NCBI GenBank assembly: GCA_001512665.1
Contig: LFSF01000044.1
Span: 1 to 48,932, forward strand
Direction: 5' to 3'
From: Clostridiales bacterium DTU073
GTDB taxonomy: Bacteria; Bacillota; Peptococcia; DRI-13; DTU073
Length of the DNA: 48,932 nt
Positions 1-48,932 of the stretch are shown piece by piece; the stretch's first letter is position 1, and the number at the start of each line of letters is the position of its first letter. Both the position numbers and the translations under genes were made by a program. The notes beneath the pieces were generated by a model that searched no databases, was not told the origin of the DNA, and saw only the letters and a program-made list of their open reading frames with translations.

Positions 1-418
1 CCAGATATGACATAATTAAAGCAATAGTCTGTGGATGTTCGCCTTGAATAAAGTTTAAAACTTGACTAGGATCTGTTTTCCTAATAAAATCAAAGGGTTT
101 GATTTGCAAATTTGAGGATAGATGGCCAATAATTTCAATGGCCTTCTCATTACCCAAAGCTTTTTCTAAAACCTCTTTAGCGTAATCTATCCCACCTTGA
201 GCGATATAATGAGAAGCCATATAAAGTTCACTAAATTCTTTCGAAACATTCTCTAATTCGTCATTTTCTATAGTTCTAATGCTGGCTATTTCTAAAGTAA
301 GTTGTTCAATTTCCTCTTCACTAAGATATTTCATTATTTGCGCTGACTTTTCAGGCCCTAAGCTGATCATAAAAATTGACGCCTTTTGACGACCTGATAG
401 CTTACCAATCCTACCCAT
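1..418 (-). CDS. fliG: Flagellar motor switch protein FliG, N-terminal part (3' end outside window)
   Basis: The reading frame starts at ATG 418, ten bases after the fliF stop, with an AGGGGTGA Shine-Dalgarno site, and runs open off the left edge (about 139 codons visible). The visible protein begins MGRIGKLSGRQKASIFMISL, followed by a segment with GPEKSAQIMKYLSEEEI, which is the usual FliG N-terminal domain. FliG sits on the cytoplasmic face of the MS ring, binds FliF through this N-terminal domain, and through its missing C-terminal part contacts the stator for torque generation and switching. It follows fliF in the same order as in other Firmicutes. The middle and C-terminal domains are not visible, so intactness cannot be judged. 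Confidence 0.93.
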   Translation of the reverse strand, partial: MGRIGKLSGRQKASIFMISLGPEKSAQIMKYLSEEEIEQLTLEIASIRTIENDELENVSKEFSELYMASHYIAQGGIDYAKEVLEKALGNEKAIEIIGHLSSNLQIKPFDFIRKTDPSQVLNFIQGEHPQTIALIMSYL

Positions 419-428
419 TTAATCACCC

Positions 429-1970
429 CTACTCTTCTGCCAACCAGGTCTTAATTACTTTTGCAACTTCTTCAGGATTTTTCCGAACTATATTATCAAT
501 TTGTTTCTGCAAATTTTTCTTCTCCAAAGCTTCAGGTGTTAAGTCTAATTCAACACCTAACTCATCATTATTTATTGCTGCTACTTCTTGTGGTCCTGTT
601 TCTGCGTAGCTGGAATAATCACGATTCGCTATACGACGCACAACAAAAAAGGTAATTCCTATAAGCAAAAGAATAATTAACGGAGCCCGAAGCATTTTAA
701 TAATTTCCATTCTCTGCAAATAAGACTCTCTTTTTGCCAATGCTTCTTCCAATTTCGTAGTATCTTCATTATTAAAGGGTATCCCTACAACAGTAATCTG
801 GTCTCCCCTCTCCGTATTAATACCTGCGGCCTTAGCTACTGCATCTTTAATCTTACTTTCTTCCTCAGGAATCAATTCCCCATTAATAATAACAGCTAAA
901 GAAATATTGGTTATTTTGCCCGGTGCCGCAATCTTAGTTTCTATTGTTTTGCCAACTTCATAATTTGTAGTTGTCTCAGTCAATTCATACTCACTTGAAC
1001 CTGACCCTGTTCCCCCATAACTAGGTCCTGCCATATTTTCATCAGCAGGATTTCCTCCCACAGTTTGAGAATTTCCACTTGAACTTTCTTCTCTGATTTG
1101 TTCACTTCTGACTACAGGTTCCATATATTTTTCCGAATGTGTTTCCACACGATCGAAATCCATCGAGATGCTAGCTCTGACAATAGCTTTGCCGGCTCCT
1201 CTCATTTCTTCTAACATGGTTTGAATGGACTGGGCAAATTTTTTTTCATATTCTTGCTTTAAAGCTAATTGATTAGCCGAAATATATGCAGTATCTCCTG
1301 TTGATTCTACCAAATTCTCAGACAATAAATTACCGTTTACATCCATTACCGTAACATTTTCCGGCTTAAGCCCCTCTACACTATGACTAACAAAAGACAT
1401 GATTGACTTTACTTGTCCGGGGGTTAAACTGGCATAAGGCTTTAAACGTAATAATACAGATGCAGTAGCCTCTTTTTCATCCCTAATAAATAATGACGGC
1501 TGAGGCAAAGCTATATGGACTTTAGCAGTTTCCACCGCATCGAGATGTTCAATAGTACGCGTTAACTCACCTTGCAGAGCCACAAGAAATCTTACTTGCT
1601 TATCAGTATCTGTTTCTCCGAAACGAGTTTCATTAAAAGACTCAAAACCTACAACTCCACTTAAGTTAATTTCACTTGCCATATCTAAACGCAGTTGATA
1701 TTTATCTTTAGCACTTACTAAAATCGTGGTGCCTTCATCTGTTAGTTGATAAGGTACATTTTCTTCCTTTAATTTTGCGGTAATAGCACTGGCATTCTCT
1801 GGGCTTAATCCTGAATAAAGGATTTCCATTTGTGGTTTATTAAAAAGTAATATTGCAATAATCATAATTATAAATAAAACAACGATAATTAAAATACTGG
1901 CTCTTTGCCATTTAGAAAGTTTTTGCCATAAATTATTTATTTGTTCTAGGATTTGAGCCCTCACATCCAA
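429..1970 (-). CDS. fliF: Flagellar MS-ring protein FliF
   Basis: A 513-residue protein, close to the usual FliF length. A transmembrane helix lies near residues 22-45 (ILIIVVLFIIMIIAILLF) and a second near 425-444 (APLIILLLIGITFFVV), bracketing the periplasmic ring-building motifs. The C-terminal tail ends in a charged stretch (NPEEVAKVIKTWLAEE) typical of the part that binds FliG. FliF forms the membrane ring on which the basal body, switch and export gate assemble. The start is a TTG at 1970 with a GAGGTGAG Shine-Dalgarno site six bases upstream. It lies between fliE and fliG in a tight operon. The identification is firm; only the unusual start codon leaves room for doubt. Confidence 0.95.
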   Translation of the reverse strand: MDVRAQILEQINNLWQKLSKWQRASILIIVVLFIIMIIAILLFNKPQMEILYSGLSPENASAITAKLKEENVPYQLTDEGTTILVSAKDKYQLRLDMASEINLSGVVGFESFNETRFGETDTDKQVRFLVALQGELTRTIEHLDAVETAKVHIALPQPSLFIRDEKEATASVLLRLKPYASLTPGQVKSIMSFVSHSVEGLKPENVTVMDVNGNLLSENLVESTGDTAYISANQLALKQEYEKKFAQSIQTMLEEMRGAGKAIVRASISMDFDRVETHSEKYMEPVVRSEQIREESSSGNSQTVGGNPADENMAGPSYGGTGSGSSEYELTETTTNYEVGKTIETKIAAPGKITNISLAVIINGELIPEEESKIKDAVAKAAGINTERGDQITVVGIPFNNEDTTKLEEALAKRESYLQRMEIIKMLRAPLIILLLIGITFFVVRRIANRDYSSYAETGPQEVAAINNDELGVELDLTPEALEKKNLQKQIDNIVRKNPEEVAKVIKTWLAEE

Positions 1971-1987
1971 ATTGTCTCACCTCAAAA

Positions 1988-2284
1988 TTAGATCTGCATT
2001 CTCATTAACTCTTGATAAGCTTCAATTACTTTGTTTCTTATTTGTATAGTCAATTGCAATGCTAGAGCAGCCTTTTCTGTAGCAAGAACAACCTGATGTA
2101 ATTCCACATCATCACCAATAGTAAAATCTTTCGTTATCTGTTCTGCTTGCAATTGAGTTTTATTTACATTGTTTAAAGCATCTTTTAAAAACTCTCCAAA
2201 GTTCTGTGTCTTTTCCTTTTTTTCTTGATTATAAATTTTTTCTAATTCAAAAACCGGCAAAGATTCTATTCCCTTAATATCCAT
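1988..2284 (-). CDS. fliE: Flagellar hook-basal body protein FliE
   Basis: A 98-residue protein, typical FliE length, with the conserved C-terminal part containing ATEKAALALQLTIQIRNKVI and YQELMRMQI. FliE is a small exported protein joining the FliF MS ring to the proximal rod and is among the first substrates of the flagellar secretion apparatus. The ATG at 2284 has an AAGGAGAT Shine-Dalgarno site. It is spaced 17 bases before fliF and 14 bases after flgC, so co-translation in one operon is likely. Family assignment rests on the C-terminal motif, length and gene order together. Confidence 0.93.
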   Translation of the reverse strand: MDIKGIESLPVFELEKIYNQEKKEKTQNFGEFLKDALNNVNKTQLQAEQITKDFTIGDDVELHQVVLATEKAALALQLTIQIRNKVIEAYQELMRMQI

Positions 2285-2298
2285 ATGTTATCTCCTTA

Positions 2299-2742
2299 TT
2301 AACGTCCTATTTCTAAAGTCTTTAAAAACATACTTTTCGTAGCATTCATAGCTGTTACATTAGCCTCATAAGAACGTGAAGCTGTGATTAACTCCACCAT
2401 TTCTTTCATTACATCAACATTGGGATATTCAACATACCCATCTGCAGATGCTTGCGGATGTTGCGGATCATAAACACGTTTCAAAGGAGTGGAGTCTTCT
2501 ATAATCCCTAATACTCTAACTCCGCTATAGGGTGCTTTTCTTTTTATCGAATCTTGTAAAACATTCCTAAAATTTTCATCAGCTACCTGTGGGGCAAGAA
2601 TAGCAATTTTCCTACGATAAGGACCGCCCCCCACTGTTTGAGTGGAATTAGCATTGGCGATATTAGAAGAAATAACATCCATACGTAAACGCTCTGCGCT
2701 AAGACCGGAAGCACTAATATTCAAAGATTCAAAAAGACCCAT
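2299..2742 (-). CDS. flgC: Flagellar basal-body rod protein FlgC
   Basis: A 147-residue rod protein. The N-terminal motif SLNISASGLSAERLRMDVIS followed by SNIANANST is the conserved rod/hook family signature, and the C-terminal coiled-coil segment ends in SYEANVTAMNATKSMFLKTL, typical of FlgC. The protein is exported and polymerises into the proximal rod with FlgB. An upstream TTG (2745) is in frame, but the ATG at 2742 has a GGGAGG site nine bases upstream and gives the usual MGLFES start. Its start nearly abuts the flgB stop at 2746, suggesting translational coupling. Confidence 0.94.
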   Translation of the reverse strand: MGLFESLNISASGLSAERLRMDVISSNIANANSTQTVGGGPYRRKIAILAPQVADENFRNVLQDSIKRKAPYSGVRVLGIIEDSTPLKRVYDPQHPQASADGYVEYPNVDVMKEMVELITASRSYEANVTAMNATKSMFLKTLEIGR

Positions 2743-2745
2743 CAA

Positions 2746-3138
2746 TTAACGCCTCCCTTCTGAAATTGCTTGTCTTAACAAGCTAAGGTGAGATGATAAA
2801 AAATGAGCAAGACTATTGAAATAAAGATTGTTTTCTGCTAATGTTGCTAACTCAATATCTATATCGACATTATTGCCGTCTGTTCGTAAGCTCGTTTGCT
2901 GTTCCTGAATAATAAGCGGCTTTGTTGAATCAATAGAATTATTGATATGTAAAGAATTAGTTGTTTTCATGGGAAGCTGTGGATTAATTGCCTCATCAAG
3001 TGTTGAGCGAAAGTCCACATCACTTCTTTTAAAACCCGGAGTATTGGCATTACTGATATTATTACTAAGAACATTATGTCGTACCGTACTACCACTCATA
3101 GCTTTTTCCAGTAAATTCATTAAGCCTGTCTTGAGCAT
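2746..3138 (-). CDS. flgB: Flagellar basal-body rod protein FlgB
   Basis: A 130-residue rod protein with the motif HNVLSNNISNANTPGFKRSD near the N terminus, the rod/hook signature. The frame can be opened upstream at TTG 3168, ATG 3165 or ATG 3153, but the ATG at 3138 has a GGAAGTG Shine-Dalgarno site six bases upstream and gives MLKTGLMNLLEKAM, the same length and start as FlgB proteins in Bacillus. FlgB is the first rod subunit above FliE. It is the first gene of the flagellar block here, after the codY terminator. No convincing flagellar sigma factor promoter was found; a loose sigma-A-like site (TTGAAA, 18 bases, TAGAAT) lies upstream of it on the minus strand. Confidence 0.93.
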   Translation of the reverse strand: MLKTGLMNLLEKAMSGSTVRHNVLSNNISNANTPGFKRSDVDFRSTLDEAINPQLPMKTTNSLHINNSIDSTKPLIIQEQQTSLRTDGNNVDIDIELATLAENNLYFNSLAHFLSSHLSLLRQAISEGRR

Positions 3139-3293
3139 ACTAATCACTTCCATAAATAATCTCATCAAAAAACTTAATTTGACACTACCTATATAAATTC
3201 TAGTTGTTTCAACAAATTCCTTTCAAGAATCTATATTTTTTTACTTTATCGAGATTATTATCATTTTCTTATCGCAGTTTTCTTTTTCTTTAA

Positions 3294-3334
3294 AAATAAA
3301 GAGCTATGGTTTTTTTTACCATAGCTCTTTATTT
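3294..3334 (-). terminator. Intrinsic terminator after codY
   Basis: A 17-base perfect inverted repeat (arms AAATAAAGAGCTATGGT and its complement at 3294-3310 and 3318-3334) encloses a loop of seven bases. On the minus strand it follows the codY stop and the distal arm is A/T-rich and runs into further A/T-rich sequence. It separates the dprA-codY operon from the flagellar genes, so the latter probably have their own promoter or depend on readthrough. Confidence 0.8.
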
Positions 3335-3357
3335 ATTTTTACTAAATTCTATCAGTC

Positions 3358-4143
3358 TTATGTTAATTTCATTTTTGCCAGTTCATCTAAGAGATTTTCA
3401 TTAAGAATTCTAATATATGTTCCTTTCATCCCTAAGGATTTCGATTCAATCACACCGGCACTTTCAAATTTTCTTAAAGCATTAACAATAACCGAACGTG
3501 TAATTCCTACACGGTCTGCAATTTTACTAGCTACTAATAGACCTTCCTTACCATTTAATTCTGCAAAAATATGTTCAATGGCTTCTAACTCCGAATAAGA
3601 CAGAGTGCCAATAGCTACCTGAACTGCAGCTTTACGTCTGGCTTCGTCTTCAATTCTTTCGGCTTTGGAACGAAGTATTTCCATGCCAATTACTGTTGCA
3701 CCATATTCAGCTAAAACTAAATCTTGATAAGTAAACTCTTGTTCATATTTAACAAGCAATAAAGTACCTTGTCTTTCACCACCACCAATGATAGGAACAA
3801 CTGTGGTAATTTTGTCATTAAAACTACAGTTGAAATCAGCACTGAAAATACATTCAGATACTTCCTTCTTCATATTGGCATAAGTCTGAGTTATTCTCAT
3901 GAGATCTTCGTTGTATGATTCAGGAAACCTTTCAGTTTTGGTCACAATATCCTCAATGGTTGGACAGTTGAAACCATCCATAAAGGCATATCCCAAAATT
4001 TTACCTCTCCGCCCAACAATATAAATGTTACAATCAATCAAATCACTCAACACATTGGCCATTTCGGTAAACTCTACGGGATTCCCGGCTGATTTTTGTA
4101 AAAGCTTATTTACTGTACGTGTTTTTTCTAATAGTAATTTCAT
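3358..4143 (-). CDS. codY: GTP-sensing global transcriptional repressor CodY
   Basis: A 261-residue protein matching CodY along its length. The N-terminal GAF-type ligand domain (about 1-155) includes [11 protein letters not shown] and [15 protein letters not shown]; the winged helix-turn-helix is [20 protein letters not shown] followed by [20 protein letters not shown]. CodY binds DNA when GTP and branched-chain amino acids are plentiful and represses nitrogen, amino acid and stationary-phase genes in low-GC Gram-positive bacteria. The ATG at 4143 has a GAGGAGG site. It lies 23 bases after hslU, as in Bacillus, at the end of an operon closed by a terminator. Confidence 0.97.
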
Positions 4144-4166
4144 AAAATTTTATCCTCCTCATTTTT

Positions 4167-5561
4167 TTACAAAATATATCGGCTTAAATCATCATTACCA
4201 ACAATGGTGTTTAATTTTTCTTTTACATAATTATTGTCAATGATTACCTTTTTAGCTTCCATTTCAGGTGCTTCAAACAGTAAATCTTCCAATAATTTTT
4301 CCATTATCGTATGAAGCCGACGTGCACCGATATTTTCTGTTTGACTATTAACAGTATAAGCAATTTCTGCAATTTCTTCAATAGCATTTTCAGTAAATTC
4401 TAGCAATACCCCCTCAGTCTTTAATAATTCTGTATATTGTATAATCAATGAATTACGTGGTTGAATTAAAATTAGTTTAAAATCATCACGTTTTAAGCTT
4501 TCTAATTCCACACGAATCGGAAATCGACCTTGCAATTCAGGAATTAAATCCGAAGGTTTATTTGTATGAAAAGCACCGGCGGCTATAAACAGAATATAAT
4601 CTGTTTTCACCGGTCCATACTTCGTCATAACTGTCGAACCTTCAATAATTGGCAAGATATCTCTTTGTACACCTCCTCTGGAGATATCTGGACCATATGT
4701 ATCCTTACCTGCTATTTTATCCATTTCATCTATAAAAATAATTCCATTTTGCTCAGTACGTTTTATAGATTCACTAATCACTTCATCCATATCTATAAGC
4801 TTTTGCGCCTCTGTCTGCGTAAGAATTTTTCTTGCCTGTGCAACAGTAACTTTTTTCTTTTTCTTTTTTTTGGGAAAAAAATTGCCAAACATATCTTGAA
4901 AACTCATACCTAATTCTTCCAAACTACTGCCAACAAAAAAATCCATTGATGTAGTTGGTGTATCTTCAACCTCTATCTCTACATATTCCTGATCCAATTC
5001 CCCCTTTAATAATTTTTCTTTGATTATTTTTCTCTTTAAATTTATTTCATTCTCTGATTCTGTAAATTGCTCATCTGAATCTGTATTCGTAGCTCCAAAT
5101 AAAACTTCAAAGGGGTTTTGTCTAGAAGAATTAGCCTTAGACAAACTAGGCACTAATAATTTAACAATAACTTCATCAGCCAATTGAGAAGCTTGTTTTT
5201 CCACCACATTTATTTTTTCTTCTTTGACCATAGTGATTGATAATTCTACCAAATCTCTGACCATTGACTCTACATCTCGGCCAACATACCCAACTTCAGT
5301 AAATTTTGTAGCTTCTACTTTAATGAAAGGAGCTTTTACTAAACGGGCAAGCCTCCGAGCAATTTCGGTTTTTCCTACACCTGTTGGTCCAATCATCAGA
5401 ATATTTTTAGGCACAACCTCATCACGTAATTCCTTTGACAGTTGATTCCTACGATATCGATTCCGCAAAGCAATAGCAACACTCTTTTTCGCTTTTTCCT
5501 GACCTACTATATATTTATCTAATTCAGCCACTATTTCTCTAGGGGTAAATTCTTTAGTCAT
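4167..5561 (-). CDS. hslU: ATP-dependent protease ATPase subunit HslU (ClpY)
   Basis: A 464-residue AAA+ unfoldase. It has the N-terminal [20 protein letters not shown] motif, Walker [18 protein letters not shown], Walker [12 protein letters not shown], and the C-terminal sensor segment with [17 protein letters not shown]. The C-terminal tail ends DDLSRYIL, the peptide that docks into HslV. HslU unfolds substrates and feeds them to the HslV chamber. A TTG two codons earlier is in frame, but the ATG at 5561 has an AGAGGG site. The I-domain contains a run of seven lysines ([14 protein letters not shown]) encoded with a tract of eight A residues. It sits between hslV and codY, the normal order. 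Confidence 0.96.
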
Positions 5562-5603
5562 AATCAACCCTCTTTCAATTTCAACAAAATACTACTCATA
5601 TAT

Positions 5604-6140
5604 TTATTCCGATATTGTTTCTATAGTAAGATGATTATTTGTATAAACACAAATAGAAGCCGCAATTTCCATAGCTGTTTGCACAATCTCAGCCGGAGAA
5701 CAATCAGAATGCTTCAGCAAAGCTCTGGCTGCAGCTAAAGCATATGGACCGCCTGAACCGATTACCGCTATACCGTCATCAGGTTCAATAACTTCACCGG
5801 TACCGGAAATAATTAACAAACTATTCTTATCTGCTACAACCAACATAGCCTCTAAATTTCGTAAAACTTTATCTGTACGCCAAGTCTTAGCAAGCTCCAC
5901 CGCAGACCTAAGTAAATTACCATGATACTCTTCTAGCTTCTTTTCAAATTTTTCAAACAAGGCAAAAGCGTCCGCAACAGATCCGGCAAAACCGGCAATT
6001 ACTTTACCATGATATAATCTTCTAATTTTTTTAGAATGATGTTTCATAATTATTTTATCACCAAGAGTTACCTGTCCGTCACCGGCCAAGGCAACTTCAT
6101 TCCCTCTTTTGACACCAATAATAGTAGTTCCGTGAAACAC
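5604..6140 (-). CDS. hslV: ATP-dependent protease proteolytic subunit HslV (ClpQ)
   Basis: A 178-residue proteasome-like peptidase. The start is GTG 6140 with an AGAGGTGA site, giving [18 protein letters not shown]; processing before the first Thr would expose the catalytic N-terminal threonine. The motifs [37 protein letters not shown] and [19 protein letters not shown] are typical. HslV forms the double-hexamer chamber capped by HslU. The B. subtilis homologue is unusual in using Ser, whereas here a Thr-Thr pair is present, suggesting a conventional Thr protease. It lies 14 bases after xerC and 42 before hslU. Confidence 0.96.
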
Positions 6141-6154
6141 GTAGGATCACCTCT

Positions 6155-7060
6155 TTAAGCTCTGGGATGAGTTAAATGATAGACTTTACGAAGTTTCTTT
6201 CGGGAAACATGGGTATAAATTTGCGTCGAAGAAATTTTTTTATGTCCTAATAATTCTTGTACCACTCTTAAATCAGCACCGTGGTCCAAAAGATGCGTAG
6301 CAAAACTATGGCGGAAACCATGTGGAGAAAGAATTTCTTTAACTCCGGCCTGTCGACAATACTTATTTACTATTGTTCTTACCGAACGGTCAGAAAGCCG
6401 TCCCCCTTTTTGGTTAATAAAAAGAGCTTTTTCCGGTTTGATAGACCACAATGGGCGAGCTTTTTTTAAGTACAGCTGTAAGGCCTTTATTGCTTCCTTC
6501 CCAATGGGTACAACTCTCTCCCTACTGCCTTTACCAAAAACCCGGACATATCCATATGACAAATCTATATTAGCTAAATCCAGAGAAACTAATTCACTAA
6601 CCCGGATTCCTGCACCATATAATAGCTCCAAAATCGCTTTATCTCTAATCCCAGTTTCACTATGTAAAGAAGGTTGCTGCAAAACAGCTTCCATTTCGCC
6701 TTGTTCTAAATACTGCGGTAACTTTTTAGGTATCTTCGGCGAGGATACATGGTCAAGAGGATTATGTTGAATAATTTCTTTCTTTAAAAGATAGCGATAA
6801 AAACTTTTTAGTGCGGCTAAACGCCGAGCAATAGTGCTTTTAGAAAGATTTCTATCATTTAAATATACTAAATATTTTCTAATGGTAGTATGATTTATTT
6901 CATTAATATCTAAAGATAGTATATCATATTTTAATTCGTTTTCTAAATAATTAAAGAAATCATGCCAATCATTATTATACGACGTAATTGTCATTTTTGC
7001 CATATTTTTTTCATTTTCTAAATAAGTAATATAACTGTCTACCAAAGGTACTAATAGCAT
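6155..7060 (-). CDS. xerC: Tyrosine recombinase XerC (CodV-type)
   Basis: A 301-residue site-specific recombinase. The SAM-like core-binding domain fills about 1-95; the catalytic domain carries Arg in GAGIRVSELVSL, Lys in FGKGSRERVVPIG, the box HGFRHSFATHLL, and the nucleophilic Tyr in HKKISSTQIYTHV. With XerD it resolves chromosome dimers at dif. The frame opens 10 codons earlier at a TTG, but the ATG at 7060 overlaps the trmFO stop as TGATG and gives [19 protein letters not shown], aligning with other XerC starts. The stop-start overlap implies translational coupling. Position between trmFO and hslV supports the XerC rather than XerD role. Confidence 0.94.
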   Translation of the reverse strand: MLLVPLVDSYITYLENEKNMAKMTITSYNNDWHDFFNYLENELKYDILSLDINEINHTTIRKYLVYLNDRNLSKSTIARRLAALKSFYRYLLKKEIIQHNPLDHVSSPKIPKKLPQYLEQGEMEAVLQQPSLHSETGIRDKAILELLYGAGIRVSELVSLDLANIDLSYGYVRVFGKGSRERVVPIGKEAIKALQLYLKKARPLWSIKPEKALFINQKGGRLSDRSVRTIVNKYCRQAGVKEILSPHGFRHSFATHLLDHGADLRVVQELLGHKKISSTQIYTHVSRKKLRKVYHLTHPRA

Positions 7061-8376
7061 CACATCACATCCAAAATGTCCTTTTTCCAAGTCTTTATCG
7101 CCTCTAATGCTCTTTCTGCCAGCAAAGAATTTCTCCTTTTTTTATCTCTAATTTTTTCTGTTAATGGTGGCAATAAACCAAAAGTTATATTCATTGGTTG
7201 AAAATTATCTGTTTGTGTTTCTGCAATATAATGTAGTAAGGAGCCATGTGCTGATTCCCTAGGGAAAACTACCGGTTCTAAGCCTTTGTACAGCCGGCTG
7301 GCATTAATACCGGCAATAAGTCCTGAAGCAGTTGATTCCACATAGCCCTCCACACCGGAAAGCTGCCCGGCAATCAAAAGGTGGGGAAACTCCCGCAACT
7401 GCGTCGTTTGGCTTAAAACTTCAGGAGAATTTATAAACGTATTGCGGTGCATTTTACCATAACGGGCAAATTCCGCCTTTTCCAAACCAGGAATCATTCT
7501 AAAGACTCTCTTTTGTTCATTCCATTTTAAATTGGTTTGAAATCCAACCATGTTAAACAGCGCTCCTGCAGCATCTTCCCGCCGTAATTGGACAACACCT
7601 ACAATTTTGTTCCCGCTTTTTGCATCACTAAGACCTACAGGTTTTAAAGGTCCAAAAAGCATTGTTTGATATCCACGTTTAGCCATCACTTCAATAGGCA
7701 TACAACCTTCAAAACAACGGTCCTTTTCAAAATCTTTAAGCGGATAAACTTCTGCCTCGATTAAATTTCGGTAAAATTTAGCATATTCCTCCTCATTCAA
7801 GGGACAATTTAGATAATCTGCAGAGCCTTTTCCATAACGAGATGCCCAAAAAACTCGATCGTAATCAATGGTTTCTCCATAAATAATCGGAGCAGCCGCA
7901 TCATAAAAATAAAGATGAGCCTTGCCCGTAAGTTTAGCAATCTCTGCCGCTAATTTATCACTAGTCAGCGGACCTGTAGTAATAACGGTTATTTCCTCTT
8001 TCCGCAAAGAAAAAACTTCCTCCCGTACTACTTCAATCAATGGATGTGCTAGTATTTTTTCCGTAACCAATTGGGAAAAAGCTTTTCTATCCACAGCCAA
8101 CGCTCCGCCTGCCGGCACACTGGTACTATCAGCACAAAACATAATTAAAGAGTCCAATAAGCGCATTTCTTCTTTTAATAGTCCTACCGCATTATGCAAA
8201 CTATTAGCGCGCAAAGAATTACTGCAAACTAATTCTGCCAAAAGATTACTGCTATGTGCAGGTGTCGTTTTTCCCGGTCTCATTTCGAATAACTTAACTT
8301 TGATCCCTTTTTGAGCGATCTGCCAAGCCGCTTCACTACCGGCTAAACCTCCACCAATCACCTTAATATATTCCAA
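7060..8376 (-). CDS. trmFO: tRNA (uracil-54-C5) methyltransferase, folate-dependent, TrmFO (Gid)
   Basis: A 438-residue flavoprotein with an N-terminal dinucleotide fold ([19 protein letters not shown]) and the family motif [20 protein letters not shown] followed by VCSNSLR. A late segment, [20 protein letters not shown], is also conserved. TrmFO uses methylenetetrahydrofolate and FADH2 to make ribothymidine at position 54 of tRNA in Gram-positive bacteria. The ATG at 8376 lies 45 bases after topA; the stop overlaps the xerC start. Gene order topA-trmFO-xerC is the classic Firmicute arrangement. Confidence 0.96.
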
Positions 8377-8421
8377 CTTTTTCCCTCCGGCAATATCAAT
8401 GTAAATTAGTAAATTTAGTTA

Positions 8422-10524
8422 CTACATCTTAGAGGACACTTTCTCCTCATCTTCTGAATACTGACAGTCTTGACCTGAACAAACATACTTCATTCCTTCT
8501 TTTTTACTTTTCTTAATTACAAGGATTTCACCACATTGAGGGCATTTTTTATTTACCGGTTCATTCCAAGAAACAAAATTACACTCTGGATATTTACTGC
8601 AACCATAAAAGTTCTTTCCCTTTTTTGAACGGCGGATGACAATTTTACCTTCTTGACATTTCGGGCATTCGATACCTGTATCTTTTAGCAACGGTTTGGT
8701 ATTACGACAATCAGGAAAACCCGGACAGGCCAAAAATTTACCAAAACGTCCTTGTTTTATCACCAGATTACGTCCGCATTTCTCACAAACCTCTTCAGTT
8801 ACTTCATCCGCTATTTCTATTTGTCCAATTTCTTTATCTGCAATTTTTAACTCTTGCTGAAAGGGTTCAAAAAATAACAAGAGAACCTTTTTCCAGTCGC
8901 TTTTACCCTCGGCAATAGAATCCAGCATATTTTCCAGATTAGCCGTAAATTCAACATCAATGATCTCCTGAAAATACTTCTTTAATAGTTCTACTACCAA
9001 AAAGCCTAACTCCGTAGGTACATATTGCTTTTTTTCTTTAACTACATATCCTCTGGAAACAATAGTATCCAAAATAGGTGCATAAGTACTGGGACGTCCT
9101 ATCCCTTTTTCTTCTAAAGTTTTAATTAAACTAGCCTCTGTATAGCGAGGTGAAGGTTGCGTAAAATGTTGTTTCGGCAATAGTTTTTCTAAATATACCT
9201 CTTCCTTTTCCTCTAATTCCGGAAGAACTCCCTGTTCATCTTTATCCTGTTCATCCTTGCTTTCCACATATACTTTTGTATAACCCGGAAAAACAACAAC
9301 TGTGCCGGTAGCTTTAAACAGATAATCATTAACTCGCAAATCTACAGAAGTCACTTCTAAAACTGCAGAAGCAAATTGAGAAGCTAAAAAACGTTCCCAA
9401 ATTAGTTTATAGAGTTTGTATTGATCATTTGACAAATACGATTTTATCGTATTGGGGTCCCTCAAGATAGAGGTGGGTCTAATAGCTTCATGGGCATCCT
9501 GAGCTTTACCTTTACGCTCATAGTTTCGCGGCTTTTCCGGTAAATATTCTTTACCAAAAGTTGCTTCAATATATTTCAGTGCTTCATTTTTTGCTTCATC
9601 ACTAATTCTGACCGAGTCAGTTCTCATATAAGTGATTAAACCTATGGAACCTTCTTTTTTACTTAACTCTACTCCTTCGTAGAGCTGTTGAGCAATTCTC
9701 ATTGTTTTCTTTGCAGCAAAGTTCAATTTGCGATAAGCTTCTTGTTGCAGACTACTAGTTGTAAATGGTGGAGCAGGGTTTTTCTTCTGCTTTTTCTTTT
9801 TGATCAATTCCACAGTAAAAGGGCTCTTTCCTATACTCTCAACTATTTCCTGAACTTGTTTTTCACTTTTTAAATCCGCTTTTTTTTGACCAATTTTACT
9901 TAACTTCGCTTCAAAACTTTGCTTATTTTTCTTTAAATTAGCAGCAAGGGTCCAATATTCTTCCGGAACAAAATTTTTGATTTCTTCCTCACGATCACAA
10001 ATTAAACGAACAACTACTGATTGAACACGACCGGCACTAAGACCTTTCTTAATTTTTCGCCAAAGCAAAGGACTTAATTTATAACCGACAATTCGGTCCA
10101 ATACTCTTCTGGCTTGTTGTGCATCTACTCTGTCTAAATCTATTTTACGTGGCTTTTTAATCGCTTCTAAAACTTTGTTTTTAGTTATTTCATTAAATTC
10201 AACACGACAATTTTTATCCTCAGGAATTTTCAAAAATTCCTGTAAATGCCAAGCAATAGCCTCTCCCTCACGATCAGGGTCAGTAGCAAGTAAGATCTCA
10301 TCACTTTTTTTAGCTAAATTCTTTAATTCTTTTAGCATTTCCCCTTTACCACGTATAGTAATATATTTTACCTGAAAATTATTCTCAATATCAACTCCAA
10401 ATTGACTTTTGGGTAAATCCCGCACATGCCCCATTGAAGCTTTTATCGTATAATTTTTTCCTAAATATTTGCCGATTGTTTTAGCCTTTGTTGGAGATTC
10501 AACTACTACTAAAATCTTCCCCAC
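8422..10524 (-). CDS. topA: DNA topoisomerase I
   Basis: A 700-residue type IA topoisomerase. The Toprim domain opens with LVVVESPTKAKTIGKYLG and has ATDPDREGEAIAWHL; the catalytic tyrosine is in GLITYMRTDSVRIS. The C-terminus has three four-Cys zinc ribbons (CEKCGRNL...CPGFPDC, CPKCQEGK...CSKYPEC, CPQCGEIL...CSGQDC). It relaxes negative supercoils during transcription and replication. The start is GTG 10524 with GAGGTGA upstream. It lies 34 bases after dprA in the same operon. Length and domain content match the family. Confidence 0.97.
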   Translation of the reverse strand: MGKILVVVESPTKAKTIGKYLGKNYTIKASMGHVRDLPKSQFGVDIENNFQVKYITIRGKGEMLKELKNLAKKSDEILLATDPDREGEAIAWHLQEFLKIPEDKNCRVEFNEITKNKVLEAIKKPRKIDLDRVDAQQARRVLDRIVGYKLSPLLWRKIKKGLSAGRVQSVVVRLICDREEEIKNFVPEEYWTLAANLKKNKQSFEAKLSKIGQKKADLKSEKQVQEIVESIGKSPFTVELIKKKKQKKNPAPPFTTSSLQQEAYRKLNFAAKKTMRIAQQLYEGVELSKKEGSIGLITYMRTDSVRISDEAKNEALKYIEATFGKEYLPEKPRNYERKGKAQDAHEAIRPTSILRDPNTIKSYLSNDQYKLYKLIWERFLASQFASAVLEVTSVDLRVNDYLFKATGTVVVFPGYTKVYVESKDEQDKDEQGVLPELEEKEEVYLEKLLPKQHFTQPSPRYTEASLIKTLEEKGIGRPSTYAPILDTIVSRGYVVKEKKQYVPTELGFLVVELLKKYFQEIIDVEFTANLENMLDSIAEGKSDWKKVLLLFFEPFQQELKIADKEIGQIEIADEVTEEVCEKCGRNLVIKQGRFGKFLACPGFPDCRNTKPLLKDTGIECPKCQEGKIVIRRSKKGKNFYGCSKYPECNFVSWNEPVNKKCPQCGEILVIKKSKKEGMKYVCSGQDCQYSEDEEKVSSKM

Positions 10525-10558
10525 CTGTTATCACCTCGAAAATGTATTATCTTCAAAC

Positions 10559-11647
10559 TCAAACTCTTACATAATATTTGCCGGGAAGCTGCTTAATTAA
10601 ACCTTGTAATTCTAATTCAAGCAAAACTCGTAATACTTCCTCTTTGTTTTGAAAATGGCTATCCAAGATATTATCCAAATTCACCGGTTCCCAAGAAATC
10701 ATCTGGAGAATTTCTTTGGCCTGTTCTTCAATATCCTTGATAACTTCTTTTTGTTTATTATATACAGATGTTTTATATTCATATCCTAAATCCTCTAAAA
10801 TATCCTGAGGATAAATCACTAGTTTTGCTCCCTGTTGAATTAATCTTAAACAGCCAATACTATTAGGACTGGTTATCGGCCCCGGAAGAGCAAAAACCTC
10901 TTTTCCTTGCTCGAGAGCTAAATCACACGTAATCAATGAACCGCTCCGTGCTTTAGCTTCAATAACAAAAACGCCCAAACTTAGCCCACTAATAATCCTG
11001 TTTCTAATGGGAAAATGAAAGCTTTCCGGTTTAGTACCCAAAGGAAATTCACTAATAACTACCCCTTTTTCCTTAATTTTCTGAAATAACTTTAAATTTT
11101 CACGGGGATATGGAAAATCAAGTCCTGAACCTAAAACAGCAATCGTATCACCGTTTTTTCCTAATGCACCTTGATGTGCCGCTGCATCTATACCTCTGGC
11201 CATGCCACTAACGATAACTAAACCATTTTGACTTAATTCTTCAGCCATCAAACGAGCCTGTTTCAAGCCATATGCTGAAGCCATGCGCGAACCCACAATA
11301 GCTAAAGAATTTTTCTTAAGCAAAGAAAAATCACCACAATAATAAAGAATACAAGGAATATTGGAAATATGCAATAAAAAATCCGGATAATTGGAATCTA
11401 ATCTTGTTAAAACACCAATTCCACTCCGATAATACTCTTCTTCTAATTGTTGTGGTTCTATGCTTTTTTTTAAACTTATAAAGCGTTCCTTATACCTTTC
11501 CGGTATTCCGGTTTCCGGGGAAAAATCCAGAGAGCGCCAGGCCTCTTCAAAAGAGCCATAATACTCATGTATTCGCAGAAAATATTGATTCAAACTAAGC
11601 TTAAATATTTTATGAAAAGCCAAGATATATTTCAAATCACTATACAA
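10559..11647 (-). CDS. dprA: DNA processing protein DprA (Smf)
   Basis: A 362-residue protein with the DprA Rossmann fold: LAIVGSRMASAYGLKQARLM, SGMARGIDAAAHQGAL, TIAVLGSGLDFPYPREN, and FPIRNRIISGLSLGVFVIEA. The N-terminal part is a short SAM-like domain and the C-terminal ~70 residues look like a winged helix. DprA binds single-stranded DNA and loads RecA during transformation. The start appears to be TTG 11647, with a GGAGGAG site nine bases upstream. It is the first gene of the dprA-codY operon and is preceded by the MBL-gene terminator. No comM gene lies nearby. Confidence 0.94.
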   Translation of the reverse strand: MYSDLKYILAFHKIFKLSLNQYFLRIHEYYGSFEEAWRSLDFSPETGIPERYKERFISLKKSIEPQQLEEEYYRSGIGVLTRLDSNYPDFLLHISNIPCILYYCGDFSLLKKNSLAIVGSRMASAYGLKQARLMAEELSQNGLVIVSGMARGIDAAAHQGALGKNGDTIAVLGSGLDFPYPRENLKLFQKIKEKGVVISEFPLGTKPESFHFPIRNRIISGLSLGVFVIEAKARSGSLITCDLALEQGKEVFALPGPITSPNSIGCLRLIQQGAKLVIYPQDILEDLGYEYKTSVYNKQKEVIKDIEEQAKEILQMISWEPVNLDNILDSHFQNKEEVLRVLLELELQGLIKQLPGKYYVRV

Positions 11648-11737
11648 TATCTCACACTCCTCCTAAAACTAAACATATATTCTTTATTAAAATATATATT
11701 CCTGCTTTAAAACCAGATTTTGTAAAATCATTTACTT

Positions 11738-11770
11738 AAAAAAGAGATAGACTAAAACTATCTCTTTTTT
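11738..11770 (-). terminator. Intrinsic terminator after the UPF0173 hydrolase gene
   Basis: Thirteen-base perfect arms (AAAAAAGAGATAG and its complement at 11738-11750 and 11758-11770) with a seven-base loop. The hairpin overlaps the last bases of the upstream coding region, and its distal arm supplies the U tract. It separates that gene from dprA. Confidence 0.75.
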
Positions 11771-12455
11771 ATAATTCGCTTTGTTCACCAGCTTTTAAAA
11801 CTAAGCCTTTCAACCCTTTGCTACGTAGTTTCTCAACAAACAGATCGGGATCCTGGGCAATAAGAGGAAATGTATTATAATGCATAGGAATTGTCACCTG
11901 AGCCTGCAACATCACTGCGGCCTCTATGGCATCTTCCGGTCCCATCACAAAGATATCACCTATTGGTAGCAAGGCAAAATTTAAACGATATCTATCCCCA
12001 ATCAACTTCATATCACCAAAAAGTCCAGTATCACCTGCATGATAAATAATCTTACCTTGTATCTCGATTAAAAAACCACAGGGTGCACCGGTATAAATAA
12101 TATTGTTCCCTTTAATAATTGACGAACTATGCCAAGCCGGTGTCAGTTTTATTTTTCCAAAAGGAAATTGTTTGGAACCTCCAGGATTCATTGCTGCAGT
12201 TTTCACGCCATGTTGTTCACAATAGATAGCAAGCTCATATGGGGCAATAATCATCGCTCCTGTTCTTTTGGCTATTTCTAGAGCATCACCAAAATGATCA
12301 TTATGTCCATGAGTTAGCAAAATGTAAGAGGGATTTACCTCATGGGCTTTAACGTCAGCCAAGGGATTATCGTTAAGAAAAGGATCAATTAGCAGGTCAT
12401 ATGTACCATCCGTAATACTAAAGCATGCATGTCCATGATAAATTAACTTTAACAT
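11769..12455 (-). CDS. UPF0173 metallo-beta-lactamase-fold hydrolase (YtkL-like)
   Basis: A 228-residue protein of the small metallo-beta-lactamase fold. It begins MLKLIYHGHACFSI and carries the metal motif LLTHGHNDHFGDAL (HxHxDH), then WHSS, HAGDTGLFGDM and a late PMHYNTFP that supply further ligands. This pattern and length match the UPF0173 family. It is likely cytoplasmic with no signal peptide. The physiological substrate of the family is not known, so I call it only a metal-dependent hydrolase. The ATG at 12455 has an AAGGGGTGG site. It appears to be a single-gene unit with its own terminator. Confidence 0.88.
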   Translation of the reverse strand: MLKLIYHGHACFSITDGTYDLLIDPFLNDNPLADVKAHEVNPSYILLTHGHNDHFGDALEIAKRTGAMIIAPYELAIYCEQHGVKTAAMNPGGSKQFPFGKIKLTPAWHSSSIIKGNNIIYTGAPCGFLIEIQGKIIYHAGDTGLFGDMKLIGDRYRLNFALLPIGDIFVMGPEDAIEAAVMLQAQVTIPMHYNTFPLIAQDPDLFVEKLRSKGLKGLVLKAGEQSEL

Positions 12456-12515
12456 AAAAAACCACCCCTTGCGCCATATTTATCCACCATTATAATAGGA
12501 AAAAGAAAATGAGTC

Positions 12516-12551
12516 AAACCATAACCGCCTCTTAAACGGGGGTTATGGTTT
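12516..12551. repeat. Inverted repeat between two minus-strand genes
   Basis: Eleven-base arms (AAACCATAACC at 12516-12526 and its complement at 12541-12551) surround a C/G-containing loop. It lacks a clear T tract on either strand, so terminator function is uncertain. It lies between the terminator of the Q/S-rich gene and the start of the UPF0173 gene. Confidence 0.5.
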
Positions 12552-12602
12552 AACTGCCATCACACTGTACGACAGTAGCCCAATGCTCTGATTTATTCCA
12601 TA

Positions 12603-12635
12603 TAAAAAACCCCGCCAATTCCTATTTTAGCGGGG
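12603..12635 (-). terminator. Intrinsic terminator after the Q/S-rich protein gene
   Basis: On the minus strand a GC-rich hairpin (GCCCCGC at the 5' arm, GCGGGG at the 3' arm; plus-strand arms 12610-12615 and 12630-12635) is followed directly by six T residues (12603-12609). Classic rho-independent form. Confidence 0.85.
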
Positions 12636-12672
12636 CTTAATGACAATACTAAGAGTAGAAATTTGTTAATTA

Positions 12673-13314
12673 TTAGATTAACTTATTACTTTGGTTAATT
12701 CCGGCTTGTTGACCAATCTGACTGAGACTGGAGGAGCCTTTCCCCAATTGTTCTCTTGAAGCCTGATACGTACTTGGTCCCATTGTGGAAATACTGGACA
12801 GTGAGGAGTCTGTACCCATAATTTGTCCCACTCCTAAGGACTGATTAGGAACACTGCTTATACCACTACTCTGAAATCCTAATTGTCCTATTCCCGTTGT
12901 TCCAACGCCGGAATAACCCTGCCCCCCCATAAACTGCATTGTATTTTGGTATGTTTGGGGATTCATAGTAGACAAATCAAAAAGGGAGCTACTACCTTGC
13001 ATAGACTGGGATATGTTAGGCATTGAAGTACCTGTAGATATTCCTTGTCCATATATTGGGGATTGTATTGGAGATTGCGCATAACTCGACGAAAAAGACT
13101 GCTGACTAACAGAGCCAGAAATATTTTGTAATCCACTGATACTCTCCTGACACATTTGTTGTACTCTTTGCAACTGCTGAGCTACATAAGCTTCATCCTG
13201 AGCCAACTGCATTAATCTTTGCCGGGTATTTTCTTCAGACTGACGTAATTGTGAGATCATTTGGCTTACACTACTAATTCTTTGCTGAACTTGTTGAATT
13301 TGTTGATGAACCAT
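12673..13314 (-). CDS. Hypothetical Gln/Ser/Gly-rich protein with N-terminal coiled coil and internal repeats
   Basis: A 213-residue protein I do not recognise. Residues 1-65 are Gln-rich and heptad-like (HQQIQQVQQRISSVSQMISQ), suggesting a coiled coil. The rest is low-complexity Ser/Gly/Gln sequence without signal peptide or membrane segment. Two copies of a related unit are visible: SSSLFDLSTMNPQTYQ near 110-130 and DSSLSSISTMGPSTYQ near 168-185, then a shorter SSSLSQIGQQAG at the C-terminus. The ATG at 13314 has a GGAGGG site and the gene ends at a good terminator, so it is likely expressed. A structural or spore-associated role is possible but is a guess. Confidence 0.7.
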   Translation of the reverse strand: MVHQQIQQVQQRISSVSQMISQLRQSEENTRQRLMQLAQDEAYVAQQLQRVQQMCQESISGLQNISGSVSQQSFSSSYAQSPIQSPIYGQGISTGTSMPNISQSMQGSSSLFDLSTMNPQTYQNTMQFMGGQGYSGVGTTGIGQLGFQSSGISSVPNQSLGVGQIMGTDSSLSSISTMGPSTYQASREQLGKGSSSLSQIGQQAGINQSNKLI

Positions 13315-13400
13315 AAATAACCCTCCTTAGTAGAATATCTTCGCAACTAGCTTGTTCCCCATAAATAACCAATATACATGGTATTTTCTGGATGGTAGGG

Positions 13401-13709
13401 TTATTTATGAAATAAATTCTTTTTGATAAATAAACGTAAAAAACCAATGATTATAAAACCGATAACGGTTAAACCGGACCAAGTGTAGATATTACAATAT
13501 TGCCCAAGCTCACTTGTCCAAAAATACATCTGTGGTGAAGCTAATACATTTTTCTTATAAAGCGCAAGTACAAACCATAATACCAATCCCCAAGTACAAA
13601 TATCTAATACTCTGACAGTACTAGAAAACATATTTAAGATGGAATCATACCACTTCCATAATCGAATTGTAAACACAAAAGCGATCATACTACATAAAAC
13701 CAATAACAT
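13401..13709 (-). CDS. Small membrane protein, unknown function
   Basis: A 102-residue protein with three likely transmembrane helices (about 2-16, 36-52 and 74-93; for example WGLVLWFVLALY and WSGLTVIGFIIIGFLRLFI) and a basic C-terminus IKKNLFHK. The ATG at 13709 is preceded by AAGGAGA. I recognise no family. It lies just downstream of the structured repeat element at 13732-13970 when read on the minus strand, and upstream of the Q/S-rich gene. It could form a short unit with that gene, as no terminator is evident between them. Confidence 0.6.
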   Translation of the reverse strand: MLLVLCSMIAFVFTIRLWKWYDSILNMFSSTVRVLDICTWGLVLWFVLALYKKNVLASPQMYFWTSELGQYCNIYTWSGLTVIGFIIIGFLRLFIKKNLFHK

Positions 13710-13731
13710 ACAATAAATCTCCTTCTTCTGT

Positions 13732-13970
13732 TCATCTACTATATCGTTTTACTCATCTACTATATCGTTTTACTCTTCCTTGCATTAGGTCAGCTATACA
13801 GACTTAACGATGGTGAAGTGAGAATGCAGAGACGATTACACGATGTAAGCGGCAACTCTCGCAAGTACACGGAGGTACTATCGAGAGTGGTCTGCATTCA
13901 CCTGAACCGAGTTTTAGTCTGTTCTGAGATAATGGATAATGCACAGAAAGTAAAACGATATAGTAGATGA
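13732..13970. repeat. Structured repeat element, copy A (candidate ncRNA or miniature mobile element)
   Basis: A 21-base sequence (13753-13773) recurs inverted at 13950-13970; an extra exact direct copy of the left arm lies at 13732-13752. Inside, nested helices can form: 13781-13787 with 13937-13943; 13798-13804 with 13916-13922; GGT 13812-13814 with ACC 13906-13908; GAATGCAGA 13822-13830 with 13891-13899. This last helix closes a junction of two hairpins (TTACA 13836-13840 with 13844-13848; CTCTCG 13856-13861 with 13882-13887, plus GTAC inner pairs). The core matches copy B at 27831-28034 in sequence and in fold. No ORF of note. It ends five bases before the tRNA-Trp promoter. Confidence 0.8.
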
Positions 13971-13974
13971 ACGG

Positions 13975-14003
13975 TTGACAGAGTGCCCTTTATCTTTTAT
14001 AAT
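13975..14003 (+). promoter_or_regulatory. Sigma-A promoter of tRNA-Trp
   Basis: TTGACA at 13975-13980, 17 bases, TATAAT at 13998-14003, a consensus match. Transcription would start about eight bases before the tRNA 5' end. Confidence 0.85.
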
Positions 14004-14018
14004 AAATAAGTGCAACGC

Positions 14019-14094
14019 AGGGGTATAGCTCAATTGGTAGAGTAGCGGACTCCAAATCCGTTGGTTGAGGGTTCGAGTCCTTCTGCCCCTGCCA
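14019..14094 (+). tRNA. tRNA-Trp (anticodon CCA)
   Basis: Full cloverleaf: acceptor AGGGGTA pairs with TGCCCCT, the D arm is GCTCAATTGGTAGAGT, the anticodon stem CGGA/TCCG presents CCA, and the T arm holds GGTTCGAGTCC. The 3' CCA is encoded. It has its own promoter and terminator and is not followed by secE-nusG, the common Firmicute neighbour. Confidence 0.97.
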
Positions 14095-14110
14095 AACATT
14101 ATCATCTACT

Positions 14111-14138
14111 CTCGCAAAACATCTTGCGGGATTTTTTT
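14111..14138 (+). terminator. Intrinsic terminator after tRNA-Trp
   Basis: CTCGCAA and TTGCGGG arms (14111-14117 and 14124-14130) followed by a T-rich tract at 14132-14138. Confidence 0.85.
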
Positions 14139-14165
14139 ATTTCCAAAACCTAATACAGGATGTTC

Positions 14166-14199
14166 CACAAAAAAGGGAGTGCTCCACTCCCTTTTTGTG
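14166..14199 (-). terminator. Intrinsic terminator after the EF-G-like gene
   Basis: GGGAGTG and CACTCCC arms with flanking A and T tracts; on the minus strand the hairpin is followed by TTTTTT. The stem is nearly symmetrical and could work in both directions. Confidence 0.8.
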
Positions 14200-14249
14200 T
14201 TATCTCTTGTTTTTTCCTGTTCCCATAACCGGCCAATTTCAGCTCGTTT

Positions 14250-16289
14250 TTACTGTTCCTTTTCTTGAGCAGCCTTTTCTATTATTTCTTTAGCAATTTG
14301 TTGGGGAACATCCTCATAATGATCAAACTCCATACTAAAACTGCCACGACCTTGGGTTATGGATTTTAAGTCAATCGCATATCTATACATTTCAGCAAGA
14401 GGTACCTGGGCTTTGATAACCTGCTCTTTTCCATGCGCCTCCATACCTAAAATACGACCTCTTTTACTATTAATATCACTCATGATGTCGCCCATGAACT
14501 GTTCCGGCACATGAATTTCTACATTCATAATTGGTTCTAGTAAAACAGGCGAAGCTTTTTCCACGCCCTTCTTAAAGCACATGCTAGCGGCTATCTTAAA
14601 AGACATTTCCGAAGAATCCACTTCGTGATATGAACCATCAAAAAGGGTTACCTTAATATTAGTAAACGGATACCCTGCCAAAACACCTTCTGCCATCGCT
14701 TCATGGACACCTTTTTCTACCGCAGGATGATAATTTTTAGGTACTGAACCCCCAAAGATAGTTTCGGTAAATTCAAATTCTGCATCTGCTAAAGGTTCAA
14801 AACGTAACTTAACATGACCATATTGCCCATGTCCGCCTGACTGTTTCTTATGTTTGTATTCGTATTCTGCTGTCGCTCTAATGGTTTCCCGATATGGTAC
14901 ACGAGGTGTTTGCGTTATAACCTCTACTCCGTATTTGTTCTTAAGCCTTTCAATAACAATATCCAATTGTGTTTCGCCTATACCGGTTAAAATTGTTTCC
15001 TTGGTCTCTGTATTTTTCTCCAAACGTAAAGTGCGGTCTTCCTCTAATAACTTAGCTAAAGCTGTCCCAACTTTATCTTCATCATTTCTGGATTTAGCTT
15101 TTACAGCTACAGAAAAATTAGGCGTCGGGAAAATAACTCCCTCTAATACGGGGGTTTTATCTTTTATACCTAAAGTATCCCCTGTGGATGTTTCTGCCAA
15201 TTTAGCTATACAGACAATATCACCCGTTTGCGCTTCATTGACTGTATCTTGAGTTTTACCGCGCATTACTAAAAGCGAACCGAATCTTTCTTCCTTTTGC
15301 TTATTGATATTGTAGATATTGGAATCACTTTTCAAAACACCCTTAACCACACGAATAAAACTTAATTTACCTACATAAGGGTCAGCCAAAGTTTTAAATA
15401 CAATCGCCGCCAGAGGCTCATTTTTTGCCTCTTTACCTTGATCTTTCATCGCTTCGATTGGTGAAGGGAATAACTCAACTATAGCATCTAATACAGGTTG
15501 AACACCAATATTTTTTAAAGCAGAACCACAAAAAACAGGAACAACCTTTGCCTTCTTCACACCTTGCTTCAAACCGGAAAAAATTTCCTCGTCACTTAAA
15601 GATTCTCCTTCTAAATATTTCATGAGAATCTCATCATCACCTTCAGCAGCTGCTTCTACTAAGGACTCTCTATATTCTTCCATTTTCTCTTTTAAATCAT
15701 CAGGAACAGCAATTTCACTAACCTTAGTGCCTTCAAATTTATAAGCTTTTTGTTTCAGAATATCTACAACTCCTGAAAAACTATCTTCTACACCAATAGG
15801 TAACATTACCGGTATTACTTTAATGCCAAAGTTTTCTTTAAGATTGTCTAAAACACGATAATAGTTAGCATTTTCCCTATCAAGTTTATTGACAAAAATA
15901 ATTCTCGGTATTTCAGCTTCTTCCGCTGTATTCCAATGTATTTCCGTTTGAACCTCAACACCTGCTACGCCGTCTACCACCAAAACAATACCATCAATAA
16001 CTCTTAACGCACTTCTAACTTCACCGATAAAATCAGCATATCCAGGTGTATCTAATACATTTATTTTATGGTCCTTCCATTCTACAGGAGCAAGCGTAGT
16101 ACTTACTGTAACTTTCCTCTTTATTTCCTCCGGTAAATAGTCTGCAACAGTAGTTCCGTCATCAACTTTTCCTAAACGTGTAGTATGTCCGGCATTGTAA
16201 AGTAACGCCTCAGTTAATGAAGTCTTTCCAGCACCTCCGTGTGCTAAAATGCCGATGTTTCTGATCTTTTCACTAGTATATACCCGCAA
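14250..16289 (-). CDS. Elongation factor G-like GTPase (EF-G paralogue)
   Basis: A 679-residue translational GTPase of the EF-G type. G1 is AHGGAGKTSLTEALLY rather than the AHVDAGKTT of canonical EF-G; G3 is VLDTPGYADFIGE and G4 is FVNKLDREN. Domains II to V follow, with the domain IV region HKKQSGGHGQYGHVKL and the C-terminal part RGRILGMEAHGKEQVI. These features fit the second EF-G family (EF-G2-like), of less defined function, rather than the main factor. An upstream frame to 16322 exists, but TTG 16289 has AAGGAGGA seven bases upstream and gives the usual start before KIRNIGILAHGG. It is a single-gene unit, away from ribosomal protein genes. Confidence 0.9.
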   Translation of the reverse strand: MRVYTSEKIRNIGILAHGGAGKTSLTEALLYNAGHTTRLGKVDDGTTVADYLPEEIKRKVTVSTTLAPVEWKDHKINVLDTPGYADFIGEVRSALRVIDGIVLVVDGVAGVEVQTEIHWNTAEEAEIPRIIFVNKLDRENANYYRVLDNLKENFGIKVIPVMLPIGVEDSFSGVVDILKQKAYKFEGTKVSEIAVPDDLKEKMEEYRESLVEAAAEGDDEILMKYLEGESLSDEEIFSGLKQGVKKAKVVPVFCGSALKNIGVQPVLDAIVELFPSPIEAMKDQGKEAKNEPLAAIVFKTLADPYVGKLSFIRVVKGVLKSDSNIYNINKQKEERFGSLLVMRGKTQDTVNEAQTGDIVCIAKLAETSTGDTLGIKDKTPVLEGVIFPTPNFSVAVKAKSRNDEDKVGTALAKLLEEDRTLRLEKNTETKETILTGIGETQLDIVIERLKNKYGVEVITQTPRVPYRETIRATAEYEYKHKKQSGGHGQYGHVKLRFEPLADAEFEFTETIFGGSVPKNYHPAVEKGVHEAMAEGVLAGYPFTNIKVTLFDGSYHEVDSSEMSFKIAASMCFKKGVEKASPVLLEPIMNVEIHVPEQFMGDIMSDINSKRGRILGMEAHGKEQVIKAQVPLAEMYRYAIDLKSITQGRGSFSMEFDHYEDVPQQIAKEIIEKAAQEKEQ

Positions 16290-16436
16290 TATAAGTTCCT
16301 CCTTTGGAAGTAATTTAAACAAAACAATACCTTAATTATATTACTCATAAGAAAGAAAAATCCTCTTTTTTATTCTGAGAAAAATAAATGATACATATTA
16401 ATTTCTAAACGAACTGTCAACACACTGGAGGATAAA

Positions 16437-17969
16437 ATGGCTAAACAATCATTTTTAAAAGGTGCCTTTATCCTGCTTTTAGCCAATATCATAGTAAAAT
16501 CAATGGGGTTTATCTATCAAATCCTGATTGTCCGCATGATCAGTCCGGAAGGTATTGGTATTTTTAACATGATTTTCCCTTTATATATTACTGCCCTTGT
16601 TCTCACTACAGCCGGAATACCTCTTGCCGTATCAAAATATGTTGCTGAAGAAACGGCCTTAAATAAAAGAGAAAGTGCTGAAAGAATTTTTAGTTCGGCG
16701 GTAACATTACTGTTTATCTTCTCTACAATTATCACCTTTTTCTTTATTCTTATTGCTCCTACACTGATTAAAACATTATATACGGACTCCAGAATCTTAC
16801 CGGCTTTTCTTTTTCTTCTGCCGGCACTTCTTTTTGTTTCTCTCTCTTCAACGATCAAAGGGTTCTTTCAAGGGCTTCAAGATATGCGTCCTACCGCAGT
16901 AACTCAACTTATTGAGCAAATTATTCGCATCAGCAGTGGTTTTTTACTTATTTACCTTTTGCGTCCTTATGGTCTTACCTGGACCGCAGCCGGACTATCC
17001 TTAGCAGTATTCTTGAGTGAACTGGCAGGATTGATTTATTTAGTAACTCTTTACAAAAATAAAATCTCCAGGCACATCTTCCAAAGACCTTCGTTGACCA
17101 TTATTAAACGCCTCTTAAGCTTTAGTATACCTATTAGTATAACCCGTATAACCTCAAGTGTTATTTCCACTATTGAAGCAAGTCTCATTCCCCATCAATT
17201 AAAAAAAGCCGGCTATAATCTTTCCCAAGCCACCTCCTTCTATGGAGAGCTATCTGGAGTCGCTTTTACCATTCTGGCAATTCCCTCTACCCTCACCTTT
17301 TCTCTGGCGACAACCCTTGTCCCTGCTATATCAGAAGCACAAAGCAGAAAACAACAACAACTTCTTTGCCAACGTACTTCTGATGCTATCGGCATCACTA
17401 TTATTGCCGGTATCCCTTGTGGACTCATCCTCTTTTTTTGGGGTCCCATCATTACTAAACTTCTCTTTAATGTGACTCAAGCCGGTGAAATATTAAGGCT
17501 CTTAGCACTAGGAAGTTTATTTCTCTATCTTTTACAAACCTCTTCCGGGATTTTGCAAGGACTGGGGTACGTTAAAACTAACTTTCTAACCACCACTATT
17601 GGTGGTCTAATTAGAATTTCCGGTATCTATTTTCTTGGTGCACATGCAATTTTTGGTCCATCCAGAATTGCCTTAAGTTATGTTACAGCTTATTTTACAG
17701 TATCACTATTAAATCTATTCATAATTAAGAGAAAGGCCGGTATATCACTACAACAGGGGTTCTTCCCGCGTCTTCTTTTAGCCGGTATCCAATTGTGTAC
17801 AGCTTTAACTTATTTGCAAAAGATAGTTGCGCATAACCTCTTACTCTTAATTCTCGCAACTTTCGTGCTAGCCTTTTTATTCCTGATTACTCTTTTTCTT
17901 ACAGGAGATAAATATAGTTATCTGATCATTACCCATCTCTGCGAAAAAATAAAAAAAGGAAACGTGTAG
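16437..17969 (+). CDS. SpoVB-like polysaccharide/lipid flippase (MVF/MATE superfamily)
   Basis: A 510-residue membrane protein with about 14 hydrophobic helices. It opens MAKQSFLKGAFILLLANIIV followed by KSMGFIYQILIVRMISPEGIGIF, the SpoVB/MurJ-like N-terminus, and has IKGFFQGLQDMRPTAVTQLI. Members move lipid-linked sugar precursors across the membrane; SpoVB is needed for spore cortex formation. The ATG at 16437 has a TGGAGGA site. It is divergent from the EF-G-like gene and convergent with surE. Firmicutes carry several paralogues, so I am sure of the family but not that this is the sporulation gene itself. Confidence 0.85.
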   Translation: MAKQSFLKGAFILLLANIIVKSMGFIYQILIVRMISPEGIGIFNMIFPLYITALVLTTAGIPLAVSKYVAEETALNKRESAERIFSSAVTLLFIFSTIITFFFILIAPTLIKTLYTDSRILPAFLFLLPALLFVSLSSTIKGFFQGLQDMRPTAVTQLIEQIIRISSGFLLIYLLRPYGLTWTAAGLSLAVFLSELAGLIYLVTLYKNKISRHIFQRPSLTIIKRLLSFSIPISITRITSSVISTIEASLIPHQLKKAGYNLSQATSFYGELSGVAFTILAIPSTLTFSLATTLVPAISEAQSRKQQQLLCQRTSDAIGITIIAGIPCGLILFFWGPIITKLLFNVTQAGEILRLLALGSLFLYLLQTSSGILQGLGYVKTNFLTTTIGGLIRISGIYFLGAHAIFGPSRIALSYVTAYFTVSLLNLFIIKRKAGISLQQGFFPRLLLAGIQLCTALTYLQKIVAHNLLLLILATFVLAFLFLITLFLTGDKYSYLIITHLCEKIKKGNV

Positions 17970-17974
17970 TTTCC
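17950..17974 (-). terminator. Terminator of surE, overlapping the spoVB-like stop
   Basis: GGAAAC and GTTTCC arms (17958-17963 and 17969-17974) followed on the minus strand by a run of T residues (17951-17957). It contains the stop codon of the convergent plus-strand gene (17967-17969). Confidence 0.8.
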
Positions 17975-17978
17975 CCGT

Positions 17979-18749
17979 TTACAGATTTTCCAAGCCCCAA
18001 TCTTTAACCTCTTGAATAATTTTATAATTGGTTAAATCAAATTGTATTGGTGTAATTGATACATAATTTTTCTCTACGGCAACTACATCATAATCAAGAG
18101 TTTCTTCCGTAAAGGGCAGCAACTTCCCTACACTCCAATAATAAGGATTACCACGTGGATCTAAGCGTTTTTCAAAGCGATTTTCATACTGTCTTTCCCC
18201 AAGAATTGTTACTTTATAACCTAAAATTTCTTCCTTTTTAACTGCCGGTATATTGACATTAAGTAATGTACCTCTTGGAAGAGTAAGCTTGTTTTCTAAA
18301 AGATACTTGACTAAGCGATTAACAATCTCTGCCGCATCTGTATAATCTTCGGAATCCCAAGATGCTAAGGAGACAGCCAAAGAAGGAATACCTAGAATAA
18401 CCCCCTCTATAGCAGCTGATACGGTACCCGAATACAAAACATCGGTTCCCATATTAGGTCCACAGTTTATCCCGGAAATCACCAAATCACACTTATGGTC
18501 CATTAATTCAGCTAACCCTAACTTAACACAATCTGCCGGTGTACCGTTTATTCCCCAAGCCTGTTCTACCCCATCAACCTTAATCTTACGCACACGTATA
18601 GGATCCCTAATCGTAATTCCATGTCCAATTGCACTTTTTTCTTCAAGAGGGGCAGCAAGAACAACATCACCTAATTCTAACATTTTTTGCGCCAAAACCT
18701 GCACACCCGGAGACCGAATACCATCATCATTAGTCACTAAGATTCGCAT
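17979..18749 (-). CDS. surE: 5'/3'-nucleotidase SurE
   Basis: A 256-residue protein with the SurE signature: MRILVTNDDGIRSPGVQVLA (metal-binding Asp pair), and VISGINCGPNMGTDVLYSG followed by TVSAAIEG. SurE is a metal-dependent nucleotidase and polyphosphatase linked to stationary-phase survival. A frame five codons longer exists, but ATG 18749 has GGAGG at five bases and is the conserved start. It follows the small gene at 18777 with 27 bases between. Identification is firm. Confidence 0.95.
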   Translation of the reverse strand: MRILVTNDDGIRSPGVQVLAQKMLELGDVVLAAPLEEKSAIGHGITIRDPIRVRKIKVDGVEQAWGINGTPADCVKLGLAELMDHKCDLVISGINCGPNMGTDVLYSGTVSAAIEGVILGIPSLAVSLASWDSEDYTDAAEIVNRLVKYLLENKLTLPRGTLLNVNIPAVKKEEILGYKVTILGERQYENRFEKRLDPRGNPYYWSVGKLLPFTEETLDYDVVAVEKNYVSITPIQFDLTNYKIIQEVKDWGLENL

Positions 18750-18776
18750 GTTTTCCTCCATATACAGTTTTATTTA

Positions 18777-18962
18777 TTAACAAAATTCATATATATTAAT
18801 ATTCAATCTATTGCTCTGCTTATCTTTAACCAATCCCAGAATAATTCCTTTTTCTTTTAGGTATTTATTTAAAAAATCTACAACCATATACATTTCATCA
18901 TATTCACTAAACCCTTTTGTAGCAATTAATTCAAGCTTGTTTTCTTTTTCATCTTGAGACAT
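18777..18962 (-). CDS. Small protein, probably DUF4264 (YpmA-like)
   Basis: A 61-residue protein, MSQDEKENKLELIATKGFSE and then a segment with MYMVVDFLNKYLKEKGIILG, ending IYEFC. The pattern of a short strand, a helix with VDFLNKxLKEK and a GL-K--NR motif resembles YpmA/DUF4264 of sporulating Firmicutes; I am recalling this from memory. The function of that family is not known. The ATG at 18962 is preceded by AAAGGTAGG. It sits between folE and surE and is probably co-transcribed with both. Confidence 0.6.
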   Translation of the reverse strand: MSQDEKENKLELIATKGFSEYDEMYMVVDFLNKYLKEKGIILGLVKDKQSNRLNINIYEFC

Positions 18963-18972
18963 AAAAATCGAC

Positions 18973-19533
18973 CTACCTTTCCCGAATTAAAGCAAGCGCT
19001 TCCTTTCTGGTAACTTCATTAGAACGAAAAGTTCCTCGGACAGCGGAAGTAAGCGTTTTACATCCCGGTTTATTGACACCACGAATGGTCATACACAAAT
19101 GTTCGGCCTCGATTACCACTATAACTCCTAATGGATGCAAAACACGCATAATGGAATCAGCAATTTGCGAAGTCAAACGTTCTTGAAGTTGGGGTCTTCT
19201 GGCGTATATCTCCACTACTCTTGCTAATTTAGAAAGTCCTGTAAGCCTACCTTTACGAGGTATATAAGCCACATGTGCTTTACCGAAAAAAGGCAATAAA
19301 TGATGTTCACAGAATGAATAAAAAGGGATATCCTTCACTAAAACCATTTCTTCATGTTCTTCACTAAAACAAACAAATAACTCCTCATCCGCTACTTTAT
19401 CCATTCCGGAAAATACTTCTTCACACATTCTCGCTACCCTCAAAGGCGTTCCCTGTAAACCTTCCCTATTAGTATCTTCCCCAATTGCTTCTAAAAACAT
19501 TTTCACTGCTTCTTCAATTTTCTGCAAATCCAT
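18973..19533 (-). CDS. folE: GTP cyclohydrolase I
   Basis: A 186-residue protein with the FolE core: [19 protein letters not shown] (zinc Cys and His), [20 protein letters not shown], and [16 protein letters not shown] (second zinc Cys). It converts GTP to dihydroneopterin triphosphate, the first step to folate. Length matches bacterial type IA enzymes. The ATG at 19533 has a GAAGGGA site. No other folate genes are in the window. Confidence 0.96.
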
Positions 19534-19582
19534 AGTGCGTTATCCCTTCTTTCCAACTTCCTCAGCTTTTTCAAAACTATTA

Positions 19583-20734
19583 CTAGTTTAAACCAAGTGC
19601 TTTATTATAGCAATCTACAGCAAGAGTTTTTTCTCCCATTTTTTCATAAATTTGTGCCAAGGAAGACCAAGCCATTTTTCTCCATTCCGGTATTCTTTTT
19701 AAAACTGCAATAATTTCCATGGCTTCACAATACTTATTTTGTTTACGTAAACAACAAAGTAAATTATACATTAAATTCGGATCTTTAGGAGCCAGTGCAA
19801 GCCCACGATAATAATTTTTCTCTGCTTCCCAATAATTTTTTAGGTTTTCGTAAATCCAAGCAATATTATTAAATAGATTAGCATCAGAAGGATTCACCCG
19901 CAAGAGCTTTTTTAATATTTCTAAAGCTTTGGTATGCTCACCCATACGCGCATAAATACAGGCTAAATTTACTAAGTTTTCTTTTTGATGGGGTGCTATC
20001 AACAAAGCCTTTTTATAAAATTGTAAACTCTCCTCGTATTTTCCTAAAGAACTATAACAATACCCTAAAGAGGAAAAAATCTCCGCCCTTTCTTCCTTCA
20101 CATGTTTACTTAAGATAGCAATAGCTTTTTCAAAATCTCCTCTTTTTAAAACTACCAAGCCATAATTATAGGCATATACCGCATCCTTCGGCTTTAACAT
20201 GACTGCTTTTTGCAGAAAACTCTCAGCTAATTCATAATTATTAAGCTGCATCAGACATAACCCAATATTATTATACAGTTCGGGATTCTTGCCTTGAAAC
20301 GGGATTAATTTATAAAAGCAAAGCACAGCCTCCCCAAAACTCCCCTTTTTCATTAATAAATTACCCTTGGCGAAAAGAGTAAGTTCACAGTCACTTTTAT
20401 GTGCCAAGGCTTTTTTATATATTCTTAATGCATCCTCTGTAAATCCAATTATTTCTTCAGCTTTTCCTAAGTAATATAAATAGCGCGGATTTCTTCTATT
20501 AAAACGCAAAGCCATCAATACTGCCTTTTTAGCTTCAAACCAATTACCCTCTTCCCCAAGCAGTTTTCCTAGTTTCCACCAGATCACGCTGTTAACCTCA
20601 TACTTGCCGGTAAGCTTTTGCAAATAATGAATAGCCTTACCCTTTTCACCCCAAATTAAAGAAAAATCAGCCATTCTTAGGTAATACAAATAAAAAAATT
20701 TTTGCTTAATTAACTTAAAAATTGACCTCAACAA
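19583..20734 (-). CDS. Tetratricopeptide-repeat protein
   Basis: About 383 residues made almost wholly of tandem 34-residue TPR units, for example NPELYNNIGLCLMQLNNYEL, AEIFSSLGYCYSSLGKYEES and DANLFNNIAWIYENLKNYWE. No signal peptide; the N-terminus is basic and hydrophobic (SIFKLIKQKFFYLYYLRMAD). TPR proteins act as scaffolds; the partner is unknown. The longest frame starts at ATG 20743, but AAGGAG abuts that ATG directly; TTG 20734, three codons in, has better spacing, so I place the start there with low certainty. It lies 49 bases upstream of folE. Confidence 0.8.
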   Translation of the reverse strand: MLRSIFKLIKQKFFYLYYLRMADFSLIWGEKGKAIHYLQKLTGKYEVNSVIWWKLGKLLGEEGNWFEAKKAVLMALRFNRRNPRYLYYLGKAEEIIGFTEDALRIYKKALAHKSDCELTLFAKGNLLMKKGSFGEAVLCFYKLIPFQGKNPELYNNIGLCLMQLNNYELAESFLQKAVMLKPKDAVYAYNYGLVVLKRGDFEKAIAILSKHVKEERAEIFSSLGYCYSSLGKYEESLQFYKKALLIAPHQKENLVNLACIYARMGEHTKALEILKKLLRVNPSDANLFNNIAWIYENLKNYWEAEKNYYRGLALAPKDPNLMYNLLCCLRKQNKYCEAMEIIAVLKRIPEWRKMAWSSLAQIYEKMGEKTLAVDCYNKALGLN

Positions 20735-20905
20735 GACTTCCATCTCCTTATCAACATACTTTTTTTAACAATAGATACATTAAAAATTCTACATTCGTTT
20801 TCCATTTCCTTCCAATTGCCGGAAAAATAAAATGTTTTCTTAAAATATTCTAATTCATAAGGAGACGCATATTGTTATCTAAAATAGCATCTGGAGGTGA
20901 AAAAG

Positions 20906-21301
20906 ATGAGTGAAAAAATACCGTCACTACAAGGAATTCAATACTCCTGTATCTTTAAGGGGTTACTATGCTCCATTTTTATTATGATTTTCCTAGGTAT
21001 TTTTTTCAGCTTACTACTACAGTACACACCCCTTTCTGAAAACCTTTTATCCGCATTTTCCACCTTTATTTTCTTTATTAGCATGTTTCTAGGTTCTACG
21101 ATTGCCGCTTATGATGCCGGACACAAAGGCCTTTTGTATAGTGCAACAGTAAGTTTCTCTTTCTTTTTTCTGCTGTTGTTTCTTGGTCTTTTTCTAAATT
21201 CAACCCTCATTACTTTTCCCCTGATCATGAAAAGAACACTACTTACTGTAGCTTCGAGTTTTCTTGGTGGTCTTATCGGAATTGGTTTAGTTACACATTA
21301 A
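20906..21301 (+). CDS. TIGR04086-type membrane protein (YrzE-like)
   Basis: A 131-residue protein with four predicted helices (about 20-40, 53-73, 82-104, 110-129), including GSTIAAYDAGHKGLLYSATV and a final SSFLGGLIGIGLVTH. The two-by-two helix layout with a conserved A-AYDAG-KG segment fits TIGR04086 membrane proteins of Firmicutes, of unknown function. An in-frame GTG at 20897 lies within the Shine-Dalgarno site (TGGAGGTGA); ATG 20906 is the better start. It stands alone on the plus strand, ending at a strong hairpin. Confidence 0.65.
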   Translation: MSEKIPSLQGIQYSCIFKGLLCSIFIMIFLGIFFSLLLQYTPLSENLLSAFSTFIFFISMFLGSTIAAYDAGHKGLLYSATVSFSFFFLLLFLGLFLNSTLITFPLIMKRTLLTVASSFLGGLIGIGLVTH

Positions 21302-21357
21302 AAAGTGCACACCCAAATATTAGCTAATTTATTTTGCTAACATTTGGGGTGCACTTT
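21302..21357. terminator. Long bidirectional hairpin between convergent genes
   Basis: Arms of about 21 bases with two small mismatches (AAAGTGCAC, CCCAAAT, TTAGC and complements) lie immediately after the stop of the plus-strand membrane protein gene. It likely ends that gene and perhaps the psd-pssA unit from the other side. Confidence 0.7.
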
Positions 21358-21381
21358 ATCTTACTCCTTTTTACGTCTTTT

Positions 21382-21459
21382 TTAACTGCTCTTTTTTTTA
21401 AATAAGCTCGACAAAAACCTGGGCAAAGGAATAAAAAACAAAGCTTTTATATCTTTCAA
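21382..21459 (-). CDS. Possible 25-residue cationic peptide
   Basis: A tiny frame starting at TTG 21459, five bases after a GAGGGTGA site, codes MKDIKALFFIPLPRFLSSLF and then KKKSS. It has a hydrophobic centre and a basic end, like small membrane-active peptides. It lies between the pssA stop and the hairpin at 21302. The good ribosome site is the only real support; it may be chance. Confidence 0.25.
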   Translation of the reverse strand: MKDIKALFFIPLPRFLSSLFKKKSS

Positions 21460-21568
21460 GTCCGTCACCCTCTTTCCAAGATATAAATCTTTCATTTACT
21501 TCTTGCCTTTATTTTATTTATTCATCCCTAAAAGGTGCTTATCTCTCCAAAAATATGTATGTTTCTTC

Positions 21569-22072
21569 TTAATACTTTGGAATTCTAATTTTACTAATCA
21601 TTAAATAAGCAAGAACAATCGTGATAATCGGATAAAAATATAAGGGCATCCGATTAACTAATAAAACGAAGATAGTGAGCAAAGGACCGGCGAAAGTTAT
21701 GGGGATGCCAATAAAATAAGTTTTGATATTTAAGACATTAAAACGAGCCAATCTAATCGCTCCACACAAAGCAAAAACAATGACCACAGCCAATCCAGCA
21801 TAGCCAAATAAATATAAAACACTGGCATAAGCTAAAAGAGCCGGGGCTACACCAAAAGATACTAAATCTGATAATGAATCTAACTCCTTACCAAAATCAG
21901 AAGATACTTTAAACCTTCTGGCCAATCTTCCGTCAAGACCATCCATCACCATAGCCAATAATATAGCGACAGCAGACTCATTATATTGTTGCTCCATAGT
22001 CAACCATAAAGAAATTACACCCAAAATAAGATTTGATAATGTTACAACATTGGGTAACAAGCGTTTATTCAT
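21569..22072 (-). CDS. pssA: CDP-diacylglycerol-serine O-phosphatidyltransferase
   Basis: A 167-residue CDP-alcohol phosphotransferase. The catalytic motif is present: MDGLDGRLARRFKVSSDFG followed by KELDSLSD (DG-x2-DG-x2-AR-x8-G-x3-D-x3-D). Several membrane helices follow. It makes phosphatidylserine from CDP-diacylglycerol and serine. ATG 22072 has GGAGG seven bases upstream and overlaps the psd stop by eight bases, implying coupled translation. Psd then decarboxylates the product to phosphatidylethanolamine. Confidence 0.95.
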   Translation of the reverse strand: MNKRLLPNVVTLSNLILGVISLWLTMEQQYNESAVAILLAMVMDGLDGRLARRFKVSSDFGKELDSLSDLVSFGVAPALLAYASVLYLFGYAGLAVVIVFALCGAIRLARFNVLNIKTYFIGIPITFAGPLLTIFVLLVNRMPLYFYPIITIVLAYLMISKIRIPKY

Positions 22073-22727
22073 TACTAAACCTCCCAATTATTGTTTCTCC
22101 ACCACGTACTTTTTGTCCTTTTTCCACAAGAATGGAGGTACCAAGAGGTAAATATATCTCCGTACAAGACCCAAATTTAATCATGCCGAACAAATCACCC
22201 GTTTGTAACTTATCACCTTTTTTTGCCCAACAAACTATCCGCCGAGCTATAAAACCGGTTATCTGCACAACCAAAACAGCTAAATCAGGTTTATGCTTAC
22301 ATCTGATTCCCACATAATTTCGTTCATTTATTTCAGAAGCATGAGATTTAAAAGCCGGTAAAAATTTTCCGGGTTGATAGTAAAGATATTCAATTTCTCC
22401 TGCAACCGGAACTCGATTGACATGTACATTGAAAACATTTAGAAAAATACTAACTTTAAGCGCCGGCCCATGTAAATATCTATTTTCATTTACTTCTTCC
22501 ACAGTAAGAACAACTCCGTCTGCCGGAGAAACAATTTCGCCTTCCTGCGCACTGATTACTCTTTTAGGATTGCGAAAAAAATACAATGTAAATACAACTA
22601 AAACCAAAGGAATTAAAGACGCCCAAATCCCTCCCAAGTAATATGTGATCACGGAAAGTATAACAAACACGCTAAGCATAGGTAAAACATCCGGTACAAT
22701 CACCCAATTACAGTTACGCTTCACCAT
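22065..22727 (-). CDS. psd: Phosphatidylserine decarboxylase proenzyme, short type
   Basis: A 220-residue precursor. After a hydrophobic N-terminus (LPMLSVFVILSVITYYLGGI) come GEIVSPADGVVLTVEEV, FLNVFNVHVNRVPVAG and the processing site MIKFGSCTEIYLP, where Ser after Gly would become the pyruvoyl group. Most relatives have GSR; here it is GSC. The short form of about 220 residues is the type found in many Firmicutes and Archaea. ATG 22727 has a GGAGGG site rather far (about 12 bases) upstream; TTG 22769 is in frame but inside dinG. It overlaps pssA downstream. Confidence 0.93.
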   Translation of the reverse strand: MVKRNCNWVIVPDVLPMLSVFVILSVITYYLGGIWASLIPLVLVVFTLYFFRNPKRVISAQEGEIVSPADGVVLTVEEVNENRYLHGPALKVSIFLNVFNVHVNRVPVAGEIEYLYYQPGKFLPAFKSHASEINERNYVGIRCKHKPDLAVLVVQITGFIARRIVCWAKKGDKLQTGDLFGMIKFGSCTEIYLPLGTSILVEKGQKVRGGETIIGRFSNE

Positions 22728-22744
22728 TAACTTATACTGCCCTC

Positions 22745-25537
22745 CTAACCTCGGTTCACATTGTTCCAATTTTTAAACCAATTATTAATCTTGTCTACAA
22801 TTTCCTCTGTACTACCGGCTTGGTAATTCTGCTGTGGCAAAGATCTAAGAAAGACTTTACCGTAACGTTTTTTCAGCAAGCGGTTATCCAAAACGACAAC
22901 CACTCCCCAATCATCAATTGTCCTAATTAGCCTACCATAACCCTGACGAAATCTCAATACCGCTTGAGGCAAGCTATAATCATAAAAACCATCTTTTCCT
23001 TCCGTTTTTACAGCCTCCAGCCTGGCTTCTACCAAAGGATGATGAGGTGGCCAGAAAGGCAATCTAACCATGATCACCGAGGTAAGAAACGAACCAGGTA
23101 AATCAATCCCTTCCCAAAAAGTATTGGCACCAAAAACAATCGCCGACGGATTATTTTTAAGTTCATTTAATAACAAAAAACGGTGACCATCAATTCCATC
23201 AGCATAAAGCTCTAATCCCTTTTCTAATAAAATATTTTTTAACGAAAAATACATCTTTTGTAACTGTTTATGTGCAGTAAAAAGTACTAAGGTTCTTCCT
23301 CCTGTAGCTTGCAGTATCTCCTTCAAAGCTTCTTTTAAAGCCAAATCATATTCATCTTCCTCAGTACGGGCAGGATCCGGAAGACTACTGTCAATCAAGA
23401 GAAGAGATTGTTCATCATAAAGAAAAGGCGAAGGAATTTTGAGTGTATCCACATATTCACTGGGTAATCCCAACTGTTCAATTAAATAATTAAAATTTTC
23501 CGCTACACTTAAAGTTGCCGAGGTTAAAACCACTGAATTCAAAGGAGAAAATAAAAACTCACTAAAACAGTCAGCAATATTAAGTGGAGTAATATGCAAT
23601 AACAGCTCTTTATGAGAGACATTTAACTCCAACCAATAAATATCTTCCTCTTCAAGCTTTTGAAAGAATCTTTTCACCAATTGTAAATTTTCATTAATTT
23701 CACCCATAAACAAACGTAAATCTTTTAAGGAGTTCTCCCAGACAAGTTCAGAACAATCAGCCTCCAACCTACTGTAAAGTTGTGTTAACTTAGCTAGCAG
23801 TTCTTCTACCGGAATTTGCAGATTTTCAAAAAGTAATTTTAAATCTACCCACCAATTTGCTTGACAGATCTCCTGATTAATTCTGATCGTCATATTTTGC
23901 CAAGAGCTAAGAAACTCCATGATTTGTTCCATCTTTTGACTAATTCTCTGATGGGATTCTTCCAGTTCATTCATGATTTTTTTCACATCTGGCAAAACCT
24001 CTGGGGGTAAAAAAGAATAATTATGCCAAATATACGATAACCCAGGTTTTTTTAAAGTTAAACCTTCTCTCTTCTTCTTAATCTGATTTATTATTTTTAA
24101 AAACTCACGTAAAGAAAAGGTCTCCGTAAATTGTTTTATCCCTTCATCTTCCAAATGGTGGGCTTCATCTATTATCAAGGTGTGATACTCAGGAAGAAGA
24201 GCATCTCCCGTTTTCACATTAGAAAGAAGCAAAGAATGATTAATAATGATCAAATCAGCATTTTGTGCCTTTTCTCTGGCTTTTTGATAAAAACATTCTT
24301 TAAAAAACGGACACTGTCCTCCTAAACAACTTTCTCTGCTCGAAGCAAGGGAAGAAAACATTTCAGATTCCTGACCACGTACTGTGATCGTATCCTTATC
24401 TCCTGTAACTTCTCTGGCTAACCAGTAAGCTAAACGAGCCATAAAGACTTTCTCCTGCCAGCTTAGCTTAGCTACACTATCCTGGCAAGTTTGCCATTTA
24501 TAAAGACAAAAATAATTAGCTCTCCCTTTTAGCACAGCCGCTTCAAAATTAAAAGAAAGACGCTCACGTAAAAATTGGATATCACTATGCCAAAGTTGTT
24601 CCTGTAGAGCGATCGTATGTGTGGCCACTACCACTTTTTCCTGTTGAGAAACCGCCCAGGCCAGAGCCGGAACAAGATAAGCTAAGGATTTCCCTACTCC
24701 CGTCCCTGCTTCCGCAACAAGGATCCTATTTTGCTGAAAAGCTTTAGCCACAGCCTTTAACATCTTGAGCTGTTCAGACCGCTCCTGATAATTCTCAAAC
24801 CCTTTAGCAATACAACCTTCAGGCTTAAATAGTTGTAACAATTTTTCCGGTTCCCAAAGCACATTTTTTTCACGCAACTTTACAGAGTGATCTTCTTCTT
24901 GAGACATTCTTTGCTTGCTTATGGTTTGATCAAAATTAAATGTCCTAATTTTTTCATTTAAAATTTCCTCAAAAAACAGCGTCAAGCCCTTATCTTCATC
25001 TTGAATAAAATGAAAAATATTTTGTATTTCCGGTAAGGTTAACTTCTCCGCTTCAGCACGTAAATAAAAAAATAACTTTTCTAAAGACTCAGTATCAGCT
25101 AGTGCTCTGTGTGACGGTTCACATTGCAGCGAAAAATGACTAACCAAATAGCGTAAACTATATGACGATAAATGAGGAAAGAGTATTTTCGCCAGTTCCA
25201 AAGTATCAATAAATCTATTGGGAAATGGACCTAGCAGTGTTTCCAAAAATCTTACATCAAACGCCGCATTATGAGCTACAATGATCTTCCCCTCAAGTAA
25301 TGGTCTGACCTGATTGGCTACTTCCTCCGGTTTCGGAGCATTTAGCAACATAGCATCATTTATCCCTGTTAAAGAGGTGATCAAAGGGGGTACAGAAACC
25401 CCAGGATTAATCAATGATGTATATATTTCTTTAGAACCATCCTTTTGATAAACTATCACCGCTATTTCAATAACTTGATTGCGCCAATGATCTAGTCCTG
25501 TAGTTTCTAAATCAAGAAAAAGCCAATCTAATCCCAT
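22745..25537 (-). CDS. dinG: DinG-family helicase fused to a DEDDh exonuclease
   Basis: A 930-residue protein. Residues 1-170 are a complete DEDDh exonuclease (DLETTGLDHWRNQVIEIA, HNAAFDVRFL, HRALADTESL). The helicase part has Walker A EAGTGVGKSLAYL, a DEAH box LIIDEAHHLED, and motif VI VLRFRQGYGRLIRT. Between Walker A and DEAH four cysteines follow the iron-sulphur pattern: ANYFC, then SCLGGQCPFFKECF (C-x4-C-x5-C). It is a DNA helicase/nuclease for repair or replication conflicts. ATG 25537 has AGGTGA upstream. It is directly upstream of psd with 17 bases between, so the three may be one operon. Confidence 0.92.
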   Translation of the reverse strand: MGLDWLFLDLETTGLDHWRNQVIEIAVIVYQKDGSKEIYTSLINPGVSVPPLITSLTGINDAMLLNAPKPEEVANQVRPLLEGKIIVAHNAAFDVRFLETLLGPFPNRFIDTLELAKILFPHLSSYSLRYLVSHFSLQCEPSHRALADTESLEKLFFYLRAEAEKLTLPEIQNIFHFIQDEDKGLTLFFEEILNEKIRTFNFDQTISKQRMSQEEDHSVKLREKNVLWEPEKLLQLFKPEGCIAKGFENYQERSEQLKMLKAVAKAFQQNRILVAEAGTGVGKSLAYLVPALAWAVSQQEKVVVATHTIALQEQLWHSDIQFLRERLSFNFEAAVLKGRANYFCLYKWQTCQDSVAKLSWQEKVFMARLAYWLAREVTGDKDTITVRGQESEMFSSLASSRESCLGGQCPFFKECFYQKAREKAQNADLIIINHSLLLSNVKTGDALLPEYHTLIIDEAHHLEDEGIKQFTETFSLREFLKIINQIKKKREGLTLKKPGLSYIWHNYSFLPPEVLPDVKKIMNELEESHQRISQKMEQIMEFLSSWQNMTIRINQEICQANWWVDLKLLFENLQIPVEELLAKLTQLYSRLEADCSELVWENSLKDLRLFMGEINENLQLVKRFFQKLEEEDIYWLELNVSHKELLLHITPLNIADCFSEFLFSPLNSVVLTSATLSVAENFNYLIEQLGLPSEYVDTLKIPSPFLYDEQSLLLIDSSLPDPARTEEDEYDLALKEALKEILQATGGRTLVLFTAHKQLQKMYFSLKNILLEKGLELYADGIDGHRFLLLNELKNNPSAIVFGANTFWEGIDLPGSFLTSVIMVRLPFWPPHHPLVEARLEAVKTEGKDGFYDYSLPQAVLRFRQGYGRLIRTIDDWGVVVVLDNRLLKKRYGKVFLRSLPQQNYQAGSTEEIVDKINNWFKNWNNVNRG

Positions 25538-25632
25538 TATATTCACCTACAGCTCCTCATTTTCCACTAAAACCAACTATCTTAACAATTTTGATTAACA
25601 GCTCCATAAACAGTACGCATACAAAGCAATTA

Positions 25633-26880
25633 TCACCATGTATTTAAATATTTACTCTGTTCTTCTGTCAACTGATCAATTTCATAACCTAAAGCCTTAA
25701 GCCTTAACAAAGCTACCTTTTGGTCAATTTCTTCCGGAACAGGGATTACACCGGCAGATAACTTACCGGAATTATTCACTAGGTAAGCCAAAGATAAGGC
25801 CTGAAGCGCAAAAGACAAATCCATAATCTCCGCTGGATGACCATTACCCGAAGCTAGATTTACCAGTCTCCCTTCCGCTAATAAAAATAGTTTGCGACCA
25901 TCTGATAAGACAAACTCTTCAATATTCGGCTTAATTAATCTACTGGATACAGCTACTTTCTTTAAATCATTCTTGTTTATTTCCACATCAAAATGACCGG
26001 CATTAGCCAAAATAGCACCATCTGGCATTAGCTCATAATGTTCCTGCCGCAAAACATTCTTATTCCCGGTAACAGTGACAAACACATTACCTAAGGCTGC
26101 AGCTTTAAGCATAGGCATAAGCTCATATCCATCCAATAAGGCCTCATTAGCCCGTACAGGATCAGTTTCAGTGACAATTACTTTAGCTCCTAATCCTTTT
26201 GCTCTCATCGCAACACCGCGACCACACCAGCCATAACCAGCGACCACCACAGTTTTACCGGCAACCAACAGATTAGTAGTATGATTGATCCCATCCCAAA
26301 CAGACTGACCGGTACCATAGCGATTATCAAAAAGATGTTTCATTAAAGCATCATTAACAGAAATAACCGGCACCTTTAACTTACCGGCTTTTTCCATGGC
26401 CTTAAGGCGTACAATTCCGGTAGTTGTTTCCTCACAACCACCGATAATCTTAGAAAGCAACTGCGGGTATTCCGTATGTAAGAGAGCTAATAAATCTCCC
26501 CCATCATCGATTAACAAATCAGGCTCTGACTCTAAAGCCTGACGCAAATGCTGTTTATATTCTTCATCAGTCGCCCCGTACCAAGCATAAGCTCTGATAC
26601 CTTGTTTTACTAAAGCTGCAACAACATCATCCTGTGTTGACAAAGGATTAGACGCCACCACGGTTACATCCGCACCGCCTGCTTGTAAAACAAGAGCAAG
26701 ATACCCTGTTTTCGCCTCTAAATGCAAACACACAGCTATCTTTTGACCCTTAAATGGTTTTCCTTTTAGAAAATCATTTTTTATCTGCTTTAATACCGGC
26801 ATATAATTTCGAACCCAACTGATTTTAGCCTCACCTTGAGGTGCCAAGCTAATGTCACGAATACTGGACTCTATAGGCAT
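25633..26880 (-). CDS. ahcY: Adenosylhomocysteinase
   Basis: A 415-residue enzyme with CLHLEAKTGYLALVLQAGGA, the active-site region RLKAMEKAGKLKVPVISVND, and the NAD site VVVAGYGWCGRGVAMRAKGL. It splits S-adenosylhomocysteine into adenosine and homocysteine, clearing the by-product of SAM-dependent methylation. The long frame to 26949 is not needed: ATG 26880 has CGGGAGGT eight bases upstream and starts MPIESSIRDISLA. The length is near the short bacterial/archaeal type. A candidate promoter lies at 26954-26981; I see no SAM or SAH riboswitch in its leader. Confidence 0.95.
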   Translation of the reverse strand: MPIESSIRDISLAPQGEAKISWVRNYMPVLKQIKNDFLKGKPFKGQKIAVCLHLEAKTGYLALVLQAGGADVTVVASNPLSTQDDVVAALVKQGIRAYAWYGATDEEYKQHLRQALESEPDLLIDDGGDLLALLHTEYPQLLSKIIGGCEETTTGIVRLKAMEKAGKLKVPVISVNDALMKHLFDNRYGTGQSVWDGINHTTNLLVAGKTVVVAGYGWCGRGVAMRAKGLGAKVIVTETDPVRANEALLDGYELMPMLKAAALGNVFVTVTGNKNVLRQEHYELMPDGAILANAGHFDVEINKNDLKKVAVSSRLIKPNIEEFVLSDGRKLFLLAEGRLVNLASGNGHPAEIMDLSFALQALSLAYLVNNSGKLSAGVIPVPEEIDQKVALLRLKALGYEIDQLTEEQSKYLNTW

Positions 26881-26953
26881 GTTTTTTAACCTCCCGAGTT
26901 TTCTCAGCAAACAACTCTTGCTAGCTAACTTCATATATAAAATATACATTTGT

Positions 26954-26981
26954 ATTTTAACAGATTTATTTAGGCATTCAA
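26954..26981 (-). promoter_or_regulatory. Candidate promoter of ahcY
   Basis: On the minus strand TTGAAT (26976-26981), 16 bases, TAAAAT (26954-26959). Two mismatches from consensus; placed about 70 bases before the ahcY start. Confidence 0.4.
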
Positions 26982-27018
26982 AGTAGGCGAATTTCTAGTA
27001 AATTCCCTATAGTATTTT

Positions 27019-27047
27019 TTGACTTTTTTCTCATTCTGAGCTATAAT
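27019..27047 (+). promoter_or_regulatory. Sigma-A promoter of tRNA-Arg
   Basis: TTGACT (27019-27024), 17 bases, TATAAT (27042-27047), about 21 bases before the tRNA 5' end. Confidence 0.8.
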
Positions 27048-27068
27048 TAATTTTGTCATAAATTATAA

Positions 27069-27143
27069 ACGCCCGTAGCTCAGTGGATAGAGCACTGGCC
27101 TCCGGAGCCAGGTGCGTAGGTTCGATTCCTATCGGGCGTGCCA
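27069..27143 (+). tRNA. tRNA-Arg (anticodon CCG)
   Basis: Acceptor ACGCCCG pairs with CGGGCGT; the D arm is GCTCAGTGGATAGAGC, the anticodon stem CTGGC/GCCAG presents CCG in loop CTCCGGA, and the T arm is GTAGGTTCGATTCCTAT. The CCA is encoded. Single-gene unit with promoter and terminator. Confidence 0.96.
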
Positions 27144-27169
27144 TTTTTAATAATATAATTGATTATTAC

Positions 27170-27195
27170 CTCCTGCAAAAGCAGGAGTTTTTTTT
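27170..27195 (+). terminator. Intrinsic terminator after tRNA-Arg
   Basis: CTCCTGC and GCAGGAG arms with an AAAA loop, followed by a run of T residues. Confidence 0.9.
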
Positions 27196-27224
27196 ATCGC
27201 TTAAAAAAGACAGTTAGTATCAAC

Positions 27225-27686
27225 TTAGATTAAACCGGGGAAATGATGTTGCCGAAAAGCTTCATAGACTACAACGGCTACAGAATTACTTAAATTTAGT
27301 GACCTGATCCCTTCCCTCATGGGGATACGCAAACATTGCCCAGGATAGGCGTTTAATAACTCTTCCGGCAAACCTTCGGTCTCCTTACCAAAAAGCAAAT
27401 ATGCACCTGGGGGAAAACTAGTTTCCGTATAGCTTTTTGTTGCTTTTTTCGTAGCCAGAAATAAAAGATTTGGATCTTTCCCTTGAAGAAACTCCTCTAA
27501 GTTTTTATAGAGATGAATATCTAACAAAGACCAGTAATCTAAACCTGCCCTTTTCAAATACTTATCCTCAAGGGAAAAACCTAAAGGCTCAACAAGATGT
27601 AAACTACATCCCGTAACCGCACAAGTGCGAGCAATATTACCGGTATTTGCCGGTATCTCCGGTTCCACAAGCACTATATTAAACAT
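27225..27686 (-). CDS. trmL: tRNA (cytidine/uridine-34 2'-O)-methyltransferase TrmL
   Basis: A 153-residue SPOUT methyltransferase. It begins MFNIVLVEPEIPANTGNIAR, then TCAVTGCSLHLVEPLGF; the SAM-binding knot is YLLFGKETEGLP and IPMREGIRSLNLSNSVAVVV. These are the TrmL (YibK/CspR) motifs; the enzyme methylates the wobble base of certain tRNA-Leu species. ATG 27686 has a GGTGAT site. The gene lies beside tRNA-Arg, but that need not mean a functional link. The structured repeats lie upstream of it. Confidence 0.93.
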   Translation of the reverse strand: MFNIVLVEPEIPANTGNIARTCAVTGCSLHLVEPLGFSLEDKYLKRAGLDYWSLLDIHLYKNLEEFLQGKDPNLLFLATKKATKSYTETSFPPGAYLLFGKETEGLPEELLNAYPGQCLRIPMREGIRSLNLSNSVAVVVYEAFRQHHFPGLI

Positions 27687-27708
27687 ACAATCACCTTATT
27701 TCTTTTCT

Positions 27709-27808
27709 ATATACTGTACCATTTTACATTTTTTTGTAGAGTACTGCTAAATAGACTTAATGAAGCCGAATTTAGTCTATTCTGGACGAAACACCTAAAA
27801 CGGAAAAT
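27709..27808. repeat. Structured repeat element, internally deleted copy B'
   Basis: The left arm (ATATACTGTACCATTTT, 27709-27725) and the basal helix (AATAGACT, pairing with AGTCTATT) match copy B closely, and the right flank CTGGACGAAACACC and AAAACGGAAAAT are identical. The branched interior of B (about 27888-27980) is missing, leaving a short loop, and the end of the right arm is replaced by other sequence. Confidence 0.75.
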
Positions 27809-27830
27809 TTTCTTCTCCTCTATGCAGATA

Positions 27831-28034
27831 ATATACTGTACCATTTTCCGTTTTTTTGTAAAGTACAGCTAAATAGACTTAATGAAGGCGAAGTGAGAAA
27901 GCAGAGGGGCGAACAGGACGTGAGCCCCAACCCTCGCAGTACAAGGATGTACATCGAGGGTGGTCTGCTTTCTCCTGAGCCAAATTTAGTCTATTCTGGA
28001 CGAAACACCTAAAACGGAAAATGGTACAGTATAT
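27831..28034. repeat. Structured repeat element, copy B (candidate ncRNA or miniature mobile element)
   Basis: A perfect 24-base terminal inverted repeat (27831-27854 and 28011-28034) encloses nested helices: AATAGACT 27872-27879 with 27988-27995; GGC 27887-27889 with GCC 27979-27981; an 11-base helix 27895-27905 with 27964-27974. The latter closes a junction of hairpins GGGGC 27906-27910/27924-27928 and CCCTCG 27931-27936/27955-27960, the second extended by GTACA/TGTAC. With a one-base gap the outer helix extends to 27825 and 28041. The core is homologous to copy A, with compensatory changes. No coding potential seen. Confidence 0.8.
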
Positions 28035-28104
28035 TTATCTGGTATTATTTTCCCAAACTCTTGGCAAAACTATAATTACCTAGTCTAAGAGGAGGTGAAC
28101 TAAA

Positions 28105-28245
28105 TTGGCTGGTTATACCTGTCTCTCTTGCGGAAAAAATTCCAAACTACCTGATTTTTGTTGTGGCCAAAGCATGCAACAACAAGATAATTGTAATACT
28201 CAGGCAAACACTCAAAATTGTAATTCACCAACACGCAAACAATAA
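28105..28245 (+). CDS. Small Cys-rich protein, 46 residues
   Basis: TTG 28105 is seven bases after a strong GGAGGTG site and opens a 46-residue frame: MAGYTCLSCGKNSKLPDFCC, then GQSMQQQDNC with an Asn/Gln-rich tail. The CxxC and CC pairs could hold zinc or another metal, like a minimal zinc ribbon. It is followed by a hairpin terminator. I know no family. It lies 70 bases downstream of structured element B on the same strand. The strong ribosome site and the terminator are the main support. Confidence 0.55.
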   Translation: MAGYTCLSCGKNSKLPDFCCGQSMQQQDNCNTQANTQNCNSPTRKQ

Positions 28246-28273
28246 AATCATTCGACACTTAAAGATTATTTTC

Positions 28274-28317
28274 ATAAAACTGCCCTTGAATACACAACGT
28301 TTCAAGGGTAGTTTTAT
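28274..28317. terminator. Bidirectional terminator between the Cys-rich ORF and the FlhB-like gene
   Basis: Seventeen-base arms with one G-U pair (ATAAAACTGCCCTTGAA at 28274-28290 and complement at 28301-28317). It covers the stop region of the minus-strand gene. Confidence 0.8.
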
Positions 28318-28583
28318 ATCTGGGCATTTTCCTGCTCTAATTTGTAGATAAAGATTAAAATCCTCGCTACTGCTTCATATAACTCCTGAGGTATTTCCAC
28401 TCCCACCGGAAGATGCACAAGTTTACTAACCACTTCTGTATTTTCTACCAGAGGAATATTCTCTTTTTCAGCGATCTCGATTATTTTTTCCGCCAAATAC
28501 CCCTCCCCAACTGCAATTATACGGGGAGCGTCATCCCTGTTTTCATCATATTTTAAAGCTACTGCTTTTTTTTCTGTCTTCAT
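28314..28583 (-). CDS. FlhB C-terminal domain-like protein (YlqH/FhlB type)
   Basis: An 89-residue protein like the cytoplasmic domain of the flagellar export gate protein FlhB: AVALKYDENRDDAPRIIAVG, LAEKIIEIAEKENIPLVENT, and VEIPQELYEAVARILIFIYK. The NPTH autocleavage motif of full FlhB is absent (EKKAVALKY instead), as in stand-alone homologues. No membrane segment. It may stand in for or modulate the FlhB C-domain in export switching, but this is inference. It follows the ylqG-like gene by six bases, the same pairing as ylqG-ylqH in B. subtilis. Confidence 0.85.
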   Translation of the reverse strand: MKTEKKAVALKYDENRDDAPRIIAVGEGYLAEKIIEIAEKENIPLVENTEVVSKLVHLPVGVEIPQELYEAVARILIFIYKLEQENAQI

Positions 28584-28589
28584 CTCTCT

Positions 28590-29342
28590 CTACACCATAA
28601 AATCAATATTTTGCTCATAATTTTCGACGATCAACGGACCTTCGTTATAGGGAATGATCTCTACTTTTGTACAAAGCTTCTCTAAATCCTTTTTTCTAGA
28701 CAGCAAAATATTCTCAGTCTCCAAAGTATCCGCCCAAATTTGTGCATACAAACTTGCACCTTGCATTTTAATCTTTATTTCAATATTTTTCAGTACCGAC
28801 AACTGTAATTGAAAACATACTTCCCAAACATCCTCTTTAATCATTGCCCCTTTATATCTGGAAATTTCAATCTTATGATAAAGCTCATCTTTCTTTTCAC
28901 CGGGAATTAGTAATGCCAAAAAAAGAAAAGGGTCTAATAAATATCGAACTGCCGTATTTTCCTCTACAGGTAGTTTTTGAACTGCTTCTTTAATCACCGC
29001 AGTCTCTTTTTCGCCCCTAAATCCGTATCTTTCTATCAGATTGTTAATCACATGATTTTTATTTTGAGCACCCTCTTCAAGCTGCAACGGAATTCTTTCC
29101 ACCAATAAATCTTCGCCTTTAAAATCTAAAACTCTTAATTTAATCTGTTCTCCCACCTGCAAAGATTTATCTGCACGAACAGGTAATAAATTATCGCCTA
29201 CCTTTAACCAATATTGTTGTCCCTCTTTTGCCAAAACAACGCCCTTAAAGACTTGTCCAGGCCGTAAAATTAAGCCGGCAAAATCCTTAGCGACAACCAT
29301 AATGTTATTTGCTTTATTAACAATTCCCTCAATCAAAAGCAC
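28590..29342 (-). CDS. YlqG/FliK-like hypothetical protein
   Basis: A 250-residue protein. The first ~90 residues look like a beta-barrel module (LRPGQVFKGVVLAKEGQQYW, then LQVGEQIKLRVLDFKGEDLL) as in FliK-like and YlqG proteins. The C-terminal ~110 residues have alternating strands (FQLQLSVLKNIEIKIKMQGA, LYAQIWADTLET) reminiscent of the hook-length control C-domain. Gene pairing with the FlhB-like gene supports a link with export substrate switching. The start GTG 29342 has only a weak upstream site; TTG two codons later is possible. Function is inferred, not proven. Confidence 0.6.
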   Translation of the reverse strand: MLLIEGIVNKANNIMVVAKDFAGLILRPGQVFKGVVLAKEGQQYWLKVGDNLLPVRADKSLQVGEQIKLRVLDFKGEDLLVERIPLQLEEGAQNKNHVINNLIERYGFRGEKETAVIKEAVQKLPVEENTAVRYLLDPFLFLALLIPGEKKDELYHKIEISRYKGAMIKEDVWEVCFQLQLSVLKNIEIKIKMQGASLYAQIWADTLETENILLSRKKDLEKLCTKVEIIPYNEGPLIVENYEQNIDFMV

Positions 29343-29365
29343 TCACTCTTTCCCTTTAACCCAGT

Positions 29366-29394
29366 AAAAAACACAGGAAGTACCTGTGTTTTTT
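29366..29394 (-). terminator. Intrinsic terminator after degV
   Basis: AAAAAACACAGG (29366-29377) and complement CCTGTGTTTTTT (29383-29394); on the minus strand the hairpin ends in a T tract. Confidence 0.85.
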
Positions 29395-29396
29395 GC

Positions 29397-30263
29397 TTAA
29401 ATTTCATCTAAACCCTGTTTATAAAAATACAAAACTAACGTACCAGGTCCCGCATGTGTCCCTACAACTGCTCCAATACTACCCATTAAGAATACTTCCT
29501 CACTATTTAATTCCCGCATTAACTTTTCTTTTAAATTTATAGCATCTGCATAGCAATTAGCATGAAAAATAAAGTAGGATAATTCTCCATGTTTTTCAGC
29601 GTAATTCTTTGCCGTTTTAATCAATAAATCTATTGCTTTACTTTTACTCCTAACTTTTTCAAAAGGAGCAATTAATCCATCTTCTATCGTTAGTACCGGT
29701 TTAATATTTAACATTGACCCCAGAAAAGATGTAGCTTTTCCAATCCGACCGTTCTTGGCTAAATATTCAAGAGTATCTACGATAAAATATGTATTTACTT
29801 CCTCAATCATTAGCTGAATTAATTCTAAAATCTCTGCTTTGCTTTTTCCTGCTTTTGCAGCTTTTGCCGCAGCCACAACCACACAACCTAGAGCATAGGC
29901 AACCAATTTACTATCAATAACGGTAATATCACTATTTTCCAGCATTGACGCTGCCAAACGCGCCGATTGAATAGTACCGGACATATGGCTCGAAATATGT
30001 ATAGAAATTACTGCAGAGCCATCAGCAGTTAATTCTTTATACAAATCACAAAACTCTCCGGGAGATGGCTGTGATGTGTGCGGAATACCATCATATGTAA
30101 CTAATTTTTCATAAAACTCCTCTGGCTGAATGTCAATATTTTCACGAAAGGATTCTTCTCCAAAGATTACTTTTAGTGGGATAAAAGCAATATCGTATTC
30201 TTTTAACAGCTCTTGTGGAATGTCCGCGGTACTATCAGTTACAATTTTAATTCTTGTTGCCAT
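29397..30263 (-). CDS. DegV family fatty acid-binding protein (FakB-like)
   Basis: A 288-residue DegV protein with KIVTDSTADIPQELLKEYDI, the TSQPSPGEF motif around residue 63, SIHISSHMSGTIQSARLAA and, near the C-terminus, GSIGAVVGTHAGPGTLVLYF. DegV proteins bind a fatty acid in a buried pocket and present it to FakA for phosphorylation. The gene follows fakA by 15 bases, supporting that role. ATG 30263 starts MATRIKIVTD. Chain-length preference cannot be told from sequence alone. Confidence 0.93.
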   Translation of the reverse strand: MATRIKIVTDSTADIPQELLKEYDIAFIPLKVIFGEESFRENIDIQPEEFYEKLVTYDGIPHTSQPSPGEFCDLYKELTADGSAVISIHISSHMSGTIQSARLAASMLENSDITVIDSKLVAYALGCVVVAAAKAAKAGKSKAEILELIQLMIEEVNTYFIVDTLEYLAKNGRIGKATSFLGSMLNIKPVLTIEDGLIAPFEKVRSKSKAIDLLIKTAKNYAEKHGELSYFIFHANCYADAINLKEKLMRELNSEEVFLMGSIGAVVGTHAGPGTLVLYFYKQGLDEI

Positions 30264-30278
30264 AATGCACCCCCATTT

Positions 30279-31901
30279 TTATTCAATGGAAATTAAATAA
30301 TAATATAACGGTTGACCTCCATAATGTAATTCAAAATCAATGTGACTAAACTTTTGGGATAACTCTTTAACCAGTTTTTCCGCATCTTTTTGCTGTATCT
30401 CTTCACCGTAATAGACTGTAATCAATTCATGGTCAGCTTGTAAAAATTGATCGACTAATTGTCCTACAACTTCTTCTGTCTTACTGCCTATTGCAACTAA
30501 ATTCCCCTCGCCAAGACCTAATATTTGTCCTTTCTTAATTTGATGGTTCTCATACTGAGCATCTCTTATAGCATATGTCACTTCCAAAGTAATCATTTGT
30601 TTACAAGCTTCTTCCATTTTGGCTTTATTAGTTTCCAGATCATTTTCCGGATTAAAAGCCATTAAAGCAGCAATGCCCTGAGGAATAGTCTTCGTAGCCA
30701 CTACTTTTGTAGGTTTAGAAGCTACTTTAGCAGCTTGCTGTGCAGCCAAAAGAACATTACCGTTATTAGGCAAAATTATTACTTCTTCGGCTAACACCTG
30801 TTCTATAGCATTTATAAATTCCTGTGTGCTAGGATTCATAGTCTGCCCACCGGCAATAACTGTATCTACACCTAAACTCTTAAAGACATCATTTAAACCA
30901 GAGCCAAAAGATACCGTAATCAAACCTAAACGTTTAGTAACCGGGCTCTTTATATTCATTGCCGCACTTTGCTCACTCATGTTATCTATCTTAATTTCAT
31001 GAAGAGAACCTAACCCTATACAGTAATCCAAAACCTTACCGGGTGTATTCGTATGTATATGAATCTTTCCGGTTTCGTTATTGCCAACAACAAGCAAACA
31101 ATCACCTTTATCTACCAAAAATGCTTTAATTTCTTCTAAAGGTAAATCTTTATTCTTCTTCTTCAAAATAAATTCCGTACAATACTGATATGCTAATACT
31201 TTTTCCCCAACATAACCATTATTATTTTCCTTTTTCAATTCATCAACAGGAGCAATGGTAAACTTTGACTCTTTGAGTAAATCCCCATCAAGGACTTCTA
31301 ACATCCCTTCTAAAATATAAACAAAACCTTGCCCTCCTGCATCGACCACACCTGCTTGTTGCAGTACCGGTAACATTAACGGTGTTTTTTGCAAAGCCTC
31401 GTAAGCACCATAATACGCAGCCTTAAAAACGGAATTTAATGTGCTCTTCTCATTATTTAATTCCTTAAGTGCCGCTTCAGAAGCTTCTCGTGAAACAGTC
31501 AAGATTGTACCTTCCACAGGATTCATAACCGCTTTATATGCTGTTTCTACGGATAAAGCCAGAGCCTGACAAAAATCATCCGCATTTATTTCCTTTTTAC
31601 CTTCGGTACCTCGTGCAAAACCCGCTAAAAGCTGGGAAAGAATAACTCCTGAATTCCCTCTGGCTCCCATTAAAGCACCATGAGCCATTTGCTTAGTAGC
31701 CTTTTCGATATCATTTTCACTATTCTCCAGCAGATATTTCGCTGCTGAGACCATCGTTAAACTCATATTTGTACCTGTATCTCCATCAGGCACCGGGAAA
31801 ACATTCAGTTCATCAACAGACAGTTTTCTTTGTTCTAAATATGAACTTGCTGCGATAAATAATTTCGTCCAGAGTTCACCATCTATCTTCTCAACTTTCA
31901 C
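30279..31901 (-). CDS. fakA: Fatty acid kinase catalytic subunit FakA (DAK2 domain, YloV-like)
   Basis: A 540-residue protein. The N-terminal DAK2/DhaL domain has NVFPVPDGDTGTNMSLTM, GARGNSGVILSQLLAGFARG and QQAGVVDAGGQGFVYI; the central and C-terminal DegV-like part has IHIHTNTPGKVL and IILPNNGNVLLAAQQAAKVA. It phosphorylates acyl groups held by FakB for entry to phospholipid synthesis. The start is GTG 31901, with GAGGAGG upstream. It pairs with the degV gene. The commonly linked asp23-type gene is not upstream here. Confidence 0.94.
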   Translation of the reverse strand: MKVEKIDGELWTKLFIAASSYLEQRKLSVDELNVFPVPDGDTGTNMSLTMVSAAKYLLENSENDIEKATKQMAHGALMGARGNSGVILSQLLAGFARGTEGKKEINADDFCQALALSVETAYKAVMNPVEGTILTVSREASEAALKELNNEKSTLNSVFKAAYYGAYEALQKTPLMLPVLQQAGVVDAGGQGFVYILEGMLEVLDGDLLKESKFTIAPVDELKKENNNGYVGEKVLAYQYCTEFILKKKNKDLPLEEIKAFLVDKGDCLLVVGNNETGKIHIHTNTPGKVLDYCIGLGSLHEIKIDNMSEQSAAMNIKSPVTKRLGLITVSFGSGLNDVFKSLGVDTVIAGGQTMNPSTQEFINAIEQVLAEEVIILPNNGNVLLAAQQAAKVASKPTKVVATKTIPQGIAALMAFNPENDLETNKAKMEEACKQMITLEVTYAIRDAQYENHQIKKGQILGLGEGNLVAIGSKTEEVVGQLVDQFLQADHELITVYYGEEIQQKDAEKLVKELSQKFSHIDFELHYGGQPLYYYLISIE

Positions 31902-32033
31902 TCCTCTGCCTCCTCATACCAAATAGTACATCTTAATTATACTTATTAAAAACACATATCATCAATAAAAACCTAATTGCTAATATTAAATACTTAGAAG
32001 AGAAATAATAAAAAAGAGGTGAATATAGCAAAA

Positions 32034-32681
32034 ATGATTGAAATAGATGATGCCGGAAGCGGGAGTCTCATTGGAGGAACCGGAATAGGCATCTATAACC
32101 ATAAAACACAGGAATACTTTTTTGACCTTATCCCCATACATTATTTCCAACATCCATCTTTTTCAGAAAAAAAATATCAAGATTATGTAATCTATATTAT
32201 AGAAAAAGCATTTCAACAACTACATTTTAATAAAAAAGAAACTATTTATATCTGTCAAAGTTATATCTTTGATAAACTTAGAAAATGGCTTACCCACAAA
32301 GGTTATCATTGCGAAAATAAAAAAATAAAAGGTCCTTTACAAAATAAGGTTGAAACATCATTTAATCAATACGTTATCAATCTAGGACTACCAAAGAACT
32401 TTATCACACATGCTCGTTATGCCTTTGGCTTTCATCGCCTTTTTAAATGGGTTATGGCTGACTTCCAATACAGATCTTCTCTTTGTAAAACCGGATGGAA
32501 AAGCTGGCAAAAATGGTCCAGTGTAGACACAAAAAGCTATCAAGGAATTGCCTGCAAAAACCAATACTGCCTTAAATGCGGTAAACTTATCTATAAAAAT
32601 TGTCCGGTTAATATTATTGAATATACCACAAATAGATTATGGACGCTAGCTTTACATCCCAAATGCTCGAAGACATCGTAA
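32034..32681 (+). CDS. Hypothetical protein with RNase H-like N-terminal pattern and C-terminal Cys cluster
   Basis: A 215-residue protein. The frame extends to GTG 32019, but that codon lies in the Shine-Dalgarno site (AGAGGTGA); ATG 32034 gives MIEIDDAGSGSLIGGTGIGI. The Asp-x-Gly-Ser start with a glycine run and alternating strand pattern (YIIEKAFQQL, ETIYICQSYIFDKLRKWL) hints at an RNase H-like fold. The C-terminus has CKNQYCLKCGKLIYKNCPVN and a late Cys (HPKCSK), which could bind zinc. No signal peptide. I do not recognise the family and the fold is inference. Single plus-strand gene between two minus-strand genes. Confidence 0.65.
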   Translation: MIEIDDAGSGSLIGGTGIGIYNHKTQEYFFDLIPIHYFQHPSFSEKKYQDYVIYIIEKAFQQLHFNKKETIYICQSYIFDKLRKWLTHKGYHCENKKIKGPLQNKVETSFNQYVINLGLPKNFITHARYAFGFHRLFKWVMADFQYRSSLCKTGWKSWQKWSSVDTKSYQGIACKNQYCLKCGKLIYKNCPVNIIEYTTNRLWTLALHPKCSKTS

Positions 32682-32702
32682 AATCCGGATAATTATTTTA
32701 AT

Positions 32703-33896
32703 CTATGGCAACAAAGCACCTTTGGTATATATATTTCTGGCATTCCAAAGAATCCACTCCTCAAGTCCTACATCATAAGTAGCCTTTATCTGTGCCCTTA
32801 CTTCCGTTGCTCCATAAGCAGGTACGCCTAAATTAAAATCTTGGAGCCAGGGTCTGATCACTACAGCTGTATCCTTAACCTTTTTTAAACCATCAACTAA
32901 AGCCGCTTTTACCACCTCATAAGGATGGGCATTAGGATTAGCAAAACCATAGTTTCCGGGACCATAATGAGAAGGATAAATCATAGGACAAATATAATCA
33001 ACTTCAGTCATAATCTTTTCAAATTTCTGCCCGATACCCATATCATCTAGAGTCATGGTCGTTAATCCAAAAACATCAGCGGATAAAAAAACATTATAAG
33101 GTTCTAACTCTTTTTTCGCATACATTAAAAAATCACGAATGACATCTTCTTTCTTTCGTCCGTCTGCATAAGGATAAACCACATCCTGCATATTTCCGTC
33201 ACTGGGAAAACGCACATAATCAAACTGTATTTCTCGAAAACCCATTTTCGCAGCTTCTTTAGCTATATTAACGTTATAATCCCAAACTTCTCGATGATGA
33301 GGATCTACCCAAGCTAAATGCTTCCGGTCTCGCCAAACAGTCCCATCCTTTCGTCTTAACGCCAATTCAGGCTTGTTTTCAGCTAAGGAAGGATCTTTAA
33401 AAACAACAATACGTGCAATAGGATAAATGTTCTTACTTAAAATCAGCTTCATATTTTCCGAAGCATCTGCACCCTTATGGACACGAATATTTAAATCCTT
33501 CGCCAATTGTATAGGCAAAGCACAAGTAAGATATCCTTGATCATCCTTTACGTCAATCACCAAAGCATTTAATTCCGTATCATCAACAAGCTTTACTAAT
33601 GAAAAAAAAAGCTTATGCGAATTAAACGCTGCGCCACTCATATATATGCCTTTAACCTTCACAGCTTCTTTTTTTACCGGTCGCAGATCCTTTTGCAATC
33701 CGCGTTTAATAAAATAATTCTTTTCTTCAAGGGGCATAAGTTCAGAAGGATCGCTTAAACTCTGAATCTGACTGATTAGCTCTAGTTTACTGTTACTATT
33801 TCCCGCATAAACATCCGCTTTTGCAGAGAAGGTGTTGATAAAAACAACTCCTATAAAAACCAATAAACAAACGGCAAATTTTTTCCGGCGTAACAT
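32703..33896 (-). CDS. Secreted putative glycoside hydrolase (DUF4015 type)
   Basis: A 397-residue protein with a signal peptide (basic MLRRKK, hydrophobic core, AKA before DVYAG). The mature part looks like a TIM-barrel: VKGIYMSGAAFN, ALVIDVKDDQGYLTC, GFREIQFDYVRFPSDGNM, VFLSADVFGLT, VDYICPMIYPSHYGPG and a final EWILWNARNIYTKG. This is the DUF4015 pattern of putative carbohydrate-active enzymes. Asp and Glu residues at strand ends are likely catalytic, but the substrate is unknown. ATG 33896 has an AGAGGT site. Probably acts outside the cell or at the envelope. Confidence 0.85.
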   Translation of the reverse strand: MLRRKKFAVCLLVFIGVVFINTFSAKADVYAGNSNSKLELISQIQSLSDPSELMPLEEKNYFIKRGLQKDLRPVKKEAVKVKGIYMSGAAFNSHKLFFSLVKLVDDTELNALVIDVKDDQGYLTCALPIQLAKDLNIRVHKGADASENMKLILSKNIYPIARIVVFKDPSLAENKPELALRRKDGTVWRDRKHLAWVDPHHREVWDYNVNIAKEAAKMGFREIQFDYVRFPSDGNMQDVVYPYADGRKKEDVIRDFLMYAKKELEPYNVFLSADVFGLTTMTLDDMGIGQKFEKIMTEVDYICPMIYPSHYGPGNYGFANPNAHPYEVVKAALVDGLKKVKDTAVVIRPWLQDFNLGVPAYGATEVRAQIKATYDVGLEEWILWNARNIYTKGALLP

Positions 33897-34007
33897 TAGT
33901 CATCACTACCTCTCGGCAAAAAATAATCCGAAGCTTATGTTTCGACATTGTTCCGCTAATTCCTACTACAAATCTTAATTTCCTTTTTTTATTATCTGAT
34001 TAATGAT

Positions 34008-35618
34008 TTAACCAACTCTTCTTAATTCCCGTTCTATCTCGGCAAGCTGTGCTAATAAGCGTTGTAAAACCTTAGTATCACATCTTTGTTTCGCTTGTGT
34101 AATGATATTATCTTTAATAATCATAAACGCTTGAGCTAAATCCGGTTCTAACGTAGACGCTACAGCTGTAGCTGCAGCTGCAGCCGGAAGTTCCACTTTC
34201 TTCGTTACCAATTTTTCCATCGTCAGGTCATAAATCATCCCGAATTCAGCAATCTTTGTCTCAATCTTTAAATCCCTTTCAATTAATCTTTGTAAAGTTT
34301 CTAAGGCATCCTCTTCACCGTGAACAAGAATAACCTGTGCGGGCGTTTTTTCAAAGCCATTCAACCATTCTAATAAACCTTTCTGGTCAGCATGAGCAGA
34401 AAAATCATCAATTCTTTCAATAGCCGCATTAACGGCAATTTGCTCACCATGAATTCTTACTATATCTTCCCCATCTAAAATTCTTCTGCCTAAAGTCCCT
34501 TCAGCTTGATATCCAACAAATAAAACTGTACATTCAGGACGCCACAAATTATGTTTTAGATGGTGTTTTATTCTACCGGCATCAGCCATACCGCTTGCGG
34601 AAATAATAATGGCCCCACCCTTAACTTTATTTAAGGCAATGGATTCCTCCGTGGAAAGAACATAATGAATATCCTCCCCGGTAAAAAGACTGGCAGCTCC
34701 TTTCCCCTCAATCATCCCACAAAGTTCATCATCAAAACATTCAGGATTCTGCATAAATACTTTCGTTGCTTCCACTGCCATCGGACTATCAATATAAATA
34801 TCCACAGGCGGAATTTGTCCATTATCTTTCATTATTTTTAGATAATAGACTAAATCTTGGGTTCTCTCCACAGCAAAACTAGGGATAACTAAATTTCCAC
34901 CCTTTTCCATAGTCTGTGTTACCACTCTGGCTAAAGCATCTAACTTATTTTCTGTTTCAATGTGGTACCGATTACCATAAGTTGCTTCCATAATCACAAC
35001 ATCGGCTTCTTTAATTTTAGTAGGATCATCTACTATCGCTGCATTTGTATTCCCAATATCCCCTGAAAATACAACCTTTCTCTCTACCCCTTTATCCTTA
35101 ATTGATAGTTTAATCATTGCTGAACCCAAAATATGTCCGGCATCATAAAATTTAACTAACACTCCGGGGGCAACTTCGAATTGTTCTTCATAGCTGCAAA
35201 TTTTAAAATATTTCATACAATCACGCGCATCTTGTGCAGTATAAATGGGTTCTAACAAAGTTCCCCCACTACGAGCCAACTTCCTGTTTTTCCGTTCAAC
35301 TTCCATTTCCTGTATATGTCCGCTATCTGGTAGAACCACACTACATAATTCTGTGGTTGCTTTAGTAGCATAAACATTACCATGAAAACCTTTTTTAAAT
35401 AACTTCGGAATCAATCCACTATGATCTATATGAGCATGTGTTAACAAAATAAAATCAATTTCCTGAGGTTCAAAAGGAAAATCACCATAGTTTAATTCTT
35501 TAAGAATTTTGGAACCCTGAAACAAGCCACAATCTACTAAAAATTTACAATGTTCTGTTGTTACCAAAAAACATGAGCCGGTTACTGTACCTGCCGCACC
35601 AAAAAACTGCACATTCAT
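34008..35618 (-). CDS. MBL-fold beta-CASP exonuclease/endonuclease
   Basis: A 536-residue protein. The MBL domain has GAAGTVTGSCFLV, LLTHAHIDHSGLIPKL (HxHxDH), DAGHILGSAMIKLS and FSGDIGNT; the beta-CASP part has EATYGNR, IIISASGMADAGRIKHHLK, FVGYQAEGTLGRRIL and a final DDFSAHADQKGLLEWL. These match the RNA-processing CPSF/Ysh1-like bacterial family; substrates are mostly RNA but are untested here. An extra ~65-residue Ala-rich C-tail follows. ATG 35618 starts MNVQFFGAAG. Single gene; the upstream trpB2-type gene has its own terminator. Confidence 0.9.
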   Translation of the reverse strand: MNVQFFGAAGTVTGSCFLVTTEHCKFLVDCGLFQGSKILKELNYGDFPFEPQEIDFILLTHAHIDHSGLIPKLFKKGFHGNVYATKATTELCSVVLPDSGHIQEMEVERKNRKLARSGGTLLEPIYTAQDARDCMKYFKICSYEEQFEVAPGVLVKFYDAGHILGSAMIKLSIKDKGVERKVVFSGDIGNTNAAIVDDPTKIKEADVVIMEATYGNRYHIETENKLDALARVVTQTMEKGGNLVIPSFAVERTQDLVYYLKIMKDNGQIPPVDIYIDSPMAVEATKVFMQNPECFDDELCGMIEGKGAASLFTGEDIHYVLSTEESIALNKVKGGAIIISASGMADAGRIKHHLKHNLWRPECTVLFVGYQAEGTLGRRILDGEDIVRIHGEQIAVNAAIERIDDFSAHADQKGLLEWLNGFEKTPAQVILVHGEEDALETLQRLIERDLKIETKIAEFGMIYDLTMEKLVTKKVELPAAAAATAVASTLEPDLAQAFMIIKDNIITQAKQRCDTKVLQRLLAQLAEIERELRRVG

Positions 35619-35701
35619 TAATTTGTTCTCCTCTCTTTAAATTCTACCTTTTATAACCTATTTTAGCATAAAAACCATCTTAAACAATAAAAAAGTCAAG
35701 A

Positions 35702-35730
35702 AAAGCTCCGGTATCGAAAACCGGAGCTTT
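35702..35730 (-). terminator. Intrinsic terminator after the TrpB-like gene
   Basis: AAAGCTCCGGT and ACCGGAGCTTT arms (35702-35712 and 35720-35730), with TTTTC then more T residues following on the minus strand. Confidence 0.85.
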
Positions 35731-35745
35731 GTAAAGACAATTATA

Positions 35746-37128
35746 CTATTTTTTACCGTTCTCTTCTTCGACTACAGGTAAATTATTTAAGTTTTCCTGC
35801 ATTTGCTCTTCATTAAAAACTACGTTCTCAATATTTCCCGAGAGATAATTATCATATGCCGTAAGATCTAAATGTCCATGTCCGCTTAAATTAAAAACAA
35901 TACTTTTCGCTACACCCTCTTCTTTTCCTACTAAAGCTTCATCAACAGCTACCTTGATGGCATGAGCAGATTCAGGTGCAGGAAGAATACCCTCTGTCTG
36001 GGCAAAAAGGACAGCCGCCTCAAATACTCCTTTTTGTTCTACTGCCGTAGCTTCTAAAAGGCCGTCATGATACAGCTGACTGAGAATAGGCGAACTTCCA
36101 TGATACCTTAAGCCTCCGGCATGAATTCCCGCCGGAGTAAAATTAGAGCCAAGTGTATACATTTTTAAAAGTGGAGTTAAACCGGCCACATCACAATAAT
36201 CATAAGCAAATTTCCCTTTAGTTAGTGATGGACAAGCTGCCGGCTCTACACCTACAAGTCTAACTTTTTTACCTTTTAATTTATCAGGAATAAAAGGAAA
36301 AGCAATACCGGCAAAATTACTTCCTCCACCACAACTACCGATCACCACATCCGGATAATCATCAACCATTTCCATCTGTAGTTTAACTTCTTGACCGATA
36401 ATCGATTGGTGCAAACAAACATGATTAAGTACACTACCTAAAGCATAATTCGTATCAGCGCACTGCACAGCATCTTCAATAGCTTCACTAATGGCAATAC
36501 CTAAGGTACCGGGCGTTTCGGGATACTTTGCTAATACATCCTGCCCAATTCTCGTTTTCTCACTTGGACTAGCTATGCATTCAGCACCATAAGTCTCCAT
36601 AAAAACACGGCGATAAGGCTTTTGCTTAAAACTAATCCTCACCATATAAACAGTACATTCCAGACCAAACATTTTAGTAGCTAAAGCCAAAGCTGTGCCC
36701 CATTGTCCGGCTCCGGTTTCCGTAGTCAATCTTTTAATCCCCGCTACTTTATTAAAATAAACTTGCGGGATAGCACTATTTAGCTTATGGCTACCTACCG
36801 GACTTACCCCTTCATATTTGTAATAAATACGGCAAGGAGTATCCAGGGCTTTTTCCAAACGGCGTGCCCTAAATAAAGGTGCTGGTCTCCATTGTTTGTA
36901 AATCTCCCTTACTTCTTTAGGAATCTCGATAAACCTTTCCGTAGATACTTCCTGCTCAATCAGTGACATCGGAAATATAGGCGTTAGATCATCAGGTGTA
37001 AGGGGTTTTTTAGTTTTGGGATTTAACCCAGGTGCCAGAGGATTGGGCATATCAGCCTGCACATTATACCAAAACTTTGGAATCTTATCCTCCGGTAAAA
37101 TAATTTTAGTCAACTCTTCTTTACTCAT
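35746..37128 (-). CDS. TrpB-like PLP-dependent enzyme (tryptophan synthase beta, TrpB2 type)
   Basis: A 460-residue fold-type II PLP enzyme. The Schiff-base Lys lies in [18 protein letters not shown], followed by [20 protein letters not shown] and the phosphate loop [18 protein letters not shown]. Length and the N-terminal [18 protein letters not shown] extension mark the TrpB2 class, which lacks the usual TrpA-contact region and is often found without trpA. It probably joins indole and serine to tryptophan or scavenges indole. No trpA or other trp genes are in the window. ATG 37128 has a GGAGAA site. Confidence 0.93.
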
Positions 37129-37252
37129 CTCAACATTCTCCTCTCATCTTAATTAAATAAATTAATAAATATGTAGTATTTTACCATAACCCCTAATTAC
37201 ATTGCAAGCCAAAAACAGTAATAACTCTCTTCATCTCGCAAAAAATTGAGCA

Positions 37253-37789
37253 TTAATAATTATTACTCATGATCTCAAAATAAGCTTGTGGATGCACACA
37301 TACCGGGCACTTATCCGGCGCAGAAGCAGCCTCATGGATATAACCACAGTTTCTACACTTCCAATACACCTTTCCATCCTTCTTAAAAACTGTACCTTCC
37401 TCAATGTTTTTCAACAAAGCTTTAAAACGTTCTTCGTGATGCTTCTCAATTTCTGCTATTCCTTCAAAGAGCTTAGCAATCTCTTCAAAACCTTCTTCTC
37501 TGGCTTCTTTAGCCATCCGAGGATACATATTTGTCCACTCATCATTTTCACCGCCGGCAGCTTCCTTCAAATTTTCGATGGTATTCCCAATCCCCAATAA
37601 TTTTTTGAAATGCAGCTTCGCATGTTCTTTTTCATTTTCGGCAGTTTCTAGAAAAATAGCCGCAATTTGCTCATAACCTTCCTTTTTTGCTACGGAAGCA
37701 AAAAAGCTATACTTATTTCTTGCTTGAGATTCTCCGGCAAATGCTTCCCATAGATTTTTTTCAGTTTTTGTGCCTTTTAAATCCTTCAT
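37253..37789 (-). CDS. Rubrerythrin
   Basis: A 178-residue protein with a ferritin-like diiron domain ([59 protein letters not shown]) and a C-terminal rubredoxin-like domain with two Cys pairs ([27 protein letters not shown]). It reduces hydrogen peroxide in anaerobes. The frame to 37813 is longer, but ATG 37789 has AAAGGAGGA upstream and starts [13 protein letters not shown]. Single-gene unit. It supports an anaerobic host. Confidence 0.95.
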
Positions 37790-37920
37790 TTGTATTCCTC
37801 CTTTTTTTAGCATTAAACATCTTAAACATACTTATTTTTTTTATCTTTGTCAAGATTATTCAGATTAACTTTACCGGTTTCAATAGATATTATCTACAAA
37901 TTGCTCTTTATAATATAAAT

Positions 37921-37974
37921 GACGGGGATAGTTCTTATAATAAATTTCAAGATGCCACAAGAACCATCCCCGTC
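37921..37974. repeat. REP-like long hairpin
   Basis: Sixteen-base arms with one mismatch (GACGGGGATAGTTCTT at 37921-37936, complement at 37959-37974) and a 22-base loop. The GGGGAYRGTTCTTGTG core resembles short interspersed hairpins I recall from clostridial genomes. Only one copy is visible in this window. It lies just past the tRNA-operon terminator. Confidence 0.55.
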
Positions 37975-37977
37975 ATT

Positions 37978-37999
37978 AAAAAAAAGGCTGTATAGCCTT
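37978..37999 (-). terminator. Intrinsic terminator of the tRNA operon
   Basis: AAGGCT and AGCCTT arms (37984-37989, 37994-37999) with a four-base loop; on the minus strand eight T residues follow (A run at 37978-37985). Confidence 0.85.
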
Positions 38000-38012
38000 A
38001 TCAGATCTTATA

Positions 38013-38098
38013 TGGTGCGGCTGAGAGGACTTGAACCTCCATGCCCTTGCGAGCACTAGGACCTGAACCTAGCGCGTCTGCCATTCCGCCACAGCCGC
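38013..38098 (-). tRNA. tRNA-Leu (anticodon CAG)
   Basis: Acceptor GCGGCTG/CAGCCGC; anticodon stem CTAGG/CCTAG presents CAG; a long variable arm (TGCTCGCAAGGGCA) marks a class II tRNA; encoded CCA. Last gene of the tRNA operon. Confidence 0.96.
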
Positions 38099-38139
38099 TT
38101 ACTTATATAAATTAACAGCATTTTATTACTATATAAAAA

Positions 38140-38215
38140 TGGCTGGGGCGGCAGGACTCGAACCTACGAATCACGGAGTCAAAGTCCGTTGCCTTACCAA
38201 CTTGGCTACGCCCCA
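38140..38215 (-). tRNA. tRNA-Gln (anticodon TTG)
   Basis: Acceptor TGGGGCG/CGCCCCA; anticodon stem CGGA/TCCG presents TTG in loop CTTTGAC; T arm GTAGGTTCGAGTCCTGC; encoded CCA. Confidence 0.96.
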
Positions 38216-38234
38216 ACTTATAAAGAATAAAAAA

Positions 38235-38320
<86 letters not shown>

Positions 38321-38330
38321 AAAATTTGTA

Positions 38331-38406
38331 TGGAGCCGACGATGGGACTCGAACCCGCAACCTGCTGATTACAAGTCAGCTGCTCTGCCAATTGAGCTAC
38401 GTCGGC
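38331..38406 (-). tRNA. tRNA-Thr (anticodon TGT)
   Basis: Acceptor GCCGACG/CGTCGGC; anticodon stem GCTGA/TCAGC presents TGT; T arm GCGGGTTCGAGTCCCAT; encoded CCA. Confidence 0.96.
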
Positions 38407-38413
38407 ATATATA

Positions 38414-38489
38414 TGGCGGAGCTGACGAGAGTCGAACTCGCGATCTCCTGCGTGACAGGCAGGCATGTTAACCACTACACCACAGCTCC
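38414..38489 (-). tRNA. tRNA-Asp (anticodon GTC)
   Basis: Acceptor GGAGCTG/CAGCTCC; anticodon stem CCTGC/GCAGG presents GTC; D arm GGTGTAGTGGTTAACAT; encoded CCA. Confidence 0.96.
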
Positions 38490-38508
38490 ACTTTGTAAAC
38501 AAAATTTA

Positions 38509-38583
38509 TGGTGACCCGGACGGGAGTCGAACCCGTGTCGCAGCCTTGAAAGGGCCGTGTCTTAACCACTTGACCACCGGGCC
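38509..38583 (-). tRNA. tRNA-Glu (anticodon TTC)
   Basis: Acceptor GGCCCGG pairs with CCGGGTC (one G-U); the anticodon is TTC in loop CTTTCAA; T arm ACGGGTTCGACTCCCGT; encoded CCA. Confidence 0.96.
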
Positions 38584-38600
38584 AAATCAACTTAGCAACT

Positions 38601-38677
38601 TGGTCGGGGTAGAGGGATTTGAACCCCCGACACCCTGGTCCCAAACCAGGTGCGCTACCAAGCTGCGCTATACCCCG
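38601..38677 (-). tRNA. tRNA-Pro (anticodon TGG)
   Basis: Acceptor CGGGGTA/TACCCCG; anticodon stem CCTGG/CCAGG presents TGG; T arm GGGGGTTCAAATCCCTC; encoded CCA. First gene of the operon. Confidence 0.96.
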
Positions 38678-38697
38678 CGCTTGACGTGACAAAATAC

Positions 38698-38726
38698 ATA
38701 TTAACAAATATCTTGAAATAGGTCAA
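38698..38726 (-). promoter_or_regulatory. Sigma-A promoter of the seven-tRNA operon
   Basis: On the minus strand TTGACC (38721-38726), 17 bases, TAATAT (38698-38703). Start would fall about 14 bases before tRNA-Pro. Good fit, with one mismatch in each box. Confidence 0.8.
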
Positions 38727-38819
38727 GGGGTTTACAGCATTTTTTCGTGAAAACTAGTCTATTTATTTATATTATATCATAAAGATTTACTAAAAACATC
38801 GTTTTGGAGGAGTGATACC

Positions 38820-39485
38820 ATGTCAGTAAATACCAATCAGATTGAAAAAGATATTCTCAATAATATAGAAAAACTCATTAATATCATCAGTAAGATTAAT
38901 CAGCAAGGGATAGAAAGCTCCCATAATATTCTACTCGAAGCAGAGTATTTAATCAACAAAACGAATCCTCTGCTCGAACAACTCATACAAAGAAAAGACA
39001 TACCTTTAGAACAAATCTACAGACAACTAATCACCCAAAAATTACCTTATACAAAAGCACAAAACAATATTGCCAATCTGGAACAAGCCTTGGAACCCAT
39101 TTTTGCTCTTCCTATATTTAAGCAAAATCAAGAAAACAATAAAAAAGAACCTCCGACTGATACAAGCGAAGAAACAACAGCTCTTCCTGTCACGGAAAAC
39201 AATTGTCTCCCCAAAAAGTCAAAGGTTAATCTAAATCTAAATGCTTACTTGGCAGCACTATTTCCAAAAGAAAAAGTGCTTAAAAACTATTATCTACACA
39301 ACATAAAACTAGATTATTATCTACCACGAAAAAAACTGGCTATACTCCTCACTCCCGTTTATTACCGGCGTTCTCCCAATATCAACTTACTCCTTCGTAA
39401 AGGAATACGCCTTATAGAACTATCACCACAAAATCTTAATAATTCATCTCAACTATATCAAAAAATTTATTCTCATACACACTAA
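38820..39485 (+). CDS. Hypothetical protein with a possible degenerate PD-(D/E)XK-like C-terminal domain
   Basis: A 221-residue protein. The N-terminal ~100 residues are helical (NNIEKLINIISKINQQGI, EQLIQRKDIPLEQIYRQLIT), then a low-complexity Asn/Glu/Thr linker (about 104-135). The C-terminal part has YYLHNIKLDYYLPRKKLAIL, then LLLRKGIRLIELSPQNL, a spacing like Vsr/DUF559 nucleases (D-F-Y-L-P, L-A-I-E, then a strand with R-K-G-x-R). The Asp is present but the catalytic Glu position is Leu (AILLTP). ATG 38820 has TTTGGAGGAG upstream. Fold is inference; no family recognised. Confidence 0.6.
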   Translation: MSVNTNQIEKDILNNIEKLINIISKINQQGIESSHNILLEAEYLINKTNPLLEQLIQRKDIPLEQIYRQLITQKLPYTKAQNNIANLEQALEPIFALPIFKQNQENNKKEPPTDTSEETTALPVTENNCLPKKSKVNLNLNAYLAALFPKEKVLKNYYLHNIKLDYYLPRKKLAILLTPVYYRRSPNINLLLRKGIRLIELSPQNLNNSSQLYQKIYSHTH

Positions 39486-39494
39486 GCTCTTAGG

Positions 39495-41621
39495 TTATTC
39501 CCAACGAATCTGAATCCTATCTCCTTGTTTTAAAGGATAGGTATATTCTCTCTCTATACCATTAAGCAAAATCACAAGTTTAGATTTACCCTCCGGCGGC
39601 TCAGTAGAAAACTCTATTTCATTAAAAACATCTACCAAAATGGGCTTATAATTTACCCCCTCGGCCTCATACTCTATAATATCACCATGCTTGAGTGTGA
39701 TCGCTTCACGAGGATTTATTTTTGTGTTATTCAACCACACCTGAAGAGAATTAAGCTTTACCGGTTGATCATTTACTGTAACTTCAATATGGATCATGGC
39801 TTCATTAGGAATCAAATCTTTAATATAAACTTCCGGTGATTTTTCATAGGTAATTCTATCCTCAGGATAAACATCATCAAAATAATTAGCTTTTGCCCCG
39901 TTTTTCATAATTTCGGAAATTTCCAGCAAGTTAAGTTTCTCCCCATTAATCGTTACAAATTCATCATCAGCAATCAAACCAGCTTTTTGTAAAACATCCT
40001 TTATGGTTTGATTACTTTCGATTTCTATCTTACAACCATCCGGAACAGAATCATCTAGCGACATTAGCTGATCACCCATTCTAATCAGGGGTGAAAGTTG
40101 TACTTCCTGATCATTAACATAACATGTGCCGATTTGTCCCTGTAATAAATCCCTAAAAGTAGCCACAGCATCTTGCCCTTTTTCCCCCGGAATAAAGGTA
40201 ATATGATCACCTTGCCTGATCTCTTCGTTAAACTCTACCTCTCGCTCATTAAGTAGAATTTTTCCCGCTTTACCTTCTCCTCCCGGTAGCGAATAGATTT
40301 TTCCATTAAGCTCATAAGTAAGCGCCAATCCCGGACGAGCATAGATATCCTTGAGATCATAACCTCCGGCTAATAAAGCACTGGCCACAGTATTTTGGGC
40401 AAGATTTAGCATGCGAATAGACTCTCCATTAATGTTAACAGAAATAAAGCCCATAGTAAAATTAGTTAAAGCTGAATATGCTATGGCCAAGGCCGTAATA
40501 TTATTAGGACCGTTAAATTCTTCCGGTAAATTCCGAATATGCGGAACACTATTAGCTTGTTGCACTGCTACCCGATCTTCAGGCAAATTAAAGGCTTGAG
40601 CCAGACTTTTATCTAAACCTTCGGTTAAACTACCTCCACCCACTAGGAGGATAGCCTGTGGTGCTTTATTATTAAGTTCTAAAATTGTATTTGCTATAGC
40701 CGAGGCTAAAGTTTGCACAGCCGGCTGTATACATTGTCTAATCTCTTCGGCGGAATAAACTTCTTCTTTACCCAACACATTAATAGTTCTTAATTCATAA
40801 GCACTGGATAGCTTTCTTTTGACCTCTTCAGCCCTGGTAAAATCCAATAAAAACTGTCCTGAGATAGCCTCTGTTATTTCATCTCCTGCCATTGGCACCA
40901 TGCCAAAAGCAGAAATTAAATTACCGCCACATACTGCTATATCAGAAGTACCGGCACCAATATCTACCAAAACAAGATTAAGTTGTCGCATCACAGGACT
41001 AAGCACCAAATTGGCTACAGCAATAGGTTCCAAAGTAATTGAGACGATTTGCATTCCCAAACTCTCTATCACATTCTGTAAAGAATCCACAACCATCCGA
41101 GGTAAAAAGGTCGCAATAACTTCGACACTGGCTTTTTCACCCTTTTGTCCTACTAAAGAACCTATACGGACATTATCCAACTGTTCTTCCACAACACTAT
41201 AACCAACACAATAATACTGCTGTGACAAAGGAAGTTCTGCCTGGTTTTTAGGCAAACACATCTGAGCTTCCTGCACGGCCTGCAACTCTAACGAAAAAAT
41301 ATCTTCTTTAGAAAAAACAGTACTCACCGGATAAATTTTTTCCGCATAACCTCTAACAGTTTCTAAAGACCTTCCGGCTGCCGCTACCGCTATTTCCTTT
41401 AATTCTCGCCCGGTTGCCTCCTGCATTGCGTGTACAAGTTCACGGACAATTTGAACTACTTCCTCTACGTGATGTATTTGCCCATCAAGCATTGATCTTG
41501 TCTGATGTTCTTTAGAAATAATATGTTCAACAACCATTTCGCCATCATGTAAAGATGCAAAAAGTGCTACAACTGATCTTGTTCCAATATCTAACACAAA
41601 TACCGAATCTCTCAAAAACAT
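39495..41621 (-). CDS. FtsA-like ATPase with long C-terminal extension
   Basis: A 708-residue protein. Residues 1-385 are an actin-like ATPase of the FtsA kind: SVFVLDIGTRSVVALFAS, LVLVDIGAGTSDIAVCGG and AILLVGGGSLTEGLDKSLA. The last ~320 residues contain repeated short units like ILLNEREVEFNEEIRQGD, CYVNDQEVQLSPLIRMGD and VILLNGIEREYTYPLKQGDR, which look like small beta-grasp modules. FtsA proper is about 420 residues and lacks this extension. No ftsZ is nearby. ATG 41621 is four bases after GGAGG. It may be a cell-division or envelope paralogue; its exact role is unknown. It lies 36 bases after cheR. Confidence 0.8.
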   Translation of the reverse strand: MFLRDSVFVLDIGTRSVVALFASLHDGEMVVEHIISKEHQTRSMLDGQIHHVEEVVQIVRELVHAMQEATGRELKEIAVAAAGRSLETVRGYAEKIYPVSTVFSKEDIFSLELQAVQEAQMCLPKNQAELPLSQQYYCVGYSVVEEQLDNVRIGSLVGQKGEKASVEVIATFLPRMVVDSLQNVIESLGMQIVSITLEPIAVANLVLSPVMRQLNLVLVDIGAGTSDIAVCGGNLISAFGMVPMAGDEITEAISGQFLLDFTRAEEVKRKLSSAYELRTINVLGKEEVYSAEEIRQCIQPAVQTLASAIANTILELNNKAPQAILLVGGGSLTEGLDKSLAQAFNLPEDRVAVQQANSVPHIRNLPEEFNGPNNITALAIAYSALTNFTMGFISVNINGESIRMLNLAQNTVASALLAGGYDLKDIYARPGLALTYELNGKIYSLPGGEGKAGKILLNEREVEFNEEIRQGDHITFIPGEKGQDAVATFRDLLQGQIGTCYVNDQEVQLSPLIRMGDQLMSLDDSVPDGCKIEIESNQTIKDVLQKAGLIADDEFVTINGEKLNLLEISEIMKNGAKANYFDDVYPEDRITYEKSPEVYIKDLIPNEAMIHIEVTVNDQPVKLNSLQVWLNNTKINPREAITLKHGDIIEYEAEGVNYKPILVDVFNEIEFSTEPPEGKSKLVILLNGIEREYTYPLKQGDRIQIRWE

Positions 41622-41657
41622 CAAACCTCCTATAAATGACCAGATAAGCTGATGCTA

Positions 41658-42440
41658 TTACTTAAGTAAAGGGCGTCTATAGAAAAAAGGCGCAACCGTT
41701 TCGTACCCCATTTCCCTGGCTTGGATAAGCTGCTCCGTACTTCCTGTAAACAAAATACCGCCCGGACGTAATGAAGCAAAAAAATTTAAATAAAGCTGTT
41801 CTTTAATTTCTTCCTTAAAATAAATCACAACATTTCTACAAACAATAAAATCCATCTGTTTAGGAAATGGGTCAACTAACAAATTATGATTTCTAAAAGA
41901 TACCGATTTTTTTAGGTCATTTTTTATGTAATAATTTTCTCCTTGCACATTAAAATATTTATTTAAAAATTGCTCAGATACATTCTGCATACTTTTGGCT
42001 ATATAAACTCCTTCTCTCGCCTTATTTAAAATATCCTTATCACAATCAGTTGCTAAAACAGTGTACTTTTGTTTGGGAAAATACTCCTCCATAATCATAG
42101 CCAGACTATAAGGTTCTTCCCCGGTTGAACATCCTGCACTCCAAATATATAATCTTTTGTCATCAATAATTAATTGCGGCAATATTTTTTTCTTCATAAT
42201 TTCCCATTGTGTGGGATTACGAAAAAACTCTGATACGTTTATTGTGGTATGTTCAAAAAACTCATGACAAAGCTGCTTGTCTCTAACTAAAGAATCAACA
42301 AATAACTCATAGTTTGTTCCAAAACTTTTATTTTCCATAAAAGAATTAATTCGTCGCTCCATTTGCTTTCTCTTGTAACCTGATAAATCATAATTTAACT
42401 TTTGTTTTAAAGCTACTACAAATTTCTCATAATTATCCAT
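41658..42440 (-). CDS. cheR: Chemotaxis protein methyltransferase CheR
   Basis: A 260-residue protein with an N-terminal helical domain (QKLNYDLSGYKRKQMERRIN) and a SAM domain IWSAGCSTGEEPYSLAMIME, then TDCDKDILNKAREGVY, and DFIVCRNVVIYF. CheR methylates glutamates on chemoreceptors. No cheB or receptor is adjacent. ATG 42440 has an ACGGGTGAG site. The flagellar operon at the left of the window makes a chemotaxis role sensible. Firm by motifs. Confidence 0.93.
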   Translation of the reverse strand: MDNYEKFVVALKQKLNYDLSGYKRKQMERRINSFMENKSFGTNYELFVDSLVRDKQLCHEFFEHTTINVSEFFRNPTQWEIMKKKILPQLIIDDKRLYIWSAGCSTGEEPYSLAMIMEEYFPKQKYTVLATDCDKDILNKAREGVYIAKSMQNVSEQFLNKYFNVQGENYYIKNDLKKSVSFRNHNLLVDPFPKQMDFIVCRNVVIYFKEEIKEQLYLNFFASLRPGGILFTGSTEQLIQAREMGYETVAPFFYRRPLLK

Positions 42441-42587
42441 TTTCTCACCCGTCTGTCTTTATATTTGTATAGCATATTTCGTTTATTTATTTCTTTCTAT
42501 CAAGTCAAAATTCCTGCCAATAAATCATAAAAGTGCAATAAATCTAAGTAAACAAACACTAATTTTACATTAATTTGAAAAATAAAC

Positions 42588-43307
42588 TCACTTTTTGTAA
42601 GTTAAAAAAGAGATGAACAAACTTATCTCGTATAAAACAAGCATCGGTAAAGCTAACATAATCTGTGAAATAACATCAGGCGGAGTTAAAATTGCGGCAA
42701 GAATAAAAATGATTACGATAACATACCTTCTGTTATGTCGTAACTTTTCTGGATTTAAAAGGCCACCCTTTGTTAAAAGATATGTGACGATAGGTATTTC
42801 AAAAGCTATCCCAAACGGAAGTAAAAAACCCAACACAAAAGTAAAATATTTTGAAGCTGAAATCATCGGAGATAAAGCTATGCTACATTCGACGACAAGA
42901 AATTCAAGAGCCAAATCCAAAACAAAATGATAAGCAAAAATAATTCCCAGGCTAAATAAAACAACACTGGATAAAAATATAGACCAAAAAATTCTTCTTT
43001 CTTTCGGATATAAAGCCGGTAAAACAAAAGCGATCAACTGCCACAAAATTATCGGAGAAGCAAGAATTAAACCACCGAAAAAGGCTATCTTAATTTGGAG
43101 CAGAAATCCTTCCGTAACAGTAAGCAAAACAAGTTCCTGTCCTAATCTATCCAATGGCGCGACCAGAATAGAAAAAATCTCCTTCTGCCAAAAAATAAAA
43201 GAAATCACCATACCTAAAAAAAGAGCTACCAAAGATATAATCAACCTTTTGCGCAGCTCATTTAAATGTTCTATAAGTGTTAATTTTCTTTCTTCCACTT
43301 TCTTCAT
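42588..43307 (-). CDS. tatC: Sec-independent protein translocase TatC
   Basis: A 239-residue membrane protein with six helices. N-terminal EHLNELRKRLIISLVALFLG, the F-P segment LVAPLDRLGQELVLLTVTEG, the loop FVLPALYPKERRIFW, the P-rich FGIAFEIPIVTYLLTK and a terminal LTPPDVISQIMLALPMLVL. TatC is the twin-arginine signal receptor. ATG 43307 has a GGTGAAG site. It follows tatA by 26 bases in a minimal tatAC unit. Confidence 0.95.
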   Translation of the reverse strand: MKKVEERKLTLIEHLNELRKRLIISLVALFLGMVISFIFWQKEIFSILVAPLDRLGQELVLLTVTEGFLLQIKIAFFGGLILASPIILWQLIAFVLPALYPKERRIFWSIFLSSVVLFSLGIIFAYHFVLDLALEFLVVECSIALSPMISASKYFTFVLGFLLPFGIAFEIPIVTYLLTKGGLLNPEKLRHNRRYVIVIIFILAAILTPPDVISQIMLALPMLVLYEISLFISFLTYKK

Positions 43308-43333
43308 TTCTTCACCTGGAAAATAATTAAATT

Positions 43334-43534
43334 TTATTTATTTACTTCTTCATTTGGTGTATCCTTTTTTAATTCTTCAGCATTGAGTTCATTTTCAAAA
43401 TCCTTTTTCGCTTTCTTAAACTCAGACAAAGCTTTGCCTAAGGACCGACCAACTTCGGGAAGTTTACCCGGTCCAAAAAGAATTAAAACAATGACCAGTA
43501 TTAATATTAATTCCGGTGCCCCTATGGAAAACAT
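43334..43534 (-). CDS. tatA: Sec-independent protein translocase TatA
   Basis: A 66-residue protein: [20 protein letters not shown], the hinge [20 protein letters not shown] and a charged amphipathic helix and tail. TatA forms the pore with TatC. A longer frame from 43552 (ATG) exists, but ATG 43534 is seven bases after GAGGGGGGTG and matches the family start. No tatB homologue is seen, as is common in Gram-positive bacteria. Confidence 0.95.
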
Positions 43535-43650
43535 CCGGCACACCCCCCTCATAAATCAACAATAATACACTATTTTTTATATACTGACATTATAACCTTT
43601 CTTACGCAAAAACAAAATACATAGAAATATAAAAGTACTTTATAAACATA

Positions 43651-43692
43651 AAACGCTAACTTTACATCCATAAATCAGTAAAGTTAACGTTT
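43651..43692 (-). terminator. Hairpin after speD
   Basis: Fifteen-base arms with one mismatch (AAACGCTAACTTTAC at 43651-43665, partner at 43678-43692). T tract is weak, so terminator strength is uncertain; the position just after the speD stop fits. Confidence 0.6.
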
Positions 43693-43730
43693 TAAGAATT
43701 ACATCGTCGGTATCGAATAAATACCCCTCC

Positions 43731-44108
43731 CTATAAATTTACCGCTTGTTTTTGAATCCCCTCAATTAAACCACGTTTTACTTCGGTAGCTGTCATATGT
43801 TGAGCATTGAATTTCTCAACTAAAAAATTACAGGCATCCCAAGGATTAACTCTCTCTCCACAAGTAAAAACATCAACAGCAGCATATCCTAACTCTGGCC
43901 ATGTGTGGATTGCTAAATGGGATTCAGAAATAACTACCACTCCACTTACTCCTTGAGGACTAAACTTATGAAACACATACTCTCTAACCTCAGCTCCTGC
44001 CTCCAGTGCTGCATTAACCATAAATTCTTCAACCTTTTTTACATCATTTAGAACTTCAAATGTACATCCATAAATTTCAGCAAGCACATGACGGCCCAAT
44101 GCATCCAT
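43731..44108 (-). CDS. speD: S-adenosylmethionine decarboxylase proenzyme, class 1B
   Basis: A 125-residue proenzyme. The self-cleavage site is [16 protein letters not shown], where the Ser after Glu becomes the pyruvoyl cofactor; [15 protein letters not shown] holds a catalytic Cys. The enzyme makes decarboxylated SAM for spermidine synthesis. It is monocistronic here, with no speE in view. ATG 44108 has AAGGGGG upstream. A promoter is predicted at 44188-44215. Confidence 0.96.
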
Positions 44109-44187
44109 TTACCATGCCCCCTTTATTCTTTTTTCTTTTTTGATTACCCCTCCTATAAAAAAAAATAGAGGTCTGTCAACCAAATAA

Positions 44188-44215
44188 ATTTTAGCATATA
44201 TTAGCATGATGTCAA
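44188..44215 (-). promoter_or_regulatory. Candidate sigma-A promoter of speD
   Basis: On the minus strand TTGACA (44210-44215), 16 bases, TAAAAT (44188-44193), about 80 bases before the speD ATG. Confidence 0.65.
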
Positions 44216-44304
44216 TAATTTGTTTGCATTAAATTTTACCTAAATAGCCTTTTATGTATTATATGAAAAAAACTCAGTACAGTTGTTTTATATATTCATA
44301 AAAA

Positions 44305-44350
44305 AAGATCAGTCACACTCAAGTATGAATACTTGTAAGTGGCTGATCTT
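44305..44350 (-). terminator. Intrinsic terminator of the antitoxin gene
   Basis: A long hairpin: AAGATCAGTCAC pairs with GTGGCTGATCTT (one G-U) and inner CAAGTAT with ATACTTG; on the minus strand it is followed by TTTTTTT. Confidence 0.9.
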
Positions 44351-44372
44351 CTCTTATTATGATACAGCTATT

Positions 44373-45452
44373 TCAATTCGATAAAATAAATTTCTGCTTT
44401 AATTTATTTAAGTGCGTATACGGGAGATATCCTTCCTTTTGTAATCTTCCCACAACAATCCCAGGATGAATTTTTATTGAGTTTGCAAAATCACGAATTT
44501 TTTGTTCACTAAAGGAAGTTCTTGTAATAAACAACTCATAATCTTTTGGAGGTATTAATACATCTTTTGCAAATTGATCTGCTTCTTTTTCATGTTCTTC
44601 AATAAAATCGCTAGTTTCAAAATCAACTAATGTTTTAGTCACTTTCCTTTGAAAAACATGTCCTAACTCATGAAATAAAGAGAACCAAAAAATATCAGCA
44701 TATTTCCCTCTGTTAGTCATGCCCAAAACAACTTTATCTTTGTTAATCCATTTAGTTGCACCATATACACCGGAATTTTTCAAACTAGGAATTAGCACAA
44801 ATGCAACTCCACATTCGGATAAAATTCGAGATAATTGCGGTAAAAAAACAGACGTACTTTGCAAGGTCATTTCTCTAATTTGTGGCAAATAATTTTTAAG
44901 ATTTTTTTCTGAATAGGGTTGAGTTTCAACTTGCCTACCTATATTAATCACTGTTTGAACCCATGCATTGGAATTTAAAATAATTTTTTCATCAACACAT
45001 TGAGTTTTGCGAAATTGGACAAGAAAATCCGGCTTCTTGAATACACTAAAAGATGATATAGAAAAATACTTGAACAGCTCTGATACTTGTTTTGTCTTAT
45101 CTTTTGTAGAGTTAACAACACCAAGTTTTTCAAAATAAGAATAATCGATTAGAGTTAAATCTATTTCTTCATTTCTTTGTGCTTGCAAAGTTTTTATTTC
45201 TATTACTTTTTGGTCATATTTTTTTTGCAAGTCAAGCCACACATCTACACTCGTACCGAGCATTAGAGATAAATTCTTTGCTATTTTTTTAGAAATAGCC
45301 GCTTTCCCATTTATTAATTCGCTTAAGTTTTTGGGGGTTATGTTTAAACGTTTAGCAAACTCCTCTTGTGTCATTTCCAAGTCCTTAATTAAATCTCTTA
45401 GATAATATCCCGGGTGAAATGCGGAGATGTTTTCATATTCTATTTTATTCAT
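44373..45452 (-). CDS. HigA-type antitoxin fused to an ImmA/IrrE-family metallopeptidase
   Basis: A 359-residue protein. The N-terminal XRE helix-turn-helix, HPGYYLRDLIKDLEMTQEEF then AKRLNITPKNLSELINGKAA, is of the HigA/VapI kind. The C-terminal half has an ImmA/IrrE-like zinc site: LFHELGHVFQRK (HExxH) with a later EKEADQFAKDVLIP supplying the third ligand. It probably neutralises the upstream toxin by binding; the peptidase could regulate repressor or toxin stability. ATG 45452 is ten bases after GGAGGTG and overlaps the toxin stop by eight bases. It ends at a strong terminator. Confidence 0.85.
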   Translation of the reverse strand: MNKIEYENISAFHPGYYLRDLIKDLEMTQEEFAKRLNITPKNLSELINGKAAISKKIAKNLSLMLGTSVDVWLDLQKKYDQKVIEIKTLQAQRNEEIDLTLIDYSYFEKLGVVNSTKDKTKQVSELFKYFSISSFSVFKKPDFLVQFRKTQCVDEKIILNSNAWVQTVINIGRQVETQPYSEKNLKNYLPQIREMTLQSTSVFLPQLSRILSECGVAFVLIPSLKNSGVYGATKWINKDKVVLGMTNRGKYADIFWFSLFHELGHVFQRKVTKTLVDFETSDFIEEHEKEADQFAKDVLIPPKDYELFITRTSFSEQKIRDFANSIKIHPGIVVGRLQKEGYLPYTHLNKLKQKFILSN

Positions 45453-45825
45453 AATGATTTGACACCTCCAACACCACAATACACCTTACTATACTACACT
45501 TTGAATTGAAGTCCAATTTATCGGCTTCAGGATTCAAAGGCGGATCTGGTTTAATAATCAAACGATATCCCAATTTTCGTCCAAGATCCATAGCAAATAA
45601 GTCTTTTTTATTTCCTGAAAGTTGATGTAGGCGATAAGTAGGAAAACAAGCGATATCATTCAAAGTCGATGCGCTCTCGATAAAATTTAAAGCAGCAAAT
45701 AATTTTTCTGCAACAATTTCTCCTAAGACTTTCTTTGCTTGTTTATAGTCACTACATAATTTTTTAATTTTATTATTTCCGTATCCTACAATATCTATTA
45801 TACTCACCTTCTCAATTTTAGTCAA
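45445..45825 (-). CDS. RelE/HigB-like toxin
   Basis: Up to 126 residues. The centre and end, including SASTLNDIACFPTYRLHQLS, NKKDLFAMDLGRKLGYRLII and a terminal CIVVLEVSNHYE, resemble the RelE/HigB killer fold. The protein is a likely mRNA-cleaving ribosome-dependent toxin, by analogy only. The start is doubtful: TTG 45825 coincides with the -35 box of a promoter that runs to 45797, so translation probably begins further in, near residue 7 to 12, possibly at GTG 45807 or an unusual codon. The stop overlaps the antitoxin start, the normal coupling for such pairs. Confidence 0.7.
   Translation of the reverse strand: MTKIEKVSIIDIVGYGNNKIKKLCSDYKQAKKVLGEIVAEKLFAALNFIESASTLNDIACFPTYRLHQLSGNKKDLFAMDLGRKLGYRLIIKPDPPLNPEADKLDFNSKCSIVRCIVVLEVSNHYE
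45797..45825 (-). promoter_or_regulatory. Consensus sigma-A promoter of the toxin-antitoxin pair
   Basis: On the minus strand TTGACT (45820-45825), 17 bases, TATAAT (45797-45802). It lies inside the longest open frame of the toxin. Confidence 0.75.
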
Positions 45826-45826
45826 T

Positions 45827-45855
45827 AAAATAATTACCTAAAAGGTAATTATTTT
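45827..45855. promoter_or_regulatory. Palindromic candidate operator of the toxin-antitoxin pair
   Basis: Perfect 13-base arms (AAAATAATTACCT at 45827-45839 and complement at 45843-45855) around three bases, directly upstream of the -35 box. Suited to autorepression by the antitoxin; it could also end hsdR transcription. Confidence 0.65.
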
Positions 45856-45890
45856 TTACTTATTGTTAGCGCAGTTTTTATAATAAATAT

Positions 45891-48800
45891 TTACACCAAC
45901 CCTAAATACTTCTCAAAGAATAGCATTAGCTTTTCGATAATTCCTTGCTTTTTAGCAGCCCTGCCTCCACCAAAGCGAGATACAGGTGGCATTATTTTGT
46001 CAATGGCAGTACCTGTTGTTTTCAGCACACCGTCTCGAAGAGCATTATCAATAAAACGACGGGTTTCTTCAGGCTTTAAATTTTCTTCTTCTATAATTGC
46101 TGCAATATCCGCTTCCTTGCGCTCATGAAGGAATTTGCGCCAATCCTCATCAACCTTTGTAGATATATTGACTTGCTCTATGAAACGCTCGATCAGTTCT
46201 TTCTTACTGCGTAGTTCAAGACTTGAATTAATAGCTTTATCGATTGTTGTGAGAATAGTTTTATCTTTGCAGTTTGATTCTTGATATTTAGCCACAAGCA
46301 TTAAAATATAATCAATGTTTACCTCTATCTGTCTGATAAGTTCAATTTCAAAAATTATGTCATCATTAATAGTTTCTTTATCACTATCAGCGCCTTTTCT
46401 ATATTCCTGATATAGATCAATATAAATGCTCTGATAATCCTGAAAATCCCTTTCTGATAAAATCTCGTTTCCTTCAAATTCATCGAAGGAAGTAAGAATA
46501 TTTCTGAGCCGTAGTATTGCTCCATATAGCCGAATAAAGTCCTTTTGTGCTTCTTCTCCAAGAATAGCTTGTCCAAGGGGATACTGTGTTGTAAGAGTAG
46601 CAATCAATTCTTCATAGCCCGGTTTATACTCACCTTTATCATCATAACCATTATAGTATTCTTCGTATGTTTTTAGCAGTACAATACCGCCTGCATCCTT
46701 ATTGCCGAATAATGCAATAGCTTTGTCTGTTTCTTCTTTCAAGTCCCTGAAGCAAACAATATTTCCGTAAGTCTTAACGCTGTTAAGAATACGATTTGTT
46801 CTTGAGAACGCCTGAATCAGACCATGCTGCCTTAGGTTTTTGTCCACCCATAGCGTATTCAGAGTTGTTGCATCAAAGCCAGTAAGAAACATATTGACCA
46901 CAATCAAGATATCAATCTCCCGATTCTTTACACGAAGAGATAGATCTTTATAATAATTCTGAAACTTATCCGAAGAAGTATCGTAATTTGTATTAAATGT
47001 CTCGTTGTAATCCCTGATAGCCGCATCAAGAAAATCCCTAGTGCTCTGGTCAAGATTCTCCATATTAAAGTCCTCTTCCGGTAACAATCCATTCGGCTCT
47101 TCTTCATTTGCACTAAAACTGAAAATAGTTGCGATGATGAGGTCACGGTTCTTTTCCGCTATCTGCTTTTTGAACTCATTATAGTACCTGATTGCCATTG
47201 GAATCGATGAAGCGGCAAATATAGAGTTAAAACCAGCAACACGCTTTGTTTCACGTTTTTCTATCATTTTCTTGGGGTCTTGTTTATCGGCTTCTTCCCA
47301 TTTGGCAATAAACGTATAAAAATTGCTGCGCTTTGTCTTCTGGTCGAAATGTTCAAGAACATAAGAAACAATATCACTGATTCGCTGTGGGTCTGCCAAA
47401 GCTTTTTCACGGTCTATGCTATAGACTTTTTTATCATTAATATAATCAGGCATCTTAATAGTATTAATAAAATCGATCCTGAAAGGCAGTACATTTCCGT
47501 CATTGATGGCATCCACAATAGTATAAGTATGTAGCTTTTCTCCAAAGGCCTGCTCGGTTGTACGGAGCAGCGGGTTGCCGCCCGAACTAGCATTTGCGGC
47601 AAAAATCGGAGTTCCCGTAAAACCAAAAATATGATAATTCTTAAAATTCTTGGTGATGGCCTGATGCATATCACCAAATTGGGAACGATGGCACTCGTCA
47701 AAAATCAATACCACATGTTTCTTATAAATATCATGCTGTTTGTTTTTACGTATAAATATATCCAACTTCTGAATAGTGGTTACAATGATTTTGTATTCAT
47801 GAGGGTTTCCTTTTTCGTCTCTGTCTTCCAATTGCCTTTGAAGTACCCTTGTCGATGTATTGCCATTTGCCGCGCCCTTTTCAAAGCGGTCGTATTCTTT
47901 CATTGTCTGATAATCCAAATCTTTACGATCAACAACGAACAATACCTTGTCTATGAAAGGCAAGGCAGAAGCCAATTGTGCTGTTTTAAAACTAGTCAAT
48001 GTTTTACCAGAGCCTGTTGTATGCCAGATATATCCCCCAGCGTCTGTTGTACCCATTTTCTTGTAATTGGTTGATATTACAATGCGTGACAATATACGTT
48101 CCGCAGCAGCAATTTGATAAGGACGCATAACAAGGAGCAGCTCCTCGGATGTAAAAACACAATACTTTGTTAGTATATTTAAAATAGTATGCTTAGCAAA
48201 AAATGTTTTGGTAAAATCCACAAGGTCAGGAATGTTTTTATTATTTGCATCGGCCCAAAAGCTTGTGAATTCAAAGCTATTGCTTGTTTTTTTACTTCTT
48301 CGACGTGCACTTTTACTTTGTTCTTTAATATGTGCATTTCTTGTAGTGTTGCTATAATACTTGGTATGAGTTCCATTGGAAATTACAAAAATCTGCACAT
48401 ACTCAAATAAACCCGAAGCTGCCCAAAAACTGTCGCGCTGGTATCTTTTTATCTGATTGAAGGCTTCACGGATAGCAACACCGCGGCGCTTTAACTCCAC
48501 ATGAACTAGTGGAAGTCCATTTACAAGGATTGTTACATCATATCGAGTTTCATGCTTACCGCCTACTTCTTCATATTGATTAATCACCTGCAAGCGATTG
48601 TTATGTATATTTTTCTTATCCAAAAGATAAATGTTCTTCGTTGTTCCATCTTCACGTTTTAAAATCTGGATATGGTCATCCTGAATTTTTCTAGTCTTTT
48701 CAACAATTCCTTCGTTAGCATTGGCAATGCACTCTATAAAAAACTTCTCCCATTCACTATCTGTAAATGTAAAGTTATTAAGCAATTCAAGTTGCTTTCG

Positions 48801-48932
48801 AAGATTTTCTATCAATGCAGCCTCATTGTGGATTGTCAGGTATTCATACCCTTGCGAAATCAGTTGGCGGATAAACTCCCGCTCAAGTTCTGCCTCGCTT
48901 TGATATTTTTCAGGACGGACATTGTATTCAGC
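45891..48932 (-). CDS. hsdR: Type I restriction enzyme HsdR subunit (5' end outside window)
   Basis: At least 1013 codons, open to the right edge; the first Met of the longest closed frame (a TTG at 48815) is not the true start because the frame continues upstream through GYEYLTIHNEAALIENLR. The N-terminal nuclease has YDVTILVNGLPLVHVELKRR (D and ExK). The motor has Walker A IWHTTGSGKTLTSFKTAQL, DEAD-like LIFDECHRSQFGDM, and GFTGTPIF; motif VI is IQAFSRTNRIL. HsdR cuts foreign DNA after translocation. hsdM and hsdS would be expected beyond 48932. It lies 65 bases from the toxin gene. Confidence 0.95.
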   Translation of the reverse strand, partial: AEYNVRPEKYQSEAELEREFIRQLISQGYEYLTIHNEAALIENLRKQLELLNNFTFTDSEWEKFFIECIANANEGIVEKTRKIQDDHIQILKREDGTTKNIYLLDKKNIHNNRLQVINQYEEVGGKHETRYDVTILVNGLPLVHVELKRRGVAIREAFNQIKRYQRDSFWAASGLFEYVQIFVISNGTHTKYYSNTTRNAHIKEQSKSARRRSKKTSNSFEFTSFWADANNKNIPDLVDFTKTFFAKHTILNILTKYCVFTSEELLLVMRPYQIAAAERILSRIVISTNYKKMGTTDAGGYIWHTTGSGKTLTSFKTAQLASALPFIDKVLFVVDRKDLDYQTMKEYDRFEKGAANGNTSTRVLQRQLEDRDEKGNPHEYKIIVTTIQKLDIFIRKNKQHDIYKKHVVLIFDECHRSQFGDMHQAITKNFKNYHIFGFTGTPIFAANASSGGNPLLRTTEQAFGEKLHTYTIVDAINDGNVLPFRIDFINTIKMPDYINDKKVYSIDREKALADPQRISDIVSYVLEHFDQKTKRSNFYTFIAKWEEADKQDPKKMIEKRETKRVAGFNSIFAASSIPMAIRYYNEFKKQIAEKNRDLIIATIFSFSANEEEPNGLLPEEDFNMENLDQSTRDFLDAAIRDYNETFNTNYDTSSDKFQNYYKDLSLRVKNREIDILIVVNMFLTGFDATTLNTLWVDKNLRQHGLIQAFSRTNRILNSVKTYGNIVCFRDLKEETDKAIALFGNKDAGGIVLLKTYEEYYNGYDDKGEYKPGYEELIATLTTQYPLGQAILGEEAQKDFIRLYGAILRLRNILTSFDEFEGNEILSERDFQDYQSIYIDLYQEYRKGADSDKETINDDIIFEIELIRQIEVNIDYILMLVAKYQESNCKDKTILTTIDKAINSSLELRSKKELIERFIEQVNISTKVDEDWRKFLHERKEADIAAIIEEENLKPEETRRFIDNALRDGVLKTTGTAIDKIMPPVSRFGGGRAAKKQGIIEKLMLFFEKYLGLV

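Follow-up and report, generated by a model that had tools for sequence, protein, structure and literature searches.

Two palindromic units with a shared fold

The 48,932-bp stretch of Clostridiales bacterium DTU073 DNA analyzed here (contig LFSF01000044.1, the window) carries two distant units, copies A and B, in which base pairing rather than sequence appears to have been preserved: are these genes for a structured RNA, or are they DNA elements that fold? The initial annotation, which pointed them out, thought an RNA (or hairpin DNA) structure likely. Both copies are real, lie at the positions originally given for them (Table 1) and have a four-helix core in common. The element consists of a long rod in which G-A internal loops occur, a three-way junction, two hairpins with GGA-type loops and closing outer arms, and its computed folding energy is -110.4 kcal/mol for copy B (z = -13.9 relative to shuffled sequence) and -91.6 kcal/mol for copy A (z = -9.9). 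The compensatory differences first reported between them are present: the junction-closing helix has a T-A pair in A and an A-T pair in B (GAATGCAGA/GAAAGCAGA), the hairpin CTCTCG/CGAGAG of A is CCCTCG/CGAGGG in B, and GGT/ACC is replaced by GGC/GCC, while the motifs GAAGTGAG and CCTGA are the same in both.

The terminal arms, on the other hand, had been described as unrelated in sequence, and this proved incorrect. The arm of A (TACTaTAtCgTTTT) aligns with that of B (TACTgTAcCaTTTT) with the common form TACT(A/G)TA(T/C)C(G/A)TTTT, and related genera again have arms of similar consensus (about AAAATATRCTGTACCGTTT), so the arms are diverged homologues. The recurrence of the arm consensus at unrelated loci also rules out the idea that the arms are captured host terminators. 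Two local features had not been noted before, a truncated copy immediately 5' of copy B and a 21-bp tandem duplication of the left arm of copy A.

Table 1. Positions of copies A and B and of their parts in the window.
Feature	Positions	Strand	Remarks
Copy B, whole palindromic unit	27831..28034	+	RF01731 match 27856-28008; own covariance model 27847-28019
Copy B, left outer arm	27832..27854	+	TATACTGTACCATTTTCCGTTTT; right arm is its perfect complement
Copy B, right outer arm	28011..28033	-	
Copy B, junction-closing helix, 5' strand	27890..27905	+	Includes G-A internal-loop motif GAAGTGAG (27890-27897)
Copy B, junction-closing helix, partner	27964-27974		CCTGA (27974-27978) lies opposite the GAAGTGAG-bearing strand
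Copy B, hairpin 1	27906..27928	+	Loop ACAGGACGT
Copy B, hairpin 2	27930..27961	+	Has GTACAAGGATGTAC; includes CsrA consensus RUACARGGAUGU (string taken from papers)
Truncated copy immediately 5' of B	27708..27808	+	Consists of arms and basal helices and lacks the central hairpins; right arm not complete
Copy A, whole palindromic unit	13753..13970	+	Own covariance model 13772-13947
Copy A, left outer arm	13732..13774	+	TCATCTACTATATCGTTTTACT, tandem duplicate (starts 13732 and 13753)
Copy A, right outer arm	13949..13970	-	

The core is that of the Rfam family TwoAYGGAY

The units had at first not been matched to any known RNA class, but copy B belongs to RF01731 (TwoAYGGAY): it scores 45.7 bits where the gathering score is 43 bits, a match that the fast filter of Rfam overlooked. 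Copy A falls below this cut-off at 34.1 bits, and a different host copy reaches 58.8 bits. The strict AYGGAY loops are absent from both copies (CAGGAC and AAGGAT in B, ACGATG and ACGGAG in A); GGA is present in both loops of B, and a strict ATGGAC loop occurs in relatives, for example in genome G029. TwoAYGGAY resembles our copies in having a three-way junction and two GGA-loop hairpins, and its external stem, described as poorly conserved in the RMfam study (PMC4333381), corresponds to the copy-specific outer arm found here. The initial annotation had named a match to an Rfam family in advance as a finding that would count against it; such a match did occur, and the family matched has no known function.

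The published picture of TwoAYGGAY differs from the one below. Weinberg et al. (2010) judged it to be a probable RNA that is not cis-regulatory (PMC2864571), and it was later proposed to be an sRNA that sequesters CsrA (PMC4333381); no description of it as a dispersed palindrome, of its location at gene ends or of nesting was found. Nor did the literature searched, supplementary files excepted, contain a description of TwoAYGGAY as a mobile repeat with within-copy arm matching, antisense placement and nesting. The core family itself is known.

Dispersal, empty sites and nesting

How many such units are there? When 12 copies were used to build a covariance model, a check of the kind proposed at the outset, it found many more and, together with blastn, placed the element at about 20 dispersed positions in the 1.67-Mb host genome. 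Host copies are units of about 200-230 bp with arms of 22-30 bp and no coding capacity, and there are two core types, type A and type B. The element is carried by four of the seven genomes of the family and by 18 of the 46 genomes of the class, at one to 31 copies each. Its presence is patchy; for example, G002 has eight copies and its congener G001 has none. Genomes G027 and G029 contain near-identical copies whose flanks differ, as is expected of recent spread. No matches indicating plasmid or phage origin were obtained, and an exact-core scan of GTDB and IMG/VR contigs found none, an uninformative result given that the pattern was narrow and the contigs scanned may not include near records.

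Two G002 sites that carry the element have empty counterparts in G001, G003 or G005, which are different species rather than strains. The first is a spacer of about 20 nt between SpoIID and QueA in G001, apparently inside an operon, and the second (L097) has a plain terminator hairpin instead of the element in both G001 and G003. Elements are also found within elements: type B elements are inserted within the stems or cores of type A elements, and several host copies contain a palindrome of about 75 nt (GGGGACACACCGC...GCGGAATGTCCCC) in the loop of hairpin 2 (L031, L033, L034 and L113, with upstream fragments at L021 and L030); in L208 this palindrome lies elsewhere. No target-site duplication was seen by eye in the flanks inspected, where the exact terminal bases of the element are not defined, and inspection of ten single arm-like sites of the host revealed no parent element with the same ends and a transposase. 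No Y1 (RAYT) transposase was detected in G000, G002, G014, G021 or G027, and its absence from several carriers rules it out as the mobilizing enzyme.

Several smaller observations concern the same loci. The ~75-nt palindrome resembles REP sequences, but no Y1 transposase could be detected in the host. Upstream of the core matches at L099 and L100 of G002, type B elements contain a further nested palindrome, a third and unrelated one (arms GCAAAGTATT..ACC / GGTAATACTTTGC), which brings to at least three the palindrome families that nest in one genome. Upstream of many full copies (L022, L025, L026, L029, L031, L033, L038, L096, L098, L099 and L106) lie a partial copy of the same kind and a pyrimidine-rich linker of about 20-30 nt (CTTCCTT or CCTCTTCC), as though by local duplication of units. 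The outer arms are repeated in tandem at one end of L121 and L123 of G006 with a period of about 22 nt, like the left arm of copy A. L035 (G000:C17:54622-54677) is a stem-only derivative in which both outer arms surround a short unrelated center, and an antisense ORF has its apparent stop codon directly before it. Finally, a composite of types A and B at L209 (G000:C27:139041) appears to be interrupted by a sequence in which AAAAGTACCCCAC is repeated and which may be the end of an insertion sequence.

Pairing in the element compared with pairing in RNA

That pairing and not sequence is conserved, as had been claimed from two copies, is borne out by 12 copies from the same host genome, in which 28 of 53 pairs have changed on both sides; shuffled controls average 10.9 such pairs, none of 500 reaches 28, and the number falls to 4-6 when the pairing partners are slid. 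The outer arms change together within a copy, with 7% mismatch between the two arms of one copy and 40% difference between copies. Is this pairing kept in an RNA or in the DNA? RNA pairing tolerates G-U but not A-C. The host copies have 11 G-U and 11 A-C oppositions, each 1.7% of pairs, whereas RNase P RNA of the same family has 8.6% G-U and the nine tRNAs in the window have 8.4% G-U, both with no A-C (11:11 against 46:0 for the controls, Fisher p 5e-7). A larger set of 80 aligned matches, which includes some opposite-strand self-matches and weak matches, gave 96 G-U and 76 A-C. Decay of old copies raises G-U and A-C alike; in the consensus folds of eleven subfamilies, from which private decay is largely removed, G-U accounts for 2.9% of plus-strand and 2.3% of minus-strand pairs. 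Because G-U is no commoner than A-C, unlike in the RNase P and tRNA controls, these measurements point to pairing that is kept at the DNA level, evidence that we consider strong but not absolute. Two observations count against a mobile DNA: 20 young copies of subfamily f9 have a mild G-U excess (14:5), and conservation of the loops and G-A motifs is confined to the plus strand, as it might be in an RNA. One orthologous pair also has five G-U changes, in a fold that cannot show A-C.

On balance we think it somewhat probable that copies A and B are non-autonomous mobile palindromic repeats of about 200-230 bp, similar in kind to MITEs, ERIC and EFAR, which have TwoAYGGAY as their heart and spread as DNA.

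Placement at gene ends

The positions of the elements relative to genes bear both on this reading and on its strongest competitor. In nearly all of the type A copies of the host, G002 and G004, an antisense gene has its stop codon no more than about 10 nt from the start of the right arm, and ten of these antisense genes were confirmed as genuine by Pfam (PcrA/UvrD, PgpA, LeuA, GatB and others, one of them a metalloenzyme resembling GpmI). Copies between co-directional genes are antisense to them in 38 cases and sense in four, with neighbors taken as simple ORF calls and the copies not all independent; this orientation and the adjacency to stop codons are direct observations for the host's family, and elements in G021, which have a different outer stem, have no orientation bias. 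In the window, copies A and B each have a minus-strand gene on one side. On the right of copy A is a plus-strand tRNA-Trp gene, whose promoter (TTGACA-17-TATAAT, 13975-14003) begins 4 nt past the right arm, and on the right of copy B is a small plus-strand ORF (28106-28243) that has a strong ribosome-binding site and encodes a 46-aa, Cys-rich product with no Pfam family.

Nine gene ends are each occupied in two genomes, where a rough estimate predicts about one. The pair that follows the gpmI-like gene is clearly orthologous (87% identity); at the other orthologous sites with an element in both genomes, the two elements are not most closely related to one another, and several of these comparisons are between unlike core types. 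From these nine gene ends and the gpmI-like pair, long retention at some sites is likely, which suggests that copies at gene ends are kept better than a neutral repeat would be and so counts against the mobile-repeat reading. Could the element then be a cis-acting RNA of mRNA 3' ends, in which a hairpin transcribed from the element's minus strand terminates transcription or protects the message upstream, selection on this RNA maintains the pairing, and its usefulness spreads or retains the copies? It is mainly the likely long retention that leads us to keep such a functional cis role under consideration. The adjacency to stop codons fits it too, as do the A-run and T-run ends, which are like those of terminator-type stem-loops near Firmicutes stop codons (PMC1590033), and the plain terminator that takes the place of the element at the empty L097 site. 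A transcribed hairpin should, however, have a G-U excess on one strand or the other and has none; its conserved loops and G-A motifs would lie on the strand that is not transcribed; the SpoIID-QueA copy of G002 sits in what is a short and apparently intra-operon spacer in G001; and a terminator has no need of a 200-nt branched core. We judge this alternative unlikely as a whole.

Possible RNAs expressed from the plus strand

A second alternative is that the element is a gene for a structured RNA that acts in trans and is expressed from the plus strand of many dispersed copies. Strong covariation, loops and a junction conserved in eleven subfamilies, and the rating by Weinberg et al. (PMC2864571) speak for such a gene. 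We nevertheless find it improbable: besides the lack of a wobble excess, no conserved promoter is borne by the unit, none that is strong is present at copy B, and the perfect one after copy A is that of tRNA-Trp; most copies are antisense to both neighbors, and many are interrupted by nested insertions. Thus, of the structure first proposed, an RNA or hairpin DNA, the folded pairing stands and the RNA half is the less supported one, since G-U is as rare as A-C, placement is mostly antisense, a conserved promoter is lacking, and the copies are dispersed, have empty sites and are nested in one another. Least probable is the CsrA-sequestering sRNA proposed for TwoAYGGAY in the RMfam study from its loop motif (PMC4333381), in spite of the two hairpins with GGA in nearly all subfamily consensuses, the exact consensus RUACARGGAUGU in hairpin 2 of copy B and the presence of csrA in the host, because the distribution of csrA rules this out as a general function: in seven of the 18 carrier genomes of the class no csrA could be detected (among them G004, 92% complete with nine copies, G006, 94% with 12, and G027, 96% with 18), and within the same family csrA is present and the element absent in G001, G003 and G005.

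A proposed mobile palindromic repeat and its relatives

If the element is a mobile palindromic repeat, it would spread as DNA and land mainly just 3' of stop codons, usually antisense to its neighbors, and its own hairpins would receive other palindromes. Its stem, bounded by an A-run and a T-run, would then form the 3' boundary of the gene, terminator-like in look, and might act as a terminator. The folded plus strand would be single-stranded or cruciform DNA whose loops are recognized by a putative transposase or recombinase, and pairing could be kept by hairpin-templated repair or by recognition of the loops. A sequence-specific binder of the GGA loops probably exists, since a GGA-type motif is conserved in both loops across nearly all subfamilies. 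We offer more tentatively, as a rather doubtful extension, that TwoAYGGAY is not an RNA family at all but a folded single-stranded DNA mobile element, in which a putative recombinase would read the two GGA loops and insert the element antisense at gene ends and in palindrome loops, with hairpin-templated copying matching the arms within a copy and drift separating them between copies.

Known bacterial MITEs such as ERIC, NEMIS, RUP, EFAR and Nezha are dispersed, hairpin-forming elements of 70-300 bp with inverted terminal repeats (PMC3733652). The present element is like them in being short, non-coding and dispersed, in its inverted terminal repeats and strong hairpins, and in often being adjacent to genes; it differs in that its arms vary between copies and match within a copy, its core is more conserved, and for it no target duplication was seen and no parent transposase found. 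REP/BIME sequences are likewise mostly 3' of coding regions and sometimes provide the stop codon (PMC3733652), but REPs are 20-40 bp long with GTAG/CGTC tags and RAYT (Y1) transposases, which are absent from the five carriers examined. MITE-like hairpin repeats near stop codons are thus already known (PMC3733652, PMC1590033), and the literature searched held nothing relevant on structured RNA within bacterial MITEs or on palindromes inserted in hairpin loops. Mitochondrial double-hairpin and other palindromic elements are also mobile palindromes but are much smaller and organellar. Nesting and compensatory change are known in mitochondrial palindromic elements as well.

An orphan Rfam family thereby acquires an identity that is concrete and can be tested, and the one function that we found proposed for it becomes less credible. 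Strong covariation, usually taken as proof of an RNA, can occur in what appears to be a mobile DNA palindrome, and the comparison of G-U with A-C is a cheap way to discriminate RNA from DNA that is applicable to other orphan "RNA" families. The stop-codon placement, antisense bias and nesting of palindromes in palindromes point to an insertion mechanism, for which no description was found in the case of TwoAYGGAY.

An intervening sequence in an RNase P RNA gene

No description of an rRNA-type intervening sequence in an RNase P RNA was found in the literature searched. From its sequence, an insert of about 400 nt in the P12 hairpin of the RNase P RNA gene of G029 (L205:1647-2060) is identified as such an element: inverted GAGGTTAGAGGTCAG-type repeats bound it, and its product is a 23S-rRNA intervening-sequence protein (PF05635, E = 2.8e-33).
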